Below, piece after piece: positions 1-57,368 of a stretch of DNA of 57,368 bases (its first letter is position 1; every line of letters begins with the position of its first letter). The DNA lies in IMG/VR virus record IMGVR_UViG_3300044993_000663, positions 1 to 57,368 of that record. One strand, written 5' to 3'. The stretch comes from a virus. Under the pieces are notes generated by a model. It made no database searches. It was not told the DNA's origin and saw only the letters and a list, made by a program, of their open reading frames with translations. A program made the position numbers and the translations under genes.

Positions 1-319
1 GCTGGTAGATGGACTGAATACCCGCGATCGTCACGGCGTACCCGAGGTCCTTGCGCTTCAGCCCCGCCGAGTAGATGCCCACGGGCACGTCCGGCGCGAT
101 GTGCCGGAGCTTGTCCGCTGCCTGCTCCAGGAGTTCCTTGACGTGGGCCAGGATGACCACGCGCCCGTTCCACGGCCCGACCGCGTCGCGGCAGATCGTG
201 GCGATGACGGGCGTCTTGCCCCCGCCGGTCGGAATCACCACGCAGGGGTTGTCATCGCGCGTCCGCAGGTGCTCGTACACCGCGGCGACGGCTTCGGATT
301 GATAGGGTCGGAGGTTCAT
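1..319 (-). CDS. DEAD/DEAH-type phage helicase, N-terminal part (cut by window edge)
   Basis: Only the first 106 residues lie in the window; the gene runs off the left edge. It begins MNLRPYQSEAV, the usual Q-like opening of superfamily 2 helicases of the type III restriction/UvsW kind. Walker A (PTGGGKT, about residues 31-37) is followed by motif Ia-like VVILAHVKELLEQA and a Tyr-Ser-Ala-Gly-Leu stretch. This is known ATP-dependent DNA unwinding machinery in phage replication modules. The start codon overlaps the stop of the upstream small gene by four bases (ATGA), so the two are probably translationally coupled. Motifs II-VI cannot be checked because they lie outside the window. Confidence 0.85.
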   Translation of the reverse strand, partial: MNLRPYQSEAVAAVYEHLRTRDDNPCVVIPTGGGKTPVIATICRDAVGPWNGRVVILAHVKELLEQAADKLRHIAPDVPVGIYSAGLKRKDLGYAVTIAGIQSIYQ

Positions 320-597
320 TGCTTGAGGGAGTCCTCTCGGCGATGCAGAAACCGGCCTGCGGCCTCGGCAAGCACCTCTCCATTGGCGTCGTTCGGTTCC
401 GAGTGGCTCAGGATCTCGGCGGCAACGATCACGTCGGACATTCCGAGTTGCCGGAGCACGCAGCCGAGGGAGATGGCCACGGTGCTGTTGAGCTCGCTGT
501 TCGCTTCGTACGGCATCTGGATCGAGCCGGTCGAGATGCTCGCGCCGTCCGACCACTCAATGGCGACTCGGTGCCAACGTCCGGGGTTCTGGTTCAC
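316..597 (-). CDS. Small phage protein of unknown function
   Basis: A 93-residue acidic protein without a family I recognise. It lies between the RusA-like gene (4-nt overlap, 594-597) and the helicase (4-nt overlap, 316-319), so it is part of the same polycistronic early transcript. The context suggests a role in phage DNA metabolism, but no motif supports a specific one. The N-terminal region (about residues 1-40) is rich in beta-forming residues and the C-terminal half looks helical. No membrane segment or metal-binding motif is visible. Confidence 0.65.
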   Translation of the reverse strand: MNQNPGRWHRVAIEWSDGASISTGSIQMPYEANSELNSTVAISLGCVLRQLGMSDVIVAAEILSHSEPNDANGEVLAEAAGRFLHRREDSLKQ

Positions 598-980
598 GGG
601 TTGGTTCCTTGCGTTGTGATCTGGGTCAGTTCCACCAGCACTTTGCCGCCCGGCGTCACCGGGCCTCGCTCCACTTCCAGCCGATCGATCTGCGAGTCGT
701 CGCGGTAGGCCCCTCCCTTGGCGAGCGCGTCAAGCAGCGCCTTCTGCACGTTGTCCAGGTCGCGCCGGCGGCGATCGGGAGGGCAGACGGTGACGCGCAC
801 CGCCAGGCGTCCATCCATCCGCTCTACCCGCATCGCCGCGAGGGCGGCGCACACGTCCGTGCGGTAGCGCCGACCCTCGCGGCTGATGACGGTCCTGTGC
901 CCCATGCGCCGCCAGATGTGGTTCACACTCGGCGGGTACGGGAGCTCGAGGACGCGACCGGATGGGCTTATCGCTTCCAC
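594..980 (-). CDS. rusA: RusA-like Holliday junction resolvase
   Basis: A 128-residue protein, close to the usual size of about 120. It opens with ELPYPPSVNHIWR and carries the RusA signature around residues 80-105: RRRDLDNVQKALLDAL followed by DDSQI. The acidic residues (Asp in DLDN, Asp in DDSQ) and the conserved Lys match the metal-dependent active site known for RusA. It should cleave branched DNA during phage replication or recombination. A GTG at 980 is chosen as start because it begins the homologous region and overlaps the upstream DUF669 gene by 13 nt. A longer open frame reaches 1259, but its extra part is an Arg-rich shadow of the DUF669 gene. Confidence 0.85.
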   Translation of the reverse strand: MEAISPSGRVLELPYPPSVNHIWRRMGHRTVISREGRRYRTDVCAALAAMRVERMDGRLAVRVTVCPPDRRRRDLDNVQKALLDALAKGGAYRDDSQIDRLEVERGPVTPGGKVLVELTQITTQGTNP

Positions 981-1444
981 GGCGGCGTGCTCCCAGGGCC
1001 GACGCCGGCGGACACGCGAGCGCCCGTAGCACCGCCGCCCCCGCTCGCGCCCTTCTTCCCGTATCCCTTGATGACGTTCGTGAACTCGCCGTTGTCGTCG
1101 CGCTTCTTCAGCCCGACGTTGATCTCCAGCGGGATGTTGTGAAGCTCGATCGAGTCCTTCGGGGCCATGACGCCGACGGCGCGGCAGATCGCGGAGAGCT
1201 CGCCCCGCGCGATCTTCACCGTCATCTCGCTCTTGTTCTCCAGGTTCAGCCGCGCCCACACGAGGCGGCCCTTGTGGTCCCCGTCGATGATCTGGAACGT
1301 GAGTTGGAGGTACTTCCCACCGCCCGCCTTGGTCGGCTTCATTTCCGTCTCGGTGACGACGGCGATGTACTTGCCCGCGGGGATCGGGTCGAGAGCGACG
1401 GAGGGGTCCACGTTGTTCGCATCGAAGTTGTTCAGGTTTGCCAT
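968..1444 (-). CDS. DUF669-like phage single-strand-binding-type protein
   Basis: A 158-residue protein starting MANLNNFDANNVDPS, with the pattern of DUF669 phage proteins: a P-x-GKY-x-AV segment near residue 23, then YLQLTFQIIDGDHKGR and a C-terminal low-complexity Gly/Ser tail after about residue 130. DUF669 proteins are usually encoded beside a RecA/Sak4-like ATPase and are thought to bind single-stranded DNA. The neighbour at 1459-2289 fits that pairing. It overlaps the RusA start by 13 nt. The SD AAGGACT lies just upstream of the ATG at 1444. Confidence 0.8.
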   Translation of the reverse strand: MANLNNFDANNVDPSVALDPIPAGKYIAVVTETEMKPTKAGGGKYLQLTFQIIDGDHKGRLVWARLNLENKSEMTVKIARGELSAICRAVGVMAPKDSIELHNIPLEINVGLKKRDDNGEFTNVIKGYGKKGASGGGGATGARVSAGVGPGSTPPWKR

Positions 1445-1458
1445 GGGTCAGAGTCCTT

Positions 1459-2289
1459 TCAGTTGGCGGATGACGGAGTGACGGCCTCGCCCGTGGTGGG
1501 CGCGGCGTTGGTGTTCGGTGTGGTGGGAGCGGAGTCGCCGCGCGTGCCAGCCACGTGCGCGGCGAAGACGCGGTAGTCGAGCGGCAGCTCCTCGGGGAGG
1601 TTCAAGCGGTTCTTCGCAACGTGCGCAGGGCGCTCGACGGTGCGGATGATCCGCTCGCCGGTGCCCACGCCGTTGTGCTTGGCCTTGTTGAAGCCCTCGT
1701 CCACCTTGACCGTGAGCACCTTGTACGTGGCGAAGAGCACCTCGTCGGCCCACTCCTGGACCAGCGCGGACGCCAGCTTGTGCAGGCGCGGCGAGTAGCG
1801 GTCGTAGGGGACGGTCTCGGGGTTCTCAAACTTCTCGATCTTGGCGTGGGCGATGACGACCACGGTCATGCCGCGGTCGCCGCGGAGGGCATCCAGCGCC
1901 CCGAGCACCATCCGCCACTTCTCGATGGCGAACGTGTAACCCTTGGCGTACCCGATCTTCTCGATGCTCTCGACCTGCTCGTCCTCGCAGACCTCGTTCC
2001 AGATGAGGCGCTCGAGCCAGTCGAGGCTGTCGATGACGACGGTCCTGTACCCGTGCTCGCCGGAGTAGAGCGACTCCAATGCCGCCATCACGTCTCCGAG
2101 CGACTTGGCCAGCGGGAACGACTCGCACTCGATGTCGCCGAGGCCATCCTCGGTCGGAATGAAGATCGGGTTCTCGGCCATCGCGCCGAACGTGCTCTTA
2201 CCGATTCCGTGCGTGCCGTACAGCATCACGCGCCGGGGCTTGGGCCTGCGGCCCCTGTTGATCTGGTTCATCAGGCTGGTTGCGGTCAT
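1459..2289 (-). CDS. Phage RecA-like/Sak4-type AAA ATPase
   Basis: A 276-residue P-loop ATPase. Walker A is GTHGIGKST at about residues 25-33, the Walker B-like strand is YRTVVIDSLDWL near residue 85, and a further strand TVVVIAHAK lies near residue 145. This is the AAA_24 group of phage nucleotide-binding proteins, commonly paired with DUF669 and proposed to promote strand annealing or exchange. The ATG at 2289 is preferred because GGAG lies six bases upstream; a longer frame opens at 2409 and would overlap the preceding gene. The C-terminal 30 residues are Thr/Pro/Ala-rich and probably disordered. Its gene ends 14 bp before DUF669 begins. Confidence 0.8.
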   Translation of the reverse strand: MTATSLMNQINRGRRPKPRRVMLYGTHGIGKSTFGAMAENPIFIPTEDGLGDIECESFPLAKSLGDVMAALESLYSGEHGYRTVVIDSLDWLERLIWNEVCEDEQVESIEKIGYAKGYTFAIEKWRMVLGALDALRGDRGMTVVVIAHAKIEKFENPETVPYDRYSPRLHKLASALVQEWADEVLFATYKVLTVKVDEGFNKAKHNGVGTGERIIRTVERPAHVAKNRLNLPEELPLDYRVFAAHVAGTRGDSAPTTPNTNAAPTTGEAVTPSSAN

Positions 2290-2390
2290 GGGGTCTCCGA
2301 TGGGAACGAGGTCGTGGGGGAAGATGTCGCGGATGTAATCGCCTTGGCCGAGACGGACGAGGGGAAGAGCGGGGATGGAGGGACGCTCAG

Positions 2391-2738
2391 TCACGCACCC
2401 GTCTCGCACGGGTGGCGGGCCGCGGCGGACGGCCTCTTCGGCACCGGCCCGTCAGTGCGTGCGACGCTGAACGTGTCGTCGCCGAACTCCCGCGTGCAGA
2501 AACCGATGAACACACGCGCGACCGCGCGGCCCGTCTCGGTGCCCGCATCGATCACGACGATGCGCTCGTCGGCGTTGATGGCGTATCCCGCGTCGAGCCG
2601 GACGGCCGCATCGCCGTATAGGCAGCCGACCGCCAGGATCGCCAGGAGGAGCGTCTCCTCCACGGCCTCCATGTCCACGGGAATCTGGAACGCGAGCCGG
2701 TACACGAACCGGCCCGCTCGGGCGTCGGTGTTGGTCAT
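2391..2738 (-). CDS. Hypothetical phage early protein
   Basis: A 115-residue protein starting MTNTDARAG with GGAGA eight bases upstream. It contains a helical segment (about residues 20-45, AVEETLLLAILAVGCLYG) and an acidic, valine-rich second half. I do not recognise the family. It is the first gene after the first copy of the 32-bp element (2755-2786), which ends only 16 bp before the start codon. It is followed by the AAA ATPase gene, so it could head the replication operon. A longer open frame to 2891 overlaps the sigma-like gene and is not used. Confidence 0.6.
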   Translation of the reverse strand: MTNTDARAGRFVYRLAFQIPVDMEAVEETLLLAILAVGCLYGDAAVRLDAGYAINADERIVVIDAGTETGRAVARVFIGFCTREFGDDTFSVARTDGPVPKRPSAAARHPCETGA

Positions 2739-2754
2739 GGCAGTTCTCCGGGGT

Positions 2755-2786
2755 CCATCTACGCGAAACGCGCGCGCCGTGGCGTG
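2755..2786 (-). promoter_or_regulatory. 32-bp bipartite element, copy 1
   Basis: On the minus strand this reads CACGCCAC, 14 variable bases, then GCGTAGATGG. The same two boxes with identical spacing recur at 9878-9909 and 55115-55146. This copy sits 4 bp after the stop of the sigma-like gene and 16 bp before the start codon of the next gene. The box-spacer-box layout, position and strand fit a promoter or operator for a phage-specific transcription factor. The ends can also pair as two interleaved helices (CCAT with RTGG, ACGC with GCGT, plus strand), so an RNA pseudoknot is an alternative. Function is inferred. Confidence 0.6.
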
Positions 2787-2790
2787 CGAT

Positions 2791-3312
2791 TCAGAAGTAC
2801 TCCTCAAGGCCCGCGTCCCGGAAGATGCGGCGGATCTTGGCGACGTTGTCGCGCAGCGTGCGGCGAGGGATGCCCATCTCCTTCGCGGCATGCGCCAGCA
2901 GGTCGCGGAGGAGTTGGTCGCAGACGCTGTGCTGCTTGGGGTTCAGCCGACGGCGCACCGATTCCAGGTCCATCCGAAGGTCGGTCAGGCGACGCCACCG
3001 GTCGTGCGACCATGCGGGGTCGGCGGGCTCCTCTCCGAGGCACCCGAGCGAGCGCGCCCGCCCGCCCCGCTTCCGCGAATGCCGCTCGCGCAGTACCGAC
3101 ACCAGGCGCGTGGTGACAACCTGGTTGATGAAGGCCTCGACCGGCCCACGGCTCGGGTCGTACCGACCCCACGCCTCGACGAGATGCACCATCACGGCGC
3201 TGGCGACGTCCTCCGCATGAGTGCTGCGGATGCAGCCTCGCTGCCGATAGCGGGCGACCTCGCTGTTAATGACTTTCCAGGCGAACTCGATCGTGATGCG
3301 GTCCATTTCCAT
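2791..3312 (-). CDS. Small sigma-70-like transcription factor (phage-encoded)
   Basis: A 173-residue protein with two regions. The N-terminal part (about residues 10-85) resembles sigma region 2, with AEDVASAVMVHLVEAWGRYD and then RGPVEAFINQVVTTRLVSVLR. The C-terminal part (about 125-173) resembles a region-4 helix-turn-helix (AAKEMGIPRRTLRDNVAKIRR). The spacing is like a short ECF-type factor. The ATG at 3312 is chosen because AAGGA lies about eight bases upstream. It lies at the start of the phage early module with the 32-bp element immediately downstream, so it is an obvious candidate to recognise that element, although this is inference. It could instead be a phage terminase-regulating or ArpU-like late regulator. 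Confidence 0.65.
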   Translation of the reverse strand: MEMDRITIEFAWKVINSEVARYRQRGCIRSTHAEDVASAVMVHLVEAWGRYDPSRGPVEAFINQVVTTRLVSVLRERHSRKRGGRARSLGCLGEEPADPAWSHDRWRRLTDLRMDLESVRRRLNPKQHSVCDQLLRDLLAHAAKEMGIPRRTLRDNVAKIRRIFRDAGLEEYF

Positions 3313-3637
3313 CTGCTTGTCCTTCTGTTTCTGCGCGCAGCCACCGCGCCGAGGCACAGGGCCGCGTTGAGTGCTGTCAAGTGGAATGACGGGTCTGGGG
3401 CGGGCCGCGGTGCCGAGCGGACTCGGACGCGACCAAAGGGTGATGGGCGGATTCGCCCGAGGCGGAGCGCGTGGTGCGCTCGCCGATCGCGCTACGCGCG
3501 CACGACTCCGAGCGGAGGCGAACGCCAGCGAGCTTCAGGGACGGGTGAGATGCACATCATCGTGAGACTCCTTGGGACCCTCGGGGGCCAGGCCAGTGAT
3601 CAACTGGCGGGAGTCTCTCGCGTTCGAAGCGTGGGAT
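3313..3637. other. Gene-free stretch upstream of the sigma-like gene
   Basis: About 325 bp between the start of the sigma-like gene and the end of the next minus-strand gene. The short frames here are Arg/Gly-rich and lack a convincing ribosome site, so I see no gene. It should hold the promoter of the early phage module. A strong palindrome lies at its right end (3638-3659). Confidence 0.5.
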
Positions 3638-3659
3638 CAGTCCTGACTAGTCATGACTG
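3638..3659. promoter_or_regulatory. 22-bp near-perfect palindrome
   Basis: The core TGACTAGTCA (3644-3653) is a perfect 10-bp palindrome, flanked symmetrically by CAGTC and GACTG; 20 of 22 positions are symmetrical. It overlaps the stop codon of the minus-strand gene that ends at 3651. A symmetric site of this length suits a dimeric repressor, or an intrinsic hairpin at the gene end, although no T-tract follows. It is about 325 bp upstream of the sigma-like gene on the same strand. Confidence 0.4.
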
Positions 3660-4607
3660 GTCGATCAGTTTCGACGCCTCCAGGCCGAGCGGCGTGAGGA
3701 AGTAGCCGCCCCGTGTTCCATGATGGCGGGCGTTGTCCAGGAACCGCATCTTGACGAGATTCGACATGGCCGCTTTGAAGGTCGCGTCGGGCTCGTAGTT
3801 GCCTGCCCACTTTGCGAGCAGGCTCTGACTCGGCAATCTTCCGGAGTTGGGACCCACAAGCCGCTTCTCTGCCAGCGCGACGATTGCTTCGCGCTCCATT
3901 GGCTTGAGGCGTTGAACCTGCTCTTTGAGAGCTTCGAGGTCCAGAGGCGGCGATCCACCCTGAGGTAGAGCTTTGCGAGCAAAGGTGTCCCAGGATGGCA
4001 GACGGTGCCACGCGCCGTCGCGTTCGTCGAGGACGTCCTCGAGCGGCACGAGCACCATCCGGCCGTCCGCCAACGATGGTTCCTGCCGCGGGGACCAGTG
4101 TTGCCGCGTGAACGTCATGAGTATCGGGGGGCGTTGTGCTTTCTGCCGCACGTCCAGCAGGTGGCGCGAGAGATCGTCGGCCGAGTACGTCACGATGACC
4201 GAGACCTGGATGCTCACCGCCGCCTCCGGCCGCCAGTCCCCGATGAAGAGAACGCCAGGGAGTGGCGTCGTTGGCTCGCGCGTCTCGTGGAGCCCGAGCA
4301 CGTTGCACAAGTGGGAGCGCAGCCGCCGCTCGCAGGTGCGACGAAGCACGCGATCCGCGTGCGACAACTCGACCGGCTCGTCCATCTCCTGGTCACATAC
4401 GGCCACCGCGCGTCCGTCGCCATGCTCGACAATCCGCATCGCGGGCTTGCCCGGGCGCGACCACCGCTGCGCGAGACGGCTCGTGTCTCGAAGCAACGAC
4501 TGAATCACGGCGAAGCCATCGCCGGCCTCGCGTTGCCAGTCCGCCAGCGTCGCTCCCGCCAGGGAAAAGCGTTCAAGACACAGCAAAGAGCGTCTGGGCG
4601 ACGGCAT
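3651..4607 (-). CDS. Unknown protein with C-terminal winged-helix-like region
   Basis: A 318-residue protein I cannot assign. The C-terminal 80 residues look like a winged helix: LPSQSLLAKWAGNYEPDATFKAAMSNLV, then a wing-like HGTRGGYFLTPLGLE segment. The middle (about residues 110-200) has alternating strands and helices and contains LRSHLCNVLGL and a VSVIVTYSADDLSRHLLDV stretch. The start overlaps the end of the upstream 398-residue gene by 35 nt, so the two are clearly co-transcribed. The pair sits between phage early genes and a toxin-antitoxin pair, a typical spot for accessory defence genes, but there is no motif evidence for that. Confidence 0.6.
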   Translation of the reverse strand: MPSPRRSLLCLERFSLAGATLADWQREAGDGFAVIQSLLRDTSRLAQRWSRPGKPAMRIVEHGDGRAVAVCDQEMDEPVELSHADRVLRRTCERRLRSHLCNVLGLHETREPTTPLPGVLFIGDWRPEAAVSIQVSVIVTYSADDLSRHLLDVRQKAQRPPILMTFTRQHWSPRQEPSLADGRMVLVPLEDVLDERDGAWHRLPSWDTFARKALPQGGSPPLDLEALKEQVQRLKPMEREAIVALAEKRLVGPNSGRLPSQSLLAKWAGNYEPDATFKAAMSNLVKMRFLDNARHHGTRGGYFLTPLGLEASKLIDQS

Positions 4608-5769
4608 TCAGGGACTCCGTTCGCGTCATGAGGAACTTCCGATCCTCCAGGAACAGCTCGATGACCTCGGCCGCATCGTCGTGCTCGTATGTCGCTTTGA
4701 TCGGAGGCTCGAGCAAGACAGGCCGAGTACGCTTCTCGCCGACGAGCTTGAAACAGAGCTTGGCCCGCATCATGACCGCCGAGTCGTCGATGCGATTCCC
4801 GACGAGTTGAAGCGCGGTGAACACGTCGTCCGGCCCCAGGCGCACCTCAACATGATCGAGCGCCGGATGCACGAGGTCGAGCGTGACCAGGCTCACTTCC
4901 TCGATCTCCTCGAATCCGCCCCGATCCAAAACTGCCTGGCCCATAGCACGGATCGGCTCGAGCGAGTACCGCGGCGGCGGCTCGAAGGAATCGAACAGGG
5001 CCTGGTTGTTGAAGATGTGTAGGCCGATGTAGTGGCAGTAGGCGCGCACGTCCCCCTGCGCCCGGGCGTTGACCAAGAGATCCCCGTGACGCGGATCGTA
5101 CCGGACCACGTCGTACAATTCGGGCCGAAGCACCAGCCGCCGTGATTCGTTCTGGTCGTCGATCACGGGCTGGGTCCGAAGCGTGTCCCCGCGGCGAATC
5201 ATCAGCCGTAGTCCATCGCCTTCCGGGAAAGCATGCACCCTTGTGCCGCCGCCTCGGTGTCGCTTCTGGAAGTCCCGGAGGAGGCTTGCCTCAACCAGGG
5301 AGCACCGCTTCTTCCAGTCCTTGGGCAACTTGGGGATGGCCTTCTTCACGGCGAGGTAGCGGCAGATCCGCCGCGGCCGAAGCGAGGCCAGTTCAACGTG
5401 GAGGTCCTCGAGGAGATTCGGCGCCTTCAGGAAGATGCGAACGGCGAGGTCGGCGGTCGGGTCCTTCGGGTCCGCCTTGAGTTTCGCGCGCCCGGCGAGC
5501 GATACGAGGCGATCGTGCATCTCCGGCTTGGACACATCCCCCAGCAGCACGAGCATCTCGGGCAAGCCGGGGGGCAGGTTCGTCCCCGCCATGACGACGA
5601 GCGAGAGGCGGTCGAACACCTCGCTGTCGAGGTCGCGCTCGCTTCGGATCTTCAGGCCTTGGGCCGCGAACCACTCCAGGTAGGGCCCGAGCAGGCGGAA
5701 CAGGCCCGGCCTGTCGATGTCGCGGAGGCTGGAGGGCGTGAGAAACCGGGGTCGGAAGGGATCGGCCAT
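4573..5769 (-). CDS. Unknown 398-residue protein, partner of the 318-residue gene
   Basis: It starts MADPFRPRFLTPSSLRDI with AGGAG nine bases upstream. No Walker motif, signal peptide or membrane segment is visible. Notable segments are KPEMHDRLVSLAGRAKLKADPKD (about 75-100), a basic middle (KKRCSLVEASLLRDFQKRH), and a C-terminal half with regularly spaced acidic and hydrophobic strands. It is transcribed divergently from the toxin-antitoxin operon. The frame stays open far upstream to 6282, but that extension is antisense to the antitoxin and is rejected. Function unknown; a DNA- or RNA-binding role is only a guess from the basic middle. Confidence 0.6.
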   Translation of the reverse strand: MADPFRPRFLTPSSLRDIDRPGLFRLLGPYLEWFAAQGLKIRSERDLDSEVFDRLSLVVMAGTNLPPGLPEMLVLLGDVSKPEMHDRLVSLAGRAKLKADPKDPTADLAVRIFLKAPNLLEDLHVELASLRPRRICRYLAVKKAIPKLPKDWKKRCSLVEASLLRDFQKRHRGGGTRVHAFPEGDGLRLMIRRGDTLRTQPVIDDQNESRRLVLRPELYDVVRYDPRHGDLLVNARAQGDVRAYCHYIGLHIFNNQALFDSFEPPPRYSLEPIRAMGQAVLDRGGFEEIEEVSLVTLDLVHPALDHVEVRLGPDDVFTALQLVGNRIDDSAVMMRAKLCFKLVGEKRTRPVLLEPPIKATYEHDDAAEVIELFLEDRKFLMTRTESLNAVAQTLFAVS

Positions 5770-5867
5770 CGCTCTACTCCTGGGGTCGCTCAGGCATGCC
5801 CTGCCCGAGATGTGGTGCTCCTCTGCCTGCTCAGGGCCCGAGAACTGCCTGCGAGACGGGGTGGTGA

Positions 5868-5888
5868 CGGTCCTTTCCGGCCGGACCG
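5868..5888. promoter_or_regulatory. Inverted repeat in divergent intergenic region
   Basis: CGGTCC (5868-5873) and GGACCG (5883-5888) form a six-base inverted repeat with a nine-base spacer. It lies between the divergent genes that start at 5769 (minus) and 5975 (plus). It could be an operator shared by both. The arms are short for a terminator and no T-tract follows. Confidence 0.25.
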
Positions 5889-5923
5889 AACCGAACCCGG
5901 TCGAGATTCGTAGATTGCACTGG

Positions 5924-5957
5924 TTGCGATTATTGCAGATGGACGATAGACTGTCCA
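5924..5957 (+). promoter_or_regulatory. Putative promoter with overlapping operator for the toxin-antitoxin pair
   Basis: TTGCGA (5924-5929) and TAGACT (5947-5952) are separated by 17 bp and each match four of six consensus bases of a sigma-70 promoter. The inverted repeat TGGAC-N8-GTCCA (5940-5957) surrounds the -10 box, the arrangement expected if the HTH antitoxin represses its own promoter. GAGAGGA provides a ribosome site upstream of the ATG at 5975. Confidence 0.35.
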
Positions 5958-5974
5958 CTGGAGAGGACCCACCC

Positions 5975-6442
5975 ATGTCGACTACCGCCCTGCCACCCCG
6001 AAACGCCCGGATCGGCCCGGTCGCACCGACCGACCACGAGTCCCGGCTTGCCCGGGAGTCCAGCCGGAGGCTCTCGCCGTACGCCAAGCAGGACCTTCGG
6101 GTCCGGATCACAGACGGTGACGGCCCCGACATCCTGCTTCCCGCCGCCGCCGTCCAGCTGCTGGTCCACCTGCTGACGCAGATGGCCGAGGGCAACGCCG
6201 TGACGCTCATGCCGATCCACGCCGAACTGACCACGCAGCAGGCCGCCGACCTCCTGGGCGTCTCGCGGCCGTTCCTCGTCAAGGAGCTTGACGCCGGGAG
6301 GATCGACTACCGCAAGGTCGGCACCCACCGGCGTGTACTCTTCGTCGAGCTCATGCGGTACAAGGACGCGATGGACGCCAAGCGCCACGAGGCTCTCGAC
6401 GAGCTGACGAAGCAGGCGCAGGAACTCCGTATGGGCTACTGA
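5975..6442 (+). CDS. HTH (excisionase/MerR-like) antitoxin
   Basis: A 155-residue protein whose centre carries an excisionase-type helix-turn-helix: AELTTQQAADLLGVSRPFLV (about residues 90-110), followed by the typical wing with DYRKVGTHRRVLF. Such proteins are the DNA-binding antitoxins of a class of PIN-domain toxins. The C-terminal 30 residues (KRHEALDELTKQAQELRMGY) should form the toxin-binding helix. The ATG at 5975 follows GAGAGGA. The PIN toxin gene follows after 34 bp in the same direction. The inverted repeat over the upstream promoter suggests autoregulation. Confidence 0.8.
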   Translation: MSTTALPPRNARIGPVAPTDHESRLARESSRRLSPYAKQDLRVRITDGDGPDILLPAAAVQLLVHLLTQMAEGNAVTLMPIHAELTTQQAADLLGVSRPFLVKELDAGRIDYRKVGTHRRVLFVELMRYKDAMDAKRHEALDELTKQAQELRMGY

Positions 6443-6476
6443 TGCGCCGGCCACCCGGCAAGGATGCGACGGCGCG

Positions 6477-7046
6477 ATGGCGACCTTCACAGCACTCTAC
6501 GACTCATGCGTGCTGTACCCGGCTCCGCTCCGGGACTTCCTCATGCGCATCGCGCTGACCGACCTGTTCCGCGCTCGCTGGACCGACCGCATCCACGAGG
6601 AGTGGATCGGCAAGCTGCTCGAGGACCGACCCGACCTGTCGCGCGCCCAACTCGACCGCACGCGCGACCTCATGAACTCCCACGTCCGGGACTGCCTCGT
6701 CGTCGGATACGAGCCGCTGATCAACGGCCTGGAACTGCCCGACCCGAATGATCGCCACGTCGTCGCGGCGGCGATCCGCGCCCGGGCCGATGTCATCGTC
6801 ACGTTCAACCTGAAGGACTTTCCCAACCCGTACATCGCCGGGTTCGGCATTGAGGCCCAGCATCCCGACGAGTTCATCTCGCACCTAATCGACCTCGCCC
6901 CGGGCGCGGTATGCTCCGCGGCAAAACGCCAGCGGGAAGCGCTGCGCAACCCGGCGAAGTCTGTCGAAGAGTACCTCGACTCGCTGGCCGCGCAGCGCCT
7001 TCCTGACACGGTCTCCCGCCTCAGCGAATTCGGCCACCTGCTGTAG
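6477..7046 (+). CDS. PIN-domain ribonuclease toxin
   Basis: A 189-residue PIN protein. The first acidic catalytic residue is Asp9 in ALYDSCVLYP, and the characteristic second half has DPNDRHVVAAAIRARADVIVT then FNLKDFP, giving the acidic cluster that binds metal. PIN toxins cut RNA, often tRNA or rRNA, until neutralised by the partner antitoxin, here the gene just upstream. The protein is longer than a minimal VapC (about 130), with a C-terminal helical extension after about residue 135 typical of the HTH-antitoxin-linked PIN subgroup. Its last 26 bp overlap the converging gene at 7021-7449. Confidence 0.8.
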   Translation: MATFTALYDSCVLYPAPLRDFLMRIALTDLFRARWTDRIHEEWIGKLLEDRPDLSRAQLDRTRDLMNSHVRDCLVVGYEPLINGLELPDPNDRHVVAAAIRARADVIVTFNLKDFPNPYIAGFGIEAQHPDEFISHLIDLAPGAVCSAAKRQREALRNPAKSVEEYLDSLAAQRLPDTVSRLSEFGHLL

Positions 7047-7449
7047 AGCCGACGAGTGAGCGCCACGACTCGCGTTGCCTGGCCCAATCTGCTTCCGCCG
7101 CGATCGTTCGAACCTGCCGCTCCGACACCGTCCCCCCTTCCCCTGCCACCCGCGGCAGGAACAGGATCGCCTCCTGGATGTCCGGCGCGAGGTTCAGCAG
7201 GTTGACGATCTGGCTCACGCGAGCCCGCGTGACGTGGCCCAGTTCGGCGATATCCGCGAAATCGGCCACCTCGCCGCTGCGGACCAGCTCCTCGAAGCGG
7301 ATCGCCAGCGCCATCAACTTCGAGATGCGCGGCACGCGGCCTTCGGGCATCTCTGCCGGCGTCGCACGTTCTCCCGCATGCATCACGCGCGTGCCGCACT
7401 GACCCGTGGTGAAGTGGACTTTGAAGTCGATGGTGACGCCGTCGGTCAT
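7021..7449 (-). CDS. ParB-like helix-turn-helix protein of the recombinase module
   Basis: A 142-residue protein. The central segment runs from RISKLMALAIRFEELV to ADIAELGHVTRARVSQIVNL and then APDIQEAILFLP, a ParB/KorB-type HTH arrangement. Its ATG overlaps the recombinase stop codon (ATGA, 7446-7449) and AGGAGG lies a few bases upstream, so it is translationally coupled to the recombinase. A role as DNA-binding accessory or directionality factor is plausible but inferred. Its 3' end overlaps the convergent PIN toxin gene by 26 bp. Confidence 0.65.
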   Translation of the reverse strand: MTDGVTIDFKVHFTTGQCGTRVMHAGERATPAEMPEGRVPRISKLMALAIRFEELVRSGEVADFADIAELGHVTRARVSQIVNLLNLAPDIQEAILFLPRVAGEGGTVSERQVRTIAAEADWARQRESWRSLVGSTAGGRIR

Positions 7450-9011
7450 GCCGCCTCCTCTTCAACGCCGCGCTGTCCGATGGATCGCAGGCCCAGCGGG
7501 TGGAACGTGATGGAGACCGACCCCTTCGTCGCGTCGTAGTCCACCCGCTGGACCAGCATCCGCATCAGCCTCGCCTGCTCCTTCGGCGATAGGCGCGACC
7601 AGACCCCGTCGAACTCGGCGAGCGCCGCGTCTATCTCCGCTTTCGTGATCCCGTCCGCGCTCGCCTCCTCGATCGCTCGCCGGAGCGTGGCCGCCCGTTC
7701 CTCGGCCCCGCGCACCATTTCGTGGAGGTCCGCCAGCCGGGCCGCCGCGTGGGCGTCGCGGGCGGCGTCGCTCGCCGTCCGGCCCAGATCGGCGTGAAGG
7801 CGGGCCAGGTCCCGCTCGACTCCCGCCAGTTCCCCCTCCGCGGCCAGCCGCTGCGCGGTCATCTGTTCCCGGCACTTGGCCAGCGTGAGCGACAGTAACT
7901 CCGGGTCCTTCCCGATACGCTTGATCTGCTCGACGACGAAACCCTCGATCTGCTCGGCGGGCAGCGAGCGGCACGGGCACGAGTCCCATCCCTGCTTCTG
8001 CGCCTTGTAGCAGACGTAGTAGCGGTACATTCGCGCGCCGTTCTTGCTGGTCATCGTGTGGCCCATCGTGAGCCCGCACGGACCGCAGTGGATCAGGCCC
8101 TTCAGGAGCGCCCCGTACTTGTTGCGCAGGTGCATGCCGCCCGAGCGGCCATTGGTTCTCAGCCGTTCATGAACCTTCGTCCACAGGTCGTCGGGCACGA
8201 TCGCCTCGTGCTCGCCGGGGAACGTCTCGGCCTTGTAGCGGACGCGCCCTCGGTACAGAACGTTGGCGAGCACCTTCAACACCCCCGCCTTGTCCCACTC
8301 CCGCCCACCGTACGTCTGGCCCTTGCGGGTGCGGACGACCTTGGTCCGAAGGCCCCGCTGGTTCAGATCGCGGCAGACATCCAGCAGCGACCGCTTGGCG
8401 ACGTACATCCGGAATATCTCGCGGACTAGGTCCGCCTCCTGGCGGTTCACCACGAGCTTCTTCGTCACCGGGTCCACGTCGTAGCCGAGGATCGATCGTC
8501 CGCCCGACCACTTCCCCTTGCGCCGGGCCGCCGCGATCTTGTCCCGCGTGCGTTCGCTGATGATCTCCCGCTCGAACTGCGCGAACGAGAGCAGGATGTT
8601 CAGCGTGAGCCGCCCCATCGACTGCGTCGTGTTGAACTGCTGGGTGACGGAGACGAACGAGACTTTCTTCCGCTCGAACACCTCCATCATGCGGGCAAAG
8701 TCGATGAGAGAGCGGCTCAGGCGGTCCACCTTGTAGACGACCACGCAGTCCACCTTGCCGGACTCGATGTCCGCCATCAGACGCTTCACCGCCGGCCGCT
8801 CCATGTTCCCGCCCGTGAAGCCCCCATCGTCGTAGCGGTCGGGGAGCGCGACCCAGCCCTCGCCCTTCTGGCTGGCGATGTACGCCTCGGCGCTCTCGCG
8901 CTGCGCGTCGAGCGAGTTGAACTCCTGTTCGAGCCCCTCTTCGGTGCTCTTGCGGGTGTAGATGGCGCACTGCACCCGCGTCTTCGGCTTAGCCTCCGGT
9001 TGCTTCCTCAT
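7446..9011 (-). CDS. Large serine recombinase (integrase)
   Basis: A 521-residue member of the large serine recombinases. The catalytic Ser22 lies in IYTRKSTEEG, followed by NSLDAQRESAEAYI. Arg residues of the active site lie in VYKVDRLSRSL, and QFERE and ISERTRDKI form the hinge to the long E helix. The recombinase domain spans about 160-275, a Cys zinc-ribbon about 310-350 (HCGPCG ... CYKAQ), then a coiled coil (about 370-460). Such enzymes integrate and excise phages or islands between att sites with two-base cores. It is co-translated with DUF2924 upstream (4-nt overlap) and the HTH gene downstream. Confidence 0.93.
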   Translation of the reverse strand: MRKQPEAKPKTRVQCAIYTRKSTEEGLEQEFNSLDAQRESAEAYIASQKGEGWVALPDRYDDGGFTGGNMERPAVKRLMADIESGKVDCVVVYKVDRLSRSLIDFARMMEVFERKKVSFVSVTQQFNTTQSMGRLTLNILLSFAQFEREIISERTRDKIAAARRKGKWSGGRSILGYDVDPVTKKLVVNRQEADLVREIFRMYVAKRSLLDVCRDLNQRGLRTKVVRTRKGQTYGGREWDKAGVLKVLANVLYRGRVRYKAETFPGEHEAIVPDDLWTKVHERLRTNGRSGGMHLRNKYGALLKGLIHCGPCGLTMGHTMTSKNGARMYRYYVCYKAQKQGWDSCPCRSLPAEQIEGFVVEQIKRIGKDPELLSLTLAKCREQMTAQRLAAEGELAGVERDLARLHADLGRTASDAARDAHAAARLADLHEMVRGAEERAATLRRAIEEASADGITKAEIDAALAEFDGVWSRLSPKEQARLMRMLVQRVDYDATKGSVSITFHPLGLRSIGQRGVEEEAA

Positions 9012-9535
9012 GCCTCAACCTCCGCCTTCTTCCCGCGTGCCGACGGCAGGCCGAAGAAGCTCACGCCGTTCCAGTGCGCCCCGGTGATCTTTCGGGCGAT
9101 CGCCGTGAGCGAGCGGTACACCTCGCCCTCGTACTCGAACCCGCGCGGCAGCACCCGCACCACGACCGCCCGTCCCTTGTACTCGCGGCGGATCACGGCC
9201 CCGGGCTTCGGGAACGACGCCGGGCGGCCCGCGTCGAACGCCGCCGCCACCGTCGTCCCCGGCCCGCGTGCCATCGCCCGGGGGGCGCTCAGGCGGATCT
9301 CCGCGTCGTCGGCCAGTTCGAGCGCCCGCCGCCGAGCCCGTTCCGACAAACCGCCCTCGCGGAGCGCCTGCGTCCGCCAGACGATCCGCTTGATGAGGTA
9401 CTGCTTGTGGTTCGTCCGCGTCGGCTCGCCGAAGACCTCGGCGTAGCGCTGCCTCAGTTCGGCAACGGTGAGCTTGGCGAGGGCTCGGGCGGCCGTGGCG
9501 GGATTATCGGGTGGGGGCGAAGGGTGTGGCATCAT
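9008..9535 (-). CDS. DUF2924 protein
   Basis: A 175-residue DUF2924 protein. The hallmark C-terminal region reads REYKGRAVVVRVLPRGFEYE, then GEVYRSLTAIARKITGAHWNG and FFGL. The N-terminal half has LTVAELRQRYAEVFGEPTRTNHK, which looks DNA-binding. In planctomycetes and alphaproteobacteria DUF2924 is almost always next to a serine recombinase, as here, where ATGA overlaps the recombinase start. The molecular role is unknown; association with site-specific recombination or its control is inferred from this synteny. Confidence 0.85.
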   Translation of the reverse strand: MMPHPSPPPDNPATAARALAKLTVAELRQRYAEVFGEPTRTNHKQYLIKRIVWRTQALREGGLSERARRRALELADDAEIRLSAPRAMARGPGTTVAAAFDAGRPASFPKPGAVIRREYKGRAVVVRVLPRGFEYEGEVYRSLTAIARKITGAHWNGVSFFGLPSARGKKAEVEA

Positions 9536-9559
9536 CGGGACTCTCCGGTTCGCAAGGCG

Positions 9560-9799
9560 TCAACCGCCCTGGAGTGGACGATCAAGGCGGACCGGTCCCG
9601 AGGCTTCAAGTCCTGAATCCTCTCTTTCTGGATGCTGCGAAATGTCACCCGGCTCGCCCATGCGGCGGGCATCCTCGCGCCGCCGGCGCACGCCCTCGGC
9701 CAGAATGTCCGCGATGATCCGCAGCCGCTTGGCCGGGGTCAGCAGGTCGGGCAGCGCGAAGTCATCGCGCTCGGCCCTTTCGTCGAGGTCGATCGGCAT
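9560..9799 (-). CDS. Small protein heading the recombinase operon
   Basis: A 79-residue protein with a conserved-looking core LPDLLTPAKRLRIIADILAEGVRRRRE and a charged, probably disordered tail. I recall similar short proteins upstream of DUF2924-recombinase pairs but know no function. The gene lies 24 bp before DUF2924 on the same strand. The second copy of the 32-bp element lies 78 bp upstream of its start, making this the likely first gene of the integration operon. Confidence 0.55.
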   Translation of the reverse strand: MPIDLDERAERDDFALPDLLTPAKRLRIIADILAEGVRRRREDARRMGEPGDISQHPEREDSGLEASGPVRLDRPLQGG

Positions 9800-9877
9800 G
9801 GATGCATCCGTGCGTTGGCTCGCCCAGGGGGCGGGTCAGCGATGGGGTCGGGCCGCCCGCCAGCGGGGCGTCAACCA

Positions 9878-9909
9878 CCATCTACGCAAACGGTTCCGAT
9901 GGTGGCGTG
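9878..9909 (-). promoter_or_regulatory. 32-bp bipartite element, copy 2
   Basis: Minus strand: CACGCCAC, 14 bases, GCGTAGATGG, the same boxes and spacing as copies 1 and 3. It lies 78 bp upstream of the first gene of the recombinase operon, within a 315-bp region (9800-10114) that otherwise holds nothing I can support. The 14-base spacer differs completely from the other copies, so the boxes are conserved beyond chance descent of the whole segment. In this copy CCAT and ATGG are perfectly complementary. It probably places the recombinase operon under the same regulator as the phage modules. Confidence 0.6.
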
Positions 9910-10114
9910 TCTCCGAAGGAGCCGTGTGACGACTCCCAGGGTTGATCGTCGAGTGTCCGAGAGACTGTGGAAAATCGAGCAATCAGCAGGCAGATTCACG
10001 AGTCTCGCCTCGGCGTCGATACGGCGACATTGGATTTCGATGATCCCTTGGCGCTTGGAGACGCCGCCAGAATCAGAAACGAAGCCTCGAAGCCGTCGCG
10101 TGTGTTTGAGAGGC

Positions 10115-10720
10115 CTACGGATGCCCACGCGACGCCACGCCGAGCCGACGCAGCAACCCGGAATCGGGGAAGCCTGTCACGACGCTTGGGCCAGAGTCCG
10201 GTATCACGATCTCTGCCACAGGACGATGCGCGTTCGTCGTCTCACACGCTCTATGGCGCTCCGTTAGGAAATGAACCCGCTGGTTGCTCGAGCCCCGCCA
10301 TAGCAATCCATCAGATCTCAGTTCACGCACATACCTTCCCGTCACCACGATGTCCAGCAGTCCGAGCAGTCGCTTTTGCTCGGCTTCGACGAGCTCTTCA
10401 ATTTCGTATCCCGTAAACGCCATGAGCGACATGCCGGTGCCACGGAGGTGCTCGGCCAGCACGGCCAAGCCACACGCCTGAGCGAATGGCTCGCCACCCG
10501 TGAACGTGACTCCGTCAATTGGCCCGCTCTTGGAGATCAGGTCGGCGATCTCGGAAACGGCCATCAACCGGCGCGGAGCGTGAGACCATGTGTCCGGGTT
10601 CCAGCAGCCCGGGCAGTGCAGAGGGCAGCCTTGAACCCAAAGAACGAAGCGTTCTCCGGGGCCGTTAACGCTGCTCCGCGACAGCCATCGCGCCACGTTG
10701 ATGGTCCCCGAGGTGCTCAT
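10115..10720 (-). CDS. Radical SAM 4Fe-4S protein (activating-enzyme-like)
   Basis: A 201-residue protein of the short NrdG/PflA-like radical SAM group. The cluster motif is VQGCPLHCPGCWNP (Cys-x3-Cys-x2-Cys, about residues 33-40) and the SAM-binding GGE is in VTFTGGEPFAQ. ERFVLWVQGCP is the opening typical of activases. No glycyl-radical enzyme gene is present, so the substrate must be something else, perhaps a partner in this operon. Its ATG overlaps the DUF1257 stop by one base (TGATG). A longer frame to 10939 is antisense-like and not used. It is the last gene of the seven-gene operon. Confidence 0.85.
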   Translation of the reverse strand: MSTSGTINVARWLSRSSVNGPGERFVLWVQGCPLHCPGCWNPDTWSHAPRRLMAVSEIADLISKSGPIDGVTFTGGEPFAQACGLAVLAEHLRGTGMSLMAFTGYEIEELVEAEQKRLLGLLDIVVTGRYVRELRSDGLLWRGSSNQRVHFLTERHRACETTNAHRPVAEIVIPDSGPSVVTGFPDSGLLRRLGVASRGHP

Positions 10721-11214
10721 CAATAAACCCGCTTGGAGAGTACCAGCCGGACACAGCCTTGCTCGACGCGCTCCTCGATGCGATACCCGCTGTTCTTGGC
10801 CTTCTCGATCACCGCCGACCGGGTCGCCTCGACGAGACGTCGCCGTTCTTCCTCCGCGGCTCGGCGCTGTTCCTCGGCCAGACGACGGTCCTTCTCCATT
10901 TGATGTACTTCGTAGCGGCTGCTCAAGCGTGCCAGCCACGCCGAACCGAAGCGCGACTGGTCATACCCGCTCACGATCAAACGAAAGCCGGTCGGTGTCC
11001 GGACGAATCCGACATCGTTTGAGCCGCTACCGACGTGCTGGCGGCGGATGATGATGTGGGCCTGCTGCTCTCGCGCGGCTCCCTCGTAGCCAACCAGTGC
11101 CACCGCCTGTTCATGAATCTCCACCATAGAACGTGCAAAGCCAACGTCAGCGAGGGCATCCACAAGGCACTCGGCATCGGTCATTGGAGTGGCGAGTTGC
11201 AGGTATGCGCTCAT
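10720..11214 (-). CDS. DUF1257 (Ycf35-like) protein
   Basis: A 164-residue DUF1257 protein, the family of chloroplast/cyanobacterial Ycf35. Characteristic are the start MSAYLQLATPMTDAECLVDAL, the beta-rich centre with HIIIRRQHVGSGSNDVGF and the segment YDQSRFGSAWLARLSSRYEV. A charged helix (about residues 105-145) precedes a C-terminal RIEERVEQGCVRLVLSKRV strand pair. The biochemical role of DUF1257 is unknown. DUF1257 is repeatedly encoded with DUF2997 and a Ycf46-type ATPase, and all three are in this operon. It overlaps DUF2997 by 4 nt and the radical SAM gene by 1 nt. Confidence 0.8.
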   Translation of the reverse strand: MSAYLQLATPMTDAECLVDALADVGFARSMVEIHEQAVALVGYEGAAREQQAHIIIRRQHVGSGSNDVGFVRTPTGFRLIVSGYDQSRFGSAWLARLSSRYEVHQMEKDRRLAEEQRRAAEEERRRLVEATRSAVIEKAKNSGYRIEERVEQGCVRLVLSKRVY

Positions 11215-11426
11215 GGCCTACCTCCGCTCTTCAGGTTGGCCTGATTGGACGTCGTGGCACTTGTCGGCCGATCAGACTGTTTCCGGTCGACGCTTACCAA
11301 TGCGCCGGGGCAATCGGCGAGAATCTTCTCCAGGTCCTTGATGCACGCATCACCCGTGAAGCCGTGCGCGTCGGCCTTGATCCGGCCGTGTTCATCGATC
11401 TCGATCTCGATTCGCTGTTCTCGCAT
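11211..11426 (-). CDS. DUF2997 small protein
   Basis: A 71-residue protein starting MREQRIEIEIDEHGRIKADAHGF, followed by GDACIKDLEKIL. This is the DUF2997 pattern: a charged beta hairpin followed by a short helix containing a conserved Cys. A Ser/Thr/Asn-rich tail completes it. DUF2997 proteins are known companions of DUF1257, but their activity is not known. ATGA at 11211-11214 couples it to DUF1257, and only three bases separate it from the coiled-coil gene upstream. Confidence 0.8.
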   Translation of the reverse strand: MREQRIEIEIDEHGRIKADAHGFTGDACIKDLEKILADCPGALVSVDRKQSDRPTSATTSNQANLKSGGRP

Positions 11427-11429
11427 ACG

Positions 11430-13436
11430 TCACCTCTTTCGAGCAACCATGCGTGCCTTCAGTCGAGCGGCCTCGGCACGGCCAGGATCGTGCTGTTCCC
11501 AGGTGTCGATCGCCAGGTATCGGTCCGTTCCAGCCTCGAACAGTTCTCCTATTGAGGGCAGGGCCTCGGCGGGGACCCGAAGTCCCGCCGACGCCTTCGT
11601 TGGTGCGGGAACAAACCCTTTGCCGCTGCTTCTCTTCGCGTCATTGCCATGCCTCGACTTCGGACTGAAGGGACGCTTCAGCGCCTGCTCATGCTGACTC
11701 CGGCTGCCGTTGAGACGTGCGATATCGTTGGCAACAGTCTTCAGGTCATCGTTGAGCCTTCGCTGCCGTGCCTTCCAGTCCGAATCGCTCTCCCCTTTCC
11801 GCTGACCATCCTTGCTCTCCTCGTCGAGGGACGATTTCTGCTGCTTCGCAGCTGCAATCTTGGCGTCAATCTCGTCGAGTTGCGCCCTGTGCTCGGCCTG
11901 CTCTTTCTCCCACTGTTCGCGCTGCTGCTGTTCGTCGGCCTTGGCGATATCGCTATCCACGCCACGGACATACTCCTGCACGCCAGCTTCGAGCGTCTTC
12001 AGGCGTTCCACGAACCCACGAGCGGCATCCACCGACCCGCCGGCGAGTTTCACGACAGCAAGCGACTCGCACTCGGCCACCAATTCGCGTCGCTTTCGGT
12101 CAAGGCCGAGCACCCCTTCAAACCAGCGTCCGAGTATTGATCTTGCCTGATCGCTGCGTTCCCCGGCGGACTTGAGCTGTTCACTGCAGGTCTTGACGCG
12201 TAAGGACAGAGACTTGTCCGCTTCATCCCACTGCTGGTAAAGGTCGCTGCGCACCGCTTTCGCAGGTGGCGTGGGCGGGACATTCGTCCATGCGAAGATT
12301 GCCTTGCGGACGAGCGGAGGTGCGTCCGGCCATTTTTCTGGCTCCTTGTTCGATACCTCATCCAGGGACTCGCAAGGAACTTCGCCGACCTCAATCTCTG
12401 CTTCGTCGATGCATGGCTTGGCCGAAGCAGCATTCGGAAGCCAGACCGCCCCAGACAGGGCCCGCAGAGGTACCTCTCTGCGGAGAACAGCTGCTGGCCT
12501 GGCTTGAAGCAGCGCATCGTGGAGCGTGCGAGCTTGAGACGAGTTGAGTGTGATCCGGAGCATGAAGTCGGCGATCGGCCATTCGATCATGCCCTCCGAC
12601 GGCGTCACCCATAAGTCCGGCAGCACCTGCGCAAGACCGATCACTTCCGACCCGGCCGCAACAAGCGCTGCCAGATCCGCCTGACCATCTCCCGATGGCG
12701 TAGTGATCAGTCGGCGCGCCCGCTGGGGTAGCCCGACGCTTGTGCTTCGAACACAAACCGCGTCACCCGGGGCAACTTCAGAATCGACCGGTCTGCGAAG
12801 AAGCCGCACCGGGCCGTCCGTTGGTGGGACGACATCGACTGGGCGGTCTTGAGGCGGCTGAAACGTCAACGCTGGTGACTTCGACTCTGTCCATGCTTCA
12901 TCCGCGGCGTGATGCCAGAACCAGTGGAGGGCGACGCGGACGAACCCAGCGCTCTGGCCCTCGTCAAGCTCAATGGCCCATTGGGGTGCTCCGGTCGCGA
13001 GGGCACCGATGCAGAGCCCAGCGCGCCGGGTCGAGCAGTTGACCACGGCCGAAAGCAGCGGCAGCGAAGTGCGGCGAGCGAGCACGAAGGCCGATGCCCT
13101 GTCGCGCAGGCCCGGATCGCGCTGCCCGGCCCCAAACCCGAGCGAGCCCAGCACGTACACGCGGCGATCACCCGCCGTGGCTTCGAGCATGGCACGCGTG
13201 AGCGAACTTGGTGCCGTTTCAGGCAGCACAAACATCGATGGCTGGCTGGCATCGCCCACCACGCGCCGGATCATGTCGCTGAAATGTGCGCTCGTCGGGT
13301 CGATCCAGGGGTCAGTCGGAGCGAGCCCTTCCGTGCCTTGCGCGAGGCACTCCCACGCGACCGCAATGCGCACATCTGAACGGTCGACCGTATTTCGGCG
13401 TGAGTACAGCTGGATGGGGCCACGTAGAGTGGTCAT
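11430..13436 (-). CDS. Large coiled-coil protein of unknown function
   Basis: A 668-residue protein. The N-terminal part (about 1-190) looks globular and alpha/beta (DVRIAVAWECLAQG, SMFVLPETAPSSL, VYVLGSLGFG). The region about 440-600 is strongly heptad-like and Glu/Lys/Gln-rich (KADEQQQREQWEKEQ, DEIDAKIAAAKQQK). The C-terminus (about 615-668) is again folded (PSIGELFEAGTDRYLAIDTWEQHDPGR). No nuclease or ATPase motif is visible. ATG at 13436 overlaps the PLD-like gene stop by 4 nt; a longer frame to 13598 is rejected. Its place between nucleic-acid enzymes suggests a scaffold or sensor, which is inference. Confidence 0.7.
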   Translation of the reverse strand: MTTLRGPIQLYSRRNTVDRSDVRIAVAWECLAQGTEGLAPTDPWIDPTSAHFSDMIRRVVGDASQPSMFVLPETAPSSLTRAMLEATAGDRRVYVLGSLGFGAGQRDPGLRDRASAFVLARRTSLPLLSAVVNCSTRRAGLCIGALATGAPQWAIELDEGQSAGFVRVALHWFWHHAADEAWTESKSPALTFQPPQDRPVDVVPPTDGPVRLLRRPVDSEVAPGDAVCVRSTSVGLPQRARRLITTPSGDGQADLAALVAAGSEVIGLAQVLPDLWVTPSEGMIEWPIADFMLRITLNSSQARTLHDALLQARPAAVLRREVPLRALSGAVWLPNAASAKPCIDEAEIEVGEVPCESLDEVSNKEPEKWPDAPPLVRKAIFAWTNVPPTPPAKAVRSDLYQQWDEADKSLSLRVKTCSEQLKSAGERSDQARSILGRWFEGVLGLDRKRRELVAECESLAVVKLAGGSVDAARGFVERLKTLEAGVQEYVRGVDSDIAKADEQQQREQWEKEQAEHRAQLDEIDAKIAAAKQQKSSLDEESKDGQRKGESDSDWKARQRRLNDDLKTVANDIARLNGSRSQHEQALKRPFSPKSRHGNDAKRSSGKGFVPAPTKASAGLRVPAEALPSIGELFEAGTDRYLAIDTWEQHDPGRAEAARLKARMVARKR

Positions 13437-15103
13437 ACGGGCTTCCCTCCATCGAACCACTTGATCAAGTACGGGTAGTACAGCTCCGACGGAGCGACCG
13501 GTGTGCAGGCCAGATCTCGCCACTTCAGTGGCGCGTCCGGCGTCGCGGCCTTGCCAAGAAGAGGTCGCGCGTCGAGCGGGCTGTTGGACATCTGCCACGC
13601 GAGACGGGTATCGCCGGAGTCGACGAGAAGGAATCGGTCGTGCGGCTGCTCGGCCCTGATGCGTCCGAACGCCTGCTCATACCACACGGGCGACTCGCCA
13701 ACTACCTGCTGAATTCGCGCGGCCTGCCTTGGGTCCGCTGCATCCCGATCAGTCAGCACGAAGAGCCGCGAGTTCGCATGCTGCTGACGTAGCGAGTCAT
13801 GCAGAAGCCTGAGGCAGGCCAGGTTGCCATCGCCGCGAACGAAGCGATCGCAGATAAGCACTCGCCGCGGGCGGACCGTGCCGAGCAATCGAGACAGCAA
13901 CTCCTGCATCGAGAGGTTGGAGTCTCGAACGAGCCGAACACTCGCGGGTGATGAAGGTGCCGAGAGAGCGACCTTTGTGGACTTCGCAACCACCACCTTG
14001 GGTTCGCAGGTCAGGTCGAGCCCTGCGGCAACACGCCAGAACAACGGCCGCTCGTTCCGCGTCTCCTTCAGAATCTCCTCCGGCTCTGGTGCCGCAGTCA
14101 TCGCCTCGAGCGGCGTGCCTTCGGTGACGGCGACGTACTCCGCGGCCAGGGCATCTGCCGATCGATAGCCCGGCTCGGCGAGGCGCCGACGCAGCCGCCA
14201 CAGCATCCATCGACGCGCGTCGTCCGGCGTCGCCGGGCCGACAGGTACATCTGTGATGCGGACATGCTCATAGACGTCACCATCGGGACCTTCCACCTCG
14301 TCGAGATTGACCGAAGTCTGAAAGGTGTGTCGTACGGCTTCGTCAAGAGTTTCCTTGAACGGCACCTCGAGGCGGCGTTGCTGAAGATTCCAGCGTCCCT
14401 CCGCAGGTTTGACTCCACGCATCCAACGGTCGGCCAGCGTGCGCAGGTCGCACGGACGATCTGTAGGTGTGGAACGAATCGGCCCCGGGTCACCATCGCG
14501 GCCACCGGCGATACGTCCGGCGAGCGTCCATTGGCTTATTCCCAAGCGGAAGTCAATGTTCCACCGAAGCTCGCAAGTGGACTGATGGTCAGAATCCGTA
14601 TACCCGAGCGGCTCACGGTTCCCGCTCGGCAGATCACGCACCGCAAACCCCTTGCCCGAAATGACCGACCGCCAGACCTGGTTCAAGTCGATCGTCAAGG
14701 GCAGTTGGGCAGGAGTTCCCTCATCGTTGCGGTCGATCCGGATTCGCTCCCAGTGAAGGATGCGCCCGCCGAGAACGGGGTGCTCGACGCCCCACAGCGC
14801 GTACACGCCCTGTTCAAGCAGGGGTGCTTCACCTTCTTCGCTCGCTGCTTGCTTACCCGTCTCGGTGAGCACGTCACGCTTGTCACACAAGCCGATCTCG
14901 CGGCACCAGCCGATGATGTTGCTGCACGCTACGTCCGTGGCATCAGGCAGCACGCTGCGCACCGCCTCGTGCGTGATGACACCACCAGCCTTTAGCGCTG
15001 CCCGGCATAGTGCCTGCATCTCCGGTCGTTTGACATACACGGCCATCTCTGCAAACGCAGCGAATCGGTGCACCTTCAGGGACGTCACGAGTTCACATCT
15101 CAC
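13433..15103 (-). CDS. PLD-like (phospholipase D/nuclease superfamily) protein
   Basis: A 556-residue protein. Near the C-terminus (about residues 484-512) is QPHDRFLLVDSGDTRLAWQM followed by SNSPLD, which resembles a degenerate HKD motif of PLD-family nucleases in which the usual Lys is Arg. An upstream RVLICDRFVRGDGNLACLRLL segment fits the paired half-site strand. The N-terminal 90 residues look like a winged helix (EMQALCRAALKAGGVITHEAV). PLD-like nucleases are frequent in anti-phage systems beside SF1/SF2 helicases, and here the helicase is the gene directly upstream (ATGA overlap 15100-15103). The assignment is by pattern only and may be wrong in detail. Confidence 0.55.
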   Translation of the reverse strand: MRCELVTSLKVHRFAAFAEMAVYVKRPEMQALCRAALKAGGVITHEAVRSVLPDATDVACSNIIGWCREIGLCDKRDVLTETGKQAASEEGEAPLLEQGVYALWGVEHPVLGGRILHWERIRIDRNDEGTPAQLPLTIDLNQVWRSVISGKGFAVRDLPSGNREPLGYTDSDHQSTCELRWNIDFRLGISQWTLAGRIAGGRDGDPGPIRSTPTDRPCDLRTLADRWMRGVKPAEGRWNLQQRRLEVPFKETLDEAVRHTFQTSVNLDEVEGPDGDVYEHVRITDVPVGPATPDDARRWMLWRLRRRLAEPGYRSADALAAEYVAVTEGTPLEAMTAAPEPEEILKETRNERPLFWRVAAGLDLTCEPKVVVAKSTKVALSAPSSPASVRLVRDSNLSMQELLSRLLGTVRPRRVLICDRFVRGDGNLACLRLLHDSLRQQHANSRLFVLTDRDAADPRQAARIQQVVGESPVWYEQAFGRIRAEQPHDRFLLVDSGDTRLAWQMSNSPLDARPLLGKAATPDAPLKWRDLACTPVAPSELYYPYLIKWFDGGKPV

Positions 15104-18100
15104 GAGTGCCTTCCCCCATTGATACGAGGCGTCATAGTGGCCAACTCCCTGAGCTCCAATGCCACGCGATCGTCCTTGGCATAGAAATCGTACCGGCCGA
15201 AGATGACCAGTTGTTGCCGCGCTCTCGTCACCCCGACGTTGATCCTGTTCGGGCTGTCAAGAAACCCCACGCGCCCGGTGTTCCGCATCGAGAGCAGTAC
15301 CAGATCCGCCTCCCGTCCCTGAAACCGATCGACCGTGCCGCAGCGAATCTCGATCAGCGGCTCGTCCTCATTCGGGTACAGAAAGCAGTGACGTGCGTCC
15401 GATCCGGTAACTTGTCGCACCATGTCGGAAATCGCCTCCTCCTGGCGGACGTAGAAGCACAGACACGCGACCTCCCACACCGCGCGCTTCTTGCCGGATG
15501 GAGGTCTGCGGCCAGCAGGTGGTCCCTTGCGCTCGGCCCAGTCGATAAACCGCTCTAGCCAGGACTTCATCGCCTTCACTTCGGCTTCGTTTACACCCCG
15601 GTGTTCGCTCCCGTGGATGTCCATCCATACTCGTCGTCTGCGGACCTCTGGCGCAAAGTCCCATCGGACGACAGCATCACGCATCGGAATCGTGTTGGCA
15701 TCCCGCAAGGCGGCTTGCTTGGCCAATCGCTCATAGATGACGCTTCGTGGGTAGTTCGAGATCTCGGGGTGCATCCGATGCTGATAGGTCAGGCACTCGA
15801 ACCTGGCCTTCAGGACCTCCGGTGAGGCGCGCAGCCCATGTGCCAGAAAGTTCGGGCGGCGGGACCTCCCAGCCCCGACTCCCTCCTGCACAACTTCGAT
15901 CACGCTCGGGAGGCCGATGTCGCGCTGATCCGCAATCGACTCTCGAATCCCCTTCCATGTGTGCGGCACCAGTTCGTCCAGTCCGCGTTGCATCCGATCT
16001 CGTTCCTTCCGATCGGCGCTCCACCGCAGTTCGTGCCATCGCTTCAGCCGCCAGGCGACCTCCGCGGCCCAAGTTCGTCGAGAGAGAAAGTCTCGCTCGA
16101 TCCGCTCCAGTTCGTTTCGCGCGGCTACTTGCCTGCCTCGCTCCCAAAACGGCGGGATTCGAGGCGAGTGCGTCAGGGTGGCCGCGTGCCGGAATGCCCA
16201 GGAGGTACACTCATCCATCGGCCCTGTGGCGAACACGAATCCACCAGGCAGAGCATCATGGACTTGCGGCCAAGCGTCCAGATCTACCAGCACCCACTCC
16301 GCCGCTGCAAGGCGAAGCACCGTTCCGGAGCCGCTCTCCAGTTCTTTGACGGTCACTCGCGGGACTGGCCCCGGACGCGCATTCCGCGAGACGCGAGCGA
16401 TCTGCCGATTTGAATCGGACTCCAGAATTTCTCGCTCCAGATGATCGAGCACCTCCGTCGCCTCGACGATCAGCCATCGCACGCCCGCACCTCGCACCGG
16501 CTCACGGGTCAATCTCCACGCGATGAGTCGGGCACGTTGCAAGGTCTGCGGGATAAGGTCCTTCCCGGCATCATCGCTCACATGCGCAATGTTGGCTTCG
16601 AGATCGTCGACGTTCGTGAATGGAGGCAACTGCTGCACATCGCCGACGATGATGTGCTTGCGGGCAAGCAACGCAGGAATGATGAACTCCGTAACGGTCG
16701 TCTTGCTCGCCTCGTCGATGATGAGCAGGTCCCAGGGCACGAAGGTCGTCAGTGGCCGGTCGCCACCAGTGAACCTCTGCGACCGCAACTGTGGATGATT
16801 GAGGATCCCGGCTGTTGTGCTGCACGTCAGATTGGCGCTCGTTACCACGAGGCTCTGCGCGGCTTCCCATCGTTCGTCATCGGACAGATCCTCAAAGAGG
16901 CCATGTGCACGCCAGGAGTCCACGACCGACTGGATTCGCCGGTCAAGTTGCAGGGCGCGTACCTTCTCATCCACCCGATCCTCGATACCAATCCGGACCG
17001 CTTCAAGCATCTCTGGACGTTTGTCGTAAAGCTTCTCCAGCGCGTTGTCGATAGCAACGTGCGTCGTGGCGCACATGAGCACACGCTCGCCCCTCTTGAT
17101 CGCCTGCAGCACCAGTTCGCAGATGGCGGTCGTTTTGCCAGAACCGGGCGGCCCTTGAAGCAGCGCGATATCGGTTGTGGCAAGGGCTTTGCGCACGAAG
17201 TCGCGTTGCTCCTCGGTGCCGTCGATCTCGGGTTTGTCGAGCAGCTCCCAATCCGGCTCAGGCAAAGACCACGCCGGGACATCTGGCCATCTCGCCTTCT
17301 CCGGGTTCTCGCACAACCGAATCAAACCGCGATGCGCGGGCAGAGGGCTGTATCGCAGTTGCTGAACGGCCCTCTTCTGGGTATCGACGGCACGTGTGTC
17401 AAGGGGCGCATAGAGGAAGCGCGTTCCCTTCGCCGGCAAGTCCTTAAGGCGCAGCTGGTATCGGTCGCGGTCCACCTCGAAGATCCTGAGGCATTCCGCG
17501 TGCCGTCGCTCGGGGGCTGTCCAGATCTCACGGACCTCTTCGCCCTCACAGAACTCGGCCCGCGGGTCCAGCAATGCCTGCTCTGCGGGGAAGTCGTCCG
17601 GCAGCAGGAGTTGAATCCAGTTCCCGCTGCGCCCTCGTCCATCGGCCGGTTTGGCCTCCAGGCGCACGCTCATCCTGTCGGCCAGCAGAACACTGCCCGA
17701 GAGGGGTTCGTCCAATCGCAGCGTGTCGCCCAGGATGGGATACTCGCGTCGTTTGGAATCGCGTGCGATTCTGCACTCTGCCCAAACGGACAATGCCGAG
17801 CATTCTCGCCGCTGTCCATCAACGATGAGGGTCGAGTCTTCGATGCGACCTTCGAGGCAAAGGGCCTCATCCTCGTCGATTCGACCCCACCAACGAACTT
17901 CCAGCGCTCGTCCGTCCTCGGCTGCAACAGTTTGCGGTCTGCCTGAGGCAGCTGGCTTCCGAGCCACGCACTCCTGCCCGCACCACTCGATCCGATCACC
18001 CTCCAGCAACTGCTCGGAATCAGTCTCAATCAGCAGGCCCGCCGGAACTTGCGTCGCCGCGGTGACGCGGAGGTACTCCTGGCGGTCGACATTGTTGAGC

Positions 18101-18420
18101 TTGCGGGTGAGGTCAAATCCTCGGTGTGAAGGCCATCCCTCCAGCAGCCAACGCACGCTCGCGTGAGCACGTAGGACGACCAGCGTGTCGAGAGGGTGCA
18201 ACCGATACACGTGCTTGCGACGAACAACTTCGAACGCAAAGCGGTGCCGTTGTTGGCGTTCTTCCGCGTTCTGGCGTGCTTGGAACAGGTACCTCTCGAA
18301 TGGGCCAAGCGCGTCGCGGGCCTGCTGTTGAATCACAGACGCCCGCTGCGTCGGCTCCATCGCTAGGTAGTTCAGTAGTCCCACGAGACGGCCTTTCTTG
18401 ATGCTGGGCAACGAGATCAC
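15100..18420 (-). CDS. Superfamily 1 (UPF1-like) DNA/RNA helicase
   Basis: A 1106-residue AAA_11/AAA_12 helicase. Walker A is LLQGPPGSGKTT (about residue 422-432), motif II is LLIIDEAS (about 564), motif III is VGDVQQLPPF, motif IV-like YQHRMHPEIS, and the terminal TVDRFQGREADLV and NVGVTRARQQL (about 1025-1070) are motifs V and VI. The first 400 residues hold a beta-rich nucleic-acid-binding region. Between motifs III and IV there is a long helical insertion. GTG at 18420 is the start because GTGA overlaps the AAA ATPase stop; the frame continues upstream only as a shadow. Its role is probably ATP-driven translocation on nucleic acid in a defence or repair complex. Confidence 0.88.
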   Translation of the reverse strand: MISLPSIKKGRLVGLLNYLAMEPTQRASVIQQQARDALGPFERYLFQARQNAEERQQRHRFAFEVVRRKHVYRLHPLDTLVVLRAHASVRWLLEGWPSHRGFDLTRKLNNVDRQEYLRVTAATQVPAGLLIETDSEQLLEGDRIEWCGQECVARKPAASGRPQTVAAEDGRALEVRWWGRIDEDEALCLEGRIEDSTLIVDGQRRECSALSVWAECRIARDSKRREYPILGDTLRLDEPLSGSVLLADRMSVRLEAKPADGRGRSGNWIQLLLPDDFPAEQALLDPRAEFCEGEEVREIWTAPERRHAECLRIFEVDRDRYQLRLKDLPAKGTRFLYAPLDTRAVDTQKRAVQQLRYSPLPAHRGLIRLCENPEKARWPDVPAWSLPEPDWELLDKPEIDGTEEQRDFVRKALATTDIALLQGPPGSGKTTAICELVLQAIKRGERVLMCATTHVAIDNALEKLYDKRPEMLEAVRIGIEDRVDEKVRALQLDRRIQSVVDSWRAHGLFEDLSDDERWEAAQSLVVTSANLTCSTTAGILNHPQLRSQRFTGGDRPLTTFVPWDLLIIDEASKTTVTEFIIPALLARKHIIVGDVQQLPPFTNVDDLEANIAHVSDDAGKDLIPQTLQRARLIAWRLTREPVRGAGVRWLIVEATEVLDHLEREILESDSNRQIARVSRNARPGPVPRVTVKELESGSGTVLRLAAAEWVLVDLDAWPQVHDALPGGFVFATGPMDECTSWAFRHAATLTHSPRIPPFWERGRQVAARNELERIERDFLSRRTWAAEVAWRLKRWHELRWSADRKERDRMQRGLDELVPHTWKGIRESIADQRDIGLPSVIEVVQEGVGAGRSRRPNFLAHGLRASPEVLKARFECLTYQHRMHPEISNYPRSVIYERLAKQAALRDANTIPMRDAVVRWDFAPEVRRRRVWMDIHGSEHRGVNEAEVKAMKSWLERFIDWAERKGPPAGRRPPSGKKRAVWEVACLCFYVRQEEAISDMVRQVTGSDARHCFLYPNEDEPLIEIRCGTVDRFQGREADLVLLSMRNTGRVGFLDSPNRINVGVTRARQQLVIFGRYDFYAKDDRVALELRELATMTPRINGGRHS

Positions 18421-20033
18421 ATTCGACGCTCGCCGCGCTCCTCGGTTCCCGCGGCTGACGTTCGTGGTACGAAGGGATTGCGTTGCTCCTGACGGAGGAT
18501 TGGAACCGGCCCACCCGAATCCTGAGGCAACGGCTCGGGTTCTTGGCTGCTCGCCCGCCTCGCCCTGGCCCGTGACCATTCCCTCAGCTGGGTGATCTGG
18601 TCGCGCATCGTGCGGGAGAGAGGGAATGTTGCCTTGATCGCGCGGGCAATGTGCTCGGTGGTGACCTCCTTCCCTTCGGCGAAGGACTCGAACAGGGCCT
18701 CCCGGACCGCTTCTTCGAGCTCCGCGCCCGAGAAGCCAAGCGAGTCCTGGGCAAGCCGGTCCAGTTCGAAGTCCTTTGGGGCTCGCTTTTTCTTGGACAG
18801 GTGAATCGAGAGGATCTCCTTGCGGGCGTCCGCGGTGGGCAGATCGACGAAGAAGATCTCGTCGAATCGCCCCTTCCGCAGCAGTTCGGGGGGCAGCGCT
18901 TCGATGCGATTCGCTGTGGCGACGGTGAACACGGGCGCGGTCTTCTCTTGCATCCACGTCAGCAGCGTGCCGCCCACGCGAGCGGAAACCCCCGCGTCGA
19001 GCTGATCCGAACTGCCCATCCCAGAAAGGCCCTTCTCAATCTCGTCGATCCACAACACACACGGAGCCAACGCTTCAGCGACCTGGAGCGCAAGCCGCAT
19101 GTTGCCTTCGGACTGCCCGACGACCCCGCCGAACACGCGGCCCAGATCGAACCTCAGCAATGGGAACTGCCATGCGGCTGCAACCGACTTAGCAATCAGC
19201 GACTTGCCACAGCCTTGAATGCCGAGCAGTACGATCCCACGCGGCGGCTCGAGCCCATGCTCGCGAGCGCCGTGCCCGAAGCCGCGTCCGCGTCGATCCA
19301 GCCATGCCTTGAGATTGTCCAAGCCACCGACATCTCGCATCGTGGCGTTCGGCTCGAAGTATTCCAACACGCCGCTCTGCTTGATGACCCGCGACTTCTC
19401 CTGCGCAACCAGCGGGATGGCTTCCGGCCCCAGCCGACCCTTCTCGTGCGCTGCACGAGCAAAGGCCAGACGCGCTTCCATGACGGTCAAGCCCCTCGCC
19501 GCTTCGAGCAGAGACTCGACGGGATCACACTCGACTGCCTGCTCCTGCGCGACGCTGAGGCAGACTTCCTTCAAGTCCTCCTGGTCAGGTAAGGGCACGT
19601 CAAGGGCCGGAATCTCCTTCACGGTCTCGGGGGGTAGACCCGGAACGGGACCAGAGAGGATGAGCAGCTTGCGCGGCGAGCCACGGAGCCGCGCTGCTTC
19701 TCGTAGCCATCGGGCCACTTCATGCCGGCGATCCGACGCGAGGTAGAAGTAGTGTGCGTCCTCCATGAGGAGTATGGCCGGCTTCTTATCCTCGCAGTGC
19801 GATTTGAGCACTTCTTGGGGGTCGGTCTGACTCGGGTCAGGTTGGCCAACCTGAGCCACCTCATCGAGGTCCGCCACTCCGCGCGAAAGGCTCCAGACGC
19901 GAGCCGGAATGCCAAGATCTCGTGACAGGCCCGCGACGAAACCCCGCACCCGCTCCCATTCATGCGAGACAATCTGGATGGCAGCCGCATCTGATTGCGC
20001 GAGGGCGAGCAACTCCTGATAGAACTTGGGCAT
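18417..20033 (-). CDS. Ycf46-like AAA ATPase
   Basis: A 538-residue protein with the Ycf46 layout: an N-terminal degenerate AAA domain (about 1-200, with PAILLMEDAHYFY and KLLILSGP but no P-loop) and an active C-terminal AAA domain. Walker A is LLGIQGCGKSLIAK (about 270), Walker B CVLWIDEIEK (about 328), sensor 1 VATANRIEALP, and Arg finger region LLRKGRFDEIFFV (about 383). The tail after residue 480 is basic and disordered. Ycf46 proteins are probable hexameric remodellers, with no established substrate. It is the first gene of the seven-gene operon, and its partner DUF1257 is Ycf35-like. Confidence 0.85.
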   Translation of the reverse strand: MPKFYQELLALAQSDAAAIQIVSHEWERVRGFVAGLSRDLGIPARVWSLSRGVADLDEVAQVGQPDPSQTDPQEVLKSHCEDKKPAILLMEDAHYFYLASDRRHEVARWLREAARLRGSPRKLLILSGPVPGLPPETVKEIPALDVPLPDQEDLKEVCLSVAQEQAVECDPVESLLEAARGLTVMEARLAFARAAHEKGRLGPEAIPLVAQEKSRVIKQSGVLEYFEPNATMRDVGGLDNLKAWLDRRGRGFGHGAREHGLEPPRGIVLLGIQGCGKSLIAKSVAAAWQFPLLRFDLGRVFGGVVGQSEGNMRLALQVAEALAPCVLWIDEIEKGLSGMGSSDQLDAGVSARVGGTLLTWMQEKTAPVFTVATANRIEALPPELLRKGRFDEIFFVDLPTADARKEILSIHLSKKKRAPKDFELDRLAQDSLGFSGAELEEAVREALFESFAEGKEVTTEHIARAIKATFPLSRTMRDQITQLREWSRARARRASSQEPEPLPQDSGGPVPILRQEQRNPFVPRTSAAGTEERGERRM

Positions 20034-20180
20034 GGTGCGATTGTACGAGTCGATGCGATTCCCAACCTGACCGGCGCGGAGACCATCGGCCGAGCAGCCG
20101 CGGACGCTCTCAGCCTCTCTCTTCCGAGTCGTCTCCCATCAAGAAGCCCACCCCCGATCGGAACCCCGCGTCAAATCGGC

Positions 20181-20192
20181 GTTAGCGCTAAC
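20181..20192. promoter_or_regulatory. Perfect 12-bp palindrome GTTAGCGCTAAC
   Basis: GTTAGCGCTAAC is fully symmetrical and lies about 150 bp upstream of the Ycf46-like gene. GTTA/TAAC half sites recur nearby at about 20484 and 20633. This suggests an operator for a dimeric regulator of the operon, but no regulator gene is adjacent. Confidence 0.35.
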
Positions 20193-20384
20193 CGAGAGTC
20201 GGAGAGAGTTTGAGAGGTTCGACCGAGAGGGCGACGCGAACGCCGGGGGTTCTCGTCGCGGCCCGACCGGGCGGCCGCAAACCGAGAGCACGGCGGCCAG
20301 ACCCACCCAGCGTTTGACCCCGGATTCTCCGTCGTTTCCGCCATCCCGCCCGGACTCCGCAAACCGGCCGATCCGTAAAGCAAA

Positions 20385-20408
20385 ACCGGCCCGCTTTCGC
20401 GGGCCGGT
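20385..20408 (-). terminator. Hairpin with T-tract on the minus strand
   Basis: A perfect 10-bp stem ACCGGCCCGC/GCGGGCCGGT with a TTTC loop. Read on the minus strand it is followed by TTTTG and then CTTTA, as in an intrinsic terminator. No minus-strand gene is visible upstream of it, so it may end a small RNA or a transcript interrupted by the adjacent insertion element. Confidence 0.5.
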
Positions 20409-20763
20409 CAGAAGCTCCCTGTTCGGAACCGTTTCAAACCCACTCTCTCGGCCTCGGCACCCCTCATTCGGGATGATCCTCGTGGTTAACAGGGCTGGCG
20501 CTATCAGGAACGCGGTTGGCGGCGGGTCACCGGCGTCCGCCGCGGGGCTCGGCACGCGGCGGATGCCGCCCGCTCCCCTCCCCGTTCGGCCTGGGGCCGG
20601 TGTGCAAATACTCCGTCCCGCCCTCTCGGGGCGTTAACCGCGTGCACCTCGAAGAACTCCGACCTTCCGGTTAGCAGGTCGAGAGCGCCGCGCGAGCGCA
20701 CCGGCCTCGCACAAAGGGGGGCGGCTGGCCGGGCGGGGATGGGCGGGACGGCTTCCATCGCTG

Positions 20764-21920
20764 GTCCAGTATACAAAAGGAAGGAAGGATGCCCCGCACG
20801 CTCATCAACCGCCTCTTCAGGGTCCTGGCCGGGTCGAGCCGGGATGACCTCCGGCGGCAGGTCCAGTTCCTCAAGGCCGAGAACGAAATCCTCCGCGCCA
20901 GGATCAAGGGGCCGGCGAAAGTGACCAAGGCCGAGCGCTCCCGGCTGGTTCGGCTCGGCAAGCCGCTGGGAAAGGCGATCGGGTCGCTGGTCTCCATCGT
21001 CAAGCCAGAGACCTTCATGAACTGGGTGCGTGAGGCAAGGCAGAAGCCGCAGCGGAAGTCGACCGCGAAGAAGAAGCCAGGTCGGCCGCGGACAGCCGAC
21101 GAGGTCCGCGCGATCGTCCTGCGGATCGCGCGCGAGACCGGCTTCGGCTACACGCGCATCCTCGGCGAGTTGAAGAAGCTGGGGATCGCCGGGGTCTCGC
21201 GGTCCACGGTCGTCAACATCCTCAAGGAAGCCGGGCTTCCCACCGGGCCGCAGCGCGGCGAGCGCACCTGGGACGAGTTCCTCACAGCCCACGCCAAGAC
21301 GCTCTGGGCCTGCGACTTCCTCACGATGCGCGTGCTGACGGCCAAGGGTCTCAAGTACGTCTTCGCGCTGGTCTTCGTGCATCCCAGGACGCGCCGGGCG
21401 CACATCTCGGCCAGCACGACCAAGCCTGATGCGGCGTGGTTCACGGAGGTCGTTCGACGGTTCACCGCTTCGATACCCAAGGGGATGGTCCGGCCCAGAA
21501 TCATGCTCCGCGACCGCGACGACAAGTTCCGAGTTGGGAACGGCGCCTTCGGCCAAGCGTTGGCTCGGGCCGGGGTCACGACCATGCAGCTGCCGCATCG
21601 GTCGCCGAACCTCAATGCATAATCCAGAGCATCGAGGTCGAGTGTCTCGACCACTTCATCGTGCTCGGCACGCGGCACATGGACCACCTGCTGTCCGAGT
21701 ACATGGACTACCACAACCGGGAGCGGCCGCATATGTCGCTCGGCTTCGCTGCGCCGATGGGCCGACCGCCCTCGATCCGCGCCGGGCCGGTCGCACCGCG
21801 CGAGGTCCGCTGCAAGGAGCGGCTCGGCGGCGTCCTCAGGCACTACTACCGGAAGGCCGCGTGACACATTTTGCCTCTGAAATCCCGCGTGGATCGAGCG
21901 ACGGAATACTTGTACAGGAC
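20764..21920 (+). mobile_element. Insertion sequence with DDE integrase-type transposase (inactivated)
   Basis: The left end begins GTCCAGTATACAA and the right end, read inward from 21920, begins GTCCTGTACAAG, giving imperfect terminal inverted repeats. The single transposase gene inside is frameshifted. Related C-terminal transposase and end sequences occur again at 24479-24738. The exact boundaries are judged from the repeats only. It lies between the operon promoter region and a truncated Hint gene, so it probably caused that truncation. Confidence 0.6.
20789..21864 (+). pseudogene. IS3/IS481-like transposase, broken by a small internal deletion
   Basis: The first part (20789-21622, 277 residues) contains a helix-rich N-terminus, KKKPGRPRTADEVRAIVLRI, the first catalytic Asp in WACDFLTM, and the second Asp region LRDRDDKF. 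It stops right after LPHRSPNLNA. The remainder, with the catalytic Glu in SIEVECLDHFIVLG and then YHNRERPHMSL, continues in another frame to 21864. In intact relatives about five residues (YAERF-like) join the two parts, so a short deletion near 21620 has removed them and shifted the frame. The enzyme should be inactive. AAGGAAGGA precedes the start. Confidence 0.8.
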
Positions 21921-21946
21921 GCCTTTCTGATTGCGGCATCGATATA

Positions 21947-22243
21947 GTGGCTTCAACGCGTTCTGCGGTAACTACTCACGTGCTCTGGATAGTCGTGGGC
22001 ACCGATTGCATCGGCGTTACCGCTGAGCATCCGTTCTACGTCGCGGATCAGGGATGGACACCGGCACGTAAACTACAGGTCGGTGATCGCCTCGTTACAC
22101 GGTCGCTCGAATCTATCGCCATCAGATCCATTACCGCTACAGATTCCTCGCAGTCGGTGCGAGTTACAACGTTGAGCGTTGAGTCGATGCATACCTACTT
22201 TGTCGGCTCGCAAGAGATTCTTGTGCATAACAAGCCGCCGTGA
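21947..22243 (+). pseudogene. C-terminal fragment of a pretoxin Hint domain
   Basis: About 98 residues of a Hint domain: TAEHPFYVADQGWTPARKLQ, GDRLVTR, then VTTLSVESMHTYFVGSQEIL and the terminal VHNKPP. These are the last two-thirds of the pretoxin-Hint autoprotease seen just before toxin domains in Rhs and related polymorphic toxins. The start of the domain and all of the parent protein are missing: the insertion element ends 26 bp upstream. The GTG at 21947 has no ribosome site. The base composition is lower in GC than the neighbours. It stops directly after the Hint, so no toxin follows. Confidence 0.7.
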
Positions 22244-22258
22244 TTAGGAGGCACCATC

Positions 22259-22684
22259 ATGACACATCAACGAATGATCGGCGTCGCGGCAGCGATAGCA
22301 GCGTGCGCCTTGCTTGTGGCCGTCGCTTGGTGGAGCCAGCACCGGCCGGCCGAATCTAATTCGGTAAAGGAGCAGCTGTACTTGCGTTCGCGGGCGCACG
22401 ATGCGTTTCGAATCATCGAACTGGACCGCGATCGACAGATAGCAACCGCCGATCAATTTCTCTCTGCATGGATTCGAGAGGCGGGCTCTGCCGCGAAATC
22501 GCCTATATCTGGCGCAACTATCCGATTGAATCCTGACGTTGAACTCTGGAGGAACCCTGACACTGCCCCAAAAGCAATCGCAATTATTAGCCTTGACCCG
22601 CACCGTCAACGCAAAATCGCCGTCACAATGGAACTGAGCGTCGTTGAAGTTAGTGGTTCTGAGCTTCCAGCATGGGCTAAGTAG
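22259..22684 (+). CDS. Small membrane-anchored protein next to the Hint fragment
   Basis: A 141-residue protein with one N-terminal membrane segment (GVAAAIAACALLVAVAWW, about residues 8-25) and a periplasmic or extracytoplasmic domain. AGGAGG lies eight bases before the ATG. It begins 15 bp after the Hint fragment stop on the same strand, the position of an immunity or accessory gene of a polymorphic toxin. Its composition is AT-richer than the surroundings, consistent with transfer together with the Hint fragment. Family not recognised. Confidence 0.6.
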   Translation: MTHQRMIGVAAAIAACALLVAVAWWSQHRPAESNSVKEQLYLRSRAHDAFRIIELDRDRQIATADQFLSAWIREAGSAAKSPISGATIRLNPDVELWRNPDTAPKAIAIISLDPHRQRKIAVTMELSVVEVSGSELPAWAK

Positions 22685-22739
22685 CGAGCGATGCGCTTGT
22701 ACCCGAAGCTGTGCCAACTGCAGGGTGAGCTTCTTCGCT

Positions 22740-23100
22740 TCAACCGGCCAGGCTAGCCTGGCCGGTTGAAGCAGCGAACTCCCTGGGGGCCAGGTTGCCC
22801 AGGGCGCTGTGGGGTCGTTCCTCATTGTAATGCCGACGCCAGGCCTCGACTTTCTCCCTTGCGTCGTCCAGACTCATGAACCAGTTCTCGTTCAGGCACT
22901 CGGCCCGCAACCTCCCGTTGAACGCCTCGATGAGCCCGTTGTCCGTGGGCTTTCCACGCCGGCTGAAGTCCAGCCGGACATGGTTCAAGTATGCCCACTG
23001 ATCCAGCACCCGGCCGGTAAACTCGCTCCCGTTGTCGACCCGGATCTTCTCCGGCAGCCCGCGCTCGCGTCCGATCCGGTCCAGGATCGCCGGGTAACGT
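22740..23100 (-). pseudogene. IS3-family transposase (OrfB) C-terminal fragment
   Basis: About 120 residues of an IS3-type rve domain: IRVDNGSEFTGRVLDQWAYL, RRGKPTDNGLIEAFNGRLR, and RRHYNEERPHSALGNLAP. The second catalytic Asp (DNGSEF) and the Glu (IEAFNGR) are present, but the first Asp and the whole N-terminal half are missing. The fragment is cut at about 23100, where the left end of the IS256-type element starts, so that insertion probably truncated it. Confidence 0.75.
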
Positions 23101-23126
23101 CCTGACAACTGCGCACTTTTGAAAAA

Positions 23127-23185
23127 GCGGTTCTCCCGCCGGAAGGTGGAGTTGTGAAGACCCACTTCCAGAAAAGGAGAACCGC
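23127..23185 (+). repeat. 10-bp inverted repeat sequestering the transposase ribosome site
   Basis: GCGGTTCTCC (23127-23136) and GGAGAACCGC (23176-23185) are perfectly complementary. The 3' arm contains the Shine-Dalgarno GGAG and abuts the ATG at 23186. A transcript reading in from outside would include both arms and hide the ribosome site, a known way for insertion elements to block impinging transcription (as in IS10 and IS50). Confidence 0.5.
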
Positions 23186-24069
23186 ATGGAGAGCGTATCG
23201 ATCGGCGGGAGCCCTTCAAGGCCACTCTCGGAGGAAGCCGTCACGGGGACGCAGAGCGGGATCGGCAGCGCCGGGATGATCGGGAGCCCATCAAATCCGC
23301 CTTCGGAGAGAGCCGTCACTGGGACGCAGGGTGAGCCCGCGGCCGCGGGAAGCCCGGAGGCGAAGGGGCCCGGGATCTCGGAGCCGTCGGAGCTGAAGGC
23401 CGCGCTGATGATCGACACGGAGAAGGTGAGGAGCCACTTGGACGAGGTGGTGCGGAGCACGGTGCAGGAGACGCTCAATCAACTCCTGGACGCCGAGGCC
23501 GACCGCGTGGCGGGCGCCGGTCGGTACGAGCGCTCGGAGAGCCGCAAGGACACCCGGGCGGGCACGTACGAGCGCAAACTGCAGACCAAGGCCGGCGAGG
23601 TGACGCTGACGGTGCCGCGTTTGCGGAAGCTTCCCCTCGAGACCGCCATCATCGAGCGGTACAAGCGGCGGGAATCCTCGGTCGAAGAGGCCCTGATCGA
23701 GATGTACCTGGCGGGCGTGAGCATGCGCCGGGTGGAGGACATCACCGAGGCCCTGTGGGGCACGCGGGTCAGCGCCAGCGCGGTGAGCGACATGGCCCAG
23801 AAGGTGTACGGGAAGATCGAGGCCTGGCGGATACGCCCGCTCACGGGGGAGTACGCCTATGTGTACCTCGACGGCATCTGGCTGAAGCGCTCCTGGGGCG
23901 GGGAGGTGAAGAACGTGGCCGTGCTGATCGCCATCGGGGTGGACAGCGAGGGCTACCGGGAGGTGCTGGGCGTGGCCGAGGGCACGAAGGAGGACGCGGA
24001 ATCCTGGCGGACCTTCCTGCGGCACCTGAAGGAGCGCGGCCTGAAGGGAGTCAGGCTGTTCATCACGGA
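23186..24069 (+). pseudogene. IS256/Mutator-type transposase, 3' truncated
   Basis: The first 295 or so residues of an IS256-family transposase. Recognisable parts are ETLNQLLDAEADRVAGAGRYE, RAGTYERKL, LTVPRLRKLPLETAIIERYK, the SMRRVEDITEALWG segment, the first catalytic Asp in YLDGIWLK, and the second region ending GVRLFITD. There the sequence passes abruptly into a copy of the Rhs gene at 24070. The C-terminal third with the catalytic Glu is missing, so it is inactive. The N-terminal 55 residues contain an imperfect repeat with two VTGTQ units, unusual for the family. Confidence 0.8.
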
Positions 24070-24460
24070 CAGCCGACCGAAGGGGTCATAGATGTACTTG
24101 AACGCCTCGCCGTCGTCGGTCATGTTGCCGACGCGGTCGTGCGTCGGCGTCTTGATCTGCTGGCCGTTGGACCAGAGGTCGCGCTGCGTGACCTCGTTGG
24201 CGGCGTTGAAGGTGCCCGTCTCGTCGAGGTCGCCGCTGTCGGTGAAGACGTTGTTGCCGTTCCTGTCGAGCTTGTGGTTGGCCCAGTTGCCCGTCTGGGT
24301 CAGCGTCCAGATCTCCTGGCGCGTGCGGTTGATGATGGCGCTGCCGGACCAGGTGCCCTCCTCGGCCTTGGTCAGGCGGTCCAGCCCATCCATCGTGAAG
24401 TCGACGTCGTGACCGGAGAGCACCTGGTCCACGATCCGGTCCACGTTGGAGTTGTAATCG
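24070..24460. repeat. Duplicated segment of the Rhs gene (copy A)
   Basis: 391 bp essentially identical to 26502-26892, an offset of 2432 bp, with differences seen at 24426 and 24457. In the minus-strand reading it encodes the same YD-repeat stretch as the intact Rhs gene (from DYNSNVDRIVD to KYIYDPFGRL). It is sandwiched between the truncated IS256-type gene and an IS fragment, with no reading frame joining it to a complete protein. It may be a relic of gene conversion or of a collapsed second Rhs cassette. Confidence 0.85.
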
Positions 24461-24478
24461 AGCGACGGAACATTTGCA

Positions 24479-24663
24479 CCGGACGCCTGCTGGCGGAGTA
24501 CATCGAGTACCACAATCGGGAGCGACCGCACATGTCCCTCGACTTCGCCACGCCGATGGGGCAGATGCCGCCGGCCCGCGCCGGGCCGGTCGAACCTCGC
24601 GAGGTCCGCTGCCGCGAGCGACTTGGCGGCGTGATCAAGCACTACTACCGGAACGCTGCGTGA
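24479..24663 (+). pseudogene. C-terminal remnant of an IS3/IS481-like transposase
   Basis: About 60 residues: LLAEYIEYHNRERPHMSLDF, then ATPMGQMPPARAGPVEPREV and GGVIKHYYRNAA. They match the end of the transposase at 20789-21864 with several substitutions, so it is a diverged sister element rather than a recent copy. Downstream (24664-24738) two right-end-like sequences (TTGCACAGGAC and TTTGTACAGGAC) occur close together, suggesting stacked element ends. Confidence 0.7.
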
Positions 24664-24738
24664 CACGGATTACCCCTGAACACACGCCTGAAATCACGCA
24701 CGGAATAATTGCACAGGACGATATTTGTACAGGACGGA

Positions 24739-25224
24739 TCAGGGCGCCAGGGCTGCTTGAGTCAGATAGGCCGAGACTCGGTCGGCGTCCTCTCGCGAGC
24801 ATACCAGATCGATGCTGCTGTGCCCGGCGTGGAGAAACAGCACGGGTCGAGGCTGGACCGATGCAATGATACACGCCTCATCGTCATCCGGTCCACTAGG
24901 ATCGCGGAGCTGCATCAGGATGGCCTGTCGATCTCGGATCATATCTTCGCAGCGGAAGACTCCCACTGCCTCGCACCGGTCGAGCAGATCCAGCGACGAA
25001 GACGCTGCCGTCAAGCGCGTTACATGTGATGCGTCTGGCGCTTCGGAATAGACTCTTAGCATTGCGGCGCACGGCTGCGGCGCGACAAGGCGCCCGACCT
25101 GGTCAAGCAGGGTCGCCAATGACGAGGCCGTGCTGCTGATGCGCAGCAGCCACCGCATGGGCAAGCCATCAACCGCGTATGGCGGACCAACCACTTGGAC
25201 GAGCGTGTTAGTGTTCTGGGTCAT
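24739..25224 (-). CDS. Presumed immunity protein of the Rhs toxin
   Basis: A 161-residue cytoplasmic-looking protein (no signal or membrane segment) whose ATG at 25224 follows the Rhs stop codon by two bases, with AAGG overlapping the junction. A small gene immediately 3' of an Rhs C-terminal toxin is by rule its cognate immunity gene. The sequence alternates strands and helices (CAAMLRVYSEAPDASH, then DEACIIASVQPRPVLFLHAG) and ends close to debris of an IS element. I do not recognise the immunity family. Confidence 0.6.
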   Translation of the reverse strand: MTQNTNTLVQVVGPPYAVDGLPMRWLLRISSTASSLATLLDQVGRLVAPQPCAAMLRVYSEAPDASHVTRLTAASSSLDLLDRCEAVGVFRCEDMIRDRQAILMQLRDPSGPDDDEACIIASVQPRPVLFLHAGHSSIDLVCSREDADRVSAYLTQAALAP

Positions 25225-25226
25225 CC

Positions 25227-28200
25227 TTACTCGACTCCGAAGAACCAGTCCCGGATTTTCTTAGGAATGATGCCGTCCCACTGAGCCGGCTTGCCGTGAT
25301 GTGGACGATCCCACCTGATCCACTTCCGGATTCGGTCGATGCGGGTAGTCTTAACAATTACGCTTGTCTCCTTCATCGCCCGAAGTGCCTTGCCACCGCA
25401 CGTAACGACGCGCAGCGTGGCTCCGCACGGAGCGGCGATGCTCACAACATCGCAACACAGGACGATAACATCTTGCGTTGGACCCTCATCAATTCCGGGA
25501 ATGTGCTGAGGACCGCCCGTGCAATTCAGCACGCAGTCCGGGCCGATGCAGCGAACGATGGTGTCAATAATCCCCGGAGTGGGCTTCGCAGGTGGGGGTG
25601 GTGGCGGCGGAGTCATGCCGCGTGGGACCAATCCGATTCCAGGAACCCACCGATCACCAGGCGATAGGCCGTCATACGGGTGAAGGCCGAATGGGTCAAC
25701 GAGGCCTGTCGGCAACCCCAGCACGTATTCATACAGATTCACGCTCCCCGCCGCGTACTCCATCGGATCCCGGTTGAGGAACCTCCCCCTGGCCGCGTCA
25801 TACACGCGGTGGCGGGCGTGGTACTTGCGGGTGTACTTGTCCCAGAGGTGGCCGGTGTAGCCGAACCGGTTGCCGGTCACGATCGAGAGGCCGTCCGTCA
25901 CGGTCCAGCCGTTCTTCCAGGCCTCCTCGAAGAGGGCCAGGTCCTTCTCGTTGACGTCCCCGTCACCGTTGAGGTCGCACTTGGGGTCGGCGTTCTCCCA
26001 CGCGGCGGTGTAGGCGTCCAGGTCGTCCTTGGTCACCTTGCCGTCGCCGTCCCAGTCGGCGTCGATGCGCGGGTAGGCGCGCGGCATTCCGTAGGACCAG
26101 TACTTGACGCGCTCCAGCACCGTGCCGCCGGCGTCCACCAGGGCCGACACGTCGTGGTGGGCGTTCTGACAGTAGTAGACACGTTCCTCGAGCGTGGGCG
26201 GGCCGGTCACGTCGCGGTCGCGCAGGATAATGTCGTCGATGTAGGAGGCCCCGCCCAGGCCGTCCAGCCCGGCGTTGTGGCGGACGTACCGCTCCTTGAT
26301 GACCGTGGATGTGCCCGCGGAGTTGGTGATGTACACCGCGACGATCCGCCAGCGGGCGTCGTACACGTACCGTTCGGTGGGCTCGTCGGTGAGGCTGCCG
26401 TTGCCGTTGGTGTCGGAGCGGGCGGCGATGAGCTGGCCCAAGCCGTCGTAGGTGTACTGCGCGACCACGAGCGAGGGGTTCGTGCGCTTGACCACCTTCG
26501 TCAGCCGACCGAAGGGGTCATAGATGTACTTGAACGCCTCGCCGTCGTCGGTCATGTTGCCGACGCGGTCGTGCGTCGGCGTCTTGATCTGCTGGCCGTT
26601 GGACCAGAGGTCGCGCTGCGTGACCTCGTTGGCGGCGTTGAAGGTGCCCGTCTCGTCGAGGTCGCCGCTGTCGGTGAAGACGTTGTTGCCGTTCCTGTCG
26701 AGCTTGTGGTTGGCCCAGTTGCCCGTCTGGGTCAGCGTCCAGATCTCCTGGCGCGTGCGGTTGATGATGGCGCTGCCGGACCAGGTGCCCTCCTCGGCCT
26801 TGGTCAGGCGGTCCAGCCCATCCATCGTGAAGTCGACGTCGTGACCGGAGAGCACCTCGTCCACGATCCGGTCCACGTTGGAGTTGTAGTCGTAGGTGAT
26901 CTTCTCGTGCCAGATCTCCGAGGCGCCCACCTTGCTGGCCCACGTGTCCGCGATCGGGCGGTCGAAGGCGTCCAGGCCGGGATACTGGCCGAGCGTGGCG
27001 TTGAAGCGTTCGCTGACGATCCCCGGCTGGGGGTACTCGACGCCCACGAGCTGACCCTCGCCGAGGTACTCGTACTTGGCGACGGGCGTGGGCGTGCTGC
27101 CCACCGTGACGCGGCGCACGCGGCTGAACTGGTCGTTGACAATCGAAGCGGCTTCGGGGCTGCCGCCGCCGACGAGGTAGTCAAAGCCCACGGGCGTGCC
27201 GTCGGGCAGTGTGATGCCCGTGCGGCGGACGGTCTGCCGAGTTCCCGCGGCGGCGGCCTTGGCGTAGGCGAATGCGACCTCGTACAGGTGCGTGCCGCCG
27301 ATGGCGGAGTCGTGGTCCTGCTGGGTCTTGAGGACATTCCCCCACCCATCGTAGAGGAACTTCACCTGGTTGAGGACCGCGTAGGAGGCGTCCTTCTGGG
27401 TGACGGTCTGGAGCTGGCCCAGGGCGTTGTAGGAGGTCAGGATGGACTTGACCGATGAGTCGAAGTCGGTGGCGTAGGTCGCCACGTACCGTTCGGCGAT
27501 CCGGAACGCCTCGTCGTACTCGAACGCGATCACATTCCCGGCCTGGTCGGTCATCTGCTTGACGCGGCCCTGGCGGTTGTAGAGCATCGTGACCACGTCG
27601 GTCGCGTCGGCTTTGTCGGGGTATTCCACCTTGGAGAGCAGGTGGCCCGTGGCCACCTCGCTTGGGTCGAAGCCCAGGGTGTTGGTGCCGTAGGTGTAGG
27701 TCGTGACCTGGTCCGTGCCACCCGGAACGCGGGCGATCTGCTGGGTCAGCAGCGTGTTGGTGTAGACGTACTCGGTGGTTCGGTCTTCATCGTTCGGCCC
27801 GGGCGAGCCGTCCACGTAGTTCTCGACGCTCTTGATGGTGCGGCCCGCGTGGTCGTAGGTGTAGCGCGTGTAGCGCCCCATCGCGTCGCGCAAGTCGAGG
27901 AGTGATCCCGCTGTGTCGTACGAGTACTTCGTGACCAGCGCGGAGCCGGATGACGCGGTCGGCTCGCTCAGGCCCGTTCTGTCGAATGTTGACCCGCCGT
28001 TGGTGCCGTATCGGGCGACGGTGATGACGCGGTCGAGCGCGTCGTACCAGCGGGCTTCGATCTGCGCCCGTCCTTTCAGATCGGCTGCGGTGAGCTTCAT
28101 CAGGCTCGGCGTGCCCCCGTCCTGGTTCAGGTCGAGAGGCCCGGTCGTCATGCTCCCGCCCCGTCGGTAGTCGTCGGCGTGGTACCTGCTGATGGCGACG

Positions 28201-31200
28201 CTCATCAGCACGTTGCCGGTCGTCGCCTCGTACGCCGATTGATTCTCGGCCATGACAACGTCGCCGGTGACGTTCAGCACATCCGCGTAGGAGGCGTCAT
28301 CGTCCTTGGCGAGCTCAAACTCATGGGTCGCTCGGCCCAGGCGGTCGTAGCGGTACTTGACCAGCCGCTCGCCGCGCTGCTTGACGATGCGCCCGACGGC
28401 GTCGTACCACGTCAGCGACGTCAGACTATCGAGGTCCTGTCCCAGGTCTTGTCCGGCGACCTGCCCGATGTTGTGGCGGACCTTCTTGAATTGGCGACCC
28501 TGCTCGTCATAAAAGAACTCCGCCAGCGCCAGCCGGTGCGAGTTCTGCCCGTTGAAGGTCCGGGGTGTGTAAGCAGAATCCTCATAAGGATAACGTCCCT
28601 GCTGGTCGGGGGTGATCAGCTCGTCGATGTTGTCGTAGAGGCCGACAGCTGTCACCCGCCCCAGGTTGTCTCGCTCGTAGAAGACGTGTGGGGATAATTT
28701 GCGGGACACGACGACGTTCCGGCCGCGGGCATCGCGGAAAATGCGGTTGGGCGTACCGGGCCCAAGCTCAGCGACAACCACGACACAGTCGGACGACGAC
28801 ACGTCTCCCTCGCCGGTGCCGCCACCCCCATCACCGCCGCCACCATCGCCGTCATACGTGCCCACCCAGATCAGTTGCATATTGTTGGGCAGGAAGCCTC
28901 CGCCCTCGGAGTCGTCTGTGCCGACATACTTCTTGATCGGCAGGCCCCTGGGGTCGAATTCGCTGCGCACGATAGTTCCCGATGGCTGGGTGATGCGGAA
29001 CAGACGCCCCATCGGGTCGTAGTCGTTCTTCGTGCGGTCGTAGTTGGTCCCATGCGCGCCGACGCCAGACGCGGGAATATCGAAGTATGTGCGGGTCTCC
29101 TCGGCGCGCACGCCGGGCTTGTTGCGGACCGTCGTGGTCAGCCGCTCGAGTGACCCCACCTCTGCCGAGAACGCCGCGATCGGGTCGTCTATGGGGGAGT
29201 TCGGGTTTGTTTGCACCCAGAACGAGAGAGGCCAGGTGGTCTGGTTATTCGGAAGTCCAACCGTGGCCTCGAACTCGGCATGGTTCTCGCCGTTGAAGAC
29301 CGTGTATTGGGCGGGCCCCCACGCAGTGCCGGTGCTCGACTCCCACTTGGGCACCGAGAGCGTGACTCCGCGGGCGTCGTCAAGCCGGGTGTAGTACTGC
29401 CTGGTGACGCGGCCGCTGGGCAGAGTTGTCGTGTCGTTTCGTCCCTGGGCGTCGTAGCCGTATCGCGTGACGAGATTGAAGCCGCTGGTGACCGAGGAGA
29501 TGCCCCACACGGTGCCGGGGTTGTCCGCGGATGCGATATCGCTGGAGTTGGTGTTGGCGTCGTCAATGCGGAGCGAGATCAACCCGCCCTCAACACGCGT
29601 GTAGGTCAGGATGCCGTCGCGTTCGCGCCGGAACGCCAGCGTCCCGTCGGAGCGGAGATAGTCGATGGTCGTGTCCCGGGCCGTGCCGCCCGGGCCGTTG
29701 TTGGCGACGGAGACGACAGGCAGGCGGGTCTCGATGGACTTGGGGGCCAGCGAGGCCTCGCCGGAATGGAACGAGTACACGTAGTCCGTGGTGTTCACGC
29801 CGCTGGTCGGGCTGGTCGTGGTGTACTGGCTGCGCGCGGCGACGAAGGGGCGGAGCACCGAGTAGTCGGCCGACACCGCTTTGGATGCGGATGTGTACGT
29901 CACGGTCCATTCGGCGTACTCGTTCTGGGCGCTGTCCCCCTCCATCCAGAGACGCGACTGGAGCAGCCCCTTGAGGGCTCCCGAAGCCACGCGCTGGAAC
30001 CGGACCACCAACCCGCGATCGGCGATGGGTGTAAATGCTCCCGACGCGTGGTCGTAGCGGGTCGTCTGGTCGTCGCGCAGGTTGCGCGGCGAGTGCCAGC
30101 GGTCCAGCATGCCGTCGGTGTCACGCTCGATGTAGAAGGACCAGCGCTTGTCGGGGTACTGCGGATCGCCCGAAGTGAGCACGCGGGAGAGCGGCTGCCC
30201 GGCCTCATCGAAGTACTGCACCGTGTACGCGCCGGCGTGGGTTCCGCTCGTGACCGGAGGAGTCACAACCGTGCGCGTGCACCAGTCGTTCTGGTAGCCG
30301 GAAGTCTGCCTCGGGTCGGTGCTGTTGTCGGAATAAGCGTAGCTGTATGTCCCGCTGACACCGCCGCTGCAGCCGCATTCGCCGTTGAACCAGGCGGACT
30401 TGAGGCGGCCCGTGTTCTCCTCGTATTCAGACAGGCCGGCCAGCGCGTAGGGATTCAGCGCCTCGTAGGTCGCGCCGGTGAATCCATCATCGAAGACCTT
30501 CTGCGGCTGCTGACCGGGGTCGTTCCAGTCGAACCGCCGTGTCCCCTCCGGACCGACGACCAACCGCAGTTGGTGCGGGTAGCCCGGATTGGACGTGGCG
30601 TTGTATGTTCCCTTCCAGTAACGGTAATAGGTGACCTTCCTCAGGCTCTGCGAGGAGTCGCTCAGAGGCGTGACGGTTGAAACCAGCTTGAGGTCGCCCG
30701 GGCTACCGTGGGCGATGTCCGCGTCGGCGCTGGCGTAATAGGTGTAGTCGACGCGGCCGATCTCGGTCCACGACCCGCTGTTCACCTCGGCCTTGACCTG
30801 CGTCAGCCGCTTGACCGAGTCGAGCGTCTGGTAGGTATAGGAATACCGCCGACCATCGGCGTCGAAGGCGACCGCGATCCGGCCATCGGCGTCGTAGCCG
30901 GCCGAGATCGCCTGGGACTTGGTCGTGCTTCCCACGTACGCGGCCGCGCCGGCCGGATCGGTCATGGTCCAGAGCTGCCCCTGCGCCGGCGCCGACGCGC
31001 TGTCGAAGCCGAAGAAAACAACCCGGTTGCCGACCTGGTCGTGGTAGGTGTACGTATCGGGGCCGTTGGCGTCGGCCTCGAAGGTGACCGCGCCCGCGGC
31101 GCCGTTGACGCCGCGGAACGAGCTCGTCGGGTTGCCTCCCGACATGACGCGGCGGAACTCCAGGAACCGATCCGCGCCGTAGACCAGGTACACCATGTCC

Positions 31201-31676
31201 TGACTGTCGTCCGTGTTGTCCACAAAGACGATCTCGGGCTGCGACGACTGCGCCCAATTCCACCCCTGATAGCCGTTGCTGTCGGTGCGCCCGCTTCCGT
31301 TCGTCTGGACCGGGTTGTACGTGCGCCCGATGACCCACGGGATGCCAGTCGATGGGAACGACAGGTCTACTTCGTCGATCTCGTAGGCCCCGACGTCGAG
31401 CCGCATGTCGCCCTGCCGGAGATTGCTGTTCCAATCCTCCGGGAACGGATTGGCGGCGATGTGCCAGCCGAATGGCGAAGGCGCCCGCTCCGTGCCGTCG
31501 ATGTTGACGCCGCGGTGGAGAAACGCCGGACGCAGCCCCTGCACCGGCGTTCCACCGGAGGGCAGGTACGTCGTCAATGATGGGCTGCTGACCTCCAGGA
31601 GATTCTGGCCGCACACAGGGATCGCGGTCAGGAGGCTGGCGGCGATGACGGAGAGAGCGGCGGCTGTAGGTCGCAT
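25227..31676 (-). CDS. Very large secreted Rhs/YD-repeat polymorphic toxin
   Basis: A 2149-residue protein starting MRPTAAALSVIAASLLTAIP with a signal peptide ending near VCGQ. Dozens of YD repeats follow, then the Rhs core end (YHARHRVYDAARGRFLNRDP and NLYEYVLGLPTGLVDPFGL). Just before that core lies an unusual insert with two dockerin-type calcium loops (DWDGDGKVTKDDLDAY and DLNGDGDVNEKDLALF, about 25930-26065). After VDPFGL come a proline run and about 140 variable residues ending RPHHGKPAQWDGIIPKKIRD, the presumed toxin tip; its activity is not recognised. Rhs proteins build a cage around such toxins. An upstream extension to 31895 lacks a signal and is rejected. Its internal 391-bp stretch is duplicated at 24070-24460. 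Confidence 0.88.
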   Translation of the reverse strand: MRPTAAALSVIAASLLTAIPVCGQNLLEVSSPSLTTYLPSGGTPVQGLRPAFLHRGVNIDGTERAPSPFGWHIAANPFPEDWNSNLRQGDMRLDVGAYEIDEVDLSFPSTGIPWVIGRTYNPVQTNGSGRTDSNGYQGWNWAQSSQPEIVFVDNTDDSQDMVYLVYGADRFLEFRRVMSGGNPTSSFRGVNGAAGAVTFEADANGPDTYTYHDQVGNRVVFFGFDSASAPAQGQLWTMTDPAGAAAYVGSTTKSQAISAGYDADGRIAVAFDADGRRYSYTYQTLDSVKRLTQVKAEVNSGSWTEIGRVDYTYYASADADIAHGSPGDLKLVSTVTPLSDSSQSLRKVTYYRYWKGTYNATSNPGYPHQLRLVVGPEGTRRFDWNDPGQQPQKVFDDGFTGATYEALNPYALAGLSEYEENTGRLKSAWFNGECGCSGGVSGTYSYAYSDNSTDPRQTSGYQNDWCTRTVVTPPVTSGTHAGAYTVQYFDEAGQPLSRVLTSGDPQYPDKRWSFYIERDTDGMLDRWHSPRNLRDDQTTRYDHASGAFTPIADRGLVVRFQRVASGALKGLLQSRLWMEGDSAQNEYAEWTVTYTSASKAVSADYSVLRPFVAARSQYTTTSPTSGVNTTDYVYSFHSGEASLAPKSIETRLPVVSVANNGPGGTARDTTIDYLRSDGTLAFRRERDGILTYTRVEGGLISLRIDDANTNSSDIASADNPGTVWGISSVTSGFNLVTRYGYDAQGRNDTTTLPSGRVTRQYYTRLDDARGVTLSVPKWESSTGTAWGPAQYTVFNGENHAEFEATVGLPNNQTTWPLSFWVQTNPNSPIDDPIAAFSAEVGSLERLTTTVRNKPGVRAEETRTYFDIPASGVGAHGTNYDRTKNDYDPMGRLFRITQPSGTIVRSEFDPRGLPIKKYVGTDDSEGGGFLPNNMQLIWVGTYDGDGGGGDGGGGTGEGDVSSSDCVVVVAELGPGTPNRIFRDARGRNVVVSRKLSPHVFYERDNLGRVTAVGLYDNIDELITPDQQGRYPYEDSAYTPRTFNGQNSHRLALAEFFYDEQGRQFKKVRHNIGQVAGQDLGQDLDSLTSLTWYDAVGRIVKQRGERLVKYRYDRLGRATHEFELAKDDDASYADVLNVTGDVVMAENQSAYEATTGNVLMSVAISRYHADDYRRGGSMTTGPLDLNQDGGTPSLMKLTAADLKGRAQIEARWYDALDRVITVARYGTNGGSTFDRTGLSEPTASSGSALVTKYSYDTAGSLLDLRDAMGRYTRYTYDHAGRTIKSVENYVDGSPGPNDEDRTTEYVYTNTLLTQQIARVPGGTDQVTTYTYGTNTLGFDPSEVATGHLLSKVEYPDKADATDVVTMLYNRQGRVKQMTDQAGNVIAFEYDEAFRIAERYVATYATDFDSSVKSILTSYNALGQLQTVTQKDASYAVLNQVKFLYDGWGNVLKTQQDHDSAIGGTHLYEVAFAYAKAAAAGTRQTVRRTGITLPDGTPVGFDYLVGGGSPEAASIVNDQFSRVRRVTVGSTPTPVAKYEYLGEGQLVGVEYPQPGIVSERFNATLGQYPGLDAFDRPIADTWASKVGASEIWHEKITYDYNSNVDRIVDEVLSGHDVDFTMDGLDRLTKAEEGTWSGSAIINRTRQEIWTLTQTGNWANHKLDRNGNNVFTDSGDLDETGTFNAANEVTQRDLWSNGQQIKTPTHDRVGNMTDDGEAFKYIYDPFGRLTKVVKRTNPSLVVAQYTYDGLGQLIAARSDTNGNGSLTDEPTERYVYDARWRIVAVYITNSAGTSTVIKERYVRHNAGLDGLGGASYIDDIILRDRDVTGPPTLEERVYYCQNAHHDVSALVDAGGTVLERVKYWSYGMPRAYPRIDADWDGDGKVTKDDLDAYTAAWENADPKCDLNGDGDVNEKDLALFEEAWKNGWTVTDGLSIVTGNRFGYTGHLWDKYTRKYHARHRVYDAARGRFLNRDPMEYAAGSVNLYEYVLGLPTGLVDPFGLHPYDGLSPGDRWVPGIGLVPRGMTPPPPPPPAKPTPGIIDTIVRCIGPDCVLNCTGGPQHIPGIDEGPTQDVIVLCCDVVSIAAPCGATLRVVTCGGKALRAMKETSVIVKTTRIDRIRKWIRWDRPHHGKPAQWDGIIPKKIRDWFFGVE
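26502..26892. repeat. Duplicated segment within the Rhs gene (copy B)
   Basis: The in-frame original of the 391-bp duplication; see copy A at 24070-24460. Both boundaries fall inside the YD-repeat region and not at a domain edge. Confidence 0.85.
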
Positions 31677-31915
31677 GGAGCGGTTCCGGTGGGGCCAAAC
31701 GGTGGTCAGGAACGAACGACCGGGGGCGTAGCATACCAAAGTCCTGGTGGCCGCGTCCGTCGGATGGGCCGGCGGACCCGATCCTTGCCAAATCTTCTCG
31801 TCGGGTCTACGACCCGCGGCACGCACGGCGCCGGCCCCTCTGTTACAATCCACGGCAGACGAGTCCGGTCCCGGCCAACCAGGAATCCAGAGCACCCGGA
31901 GAATGCGAGGAACTT

Positions 31916-32614
31916 ATGCGGTGGATGCTGTTCATGCTCTCTGTCGCGGCGATGCTGGCCTCCTTGGTAGGCCTCGCCAGCGCCCATGCGGCCCGTGCTC
32001 GCCCCGCTGCGATGGTGATCCCGACCACGATCAGCCCAGCCGTCGCGCTCCCCCGGACGGGCATCGACGTCGAAAAACTGCTGGCCGCCGGTGTCCAACC
32101 GGTCCAGTTCGAGGGGATTGTCAACGCGTCCCGCGATTACCTCGCCGAAAACGAAGCCCGGTGGCAAGCCGCTGACCAGGCTCTGTCGGACTCGCGAGAG
32201 GCCCTGGAACTGGCGGTGCAGGAGGGGGAACCGGCAAACATCGAGGCCGCTCGCGCACTTCTTGCGCAGCGAGAGGCTGCTCGGGCTCAAGTTCAGAACG
32301 AGCTCTTTACGGTGGTCTCCGGGCTTTTGGACGCAGCGGTCGGCGCCCGCCTCGGGCGCGTTCGGGCCAACCTGGACCAGTGGCCGCTGCCGACAAAGTA
32401 CCTCGTTAGGGACCGGACCGAAGCCGAGTGGATCGGTCTACGAGATTCTTTGGCGGAGGTTGCCGAGGCCCAATCGGCGCAGCGGAGCGCCAACCCCGAT
32501 GCGCTTTCGGTTGTCGCGGCGGCCGATTCAGACCCAGAGACTGTGGCCGCGGCGGCCGCGCTGCAGGAGATTGCTGCGGCTCGCCTGGCGTGGCGAAATG
32601 CCATGCAGCAGTAA
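31916..32614 (+). CDS. Exported coiled-coil protein upstream of gspD
   Basis: A 232-residue protein with an N-terminal signal or anchor (MLFMLSVAAMLASLVGLASA) and a long Ala/Glu/Gln-rich helical region (about 80-140, NEARWQAADQALSDSREALE, then AARALLAQREAARAQVQ). GAGGA precedes the ATG. It lies 71 bp before gspD on the same strand and may belong to the secretion cluster. No family recognised. It is divergent from the Rhs gene, and the 239 bp between them should contain both promoters. Confidence 0.6.
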   Translation: MRWMLFMLSVAAMLASLVGLASAHAARARPAAMVIPTTISPAVALPRTGIDVEKLLAAGVQPVQFEGIVNASRDYLAENEARWQAADQALSDSREALELAVQEGEPANIEAARALLAQREAARAQVQNELFTVVSGLLDAAVGARLGRVRANLDQWPLPTKYLVRDRTEAEWIGLRDSLAEVAEAQSAQRSANPDALSVVAAADSDPETVAAAAALQEIAAARLAWRNAMQQ

Positions 32615-32685
32615 GAGAGGGGTTGAGGCTTCGGGCCCTGGCGGGCCCTGAGTGAGACGGTCGCCGGGGTTGGTACGATGCCGTA

Positions 32686-34890
32686 ATGCAGCTCTTGGCC
32701 CCACAACGCGTCTTCCTTGCCGCCTCGGTGCTTGTGCTCAGCGCGGCGGCCCGGACCATCGCGCAGTTGAACGATGTCACCCTACCGGACACCATAAAGC
32801 TCTCTCGGCTCGTGGATGTCGCAGCAGAAGTGTCCGGACAGGCGTACAGCTACAACCCGGCCGACCTGGAAACCACGGTGACGGTTCGGGTCCCCGGCGG
32901 CTTCACGCGCGAGCAGATCCCGGCGCTGCTGAGTCACGTTCTGGCCTCGCGCGGGTTCACGACCGTCCGCACGCCGGGGAGTCCCCTGCTCTCGGTCGTC
33001 AAAATCGACCAGGCCGCCGGGATGGCGACTACGGCAGAGGGGGCCGCGGGTGGTGGGGCGGGGTTCGTCACGCAGGTCTTCGAGGCGCGGCATCTGCCCG
33101 CCAAGGCCTTGGCTGAAGCGGCGAGAAGCCTGCTCAGCAAGCCCGGTGGGACGGCCAACGTCGTCGGGGACAGCAACCTGGTCGCCGTCAGCGACCTGAT
33201 CGCCCGCGTCGAGGAGGTTCGCGCGCTCATCGCCCGCCTAGACAAGCCGGACGCGACGGTCGTGCGGGAGGTTGCCCTACGGCACCTCTCGGCGCAGCAG
33301 GCCGTGGCATCCATCGCCCAGGTCGCCGCCAAACGCGAGTCCGCGGGCGGACGGAAACTCGCCGGCGACGTTGTAGCCGGGTCGGACGGGCAGAGCCTTC
33401 TGCTCGTGTGCGCCCCCGAACAGGAGGAGGCATGGCGGGGGCTGATCGCCGCTGTGGATCGTCGCGAGCCTGTCGAGACACGGACGTACTCGCCGCGGTA
33501 CTTCCCGGCCCGGGATGTGGCCAAGCTCGCCGAATCTGCTGGGCAGGCGGGCGGGGCTCCCGCGGTTGATGATCGTTTCCGCGTGGTGGTTGATGATCTC
33601 ACGGGCAGCCTGCTCGTGACCGCCACGTCGCCTCAGCACGAGCGGGTCGCGGCGCTGATGGAGCGGCTCGACTCAACGCCCGCGGCCGCTCGCCGTCCAG
33701 TGCGTTCATTTGTGATCAAGAACCGTCCCGTGTCCGAGGTGAAGTCCATCATCGAGGAGCTCGCCCGAACGGGCGTGCTCCAGGCTGGAGCCGAGCAGCC
33801 CACAGGCCCCGCTCCAGCCGCCGCGGCAGGTGACCGCGGGGGCGGGGCGGCCGTGATCCAGCTCCCGCCGCCCCCGGTCGCAAGCGGCACTTCTCCGACA
33901 GCCGCTTCGGGAGCGTCATCCCCGACGCTCCGGAAGTCTCCCCCAGGGCCCGGCGCGGGCGAGCCGGCGCTCAGTCTCACAATTGACGAAGGAACCAACA
34001 CGCTCATCGCCGTGGGCGAACCCCGACTGCTCTCGCAGATCGAGGGGCTCCTGCGGACGCTCGACGTCCGGCAGCCGCAGGTCATGCTGGAAGTCTTGAT
34101 GGTCACGCTGACGGACAACCAGTCGCGCGACCTCGGGGTGGAACTGGAAAAGCTTCGGATCACCGACGACCTGTTCATCCGGCTGTCGTCCCTGTTTGGG
34201 CTGGGGACTCGGAACGCCGCCGGGGATCGGACCGCCGGCGACGCGTCGGGGTTCACGGGCGTGGTGCTCAGCCCCGGCGACTTCTCCGTTGTGATCCGCG
34301 CTTTGGAAACCCTCAACAAGGGCCGCTCCGTGAGCATGCCCAAGCTGCTGGTGGGGAACAACCAGCAGGCCAGCCTTGACTCGGTCGTGCAGCAGCCGTA
34401 CGCCAGCGTGAACGCGACCAACACGATCTCGACGACCTCATTTGGGGGCACGCAGGATGCGGGCACGGTCGTGACCATCAAGCCGCAGATCGCCGAGGGG
34501 GACCACCTGGTCCTGGAGTACTCGGTTTCGCTGAGCTCGTTCCTGGGCGCGGCGTCGAGCCCGACGCTCCCTCCGGCCAAGCAGCAGAACCGCGTGCAAA
34601 GCGTGGCGACGATCCCCGATGGCTCGACGGTCGTCGTCGGCGGCATCGACCTCGAGAGCGAATCCAAGACCACGTCCCAGGTGCCGTTCCTCGGGGACAT
34701 CCCGCTGCTGGGCGAGGTCTTCAAGAACCGCAACTCCACCAACAACCGCTCGCGCTTCTTCGTGTTCATCCGGGCCAACGTGCTCCGGGGGCGGGGGTTC
34801 GACGACCTGAAGTACCTCTCGATGCACGACATGGAGGCGGCACGCGTCCCCGACGGGTGGCCGGAGGTCGAGCCGAGGTTCATCCGGTGA
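32686..34890 (+). CDS. gspD: Type II secretion secretin GspD
   Basis: A 734-residue secretin with a signal peptide (about 1-27). Tandem N-domains span about 30-430 (SRLVDVAAEVSG, ARHLPAKALAEAARSLL, RVEEVRALIARLDKPDA, RNRPVSEVKSIIEELARTGV) with a Pro/Ser-rich linker at about 380-420. The secretin core follows, with RQPQVMLEVLMVTL and the conserved end TVVVGGIDLESESKTTSQVP then FLGDIPLLGEVFKNR. It would form the outer-membrane channel for folded proteins. The stop overlaps the gspE start (GTGA). No S-domain lipobox is seen. Confidence 0.9.
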   Translation: MQLLAPQRVFLAASVLVLSAAARTIAQLNDVTLPDTIKLSRLVDVAAEVSGQAYSYNPADLETTVTVRVPGGFTREQIPALLSHVLASRGFTTVRTPGSPLLSVVKIDQAAGMATTAEGAAGGGAGFVTQVFEARHLPAKALAEAARSLLSKPGGTANVVGDSNLVAVSDLIARVEEVRALIARLDKPDATVVREVALRHLSAQQAVASIAQVAAKRESAGGRKLAGDVVAGSDGQSLLLVCAPEQEEAWRGLIAAVDRREPVETRTYSPRYFPARDVAKLAESAGQAGGAPAVDDRFRVVVDDLTGSLLVTATSPQHERVAALMERLDSTPAAARRPVRSFVIKNRPVSEVKSIIEELARTGVLQAGAEQPTGPAPAAAAGDRGGGAAVIQLPPPPVASGTSPTAASGASSPTLRKSPPGPGAGEPALSLTIDEGTNTLIAVGEPRLLSQIEGLLRTLDVRQPQVMLEVLMVTLTDNQSRDLGVELEKLRITDDLFIRLSSLFGLGTRNAAGDRTAGDASGFTGVVLSPGDFSVVIRALETLNKGRSVSMPKLLVGNNQQASLDSVVQQPYASVNATNTISTTSFGGTQDAGTVVTIKPQIAEGDHLVLEYSVSLSSFLGAASSPTLPPAKQQNRVQSVATIPDGSTVVVGGIDLESESKTTSQVPFLGDIPLLGEVFKNRNSTNNRSRFFVFIRANVLRGRGFDDLKYLSMHDMEAARVPDGWPEVEPRFIR

Positions 34891-36524
34891 CGGCGCAGAT
34901 TGCCATCCCGGCAGAGACGGAAGCGGCTCTCCGCGAGCCCAAGGTACTTGTTGATCGCGAGGTCAACGCCGCAACCGCCGCCTGGACGACCGCCCGTGCC
35001 CCCAGCCCGGAGTTCCTGTCCCGCGTGAATCACGACTTTGCGCGGCGACACCTCGTCCTGAGCGAGGGGTGTGTGGAGGGTGTCGAGCGCCTGGTCGCCG
35101 CTGAAGGCGCCAAGCCGGGGGTGGTCTTCAACATTGGCGTGCTCCTCAAACGACCAGTCCATGTGCGCCAAGCCACGGCGGAGGCGATCGCCGCCGCGAT
35201 CGACCGCGCCTACGCCGGGGCGGCCGGTGCCGCAATCAGCGCAGCCGAGTCCGATGTGCCCACTGTGGTGGTCGAGGGATCGGGCAATGTTGAGACCGAC
35301 CTCGATACGGCCGTTCGCGAGGCCGAGCGGGACCTGCTGGCGACGGCAGGCAAAGCCCCCGCGGTGCGCCTGGTCGACCTCATTCTCTTCGAGGCCCTGC
35401 TCCGCAGCGCCAGCGACGTGCATGTGCAGCCCGTCCGCGACCGGACGCTGGTGCGGTACCGCCTGGACGGGGCGCTGCACACGGTGCGAGAGCTCCCCGC
35501 GTCGCTGGCCAGCAGCGTCGTGAGCCGGATCAAGGTCATGGCGCGGCTGGACGTGGCCGAACGCCGGGCGCCGCAGGACGGGCGGGCGACCGTCACCATC
35601 GGCGGTGCCGGCGGAGCCCAGATGGGCCGGCGCGTGGACCTGCGCATCAGCACGCTCCCGAGCACCTACGGAGAGCGCGTTGTGCTGCGACTGCTCGATC
35701 CGTCCCGCTCCCCGCACCTGCTCAACTTCGCCGCGCTGGGCATGCCCCCGGAGGTCGAGCGCCGGTTCCTGGCGCAGGTCAGCCGCACCAGCGGGATCGT
35801 GCTCTCGACCGGCCCAACCGGGAGCGGCAAGACCACGACGCTCTACGCGACGCTGGCCTGGCTGAGCATGACCAATGCCGGTAGCCAATCGCGTGGATGC
35901 GAGCTCAACATGATGACGGTGGAGGACCCGGTCGAGTACGACCTCGCCACCGGGGGCAAGGCGGGGCTCTCCATCAGCCAGACCCAGGTGGACCCCAAGA
36001 AGGGCGTGACGTTCGTCTCCGGCCTCAAGCACATCCTGCGGCAGGACCCCGACGTGATCATGGTCGGCGAGGTGCGGGACGAGGAGACCGCCCGCATCGC
36101 CGTCCAGGCGTCCCTCACCGGGCACCTAGTCCTCAGCACGCTGCACACCAACGACGCGGCCAGCGCGGTGGCGCGGCTGCTGGACCTGGGCGTCGAGCCG
36201 TTCCTGGTGAGTTCCTCGCTCTCGGCGGTGCTCGCGCAACGCCTGCTGCGGACTAGGCATGGAGCGTGCGAGGGAGCGGGCTGCCCGGAGTGCCTGGGCA
36301 CCGGGTTCAAGGGCCGTACGGGCGTGTTCGAGCTGCTCGTGCTCGACGGGCCTATCCGCGAGATGGTCGGTCGCCGCGCCTCGGCCCTCGATATCAAGGC
36401 AGCGGCCCAGCGCGCGGGCATGGTCACGCTCCGCGAGGCCGGCGAGCGCCTCGCCGACGCTGGGCTCACCACGCGCGAGGAAGTCAGCCGTGTCATCGAC
36501 GCACTCGACGAGGTGGAGACATGA
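34887..36524 (+). CDS. gspE: Type II secretion ATPase GspE
   Basis: A 545-residue GspE/PilB-family ATPase. The N-terminal domain runs to about 140, followed by the NTPase with Walker A STGPTGSGKTTTLY (about 309), the Asp box MTVEDPVEYDL, Walker B RQDPDVIMVGEVRDEETARI, and His box STLHTNDAASAVARLLDLG. The C-terminal Cys pattern CEGAGCPECLGTG is a shortened version of the family's zinc-binding tetracysteine. It powers assembly of the pseudopilus at the inner membrane. GTG at 34887 overlaps the gspD stop; an ATG at 34857 is the alternative. Confidence 0.92.
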   Translation: MTAQIAIPAETEAALREPKVLVDREVNAATAAWTTARAPSPEFLSRVNHDFARRHLVLSEGCVEGVERLVAAEGAKPGVVFNIGVLLKRPVHVRQATAEAIAAAIDRAYAGAAGAAISAAESDVPTVVVEGSGNVETDLDTAVREAERDLLATAGKAPAVRLVDLILFEALLRSASDVHVQPVRDRTLVRYRLDGALHTVRELPASLASSVVSRIKVMARLDVAERRAPQDGRATVTIGGAGGAQMGRRVDLRISTLPSTYGERVVLRLLDPSRSPHLLNFAALGMPPEVERRFLAQVSRTSGIVLSTGPTGSGKTTTLYATLAWLSMTNAGSQSRGCELNMMTVEDPVEYDLATGGKAGLSISQTQVDPKKGVTFVSGLKHILRQDPDVIMVGEVRDEETARIAVQASLTGHLVLSTLHTNDAASAVARLLDLGVEPFLVSSSLSAVLAQRLLRTRHGACEGAGCPECLGTGFKGRTGVFELLVLDGPIREMVGRRASALDIKAAAQRAGMVTLREAGERLADAGLTTREEVSRVIDALDEVET

Positions 36525-37060
36525 CCGCCCCCGCGACTCCCACGAGCATCCCCTCAGCTCCTGCTCTCACGGGCGGCAGGTCCGCCGCTCTCGGGGCGAA
36601 GCAGGGCCGCCAATCCATCGGGCGCGTCCTCGCGCTCGTGTGCGTTGCCGTCTGCGGCGTGTGGGCGTTTATGCCTCTGGGCCCAGCGCAGGTTGACGTT
36701 CCCCAGGTCGGCGTCTCCGCCGCGGGGGCTCGGCCGCCAGCGCCGGCCGCTCTCGACCTGGCCGCGTTCAACGCGCCCCTGTGGGTCGCGCCCGCTCCTC
36801 CGCCCCCGGCGGTCGTGGAGGCACCACCGCTTCCGCCCCCTCCGCTGAGGTGGCAACTGCTGGCGATCCTGCGCGAGGACACCGGCTACAGGGCGCTCGT
36901 GTACGACCCGGACGCCGATAGGTTGATTGTGCTCAAGGAGGGCGATGAGTCCGGCCCGCAGCGGGTCGAGCGCGTGACCGCCACGACGCTGAACGTCCGC
37001 GGCGGCGCTGGTGTTCGTACCCTCGCTCTCCGCGAGGCAGCAGCGGGAGGCCGGCCATGA
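36521..37060 (+). CDS. GspC-like inner-membrane secretion protein
   Basis: A 179-residue protein with a single membrane segment (about 35-52, VLALVCVAVCGVWAFMPLG), a long Pro/Ala-rich periplasmic linker (about 60-110) and a small beta domain (LRWQLLAILREDTGYRALVY, RLIVLKEGDESG, VERVTATTLNVRGG). This layout matches the HR domain of GspC or the PilP family, which links the inner-membrane platform to the secretin. ATGA overlap with gspE and with the next gene. Assignment rests on architecture more than sequence. Confidence 0.6.
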   Translation: MTAPATPTSIPSAPALTGGRSAALGAKQGRQSIGRVLALVCVAVCGVWAFMPLGPAQVDVPQVGVSAAGARPPAPAALDLAAFNAPLWVAPAPPPPAVVEAPPLPPPPLRWQLLAILREDTGYRALVYDPDADRLIVLKEGDESGPQRVERVTATTLNVRGGAGVRTLALREAAAGGRP

Positions 37061-37884
37061 TGACGGACCTGACATGGCCGGCGGACCGGTTCTACTGGAC
37101 GGTGCTCGACGCGCCGGGGCTGCGCCATAATGGGGAACTGCCGGTTGGCCTGTTACTGCTGCTTCAGGAGGACCTCCCGGTTGAACTGGACACGCTCCAC
37201 GCCGTGGGGGCGACCCTCGCTGACGGCCGCGTGGCGGTCTGCGCCGCCGAACGCTCCGACCTTGACGCCATCCCGGCCGACGCCTTGTCGCTGACACCGG
37301 AATCCCTTCCCCGGTTCCTCGATGGCGAGTGCTTGACGCCCGATCGCTTCAATCTTCTGGTGGGAGCGTTCGAGCCGCGCCCGATCCGTATGGTCCGCAT
37401 CAAGCGCCACGCCTTCGCGGCGGGCACGCTGCTGCTCTGCGGCCTGCTCCTGGCCATCGGGCTGCATCGCCGCGCGTCGCATTGGCGCGAACTCGCCGGC
37501 TCAGCCGACGCGGCGGCGGGACAGGTTGCAGCCGCTGTCGTCCCGACGGGCAGGCCTGTGGACCTGGCCGCCCAGGCGGCGCGCCTCCGCGGCACGCGGG
37601 AGGCCCTGGCCAAGGCCGCTTCCCCGCCGGATGCCTCGCTCTCGCTCGCGAAGGTGCTGCGAGCCTGGCCATCGAGCACCCCGAGCAAGCCGCAATCGAT
37701 CTCGGTCAGCCCCTCTGCCATTGCGATCTCGGTATCGCTTGAGGGGGATCCTGCCGCGTTCCTGAAGGCATTTACAGCGCCTATGGGCTGGGAGATGGAC
37801 GAGCCGCGCCTCAACACCGCGGACAAGCTCACACGCCTGTCGCTTCAGCTCCGTCCGGTCGGGGGGGCGGGAGGAATGCCATGA
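37057..37884 (+). CDS. GspL/PilN-like inner-membrane protein
   Basis: A 275-residue protein with an N-terminal cytoplasmic domain (about 1-115, shorter than the actin-like domain of GspL), one membrane segment (AAGTLLLCGLLLAIGL, about 125-141) and a periplasmic part with a coiled helix (AAQAARLRGTREALAKA) followed by a ferredoxin-like fold (SISVSPSAIAISVSLEGDPA). This order corresponds to GspL or PilN proteins, which couple the ATPase to the pseudopilus. It overlaps both neighbours by four bases. Confidence 0.6.
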   Translation: MMTDLTWPADRFYWTVLDAPGLRHNGELPVGLLLLLQEDLPVELDTLHAVGATLADGRVAVCAAERSDLDAIPADALSLTPESLPRFLDGECLTPDRFNLLVGAFEPRPIRMVRIKRHAFAAGTLLLCGLLLAIGLHRRASHWRELAGSADAAAGQVAAAVVPTGRPVDLAAQAARLRGTREALAKAASPPDASLSLAKVLRAWPSSTPSKPQSISVSPSAIAISVSLEGDPAAFLKAFTAPMGWEMDEPRLNTADKLTRLSLQLRPVGGAGGMP

Positions 37885-38420
37885 GTCGCCCGGTCCTGTA
37901 TATATGGATTGGCGCCGTGGTGATCGCCGGAGCCGCCGTGGCGGTCACTGCCCCCACCGCCGCGCGGGCTCGGGACGACGCCGCGGCCGCTCAGGCGTCC
38001 CTGCGGGACGCCGCCCGCAACGCCGAGCTCATTTCCACGCTGCGCACCCAGGCGCCCGATGCCATAACGGGCGACTCGCACGGCGGGCTGACCCCGCGCG
38101 TCACCGCGGCGCTCGAGCGAGCCGGGCTGCCGGCTGGAGCGCTGGCGAGCCTCTCGCCCGAGGCCGAGTCGCAGGTAGTGAGCCAAGCGGGAGTTCGCGT
38201 CTCGCGCCGCCGCGCGACGCTGACGCTCGCGGGCGTGACGCTGCCCGCGGTCGGCCGCTTCCTGGACACATGGCGGGCCGCCGAGCCGGCGTGGACTCCG
38301 ACGAGCATCGACGTTGCTCCCGCCGGCGGGCAGGCTGCCGAGGCTGGGGGGGACCTGCCACTGCGGGCGGTGATCGTGATCGAGTCGGTCGTGGTGCGTC
38401 AGACAGGAGAGCATCGTTGA
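37881..38420 (+). CDS. GspM/PilO-like inner-membrane protein
   Basis: A 179-residue protein: a short cytoplasmic start, a membrane segment (VLYIWIGAVVIAGAAVAVTA, about 5-24), a helix (ARARDDAAAAQASLRDAARN), and a ferredoxin-like periplasmic domain with a conserved VSRRRATLTLAGVTLPAVGR strand-helix. This matches GspM or PilO, the partner of GspL/PilN. It follows the GspL-like gene with a four-base overlap and ends TTGA over the start of the TPR lipoprotein. Confidence 0.6.
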   Translation: MSRPVLYIWIGAVVIAGAAVAVTAPTAARARDDAAAAQASLRDAARNAELISTLRTQAPDAITGDSHGGLTPRVTAALERAGLPAGALASLSPEAESQVVSQAGVRVSRRRATLTLAGVTLPAVGRFLDTWRAAEPAWTPTSIDVAPAGGQAAEAGGDLPLRAVIVIESVVVRQTGEHR

Positions 38421-39007
38421 ACCCACTCCTGCGCCGGATCCTTATGGCGTTAGTGCCTCTGCTCGTGCTGGCGCTGAGCGTCGGGTGTGCCTCGAACAAG
38501 CGGTCGGGCGCGTATTCGCCTATGACAGAGGAAGGACGCGATTCAGCTGCCTCTCAGCGCCTGGCGCAGGAGGCGGTCAAGATCGTGGCGACCGACCCGG
38601 CCCGGGCCGAGGCACTGCTCCGCGAGGCCCTGAACGCCGACCTCTACAACGGGCCGGCGCACAACAACCTCGGGGCGCTGTACCTCTCGCAGGGCAAGCT
38701 CTACGAGGCGGCCGGAGAGTTCGAGTGGGCGCGCAAGCTGATGCCCGGCCACCCCGACCCACGCTTGAACCTCGCGCTGGTGCTCGAGCGGGCCGGGCGC
38801 ACGGACGAGGCGCTTGCCACCTATGCCACGGCGCTGGAGGTGTACCCCGAGCACATCCCCACGATGCAGGCGCTCACGCGGCTGCAGCTCCGCGCTGGCC
38901 GAACTGACGACCGCACCGCGAAGATGCTCGACGAGGTGGCCCTGCGGGGCGAGACGCCCGCGTGGCGCGACTGGGCAAAGTTCCAGAGGGCACGGATCAT
39001 TCCGTAG
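38417..39007 (+). CDS. TPR lipoprotein (PilF/TadD-like)
   Basis: A 196-residue lipoprotein. Signal peptide II is LLRRILMALVPLLVLALSVG with the lipobox Cys directly after it, and two or three tetratricopeptide repeats span about 55-160 (DLYNGPAHNNLGALYLSQGK, PDPRLNLALVLERAGRTDEA). Such lipoproteins assist secretin assembly or sit at the outer membrane in type II or type IV systems. TTG at 38417 overlaps the previous stop and keeps the positive n-region (LLRR); ATG at 38444 is the alternative. It is the last gene of the cluster, four bases before the end of the converging Hint-domain gene. Confidence 0.75.
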   Translation: MNPLLRRILMALVPLLVLALSVGCASNKRSGAYSPMTEEGRDSAASQRLAQEAVKIVATDPARAEALLREALNADLYNGPAHNNLGALYLSQGKLYEAAGEFEWARKLMPGHPDPRLNLALVLERAGRTDEALATYATALEVYPEHIPTMQALTRLQLRAGRTDDRTAKMLDEVALRGETPAWRDWAKFQRARIIP

Positions 39008-39011
39008 GGGA

Positions 39012-40289
39012 TCAGATCGAGTACGTGCCCGTCCCCCCGCCGCTGGACTGGCTGCTGGAGCCGCTGCCGCTGCCGGAGCCGGAGGAGGAACTCGACGTCA
39101 TCGACGACCCGCTGGACTTGCTGGCCGAGCCGGAGGACGACGAGCCGCTGCTGCTGGAAGAGCCGCTGCCGGAACTGGAGCCCGAGCCGCTGGAGCTTGA
39201 GCCCGAGCTGGTCGAGTGGGCGGTCGCGGGCATGTCGTTGTGGACCCAGACGCCCTCGGCGGAGAACGTGTTCGTGCCGGGGATGTGGATGGCCACGGTG
39301 CGGGTCGGCGCATCGATGCGCTCGACGGTCTCGACGAGTTCCTCAGCAAGTCGCTCGCCGATCAGGTAGTCGCCCTTCTTGAGGAACTCGGCGGACGAGA
39401 AGCCCCATTCGTCGCCGCGGCGCATGAGGAACGGGTGCTCGGGCGTCGCCTTGATGCGCCGATTGATCACCACGAACCCTGTGTGCTCGCCGAGTTTCAC
39501 GCTGGCGACGCGGCCAACGGTCGGGATCGTGCCGCGCAGGCCGTGGTGCGAAAGCCACTGATATTGCGCGCGGTAGGGCACATCGACCTCGAGTCCGGGG
39601 ATCTTAATGGTGGCGACGCGGTCGCCGGGCGTGAGGTTCTCGATCGTGGTGACGCGGCCGTCGGCCAGACGGACGAGCGTGCCAAAGAGCAGGCAGTTCG
39701 AACCCCCGCCACCACCACCTCCGCCTCCGCCGCCGCCCCCACCCCCGCCACCACCACCACCTCCTCCGCCGCCCCCTCCGCCTCCGCCGCCACCCGATCC
39801 GCCGCCGCCCGAACCACCGCCGCCGGAGCCGCCGGAGCCGCCCCCGCCCGAGCCGCCTCCGCCTGACCCGCCACCGCCGGAGGACCCACCGCCCCCGCCG
39901 GAGGAGCCGCCCCCACCGGAGGATGCTCCGGAAGAACCGCCGCTCATCCCGCTCGTGCCACCGCCGCCGGAGGATCCCCCCGAACTCCCGCTCCCGCCGC
40001 TGGACGCGCCGCTGCTGCCCGCGCCGGTACTCCCCGATGCGCCGCTCGACGCGCCGCTGCTGGCCCCGCTGCTCACGCCGCTCGAAGCACCGGAGGAGCC
40101 GCTCGACGAACCCGAGCCGCTGCTGGATGACCCGCTCGATGATCCTGACGAACTGCTACCGCTCGACGAGGACGAGCCCGACGACGAACTCTCCGAACTG
40201 CCGGACGAGCCGGAGCCCGAGCCGCCGGGGCCGCCGGTGGAGGCCCACACGGGGATGTAGAGGAAGTACCGGCGTGGCTCGTCGCTCAT
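39012..40289 (-). CDS. Gly/Ser-rich protein with intein-like Hint (BIL) domain
   Basis: A 425-residue protein. After an 18-residue start (SDEPRRYFLYIPVW) comes a Ser/Gly then almost pure Gly tract to residue 198, including a long poly-Gly run. A Hint domain follows from Cys199 to Asn351: CLLFGTLVRLADGRV, TIENLTPGDRV, block-B-like IKATPEHPFL, and the end GTNTFSAEGVWVHN. Cys at the start and terminal His-Asn are the self-cleavage residues of inteins. Because Asn is followed by Asp rather than Cys, Ser or Thr, it resembles B-type bacterial intein-like domains, which cleave rather than splice. A second Gly/Ser tail follows. It lies last in the phage structural operon. GGAG supports ATG 40289. Confidence 0.8.
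   Translation of the reverse strand: MSDEPRRYFLYIPVWASTGGPGGSGSGSSGSSESSSSGSSSSSGSSSSGSSSGSSSSGSGSSSGSSGASSGVSSGASSGASSGASGSTGAGSSGASSGGSGSSGGSSGGGGTSGMSGGSSGASSGGGGSSGGGGGSSGGGGSGGGGSGGGGSGGSGGGGSGGGGSGGGGGGGGGGGGGGGGGGGGGGGGGGGGGGGSNCLLFGTLVRLADGRVTTIENLTPGDRVATIKIPGLEVDVPYRAQYQWLSHHGLRGTIPTVGRVASVKLGEHTGFVVINRRIKATPEHPFLMRRGDEWGFSSAEFLKKGDYLIGERLAEELVETVERIDAPTRTVAIHIPGTNTFSAEGVWVHNDMPATAHSTSSGSSSSGSGSSSGSGSSSSSGSSSSGSASKSSGSSMTSSSSSGSGSGSGSSSQSSGGGTGTYSI
39696..40235. repeat. Low-complexity GGN/AGC-type tract encoding poly-Gly/Ser
   Basis: A stretch of imperfect trinucleotide repeats (plus strand rich in CCG, CCA, CCT and GCT) that encodes the Gly/Ser region of the minus-strand Hint protein. 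On the plus strand it gives an artificial poly-Pro/Glu frame. The tract is likely to vary in length by slippage and may be mis-assembled. Confidence 0.7.
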
Positions 40290-40339
40290 GACCAATGTCT
40301 CCGGGGACTTGAAACTCGTCTGTCCGATATACTCACGGC

Positions 40340-41038
40340 ATGGGCCTTGACGGCGTCGAGTTGGTGATGGAGGTTGAAGACCGGTTCCGGGTCAATCTGC
40401 CCGATGCTGAGTGTGGCAGCGTTCGCACCGTCGCCGATCTCGCGGCGCTGGTCATTTCGCGGCTTCCGCGCTCGACTGGTGTTTGCCCAACAGCACGGTC
40501 GTTCTTCAGCCTTCGAAAGGCGATCGTTCGAGACTGCGGTATCGAACGCCGCTCGCTGAAGCCCGGCACTCCCTTGGACGCAGCGTTTCCTCGTCCGCAT
40601 CGCAGAAGTCGATGGAAGCGAGTGGCCAAGCTGGAGCCGCTCATGCCGCGGCTTGCTCCCACCGAGACCGCACGGAGGAGTTTCGCGGCGATCGGGTGGT
40701 TGCTGCTCCTGCTTTGGGTTGCCTCTCTTGTTCTCGTGGTCCTGGAGTTGGGAATGACGGGCGGCATGGTGCTCGGAGGCATCCTTGCGCTCGGTGCAGT
40801 CGCGTTCGTCCGAGCGAAGGATTTCATTGCCACCGAGTTTCCTGCAGAATGCACCACTCTCGGAGACCTGGCGCGAGCCATCTCGCCCCAAACGCTCCCG
40901 CTGGGCGCAGGCGATCGATTGCTGGCAGAGCAGCGAGTCCTTGAACAAGTTCGGACTATCACCGCGGAACAACTCGGGCTTCGTCCTGAGCAGGTCAAAC
41001 CCGAATCCCGCTTCGTTGATGATCTTGGGATGGGCTGA
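40340..41038 (+). CDS. Membrane protein with split acyl-carrier-like segments
   Basis: A 232-residue protein. It begins MGLDGVELVMEVEDRFRVNL, like helices II-IV of an acyl carrier protein without the serine-bearing DSL loop. It has a middle domain (FSLRKAIVRDCGIERRSLKP), two adjacent membrane segments (about 113-150), and ends TITAEQLGLRPEQVKPESRF then VDDLGMG, which resembles helix I up to the edge of the phosphopantetheine site. The modified Ser is absent, so normal acyl carriage is unlikely. I recall similar proteins in planctomycetes with this same layout. It points against the phage operon and is a cargo-type gene. Confidence 0.6.
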   Translation: MGLDGVELVMEVEDRFRVNLPDAECGSVRTVADLAALVISRLPRSTGVCPTARSFFSLRKAIVRDCGIERRSLKPGTPLDAAFPRPHRRSRWKRVAKLEPLMPRLAPTETARRSFAAIGWLLLLLWVASLVLVVLELGMTGGMVLGGILALGAVAFVRAKDFIATEFPAECTTLGDLARAISPQTLPLGAGDRLLAEQRVLEQVRTITAEQLGLRPEQVKPESRFVDDLGMG

Positions 41039-41070
41039 TGATCCCTGGCCAGTGGCGCAGCATCGTCGAT

Positions 41071-41991
41071 TCATCGTGTGCCTCCCTCCGGATCGACTGT
41101 TCTCCGACCTGACGGCCACTCGTACCACCCGGCGGTGCTGATGGGTTTCGAGCACTCGGCGGCCGCATCGCTCACGGCCTGCTCGAAGGGCACGAACTCG
41201 AACGCCTTCAGGGCGCACGCCTCGGGGTCGGGCGCACAGTTCAGCACGCGGAAGCGGTGCTGCTCGAAGTGCGGCCGCAGGGCCTCGAAGCGCTTCTGAA
41301 GACTCTCGTACAGGATGTTGTTGTGGCGGATCGCGTCCTTGCTGCGGTGCTCGTCGAAGGCGTAGCGCCGGTCGCGGGCCATCTTGAAGTCGCACCCGAG
41401 GAGGTACACCGTGCGGAAGCCCAGGTAGTGCAGCAGGTGCAGCGCGGCGAGCATCACGCTCCGCTTGCCCTTGATGCCGAGCGAGTCGGTGTGCTCGCCG
41501 TCCTGGCCCCAGTTGATGGCGTCGCTCTTGAGGAATCGGCTGTGATCGAAGTGGTCGCTGCGGCGGTAGAAGAGCACGCCCGGCATCTGCCGCACCTTGA
41601 ACGCGCTGGCGCGGAACGAGCCGTCGGGGTTCTGGACCCGCAGACGCTTGTCGAAGTGCGAGACAGGCACGATCTTCAGGATGCCGGGGTCCTTCCAGCC
41701 GGTGTCGATGAAGCGCCCTGGGTCGTCCACGCACGTCCACAGCGTGGGGCGATGCACGGCCCAGGCGTTGTTGACGGCCATCGTCACGATGCCGCGCCGG
41801 TTGAGTTGGGCCAGGTCGAGCGCCGACAGCGACGGCCCCGAGAGGATCAGGAACGCCGACCGTCCGCGGTAGAAGTCGCACAGGGACACCGAGTCGAAGT
41901 CGGCGGTGTATAGGCGCACGCCACTCCGCGCGGGCCTGCGCTGCTTGAGTCCCGCCTGCAACGCCGCGATGTCGCCACCATTCTCACGCAT
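41071..41991 (-). CDS. DUF115/MptE-like protein in the phage tail region
   Basis: A 306-residue protein with AFLILSGPSLSALDLAQLNR (a Rossmann-type nucleotide-sugar-binding start), TMAVNNAWAVHRPTLWTCVD, and VYLLGCDFKM. These are features of the DUF115 family (motility-accessory/MptE-like), whose members act on sugars or pterin. It lies directly after a methyltransferase gene (eight-base overlap if ATG 41991 is used; an ATG at 42021 is possible). A role in modifying a virion or host glycan is inferred. No membrane segment is seen. Confidence 0.6.
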   Translation of the reverse strand: MRENGGDIAALQAGLKQRRPARSGVRLYTADFDSVSLCDFYRGRSAFLILSGPSLSALDLAQLNRRGIVTMAVNNAWAVHRPTLWTCVDDPGRFIDTGWKDPGILKIVPVSHFDKRLRVQNPDGSFRASAFKVRQMPGVLFYRRSDHFDHSRFLKSDAINWGQDGEHTDSLGIKGKRSVMLAALHLLHYLGFRTVYLLGCDFKMARDRRYAFDEHRSKDAIRHNNILYESLQKRFEALRPHFEQHRFRVLNCAPDPEACALKAFEFVPFEQAVSDAAAECSKPISTAGWYEWPSGRRTVDPEGGTR

Positions 41992-42565
41992 CCTTGAACA
42001 CCCCCGCGATGTACCCCCCACGAGGCGCGCCCAGCCCCCGGCGCACCGTGCCGACGCGGCCGATCCGGTCGAGCCACCACTTCAGCGGCCGCACCGTCGG
42101 GTGCAGGCCCTCGCCATCCACCTTGGTCTTGCTCTCCCGCGTGCAGGTCGACAGCACGAAACCCCCGCCCGGCACGGCGATCCGCCGCATCTCTTCGAGC
42201 ACCTCGTCCACCTCTTCGGGGAGCAGGTGTTCGAGGGCATCGAACGAGGTCACCACGTCGGCGATGCCCGCGGAGACGGGCACTCGGTGCATGGGCGCCA
42301 CGATGTCCGCCTCGGGGAAGGCGAAGTCGATGCCCAGGCCGTCGATCCCCAACCGCCGCAGGTGCTGTATAAAGAGGTTTCGTCCGCAGCCGAAGTCCAC
42401 GACGAACCGGGGCTTGAATCCCTGGACGAGCCGGTACGCGAAGCGCCCGTGATTGGTCGAGCCGTAGGTGCCCCCGGCGTGCTCGGCAAGCGCGAGGTAC
42501 TTCCGCCGCTCGTGCTCGCGCCGGGCTTCGAGGTCCACGGGGATGGAGACGTTCGCGTCAGACAT
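41984..42565 (-). CDS. Class I SAM-dependent methyltransferase
   Basis: A 193-residue methyltransferase. Motif I is FVVDFGCGRNLF (about 54-65), the acidic loop is GLGIDFAFPEADIV, and motif II/III are DVVTSFDALEHLLPEEVDEV and VPGGGFVLSTCTRE. This is a methyltransferase_11/23-type enzyme, often acting on small molecules or glycans. ATG at 42565 overlaps the previous phage gene by eight bases and the next gene by eight. The substrate is unknown; pairing with the DUF115-like gene suggests a sugar-linked substrate. Confidence 0.8.
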   Translation of the reverse strand: MSDANVSIPVDLEARREHERRKYLALAEHAGGTYGSTNHGRFAYRLVQGFKPRFVVDFGCGRNLFIQHLRRLGIDGLGIDFAFPEADIVAPMHRVPVSAGIADVVTSFDALEHLLPEEVDEVLEEMRRIAVPGGGFVLSTCTRESKTKVDGEGLHPTVRPLKWWLDRIGRVGTVRRGLGAPRGGYIAGVFKDA

Positions 42566-43592
42566 AGAGCCACACCGGGACGTCGAACTCGACCAGTTCC
42601 ATTCCGTTGAGGGCCTGGAACGCCCAGACCGTCCCGCCTCGCGTGTCGCGCTCGGCCACCATCTCGACCGCAACGCCCTTGAGGATGGGGCGCAGCATCG
42701 GCACCGCCGCCTTGCGGGGGCAGTAGCCCGCGGGGTCCAGCGGCTCGAGTTGCCCGGGGACGAACAGCGACCGCAGGCCGCCGAAGCCGTCGGTGCCGTC
42801 GGGCTCCTCCTCGGAAACGTCGCTGTGATGGCTCTCGAACCTGTTGACCGCCCAGTGCGCTGGGTTCTCCTCGCCGCCCGCGCCCTTGGACGACAGACCT
42901 TCCTCCAGCGCGATGTACCGCCCGAAGGTATCGCTGCCGGGGTCGCCGTCGATGGCGGCCTCGATCCACGGGTAGCGCCAGCGGAAGCGCTCGCCCTCGA
43001 TCTCGCGGGCCTCGCCGAGAATGGCGACGATGCGACCCCCACGCGGGCGGCCCACCTCGACCAGCGCCCACTTCTCGCCGACACCTTCCTCCTTCCAGAG
43101 GATGGCGGCGCTGCCGGAGCCGGCGGACGTGAGCACGGTCTCATCGGGGGCGACCTCGGCGAATGCGTGCTCCTCGTCCTCGATGAGCACCCGCGCGGGC
43201 GTGACGCCGTGGACCACGCACAGGCCGACCTCGCCCTGCGGGATCGGCTCGCGCGCGATGGCGAACGAGCCCGGGCGCGTGGCGTCGGTGGGCGTGATGC
43301 CTTTGAAGGCCAGGCGGTTCTGGAAGGACTTTTCCGGGCCGTCGTCGTCGGGGAGGAACAGAGGGCCGTCGATGGCCAGGGCGTGGTAGCGCTCCAGATT
43401 CGCGCCGCTGTCGTTGCGCACGGCGACGACGCCCCCGCCGATGAAGGAGCGCCCGCCGTCCCAGAGTTCCCCGGCGCGGCGGTCCTGCTGGCGGCGGCGC
43501 GCGTCGAGCGCCGCATCGACGAAGGCGTTGTACGCCCGCGCGGGGATGCGGAGCGGATCGCCGGGCCGGACTTTGCGGAGTTCGTCACCCAT
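42558..43592 (-). CDS. Phage tail-region structural protein of unknown class
   Basis: A 344-residue protein starting MGDELRKVRPGDPLRIPARA with GGAG eight bases upstream. Segments such as FIGGGVVAVRNDSGANLERY and AREPIPQGEVGLCVVHGVTP are beta-rich, as in phage minor tail or baseplate-associated proteins. The C-terminal half contains WAVNRFESHHSDVSEEEPDG and a beta-strand end (VEFDVPVWLYV). I know of similar proteins in planctomycete prophages but no function. An in-frame ATG at 43607 is also possible. It follows the TIR gene divergently. Confidence 0.6.
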   Translation of the reverse strand: MGDELRKVRPGDPLRIPARAYNAFVDAALDARRRQQDRRAGELWDGGRSFIGGGVVAVRNDSGANLERYHALAIDGPLFLPDDDGPEKSFQNRLAFKGITPTDATRPGSFAIAREPIPQGEVGLCVVHGVTPARVLIEDEEHAFAEVAPDETVLTSAGSGSAAILWKEEGVGEKWALVEVGRPRGGRIVAILGEAREIEGERFRWRYPWIEAAIDGDPGSDTFGRYIALEEGLSSKGAGGEENPAHWAVNRFESHHSDVSEEEPDGTDGFGGLRSLFVPGQLEPLDPAGYCPRKAAVPMLRPILKGVAVEMVAERDTRGGTVWAFQALNGMELVEFDVPVWLYV

Positions 43593-43641
43593 AAATGATC
43601 TCCACAACCTCGCTCGACCACAACGTCGTACACTTCACGCC

Positions 43642-44178
43642 ATGCAGCCCGCCCGAGCATTCGACGTATTCATCTCGTACAGCACCGATGATCTCGAGTA
43701 CGCCCGCTTGGTTCGACGTGCAGTCGAGAACCTCGGATTCCGCGCCTTTCTGGCCGAGACGAGCCTTGCTGCTGGGGAACGATTGCAGGTAATCCGGAAC
43801 CACTTGCAGCGCTCGAAACTGCTGGTCTTGCTTTGGAGCGAAAGTGCGAGCAAGTCCGAGTGGGTGCGTGATGAAGTTGGTGCTGCGTGGGGTGCCAACG
43901 TGCCTGTCATTCCAGTACTTCTGACCTCGGGCTTGGAGTTGCCGCCATCGCTTCGCACCTCCGGCGTGAAGTACCAGAATGCTGTCAGCAAGGACAGCGC
44001 AAGCCTCCTCGACGTGCAGTCCGCTGTTATTGCCTGGTGGCAGGACGTGCTTGCGAGGCATGCGGCACACCGCGCTGCACTCGAAGAGCAGCGCCGACAA
44101 CAGCAAGCGGAGTCGACCAAGGCGGTGCTCGGCATCGCCGCAGCTGGTGCGGTTCTCTACGCCTTGTCGAAGTCCTGA
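43642..44178 (+). CDS. TIR-domain protein with C-terminal membrane segment (phage cargo)
   Basis: A 178-residue protein. The TIR domain fills residues 7-130: FDVFISYSTDDLEYARLVRR, FRAFLAETSL, LLVLLWSESASKSEWVRDEV. Glu78 in WVRDE is the position of the catalytic Glu of TIR NADases. After a helix (RAALEEQRRQQQAESTK) there is a membrane segment (AVLGIAAAGAVLYAL, about 160-175). TIR effectors deplete NAD or make signalling nucleotides in anti-phage defence. It faces against the surrounding tail genes and starts 49 bp from the divergent gene start, so it has its own promoter, as expected of superinfection-exclusion cargo. No partner sensor is adjacent. Confidence 0.8.
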   Translation: MQPARAFDVFISYSTDDLEYARLVRRAVENLGFRAFLAETSLAAGERLQVIRNHLQRSKLLVLLWSESASKSEWVRDEVGAAWGANVPVIPVLLTSGLELPPSLRTSGVKYQNAVSKDSASLLDVQSAVIAWWQDVLARHAAHRAALEEQRRQQQAESTKAVLGIAAAGAVLYALSKS

Positions 44179-44183
44179 CATCA

Positions 44184-45008
44184 TTATCCAAGCCCCAATG
44201 CCGCGAAACTCCCGCTCTCGTACACGCGCTCGACGTAGGCCGCGACGGGGCGCTTCACGAGCGCCTTGGCGGCGGTGTCCTCCTGGTCGCTGTACCGCAC
44301 CCACAGGTACTCCCACCCCTTCTTTGTGATGCCCCCGATCGGACCGATCGAAAGGCCCGAGACGTTGGGGCTGGCGGCGAAGCGGTAGGTGATCTCCCAA
44401 TCGGCCTCGTCGCCGCTGCCGCGCTTCGCGCCGCTCGCGCCCAGGAAGAGCACCTCGCCGGGGGCGAAGCCACGGAAGCCGTCGCCGTTGACCTTGCCGG
44501 TCAGGTTGAATAGCACGCCCTTGTACGCGCCGGTGATCTGGGCGTCGGGCTTGTAGTGCGTCTCGGCGAAGTGGTAGACGGGGACGGTGATGTCGATCCC
44601 CTCGACGCCGTCGGCGCTGACGCCGATCGCGCCCTGGAAGTCCGGCGCGACCATCCCCGGCGCGGGGACGCGCTGCACGGTGGTCAGCGACTGCGTGATG
44701 TGCTGCGTGCCCCCGCCGGTGTCGAACTGGAAGGTGGACTCGCCGGTGGGCGGCCCGCCACCGCCGCCGCTCGTGGGGGCGTAGCGGGCCAGGCCGTCCC
44801 ACAGGCCCGGGCCGAGGGGCTCGATCTGCACGCTCTGCCGCGGCAGGGTGGCGTAGGTGGCGGGTGCCTCGGCCTCGAGCGCATCCCGCGCGGCGATGTC
44901 GTTGTCCGTGCCCAGGACGATGTACGCGAGCTCCGCCGAGGAGTTGCTCCCGGTGACGCTCTTGACGAGCCTGCGTGACTCGAACTTCTCTCGCACCTCG
45001 ATGGGCAT
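44184..45008 (-). CDS. Phage tail protein downstream of tape measure
   Basis: A 274-residue protein starting MPIEVREKFESRRLVKSVTG with GGAG before it. The N-terminal third (SAELAYIVLGTDNDIAARDA) resembles minor tail or distal-tail-associated proteins. The second half contains FAETHYKPDAQITGAYKGVL and NGDGFRGFAPGEVLFLGASG, and ends with a beta-rich VRYSDQEDTAAKALVKRPVA. It lies 12 bp after the tape measure gene, the usual place of distal tail components. No enzymatic motif. Confidence 0.6.
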   Translation of the reverse strand: MPIEVREKFESRRLVKSVTGSNSSAELAYIVLGTDNDIAARDALEAEAPATYATLPRQSVQIEPLGPGLWDGLARYAPTSGGGGGPPTGESTFQFDTGGGTQHITQSLTTVQRVPAPGMVAPDFQGAIGVSADGVEGIDITVPVYHFAETHYKPDAQITGAYKGVLFNLTGKVNGDGFRGFAPGEVLFLGASGAKRGSGDEADWEITYRFAASPNVSGLSIGPIGGITKKGWEYLWVRYSDQEDTAAKALVKRPVAAYVERVYESGSFAALGLG

Positions 45009-45020
45009 CCGTCACTCCGA

Positions 45021-47015
45021 TCAGCCGAACGTCAATCCGCCCGTCCCCGCCGCGTCGGCCAGGCGCTTGGTGTGCCTCGCCGTCTGCTCCGTCGCGCGTG
45101 CGGTGCGCTCGGCGGCGTCGCTGCCCGCGGCGAGTCCCTGCGCGGCCTTGGCGTTGAACGTGCCGCGCACGCTGATCCCCTTGGCGAGCAGGTCACCCAG
45201 GCCCGCGATCCGCTCGTCGAACTCGACCATCAGGTCGCGTGGCGAACGCGACGGCCCGCGTTCGACGTCCGCCGCCTCGCGCTTGCGCCGTGCATCTTCG
45301 ATCGCGGCGGCCAGGCGCTCCTTCGCGGCGTCGAGGGCCGCGCGCGACTCGGCGAGCCCAGCCTCCGTGTCCTTGCGGAGGGCGTCCTGCGCGTTCTCGA
45401 AGTCCTGCCCGATCGCGGCGAGGGTCGCCTCGTGGATGGCGGCCGCCTGCTCGCGCTCGGCCGCCCGGCGGCGCTCCCGCGCGGCCACGTCGCGCTGGGC
45501 GGCGTCCTCCAGTTCGACGAGCCGCGACTCGAGTTGCTGGTCCACCGCTTTCTTCGCGGCGTCCACGTCGAGCCCGGAACCGAACAGCCTCTGGATCTCC
45601 AGCATGCGCTTGGCGACCCACGACGACGCAGACTCCCAGATCTGCTGGAAGCCGGTGGTGAAGTTCGTCCAGGTCTTGCTGAGGAACGCCGTCGTCTCGA
45701 TCCACGCGACCCCGATCGCGTGGAAGCCGATCTCGGCAGCAGCCAGCGCCCCGTACCACATGGACTGCGCCGTGCCGACGAAGAACTGCTTGGCCTCAAG
45801 CCAGACCTTGTTGAGCGCCGCGACGCCCTGCTGCCAGGCGACCTTCAGACTCAGCCACAGGATCTCGGCGGCGAGCGCGATGTCGCCCGCCGCGAGCGCA
45901 TCGGAGATGCCGCCGATGACCTTGGTCGCCCAGTCGCGCAGGCGCGTGAACTGCTCCCCGAGCCACTCAAGGGCAACACCGCCCGCGCCGCTGGTGACCA
46001 GGAGCGCCGCGCCAAGGCCGACGACGGCGGCGATGACCAGGCCGATGGGGCTGAGGAGCGCACCCAAGGCCGCGCCGACCAGCCCGAACGCCGCCCCGAT
46101 GCCGGAGACGACGCTGGCCAGCACGCCCATCGCCGCGCCGATGCCGGTGATCGCCACGCCCAGGCCGATGAGGGCGGCTCCGACGACGACCACGCCCGCC
46201 GCGACCTTGAGCGCCCACACCACCATGTCCTTGTTCCGCTTGATCCAGTCGGTGGCGGCGACGATCACGCGGGTGATCCGCAGCGACAGGTCCTTGATCG
46301 TGGGCGCGAGCGCCCCGCCGATGGCGAAGACGCCCTGCTTCACGACCCGCCAGAGGATGTTCAGCGTGTCGTTGAGTTCCGCGGCGTCCCTGGCCGTCTG
46401 CGTGCTCACCGTCAGGCCGAGACTGCGGGCCTGGGCTTGGAGTTCCTCGATCCCCGTCGCGCCCGACGAGAGCAGCGGGAGCAGTTTCGTGCCGGCGCGT
46501 CCGAAGATCTCCATCGCCAGCGCCGTGCGCAGGGCCGGGTCGGTGACCTGCGCCAGACGGTCGGCCAGGCGCTTGAACTGCTGATCGGGCGAGAGGCCCG
46601 CGAGGTCCTCAACCGAGAGTCCGAGCAGCGAGAGAGCCTGCTGCGCCGAGGCCGAGCCCTTGGCCGCGTCCACGAGCGAACGCTGCATGAACTTCAGGCC
46701 GTTCTCCAGCGTCTCCAGGTCCGCCCCCGACTGCTCCGCGGCGAAGCCCAGTTCGCTCAGGGCCTCGGCGCTGACGCCCGTTCGCAGACTCATCTTGTCG
46801 AGCGTGTCGCCCATGCTGGAGAACACCTTCACGCTGCCCAGCAGCGCCGTCACCGCCGCCGCGCCGACCCCCGCCAGGCGCGTGCCGGCGCTGCGCAGGC
46901 CTTGGCCGAAGGCCTCCAGGCGCTTCTGGGCGCGGCGGAGCCCGGCGCTGAGCTTGTCGCTGACGCCCAGTTCCACGAACGCCCGTCCGGCCCGGATGCC
47001 CCGCGTGTCGGCCAC
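45021..47015 (-). CDS. Phage tail tape measure protein
   Basis: A 664-residue tape measure protein. A helical N-terminal part (SAGLRRAQKRLEAFGQGLRS, GDTLDKMSLRTGVSAEALSE) leads to the conserved TMP region (FAAEQSGADLETLENGLKFM). Two Gly/Ala/Val-rich hydrophobic segments (about 270-340) follow, then a long helical C-terminus with RDVAARERRRAAEREQAAA-type coiled coil (about 520-620). It sets tail length; at 664 residues a tail of roughly 100 nm is expected by the usual rule. GTG at 47015 has GGGAGG upstream. It follows the tail chaperone block as in siphophages. Confidence 0.9.
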   Translation of the reverse strand: MADTRGIRAGRAFVELGVSDKLSAGLRRAQKRLEAFGQGLRSAGTRLAGVGAAAVTALLGSVKVFSSMGDTLDKMSLRTGVSAEALSELGFAAEQSGADLETLENGLKFMQRSLVDAAKGSASAQQALSLLGLSVEDLAGLSPDQQFKRLADRLAQVTDPALRTALAMEIFGRAGTKLLPLLSSGATGIEELQAQARSLGLTVSTQTARDAAELNDTLNILWRVVKQGVFAIGGALAPTIKDLSLRITRVIVAATDWIKRNKDMVVWALKVAAGVVVVGAALIGLGVAITGIGAAMGVLASVVSGIGAAFGLVGAALGALLSPIGLVIAAVVGLGAALLVTSGAGGVALEWLGEQFTRLRDWATKVIGGISDALAAGDIALAAEILWLSLKVAWQQGVAALNKVWLEAKQFFVGTAQSMWYGALAAAEIGFHAIGVAWIETTAFLSKTWTNFTTGFQQIWESASSWVAKRMLEIQRLFGSGLDVDAAKKAVDQQLESRLVELEDAAQRDVAARERRRAAEREQAAAIHEATLAAIGQDFENAQDALRKDTEAGLAESRAALDAAKERLAAAIEDARRKREAADVERGPSRSPRDLMVEFDERIAGLGDLLAKGISVRGTFNAKAAQGLAAGSDAAERTARATEQTARHTKRLADAAGTGGLTFG

Positions 47016-47018
47016 CGA

Positions 47019-47459
47019 TCAACCTCCCTTCCGGATCGAGTTCCGCCAGAGCAGCGGCAACTTCGGCCGCTCCTTCTCCAGCGCCGGGGCCATGAACGGC
47101 CGCGCGGCGATCTTGACCTTCCGCGACACGAGCCGCCCCCGCCGCCGCTGATGTACCACGGTCTCACCGCCGTGCTCGAGCGCCCTGGGCGCGGTGCTCT
47201 TGGCGAACCCGACGGGGCCGACCACAACGGAGTCACTGGATCGGTCGTACCCGAACAGGATCAACTTCCGCAGGCTCCCCTCATGCGAGTGCGGCGGCTT
47301 GCCCGGCGGGGCGGTGCCCTTGCGCTTGCGGATGCTGGTCCTGGCCGCCGTGCGGATGAACGCCCCGGCCTGACTGAGCACCTTGCGCTTGGCCGAGTCC
47401 ATCGCCCGCATCACGACGTGCCGGTCGAAGAACATGTCCTTGATGCGCATGGTGATCAC
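47019..47459 (-). CDS. HK97 gp10-like minor tail/connector protein
   Basis: A 146-residue basic protein with the HK97-gp10 pattern: AMDSAKRKVLSQAGAFIRTA, a Lys/Arg/Pro-rich loop (SIRKRKGTAPPGKPPHSH), VVVGPVGFAKST, and a C-terminal AARPFMAPALEKERPKLPLL. It normally lies between head and tail-tube genes; here it is between the small gene at 47456-47728 and the tape measure, which is unusual. GTG at 47459 overlaps the previous stop by GTGA; ATG at 47450 is the alternative. Confidence 0.65.
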   Translation of the reverse strand: MITMRIKDMFFDRHVVMRAMDSAKRKVLSQAGAFIRTAARTSIRKRKGTAPPGKPPHSHEGSLRKLILFGYDRSSDSVVVGPVGFAKSTAPRALEHGGETVVHQRRRGRLVSRKVKIAARPFMAPALEKERPKLPLLWRNSIRKGG

Positions 47460-47728
47460 GTCCCCGACCCCAACGGGGAGCCACCGAAGAGCCGTTCCAG
47501 CAGCCCCAGGAGCGTGCGCCGCTTCGCCGGCGGGATGTCCTCGCGGTTCTTCTGCGCCCGGTGCGCGGCCCGGCGCAGTTCGGTGGGCGTGAAGAGCAGG
47601 TCAAGTTCCGCACGCCGCCCGCCACAGACCACCTCGCCGCGCGTGGCGAAATAGTCCGGGCTGGCGGCGGGGTGCTGGTACGGCGGCTTGTTGGGGACGC
47701 GGATGAAGCGTCCGGCGACGATCTTCAT
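47456..47728 (-). CDS. Small phage tail-region protein
   Basis: A 90-residue protein starting MKIVAGRFIRVPNKPPYQHP, preceded by AAGGAGG at eight bases. The C-terminal half is basic and helical (ELRRAAHRAQKNREDIPPAK). Unknown family. It ends in the GTGA start of the gp10-like gene and begins 30 bp after the lipoprotein gene stop. Confidence 0.65.
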   Translation of the reverse strand: MKIVAGRFIRVPNKPPYQHPAASPDYFATRGEVVCGGRRAELDLLFTPTELRRAAHRAQKNREDIPPAKRRTLLGLLERLFGGSPLGSGT

Positions 47729-47758
47729 GTGACAGCCTCCTTGCATGTGTGGTGCGGA

Positions 47759-48226
47759 TCAGGCCTCGCCCGCCATGTCGCGGCCGGTCTCCAGGCCTTT
47801 GTTGAACGACGCCTCCTTCTCCTTGCGCAGACGCCCGCTGCCGATGAACAGGCCGACGATGCCGGTGAGCGCGGGCAGCGCCGGGCCGAGCACGGGCAGG
47901 CCTGCGACGGTGGGGCCGACGGTGTCGAGGGCCGAGAGCGTGAGTTGCCCCAGCAGCCCGCGGACCTCGCCGGCGCGCTGGATGTTGCCCTTCCACTGCG
48001 CGCCGGTGGCCTGTACCTGGTTGAACCAGTTCTGGTACTCCACCTCCGCCTCGTTCAGCGAGAGCGTCGAGCGCAGGCCGGTCGTCTGCTGGATCGCGTT
48101 GGGCGTCTTGACCTTGACGAGGTCGCCCAGGTCGATCCCGGCGCACGAGGCGAGCAGGAGCGCCAGGAGAACCAGGCCGACGAGGTAGACGACGTGACGG
48201 GTAGAGAGCGAACCGAGGTACTTCAT
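47759..48226 (-). CDS. Phage-encoded lipoprotein with C-terminal membrane segment
   Basis: A 155-residue lipoprotein: the signal peptide HVVYLVGLVLLALLLASC has a good lipobox (LLAS before the Cys, about residue 26). The mature part has an NQVQATGAQWKGNIQRAGEV helix and a hydrophobic segment (VLGPALPALTGIVGLFIG, about 113-132). AGGAGG precedes the ATG, and the start overlaps the end of the frameshift product by 4 nt. A lipoprotein between the tail chaperone and tape measure genes is unusual; superinfection exclusion or a role in host-envelope contact are possibilities, not shown. Confidence 0.7.
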   Translation of the reverse strand: MKYLGSLSTRHVVYLVGLVLLALLLASCAGIDLGDLVKVKTPNAIQQTTGLRSTLSLNEAEVEYQNWFNQVQATGAQWKGNIQRAGEVRGLLGQLTLSALDTVGPTVAGLPVLGPALPALTGIVGLFIGSGRLRKEKEASFNKGLETGRDMAGEA

Positions 48227-48995
48227 CCGTGAACCTCCTGTGCGATGCGGGGAACCTTGCCGTCGATGAACACGTCCTTGAGGACCGAGACGGGGACCGT
48301 GATGCGACGTTGTGCATAAGAGCGCTGGGCGAATGGATCGAAGTCGCTGGGCTTGAGTCGGCGGGATCGCTTGGGATCGCGGTGCAAGTTGGCGATGACC
48401 GAGAGGCACGAGGAGGCGATGGACCAGTCGTGACGCTGCCGCCCTTCGAGCATCTCCATCAACTCGCGGAGCGTCAGGGGCCCGGGATCGACGCCGACGG
48501 CTCCGGCGCAGTGCCAGACGAGTCGCCAGGCGTCTGCGGCGGCGGGTCCTCTCCCAGCGCGTTCTCCGCCAGGCGTTCGAGTTCCCCGCTCTGGATCAGG
48601 TGGTCGATCCGCCGCGTCGCCAGGTCGCGGGCCTTGTCCATCACTTCCCGCGTGGCCTGGAGCACCCGCCCGAGGTTGGCCCGGTCCCTCGGGCTCGGGC
48701 AGAAAGACACGAGTTCCTCCAGCACCGCCGCGGTGGCGTGCTCGATGGCGTCGCCCGCCATCGCCCGGCCGAAGTCCTCGTCGCTGATCCCGCGCTGGTC
48801 CGCCTCGGGCTTGCACAGCGCGTACACCACGTCGCACAGCAGCACCGGGTCGCGCACCAGGCGTTCGAGCAGGCCGCCCGTGCCCTCGATGGGTTGCATG
48901 AGGTCCACGCGCACCAGCCCTCGCACGCGCTTGAGGGCCGCGACGTTGATCTCGACCTGCCACTGCCTTCCCGCGTTGTCCGTGAACGATCGCAT
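48223..48995 (-). CDS. Tail assembly chaperone GT fusion (by -1 frameshift)
   Basis: The extended product of the gene at 48474-48995. After slipping at 48480-48486 ribosomes bypass the stop at 48474 and read PLTLRELMEMLEGRQRHDWS and about 65 more residues, ending at 48223. The downstream frame has no good start codon or ribosome site of its own and its codons and protein look genuine (SVIANLHRDPKRSRRLKPSD). In tailed phages G and GT fold the tape measure protein and recruit tail tube subunits. The position between tail tube and tape measure is exactly canonical. Confidence 0.7.
48474..48995 (-). CDS. Tail assembly chaperone G (unshifted product)
   Basis: A 173-residue protein starting MRSFTDNAGRQWQVEINVAA with GGAG upstream. 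Helical central part (EGTGGLLERLVRDPVLLCDV, VLYALCKP-like) and a Glu/Pro/Ser-rich tail ending at the slip site. It lies 35 bp after the tail tube gene. Its helical, acidic character and place match the G chaperones of siphophages. The majority product should be this short form, with a small fraction shifted into GT. Confidence 0.7.
   Translation of the reverse strand: MRSFTDNAGRQWQVEINVAALKRVRGLVRVDLMQPIEGTGGLLERLVRDPVLLCDVVYALCKPEADQRGISDEDFGRAMAGDAIEHATAAVLEELVSFCPSPRDRANLGRVLQATREVMDKARDLATRRIDHLIQSGELERLAENALGEDPPPQTPGDSSGTAPEPSASIPGP
48480..48486 (-). other. -1 ribosomal frameshift site CCCGGGC
   Basis: On the minus strand C CCG GGC fits X-XXY-YYZ exactly: in the zero frame CCG GGC (Pro-Gly), after slipping CCC GGG. 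One codon (CCC) and then the zero-frame TGA follow, and the -1 frame continues directly into the conserved downstream part. GC-rich sequence downstream could form a stimulating structure. Confidence 0.65.
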
Positions 48996-49030
48996 CCGTG
49001 TCTCCTGTGCGTGTGTGGTTTGGGTGCGGA

Positions 49031-49459
49031 TCAGCCGCCGATCCATGAAGGCGCCGTCGTCGAGTACGTCACCTTCGCCGTGACCGAGACGGTGATGGCC
49101 TCCTCGAGCGCCTCGCTGCGCGAGAAGTTGGTGATGGAAAAGTCGGCCTGAAGGCCCTGGCCGCTGGTCCCGTCGAGGACCTGCAGGCCGATCACGGCGT
49201 TGTTGAAGAAGGCGTTCTTGATCGCCGTGAACCCCGCGTCGGCGGTGTCCCAGACCATCTCGAACTCGACGCTCGCCTCCTTGAGCGTGCCGACAGTGGC
49301 GCGCCAGCCCGCGTTGGCGCGGGTGGTCACGTCCGCCTCACCCGCTTCGAGGTTGAGCGTCACGTCGCGGGTGTTGCCCATCGCCGTCCATGCGCCGCCG
49401 CCGGCCTGCCCGCCGACCTTGTACTTGAGGACCGCCTCCATGCCCAGTTTGATCGCCAT
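49031..49459 (-). CDS. Phage major tail tube protein
   Basis: A 142-residue protein starting MAIKLGMEAVLKYKVGGQAG with AAGGAGA before it. Beta-rich repeats RDVTLNLEAGEADVTTRANA, GWRATVGTLKEASVEFEMVW, TADAGFTAIKNAFFNNAVIG and FSRSEALEEAITVSVTAKVT are typical of the siphophage tail tube fold. Size is within the usual range. It lies just upstream of the G/GT chaperone gene, the standard order. Confidence 0.85.
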   Translation of the reverse strand: MAIKLGMEAVLKYKVGGQAGGGAWTAMGNTRDVTLNLEAGEADVTTRANAGWRATVGTLKEASVEFEMVWDTADAGFTAIKNAFFNNAVIGLQVLDGTSGQGLQADFSITNFSRSEALEEAITVSVTAKVTYSTTAPSWIGG

Positions 49460-49481
49460 TGCCGGTCTCCTTGCCCCTTGC

Positions 49482-49736
49482 TCATCCGCCGTGCCCGACC
49501 ACGTACACGCACTCGCCCGCCTTGCTCTTGACCTCGATCCGCGACAGGTCCACGCGCTCCAGGCGGTACTGCGCGCCCGGCGGGATCAGCAGTTCCTTGC
49601 CGTCGGTCCCCTTGAGCGTGGCGTCCTGCGTGTTGGTGTGCGCGAACGTCAGCGTGCACGTCGCCACCAGCGGCGGCGTCGAGAGGGGCACATAGTCCGT
49701 GTCCAGGTCGATCTTGAGCGCGATGAAGTTCCGCAC
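49482..49736 (-). CDS. Small phage connector-region protein
   Basis: An 84-residue protein starting at GTG 49736 (MRNFIALKIDLDTDYVPLST), with AGGAGG upstream. Mostly beta strands: LVATCTLTFAHTNTQDATLK, KELLIPPGAQYRLERVDLSR. Between tail-completion and tail-tube genes, so a connector, terminator or decoration role is likely. Family not recognised. Confidence 0.6.
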   Translation of the reverse strand: MRNFIALKIDLDTDYVPLSTPPLVATCTLTFAHTNTQDATLKGTDGKELLIPPGAQYRLERVDLSRIEVKSKAGECVYVVGHGG

Positions 49737-49748
49737 GACCTCTGCCTC

Positions 49749-50180
49749 CTACCTCCGCACCCGGTACGTGACGCTCAGGACGCTCGTGAAGACCCGGTGC
49801 TGCTCCAGCGACTCGCTCGACACCACCGGCTCGTGGGCGATCCCCGCCCACGCGGCCTCGGGCGCGCCGGGCAACCTCGTCAGCCGCAGCCGGTCGGCGA
49901 TCTCTTCGACCAGGTCGAGCAGGGCGTCGATCTCGGCCTGTTCACCGGTCGCCGGCAACTTCTGTTGCACGCCCACATCGATGACGCACTCGAACGTGCT
50001 GCTGTCGCGGCTGGCGGCGGAGATGCCCACCGTCCGTGGCACCACCGACACGCGCAGGTCCTTGAGGTCCTCCAGCGTGAAGGCGGGCTGGTACACCCGC
50101 CCGGCGCTCACCGGGCGCGAGTACGTCCCGGCGTTGATGTGCGCGGCGACCGCGTCGGCGATGGCGGCGATGGTGCTCAC
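49749..50180 (-). CDS. Phage tail terminator/completion protein
   Basis: A 143-residue protein starting at GTG 50180 (VSTIAAIADAVAAHINAGTY), which overlaps the upstream stop (GTGA). It contains LEDLKDLRVSVVPRTVGISA, STFECVIDVGVQQKLPATGE and LLDLVEEIADRLRLTRLPGA. The strand-helix-strand order and position before the tail tube match tail terminator (gpU-like) proteins. The frame upstream of 50180 is a shadow. Confidence 0.65.
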   Translation of the reverse strand: MSTIAAIADAVAAHINAGTYSRPVSAGRVYQPAFTLEDLKDLRVSVVPRTVGISAASRDSSTFECVIDVGVQQKLPATGEQAEIDALLDLVEEIADRLRLTRLPGAPEAAWAGIAHEPVVSSESLEQHRVFTSVLSVTYRVRR

Positions 50181-50437
50181 TGCCCCGGCCTCCCATTCAG
50201 CCGTCCCTCGAGATACGACACCCGCCGCTCGATCGACTGGTACTCGGTGCGCAGGGCTCGTGCCTCGACGATGAGTTCGTCCAGGCGCTTCTCCACCTGC
50301 TGGAGCTTGGCGGTCACCACGCCCCACTGGACGGTCATCGCGCCCGCCGCGAGCAGGATCGTGACGATGATCCCCGCCCACTGGACGCGCAGCGACGCCT
50401 TGCCGCCGTTGCCGTTTTGTCCGTTCGGTCCCGTCAT
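50177..50437 (-). CDS. Small membrane protein with coiled coil in the phage operon
   Basis: An 86-residue protein with one membrane segment (WAGIIVTILLAAGAMTVQWG, about 20-40) followed by a coiled coil (TAKLQQVEKRLDELIVEARA, LRTEYQSIERRVSYLEGRL). This resembles a small class of phage proteins with a hemolysin-XhlA-like or holin-accessory layout. It lies inside the connector cluster, not a lysis cassette, so holin function is doubtful. TGATG couples it to the previous gene. Confidence 0.6.
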   Translation of the reverse strand: MTGPNGQNGNGGKASLRVQWAGIIVTILLAAGAMTVQWGVVTAKLQQVEKRLDELIVEARALRTEYQSIERRVSYLEGRLNGRPGQ

Positions 50438-50835
50438 CACGCCTCCGTGCCCACGAACTTCGTGTGAACCCGCATCACTCGCCGGTACGGATCGCTGAAT
50501 CGCCAGGGCGGCTGGCCGTCCGCCCCCCCAGGCGCGTTGACCTCGTACACCAGCACCTGCCCCCCCACGCCACCAACCTGCTCCCTCACCTGGTCGCCCG
50601 CTCGCGGCGTGATCGGTCCCGCGCCCAGGTCCAGGTCCGCCGCGCGGATCAGGAAGTCCCGCGACTCGACGCGGTGGATCAGGCCCGCCTCGTCCGCCTG
50701 CTCGAACTCGGTGCGGCCGATGGTGGCCTGCACCTCCTTCTCCTCCGCGCCGCGCCTGTAGACCACCGCGCGGCTCATGTGCCGATGACGCTGGTCGTCG
50801 AGGAACGCCGCGCCCTGTTCGAGCAGGTCACCCAT
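50437..50835 (-). CDS. Phage head-tail joining protein
   Basis: A 132-residue protein starting MGDLLEQGAAFLDDQRHRHM with GAGGAGG upstream. It has the layout of gpFII-type head-tail joining proteins: an N-terminal helix, VVYRRGAEEKEVQATIGRTE, VESRDFLIRAADLDLGAGPI, and C-terminal VLVYEVNAPGG. It follows DUF2190, as in many lambda-like gene orders. Confidence 0.7.
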   Translation of the reverse strand: MGDLLEQGAAFLDDQRHRHMSRAVVYRRGAEEKEVQATIGRTEFEQADEAGLIHRVESRDFLIRAADLDLGAGPITPRAGDQVREQVGGVGGQVLVYEVNAPGGADGQPPWRFSDPYRRVMRVHTKFVGTEA

Positions 50836-50856
50836 GCCGCCCTCCTCTCGCCGGGG

Positions 50857-51192
50857 TTACTGCGACATCCGGATGCGCACCGTGATGTCGGCATCGGCCG
50901 CGGCGCGCACCGCCTTGCCGATCACCTTGTTGCCGGCGGCGGTCTTGGTGGCGACCTTGGCGACCGCATCCCAGTACGCCAGCGTGCCGACGGTGAACGC
51001 CGTGCCCGCGCCGGCGGTCTTGGGGAAGTCGAAGACCCCCTGCACCGCCAGCGAGCCGAGTTGATTGGCCTTGAGGTCGACGCGAGTGGTGCCGACCAGG
51101 TCGCCCTGCACGACGACCGTGCCCGCGGGGATGTCGGCCCCGGGGGTGTAGTCGATCGCCGCGCCTTCCTGTACGAACTTCGTCGTGGACAT
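50857..51192 (-). CDS. DUF2190-like capsid decoration protein
   Basis: A 111-residue protein starting MSTTKFVQEGAAIDYTPGAD. It has the DUF2190 signature: IDYTPGADIPAGTVVVQGDL, KANQLGSLAVQGVFDFPKTA, TVGTLAYWDAVAKVATKTA and VIGKAVRAAADADITVRIRM. Such proteins decorate or stabilise the capsid. GGAGG seven bases upstream supports ATG 51192. An upstream in-frame ATG at 51276 would add a Gly/Pro/Glu-rich 28-residue tail and cannot be excluded. Confidence 0.8.
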   Translation of the reverse strand: MSTTKFVQEGAAIDYTPGADIPAGTVVVQGDLVGTTRVDLKANQLGSLAVQGVFDFPKTAGAGTAFTVGTLAYWDAVAKVATKTAAGNKVIGKAVRAAADADITVRIRMSQ

Positions 51193-51282
51193 CTGTGATC
51201 CTCCGGAGCCGGGCTCGCCCGGCTCGCCCCCCCCACCTGGTTCGATCTCGCCGCCGCCCTCGATGACGTCGCCCATGGTGGG

Positions 51283-53334
51283 TTACGCCTCGCCCTTGCT
51301 CTTGACGCCGCCGCGCGGGTCCTGCAGCGCTACGCCGAAGTCGTGGTACCCGCGCATCTGGATGCCCAGACGGTTGAAGTTCTGCTCGGCCGTCTCGATG
51401 GTCGGGGATTCCTGCCCGTTGAGGAACGCCATCTCGACGACGGGCAGGTCGCTCGCGTCCGCCAGCAGGTACCACGCCTTCGTCGAGTTGCCGGTGAACT
51501 TGGGGTTGCCCAGGTAGCGGCTGACCTCGACGCGGAACTTGCCCTGGTGCGGGTTGGTGACCGGGTACCGCGCGTTGGCCGTGTTGTCGCGCAGTTCCAG
51601 GCTCTTGAAGAGCTGGCTGCCCATCGCCGAAAGCGCCGTGGGGACGAGGAGGATCGACGGCAGCACGCCGATGGGCTTGCCGTCGGAGTCCACCTGGTCC
51701 ATGAACGTGACCTCGGCCTTGGTCAGGCCGTCGATCGAGAGCGCCGTGTCCGCGCCGGAGATGAAGTTCTTGTTGCCGACGGTGAAGAAGCCGCTGTTGG
51801 CCATGAACGCGGCCCAGAAGACCTCGTTGATGGTCTTGCCCGAGCCCGAGCCGAGCTTGCGGGGGACGGTCGTGATCGCGCCCAGGTCGTCGTTGATGAT
51901 GTCGGTGCGGTCGATCGACAGCATCAGGGCGTAGGTCTCGGCCTTGTTGGAGTACGACTCTTCGCCGAGCGTGCCGTGCTTGATCTCACCGCCCGGGGCG
52001 ACCTTCTCGTACCCGTCGTTGCCGGTGAGGCGGTAGCTGGTCACGGTCTTGAAGTCGGTGACGCTGCGGACGGCGCAGATGTTCCGCCAGACGCGCTCGA
52101 CGCTGAAGAAGCCCTCCAGCAGGAACTTGTTGGCGACGTTGGAGAGGATGCCCGCGATGCTGATGGTGCTGTTGCCGATGGAGGCCTGCACGTCGGCACC
52201 GGGACGCCCAAAGGCCGCGTCCATGACGCCGTGCCAGTCGCGGAAGGTCCGCCCCGAGTAGCCATTGGCCCACGCGGCGTGCAGGAGCAGTTCCTGCAGC
52301 CCCATCGTGCGGCCGAAGGCGCGGCTCGCTGCCTCGAGATCACGCTCGTTGCAGTGTTGCTCCGGGTTCTCCAGGCGGCCGGAGAGGATGCACGCGGCCT
52401 CGAGCACCTTTTGCGTGACCCCGGCCTGGCCGTGCGCGTGGATCGCCGGACCCGCGGGGGCCTTGGGACGGCTGGCTCGCAGCACCTCCAGCTCCGTGCG
52501 CGTGGCGTCCCACCCCTCACGAATAGCCTGCGACTCGATGGTCGCGTGCGCGCCAGCGCACAGACGGCGGATCGCCGCGATCCGGTCCGTCTCGGCGGCC
52601 ATCTGGGCGCGCAGGTCACGGACGGGATCGGCGGCCTCGGCACCGTTGACGGGTGGCGTTGCAGGTGCGGGGGGCGTCGGGGGTGTGGGGGGCGTGGGCT
52701 GCGTGGGGGACGCAGCGCCGGCCTCGCCCGACGCCGCGATGCTGGCGGTCGTCCCACCATCGGCCCCGAGGTCCACGAAACTGATCTCGCCCAGGGTGGC
52801 GCGGCGGACGATGTTCAGCGGCCCCTGCACTTCGCGGCCGTTGACCGTGGCGGACTGGTTCTCGCGGAGGAACTCGAACGCCTCGACGCTCGCCCCCACC
52901 GACGCCTGCCACGGGAAGCCGTTACGCGCCGAGGCCACGACCTCCTTGGCGGCGTGCGTGTCGCGGGAGATCATGCCCGAGGCGACGAGCTTGCCGTCCT
53001 CGACGGCGACGGCGCTGGTGTGCCCAACGCCCGCGGCCGCATCGTGACCGAAGCGGATCGGGCGGGACTGCGAGGGGATCGCCAGGCCCGCCAGGTCGAT
53101 GACGACCGGGTGCCGCCACCCGGCGACCTTCATCGGGCCGCCGGTGTACGCGACCATCCGGAACCTCGGGAGCGCGGTGCCGCCACCGGCCTCATTGCCC
53201 GAAGCCGCGATGAACTCGAACTCCGCCTGCGCCGTCAGCGACAGGCTCTTGTGCGCGGGCGCGTCGGCGTCGGCGGCCTTGTGGGCGCGGATCACGAGCG
53301 GATGGTCGTTGAACACGATGGTGTCAGACGGCAT
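51283..53334 (-). CDS. Fused prohead protease and major capsid protein
   Basis: A 683-residue fusion. Residues 1-210 are a prohead-protease-like domain with a His in IRFGHDAAAGVGHTSAV, a Ser in WQASVGASVEAFEF and the NIVRRATLGEISFVDLGADG end typical of HK97-type proteases. A Pro/Thr linker (about 220-245) and a helical scaffold-like stretch (to about 330) follow, then a capsid domain with GRTMGLQELLLHAAWANGY, SNVANKFLLEGFFSVERVWR and KTINEVFWAAFMANSGFFTV. The capsid shell subunit is freed by self-cleavage in related phages. It overlaps the portal gene by 11 nt. Confidence 0.85.
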   Translation of the reverse strand: MPSDTIVFNDHPLVIRAHKAADADAPAHKSLSLTAQAEFEFIAASGNEAGGGTALPRFRMVAYTGGPMKVAGWRHPVVIDLAGLAIPSQSRPIRFGHDAAAGVGHTSAVAVEDGKLVASGMISRDTHAAKEVVASARNGFPWQASVGASVEAFEFLRENQSATVNGREVQGPLNIVRRATLGEISFVDLGADGGTTASIAASGEAGAASPTQPTPPTPPTPPAPATPPVNGAEAADPVRDLRAQMAAETDRIAAIRRLCAGAHATIESQAIREGWDATRTELEVLRASRPKAPAGPAIHAHGQAGVTQKVLEAACILSGRLENPEQHCNERDLEAASRAFGRTMGLQELLLHAAWANGYSGRTFRDWHGVMDAAFGRPGADVQASIGNSTISIAGILSNVANKFLLEGFFSVERVWRNICAVRSVTDFKTVTSYRLTGNDGYEKVAPGGEIKHGTLGEESYSNKAETYALMLSIDRTDIINDDLGAITTVPRKLGSGSGKTINEVFWAAFMANSGFFTVGNKNFISGADTALSIDGLTKAEVTFMDQVDSDGKPIGVLPSILLVPTALSAMGSQLFKSLELRDNTANARYPVTNPHQGKFRVEVSRYLGNPKFTGNSTKAWYLLADASDLPVVEMAFLNGQESPTIETAEQNFNRLGIQMRGYHDFGVALQDPRGGVKSKGEA

Positions 53335-54856
53335 GGGATTCAGTCTCCTGTTCCTCGTTGCGCCTCGGCGCGGACTCCTGCTGTGCGGTCGTGGTGAGCG
53401 GGAGCCCGAGCTCGGCCATGAGCGCGAGTTCCTTGGCCCGCTGACGCAGCTCGTCCTCCCAGTCGCGCCCCTGGCGGGCGAACTCGGCGGCGAGCGTGGT
53501 GGTGTGGTTGGCCAGGCGCGTAGCCTGGGCCGTGGCTTCCTTGGCGGGGTCGACGTGCTCGACGCCGTCCCAGAACCAGGTGTGCGGCGTCGCCGCTCCG
53601 CGCACCCGCATGGACTGCGTGAGCAGACCCTCAACGAGCGCGGCTTCGTCGAGCCAGGCCCTGAGCAGGCGGTCAAGGACCGCCAGACGCAGGTGGTGCT
53701 GATCGACGCGCAGGCTCTTGAAGTACGTCTGGTGGTCGAGCCGGCCGCTGGCGTAGTTGTACCCCGAGGAGTTCCCCGCCGCGACGTTGAAGGGCATGTT
53801 CAGGCAGCGGGCGATCTCGTTCAAGATCTCGCGCTTGAACTCCGCATAGCTCGTCGTCGGCTGCTCGGCGTGGACCTGCCCGAGCTTCCAGCCGCCGGGG
53901 AGCACGGTCGCCATGCGCTTCTCGAGCTCGACCTCGTCCATCGGCTCCAGCGGATCGGCCTCGCCGTTGGCGGGGGCGTCGGTGTAGAGCACGGCGGCGA
54001 AGTCCGCGGCGGTCTCGGCGGCGGCGATCACGGCGAGCGTGTACCGCCGCAGCTGCGCGAACAGCGGCAGCGCCGGCGTGATGTCCGGGATGCCGCGCAT
54101 CTGCCCCGGCCGATCGGGCCGGAAGTAGTGCAGCACGCTGCCGGCGGGAAGCGTGTCGAACGCCGCGGGATCGGGAGCACCCCCGCCCCACCCACCGCAG
54201 TCGCCGGGGTGATGGCGCAGCACGCGGTAGGCCACGGGGAGGCCGTGCTCGTCCAGCACGACGCCATCGACCTCGTTGTCGGGGACCCGCATCCCCACGC
54301 GCCACGGTGTGGCGACCTGCTCGGGCTCAATGAGCCGCAGGTCGAGCTTGACGGGCGAGTCAATGCCCGGGCTGCTGACCAGGAGCCCGAACGCCTCGCC
54401 GCTCTCGGCGCGGGCGAGCCGCATGGTGCGGAGCTTGCCGGGCAGGTCGATCGCCTCGGCCCAGGACTCGAAGAGTTCCTCGACGCGCCGGTTGGCGCTG
54501 GCATCGTCGGCCAGCATCTGCAGCCGGGGGCCGGTGCCGATGGTGTCGTTGGCGAGCGTGAGGACGATCCCCTTGGCGTAGGAGTTGTTGGCGACCTCGT
54601 AGCGGGCGCGGTTGCGGAGAACTCGCCGGACCTCGGGGCTGACCGCCGCGTTGGGCGAGAGGCCGTCGGCGTTAGCCCAGTGCCTGCGGTTGTCGGGGGT
54701 GGTCTGCGCCGAGTCGAACTTGGCGACGACCACACGACGGCCGCCGCGTGAACCGCTTCCGTGCGGTGCACGCGACGCCGTCGTGGAGGGAGAGACCGCT
54801 CGCGTCGCGCGATGGGGGGCGGCCCGGCTCATGATGTTGGCGATGGCTTTGAGCAT
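53324..54856 (-). CDS. Phage portal protein (lambda gpB-like)
   Basis: A 510-residue lambda-type portal protein. Recognisable are RYEVANNSYAKGIVLTLAND, IGTGPRLQMLADDASANRRV, ARAESGEAFGLLVSSPGIDS, VLHYFRPDRPGQMRGIPDIT, AETAADFAAVLYTDAPANGE, FKREILNEIARCLNMPFNVA and YNYASGRLDHQTYFKSLRVD. It forms the dodecameric DNA gate of the capsid. The basic, Ser/Arg-rich first 45 residues are probably disordered. It is followed immediately by the capsid fusion and preceded by the 68-residue gene. Confidence 0.92.
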   Translation of the reverse strand: MLKAIANIMSRAAPHRATRAVSPSTTASRAPHGSGSRGGRRVVVAKFDSAQTTPDNRRHWANADGLSPNAAVSPEVRRVLRNRARYEVANNSYAKGIVLTLANDTIGTGPRLQMLADDASANRRVEELFESWAEAIDLPGKLRTMRLARAESGEAFGLLVSSPGIDSPVKLDLRLIEPEQVATPWRVGMRVPDNEVDGVVLDEHGLPVAYRVLRHHPGDCGGWGGGAPDPAAFDTLPAGSVLHYFRPDRPGQMRGIPDITPALPLFAQLRRYTLAVIAAAETAADFAAVLYTDAPANGEADPLEPMDEVELEKRMATVLPGGWKLGQVHAEQPTTSYAEFKREILNEIARCLNMPFNVAAGNSSGYNYASGRLDHQTYFKSLRVDQHHLRLAVLDRLLRAWLDEAALVEGLLTQSMRVRGAATPHTWFWDGVEHVDPAKEATAQATRLANHTTTLAAEFARQGRDWEDELRQRAKELALMAELGLPLTTTAQQESAPRRNEEQETESHAV

Positions 54857-54869
54857 GAGGGCGTGGTCG

Positions 54870-55076
54870 TCAAATGGAGCCGGGAGGAACGAGCTTGGCG
54901 AACTTGACGCCGAGGCCGGGCTTCCTCGCGGCGTCCTTGGACGCGAGGTAGCGATCGGCCTCGATCTGGTCCTTCAACGGGTGCTGCTCGACGGACTGGC
55001 CGTCCACCGACGCCTTCGCGGGCTGCGCCGCGTTGTCGCGGATGGCCTGCTCGAGGTTGGGATCTGGATCGGGCAT
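54870..55076 (-). CDS. Small head-tail connector-type protein
   Basis: A 68-residue protein starting MPDPDPNLEQAIRDNAAQPA with GGGAG seven bases before it. It ends AARKPGLGVKFAKLVPPGSI. Position between terminase and portal genes and size match gpW-like connectors, though the sequence is not clearly that family. It is the first gene after the third 32-bp element. The GCGGCG-CAG-CGCCGC hairpin at 55091-55105 lies in its leader. Confidence 0.6.
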   Translation of the reverse strand: MPDPDPNLEQAIRDNAAQPAKASVDGQSVEQHPLKDQIEADRYLASKDAARKPGLGVKFAKLVPPGSI

Positions 55077-55090
55077 GACTGCTCCCGTGT

Positions 55091-55105
55091 GCGGCGCAGC
55101 GCCGC
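55091..55105 (-). promoter_or_regulatory. Short GC hairpin in the leader of the portal operon
   Basis: GCGGCG-CAG-CGCCGC is a perfect stem of six pairs. It lies between the third 32-bp element and the first start codon (55076). It has no T-tract, so it is more likely a leader structure than a terminator. Confidence 0.3.
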
Positions 55106-55114
55106 GTTCGGGAG

Positions 55115-55146
55115 CCATCTACGCAATCGCTCTGAGCCGTGGCGTG
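55115..55146 (-). promoter_or_regulatory. 32-bp bipartite element, copy 3
   Basis: Minus strand CACGCCAC, 14 bases, GCGTAGATGG. It lies 38 bp upstream of the first small gene of the portal/capsid operon and 31 bp downstream of the zinc-ribbon gene. The bases flanking the element are unrelated to the other copies except for the boxes. See copies at 2755 and 9878. Confidence 0.6.
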
Positions 55147-55177
55147 CGCGCGACGCAGAATGGTCGATAGATCGACC

Positions 55178-55363
55178 TCACACCTGGACTTCGCGCGTCA
55201 TGACCCGGCGGCCGCAGTGCCGGCACTCGCGACGACGCAGCACAATCCCGCCCGGACGGTGCTTGACGTACACGACGCGAAAGTGCTGGCACCCGCAACC
55301 GCGGCACACCAGGCCGACCTGTTGACCACTGTTCGACTCGGGCTGGCGCTTCACACGCGGCAT
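55178..55363 (-). CDS. Small zinc-ribbon protein after terminase
   Basis: A 61-residue protein with two CxxC knuckles: CRGCGC at about 20-25 and CRHCG at about 47-51, a zinc ribbon. The rest is basic (KHRPGGIVLRRREC). It starts at ATG 55363, overlapping the terminase stop by one base. Similar zinc-ribbon genes often sit next to phage terminases, and some bind DNA or regulate transcription; the role here is unknown. Confidence 0.7.
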   Translation of the reverse strand: MPRVKRQPESNSGQQVGLVCRGCGCQHFRVVYVKHRPGGIVLRRRECRHCGRRVMTREVQV

Positions 55364-57368
55364 TAGCGACGACCTCCTTGGAGCGAGGAGAGTCGCAGCC
55401 GCGGCCGCCGCTCGGCGTGTGCATCCGTCCCGAAGAGCACCGCCCCGTGCATCGACGCCGCGACGGCCGCGCCCACGAGGCAGTCGAGCCAGTGGTTGTC
55501 GAGGCCGTCGACGCGGAGTTTCCACTCATCGACCGTGCGGCCCCGACCCTCGGTCTTCACGCGGTACTCGCTGGTCAGGTGCTCGGCGATGAGCCGGTGC
55601 GGCTCCGGCTTGCTGCCGAAGAACGACAGGCAGCCGGGATCGCCCATGGGCACTGCCAGGCGGGCATCGACGAACGACTTCCAGTAGTTCGTGTCGAAGA
55701 CGACGTGCCGCACGGCGCGCTTGCCGGTCACCACGGGCACGCGCCAGTTCAGGCCGCTCCGCTCGCCGCGCTTGCGCTTGTAGTCGGAGAACGGGATGCT
55801 CGATGCGCCGACATATCTCCCGTGGCTGGGCATGAGCACGCCCGCGTGCGGTGACTGCCGACAGAACTGATAGACCACGTCCGTGGACGAGCCCCAGTTC
55901 GCGTCGATCAGGCAGCGGTCGATGCGCACCATCGCGCCGTCGTCGCGCCGCCACTCTCGGGCCACCGTCGCGCCGATCAGCCGCTCCAGCCCGGCGTAGA
56001 TCGCTCCTTCGACGCCGGCCCGGGGCGCAGCCGTCGCCAGTGTGCGGCGCATGTCGCGGAGCGTGAAGTACGCCGCCTTCTGATCGGGTTCGGTGCCGTA
56101 GTCGATGACGTACCCGGTGAAGTCGTCTTCCCACGCGGCGACCAGGTAGAACAGCGCCTTGCCCTGCACGTCCACGAACATCGTCAGGCGCGTGCAGCCC
56201 AGGGGCACCTGCCCGCGCTGGTGCCCGCTCACCTTCGCCGCGATCTGGTCGGCGGTGAGCAGGTCGTCCGACGCCTGCACCTCAGGCAGCGGCTCGTTCT
56301 GGTACTCCGCGAAGAACGCCGCCTCGTTCTGGAGCTTCAGGTTCATCGCGTGCTGGAGCGCCGAGAGCTCGTCGTGATTGAACCGCTCGGGCCACGCGAC
56401 CATCGCACCCTCGTCCATCGCGGATCGGTGCTGCTTGTAGAACTCCGTGGCGGCCTTGATGCCCCGGTCGCTGCGCAGCCCCTCGGCCCGGATCTCCGCG
56501 TACCGCTGCCACAGCGCCTCCCGCGCCGGGAAGGCGTAGACCATCTTCGTCCGCTCGCCCTGCCACTGCGGGTGCTTGTCACGGTCCAGAATGCGGTCGG
56601 CCAGGTCGTCGGGGCGAACGACGGTGAGGGTCATCAGCCCGGCGATCTTCTTGCCTGGCCCGGCAAGCCCAAGAATCGCGCCGGCGAGGATGCGCTCGCG
56701 GTTGGCGCACTGCGACGGCGACCGGGCGCTCTCGTCGGTCTGCGGATCGTCGATGAGCACCAGCGACGGGCGGACGCTCACGCCATCGACTCGCTTGTGC
56801 TTCATGCCGCGGATGCGCCCGGTGATCCCGGCGACTCGGATGATGGACCCCGACGCCGCGGAGCCGGGGATCGTCGGCAGCACGATCTCGCGCGCGGTCC
56901 AGCCGATGTGCGTCTGCTTGCCCTGGTAGAGCTGGCCAGACGCCCGCTGATGGATGCCTTCGAGCGATCGGATCGGGTGGCAGACCTCCGGGAAGTCAGC
57001 CCCGAGAATCTCGCTGTTCTCCAGCTCGGCCTTGATCGATTCGAGCATCCCCGCCGCGTGCTCTTCATCGGAGCCGACGAGTGCCACGAACTCCCGGTGC
57101 CCGTACACGAGCGCCCAGAGGCAGGCGGTCTCGCACAGGCTGGTCTTGCCGCTGCCGCGTGGCATGGCCATCGCAAAGAGCCCGCCCTCCAGCACCGCCT
57201 GCTCGATCTTGGCGATGACGCGCAGGTGGTCGGGCGACCACGGCAAGTGGAACGTCTGCGCGAAGTAGGCGTCGCAGAAGAATCGGAAGTCACGAGCGGC
57301 CCTCTCCTTCCGCGCCGGATCGGCCACAGACGGCAGGTCGCCGATGTCGCGCCCCGAGAGCGAGAGCA
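55363..57368 (-). CDS. Phage terminase large subunit (5' end probably outside window)
   Basis: A large terminase: Walker A is AMPRGSGKTSLCETA, then FVALVGSDEEHAAGMLESIK, and VSVRPSLVLIDDPQTDESAR holds the Walker B Asp-Asp. The nuclease part starts with RLTMFVDVQGKALFYLVAAW, its first Asp in MFVDVQGK, and ends with DNHWLDCLVGAAVAASMHG. It packages DNA into the capsid. A GTG at 57327 gives 654 residues, but the frame stays open to the window edge (SLSGRDIGDLPSV), which resembles the start of relatives, so the true start probably lies beyond. Confidence 0.9.
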   Translation of the reverse strand, partial: LSLSGRDIGDLPSVADPARKERAARDFRFFCDAYFAQTFHLPWSPDHLRVIAKIEQAVLEGGLFAMAMPRGSGKTSLCETACLWALVYGHREFVALVGSDEEHAAGMLESIKAELENSEILGADFPEVCHPIRSLEGIHQRASGQLYQGKQTHIGWTAREIVLPTIPGSAASGSIIRVAGITGRIRGMKHKRVDGVSVRPSLVLIDDPQTDESARSPSQCANRERILAGAILGLAGPGKKIAGLMTLTVVRPDDLADRILDRDKHPQWQGERTKMVYAFPAREALWQRYAEIRAEGLRSDRGIKAATEFYKQHRSAMDEGAMVAWPERFNHDELSALQHAMNLKLQNEAAFFAEYQNEPLPEVQASDDLLTADQIAAKVSGHQRGQVPLGCTRLTMFVDVQGKALFYLVAAWEDDFTGYVIDYGTEPDQKAAYFTLRDMRRTLATAAPRAGVEGAIYAGLERLIGATVAREWRRDDGAMVRIDRCLIDANWGSSTDVVYQFCRQSPHAGVLMPSHGRYVGASSIPFSDYKRKRGERSGLNWRVPVVTGKRAVRHVVFDTNYWKSFVDARLAVPMGDPGCLSFFGSKPEPHRLIAEHLTSEYRVKTEGRGRTVDEWKLRVDGLDNHWLDCLVGAAVAASMHGAVLFGTDAHAERRPRLRLSSLQGGRR

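Follow-up and report, generated by a model that had tools for sequence, protein, structure and literature searches.

What does a Hint domain do when it sits between two Gly/Ser-rich arms in the last gene of a phage tail operon? To our knowledge, the native role of bacterial intein-like (BIL) domains is mostly unsettled, and a search of a literature library turned up nothing about Hint domains in prophages of Planctomycetes. The gene considered here lies in a 57,368-nucleotide stretch of viral DNA (the window), where it encodes a protein with the following features.

39012..40289, minus strand: whole coding sequence, 425 aa, comprising anchor, Gly/Ser N-arm, Hint domain and Gly/Ser C-arm (ORF call, dN/dS)
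40239..40289, minus strand: conserved N-terminal segment MSDEPRRYFLYIPVWAS (MSDGPTRYYLYIPVWATG in relatives), a possible docking peptide
39699..40238, minus strand: N-terminal Gly/Ser arm, residues 18-197, zero lysine
39702..39794, minus strand: poly-Gly run, 31 residues (166-196), mixed GGN codons
39696..39698, minus strand: Asn198, the -1 residue, Asn in 121/121 relatives
39237..39695, minus strand: Hint domain, residues 199-351, 153 aa (Pfam, profile, AlphaFold and fold matches)
39693..39695, minus strand: Cys199, the block A nucleophile, invariant
39435..39446, minus strand: T282-P-E-H285, the TxxH of block B
39237..39242, minus strand: His350-Asn351 of block G, invariant, with Asp352 next
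39015..39236, minus strand: C-terminal arm, residues 352-425
39099..39119, minus strand: lone-lysine motif K391-S-S-G-S-S-M397, in 120/121 relatives and missing from five Hint-less alleles

The 425-aa protein starts with MSDEPRRYFLYIPVWAS, and no signal peptide is visible at its N-terminus. The part preceding the Hint domain (198 aa) is 85% Gly+Ser and ends in 31 Gly, an exact count that is uncertain and may be wrong, followed by Ser-Asn. The C-arm (74 aa) begins Asp-Met-Pro and is 77% Gly+Ser. Cys199 is the sole Cys in the protein, and Lys391 is the sole lysine outside the Hint domain. A preliminary description of this DNA had reported a Hint domain with its Cys199 and terminal His-Asn intact at the end of a phage operon, flanked by Gly/Ser tracts with a long poly-Gly run, and an Asp in place of a +1 nucleophile after the terminal Asn. 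Each of these observations held, and the architecture recurs in 110 + 11 further proteins described below. It had also named a frame broken within the repeat as a possible refutation. The frame through the poly-Gly run is open in separate assemblies, with Gly runs of 16-33, so that a frame-breaking assembly error is unlikely; many independent assemblies keep the frame open. A spurious GC-rich ORF was ruled out by dN/dS.

The Hint domain was modelled with AlphaFold from a 37-sequence alignment (mean pLDDT 89.5, pTM 0.86). At E<=0.001 the model had 58 matches in the PDB; BILs and inteins ranked first, and hedgehog 1at0 was among the others. The top Foldseek matches were Tetrahymena BIL2 (6y75/6tmm) and the C. 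thermocellum BIL (2lwy), with E values of 2e-9 to 3e-8, and a profile search of the PDB also gave 2lwy as the best match (E 9.8e-8). With its Hint fold, and with the block A Cys and the block B T-x-E-H each found in 121/121 relatives, the domain belongs to the Hint superfamily. The Pfam models Intein_splicing, PT-HINT and Hint_2 all score under their cut-offs: the isolated domain reached 26.4 bits against PF07591 (Pretoxin-HINT), whose gathering score is 27.7, and a sub-threshold 27.2 bits against PF14890 (intein splicing domain). The C-terminal toxin domain characteristic of Pretoxin-HINT proteins was not found, the C-arm being Gly/Ser. Type A BILs end in His-Asn, and type B BILs are without block G (PMC4031507). 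A terminal His-Asn is present in 121/121 relatives, a Cys, Ser or Thr at +1 is missing in 120/121, and the GVWVHN end is present where a type B domain would have no similarity to intein block G. By the published criterion the domain is therefore an A-type BIL on its sequence, not a B-type as the preliminary description had labelled it, and the closest solved relatives point the same way.

Relatives were collected by scans of IMG/VR and GTDB, which gave 19, 37 and 80 loci and from them 110 distinct proteins, and by a neighbouring-gene query, an independent route that contributed 11 more, for a total of 121 distinct relatives. Cys1, T-x-E-H, His-Asn and Asn(-1) are each found in all 121. The +1 residue is Asp in 116, Gln in 2, Ala in 2 and Thr in 1, and 115/121 have Ala or Ser at F:4, the equivalent position to the block F Asp. 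The catalytic positions are all kept over divergence to about 45% identity. Against the nine closest prophages listed, dN/dS of the Hint domain is 0.009-0.086, the differences being mostly synonymous; a truncated copy, L042, with a dN/dS of 0.14, was set aside from this range. The self-processing anticipated in the preliminary description is to be expected. It is very improbable that the Hint domain is a catalytically dead, beta-rich spacer: some Hint-less alleles do exist, but the catalytic positions are all kept to about 45% identity and purifying selection is strong. Still harder to credit is invasion of the gene by a selfish mini-intein. The intein-like fold and residues and the existence of alleles without the Hint domain would agree with it, but there is no homing endonuclease within the 153-aa domain, the insertion lies in a Gly/Ser tract rather than an enzyme active site, the flanking Asn and Lys motif are kept, and no precise empty site was found. 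Nor does the locus resemble a mobile intein that splices, given the Asp at +1 and the different segment found in alleles without the Hint domain.

In GTDB, nearly all loci come from metagenome-assembled genomes (MAGs) of Phycisphaerae or other Planctomycetota. The few under other taxon names are MAG contigs that may be misbinned; the sequence downstream of L027, labelled Rhizobiaceae, is the same as in L028, from a Phycisphaeraceae MAG. The Gly/Ser-Hint gene occurs in up to six copies per genome. Five Phycisphaerae genomes (G001-G005) hold four to six related copies each, several within about 30 kb, which suggests either unusual polylysogeny or prophage remnants. One divergent member (L194:5783-6949; about 45% identity) has Thr at +1 and may, because of this residue, be able to splice.

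The arms are not featureless. C-arms are drifting Gly/Ser sequences of 47-145 residues, within which K-x-S-G-S-S (one change allowed) is found in 120/121 relatives, about 22-55 residues past His-Asn and usually with Phe or Met at +6/+7. In 20 representatives with less than 80% Hint identity, the motif with F/M/L at +6/+7 was present in 20/20, whereas shuffled controls had it in 3.2 on average and in 10 at most. It was also present in 11/11 members obtained later by the neighbouring-gene query. The sole member lacking it is L042, the truncated copy, whose frame enters other sequence. N-arms contain no lysine in 99/99 two-gene members. The motif codons differ synonymously among members and the motif is kept where other genes follow, so an explanation as attachment-site DNA is unlikely.

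Five complete alleles have no Hint domain (L200:5885-6865, L204, L207, L210 and L211). They share the same N-terminal 100 residues and roughly the same C-terminal 40, and none has the Lys motif; a segment SDSFSNTLTLGSDGTI...TEVTI replaces the Hint domain and the motif together. These alleles differ over the entire intervening segment and are not precise empty sites. They look like a single clade, so the joint loss of Hint domain and motif was probably one evolutionary event. BIL2-type chemistry would require just such a lysine, single, conserved and present only together with the Hint domain. Because BIL2, to which the fold is most similar, links its N-extein to a lysine through an isopeptide bond (PMC8616854), we propose Lys391 as a candidate acceptor or docking site of the Hint domain.

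How might such a domain process its own arms? A-type BILs mainly cleave, with weak splicing possible without a +1 nucleophile (PMC4031507; cleavage also PMC7664689), and BIL2 resolves its thioester with a lysine, forming an isopeptide bond to the C-extein or to another protein (PMC8616854). As both the +1 nucleophile and the block F Asp are missing here, ordinary coupled splicing is unlikely; formation of a thioester at Cys199 and cyclisation of Asn351 could still take place. Our best explanation is that the gene product is a Ser/Gly-rich appendage, most likely on the tail of a Phycisphaerae phage, and that it would be matured by its embedded A-type BIL Hint domain. Cys199 would attack the Asn198 carbonyl to give a thioester, and Asn351 would cyclise and free the C-arm. 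With no +1 nucleophile available, the thioester would be resolved chiefly by the epsilon-amine of Lys391 in K-x-S-G-S-S-(F/M), either in cis, joining the arms, or in trans, cross-linking subunits, with thioester hydrolysis as a side reaction. Exposed Ser residues would probably be glycosylated by the adjacent transferases. Taken as a whole, with conjugation to Lys391 included, we hold this explanation tentatively, at a little short of even confidence. A somewhat more doubtful proposal is its functional consequence, namely that the phage encodes an ATP-independent conjugation machine that could couple a Ser/Gly arm, probably glycosylated, through its Asn198 end to Lys391 of the motif, in cis or between neighbouring subunits, yielding covalently cross-linked, flexible virion fibres. 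A point against the best explanation is that, in one study of a different intein, N-terminal cleavage was slow when Asn stood at -1 (PMC11842431); the idea that Asn(-1) accelerates N-cleavage was dropped, the reaction being slow in the sole intein tested.

Two other outcomes of the same chemistry have to be weighed. In plain autocleavage, the outcome favoured by the preliminary description, thioester hydrolysis and Asn351 cyclisation would free both arms with no ligation; the Lys motif would then be a docking or assembly tag. The missing +1 nucleophile (120/121) and block F Asp agree with such an outcome, as does the finding that BILs yield mainly cleavage products (PMC7664689, PMC4031507), but it leaves unexplained why a single Lys is kept in 120/121 relatives and is missing where the Hint domain is missing; we therefore consider it rather unlikely. 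In A-type BIL splicing, the N-terminus of Asp352 would attack the Asn198 thioester to give a continuous head-to-tail Gly/Ser protein. Low-level splicing by A-type BILs without a +1 nucleophile (PMC4031507), the relative L194 with its Thr at +1, and the five natural alleles that form a continuous arm without a Hint domain all speak for this. However, Asp(+1) in 116/121 and the lost block F Asp are unlike efficient splicing, and the Hint-less alleles are not precise empty sites, making this outcome improbable. The preliminary statement that splicing should not occur was nonetheless too strong, since A-type BILs splice weakly (PMC4031507) and BIL2 forms a lysine isopeptide (PMC8616854). Its guess of cross-linking gains unexpected support from the conserved single-Lys motif that accompanies the Hint domain, a motif absent from that description, the lysine being a candidate acceptor.

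The genes around the Hint gene bear on where its product is likely to act. Those immediately upstream in the window are listed here.

41071..42021, minus strand: MptE/sialyltransferase-like protein, probable glycosyltransferase, upstream neighbour (a call that rests on weak matches: weak Pfam, with MptE-like under the Pfam cut-off; PHROG sialyltransferase, E 2e-8)
41984..42565, minus strand: SAM methyltransferase (Methyltransf_23)
42558..43592, minus strand: tail-operon protein KVRxGDPLxIPA..., with an N-domain that is fused to Ser/Gly-Hint in a second lineage
44184..45008, minus strand: conserved tail-operon protein
45021..47015, minus strand: tail tape-measure protein

The Gly/Ser-Hint gene closes the tail operon of a Phycisphaerae prophage, with portal, head, neck and tape-measure genes upstream. 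In nearly all loci the order is portal, head, neck, tape measure, the 44184 and 42558 genes, methyltransferase, MptE/sialyltransferase-like gene and Gly/Ser-Hint gene. Neither the 42558-43592 nor the 44184-45008 protein matched anything in the annotated phage collection. Structure prediction gave only a weak model of the 42558-43592 protein (pTM 0.45), and the phage structural or fibre-like proteins that it matched by fold have low TM-scores. A second lineage has the N-domain of the 42558 protein fused to a Ser/Gly arm and Hint domain. In that lineage the upstream methyltransferase and glycosyltransferase were not found, and a GT32-type glycosyltransferase or a GT25-sulfotransferase protein is encoded downstream. 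The virion association that the preliminary description took as given is inferred from tail synteny and the fusion to a tail-operon protein, which make it likely that the Gly/Ser-Hint protein sits in the virion. As a separate question from the chemistry, the protein could instead be made by the lysogen and displayed or secreted as a product of lysogenic conversion; the gene is at the prophage end, and its glycosyltransferase neighbours could modify the host surface. We regard this as unlikely in view of the strand and order shared with the tail genes in most loci, the fusion in the second lineage and the lack of a visible signal peptide.

A glycosyltransferase-type gene adjoins the Hint gene in 76/77 loci with enough flank, a count for which the queries came from the same neighbourhoods that were afterwards counted. 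This association suggests that the neighbouring transferases may place glycans on the Ser-rich arms. In L124:10777-12180 and L080:11169-12815, a glycosyltransferase family 25 domain and a sulfotransferase occur in one protein beside the Hint gene, and phage-made sulfated glycans are possible there.

As the preliminary description had placed it, the gene ends its operon, with tail genes upstream. In the window's subgroup, similarity to sister prophages ends at the Gly/Ser-Hint stop codon and the flanks differ; across L024-L061 it ends at that codon, whether TGA, TAG or TAA, and the flanks are unrelated. The prophage thus seems to end with the last codons of the gene. In one sister prophage, the opposite end holds a large serine recombinase (L144:11833-13398). 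Three prophages showed no recognisable direct-repeat att core, and a PF02914 search for a Mu-like transposable phage gave 0 matches, its control also giving 0. On the plus strand of the window, 32686-39007 holds GspD- and GspE-like genes of a host-like type II secretion system, followed by a host TPR lipoprotein gene that is next to the Hint gene, with stop codons 5 bases apart; the L044 prophage is at nearly the same host locus. Also on the plus strand, a TIR-domain gene (43414-44178; TIR_2 E 8e-16, ThsB_TIR) lies inside the tail operon on the opposite strand to it. It was not seen at that place in the sister prophages examined and is possibly a defence or moron gene. A further plus-strand gene, with acyl-carrier-protein-like segments (40340-41038; PP-binding), is inserted between the glycosyltransferase and Hint genes; L030, L065 and L077 have relatives of it in the corresponding position. 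A small gene after the Hint gene in L068 (10602-11126) has a match to DNA polymerase beta palm/thumb, which is unexpected among tail genes, and one in L080 (10660-11196) resembles it by eye only.

The family offers more than 100 natural variants, fixed residues flanking the domain, a candidate acceptor lysine and Hint-less alleles, which together make the purpose of a BIL directly testable. If the lysine is the acceptor, this would be a covalent fibre-building chemistry of phage and possibly a ligation tool with a short tag.

Among known systems, the C. thermocellum BIL 2lwy (TM 0.71-0.85) shares the Cys1-type block A, the TxxH, the His-Asn end and an unneeded +1 nucleophile. The present family differs from 2lwy by its fixed Asn(-1) and Asp(+1), by Gly/Ser arms of which the C-arm carries a Lys motif, and by its place in the tail operon of a phage. 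BIL2 of the Tetrahymena BUBL1 polyubiquitin locus (6y75/6tmm), the top fold match (E 1.9e-9), is the precedent for an isopeptide from N-extein to Lys (PMC8616854). In contrast to the phage domain, it is eukaryotic, flanked by ubiquitin-like domains and zinc-regulated, and at 19% identity its sequence link to the window's Hint domain is no closer than the Hint superfamily. Sub-threshold likeness to Pretoxin-HINT (PF07591) and the intein domain (PF14890) comes without the toxin domain or the homing endonuclease.

In phage NCTB and the Erwinia/Dickeya jumbo phages, Hint domains (23-30% identity) are C-terminal on collagen-like tail proteins. As here, they lie behind a Gly-rich or collagen-like fibre part and in a tail region, but only 4-11 residues follow His-Asn, the block F Asp is kept in at least some, and they have neither Asn(-1) nor a Ser/Gly C-arm with the Lys motif. 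In phage NCTB (L021:2224-9483) and two Erwinia phages (L022 and L023), where the Hint domain ends a collagen-like or long tail protein, each of these 4-11 residue tails has a Lys. A viral structure library held further Hint domains on fibronectin-type and collagen-repeat proteins, and no described function was found for phage fibre-like Hint proteins in public data. For the neighbouring transferases, the mycobacteriophages Che8 and Rita encode glycosyltransferases and carry glycans on virion proteins (PMC11256854). Those glycans are on the capsid, whereas here the predicted target, judging from the genes, is a Gly/Ser tail appendage. The family is set apart by its fixed Asn(-1) and Asp(+1), double Gly/Ser arms, Lys motif and transferase neighbours.
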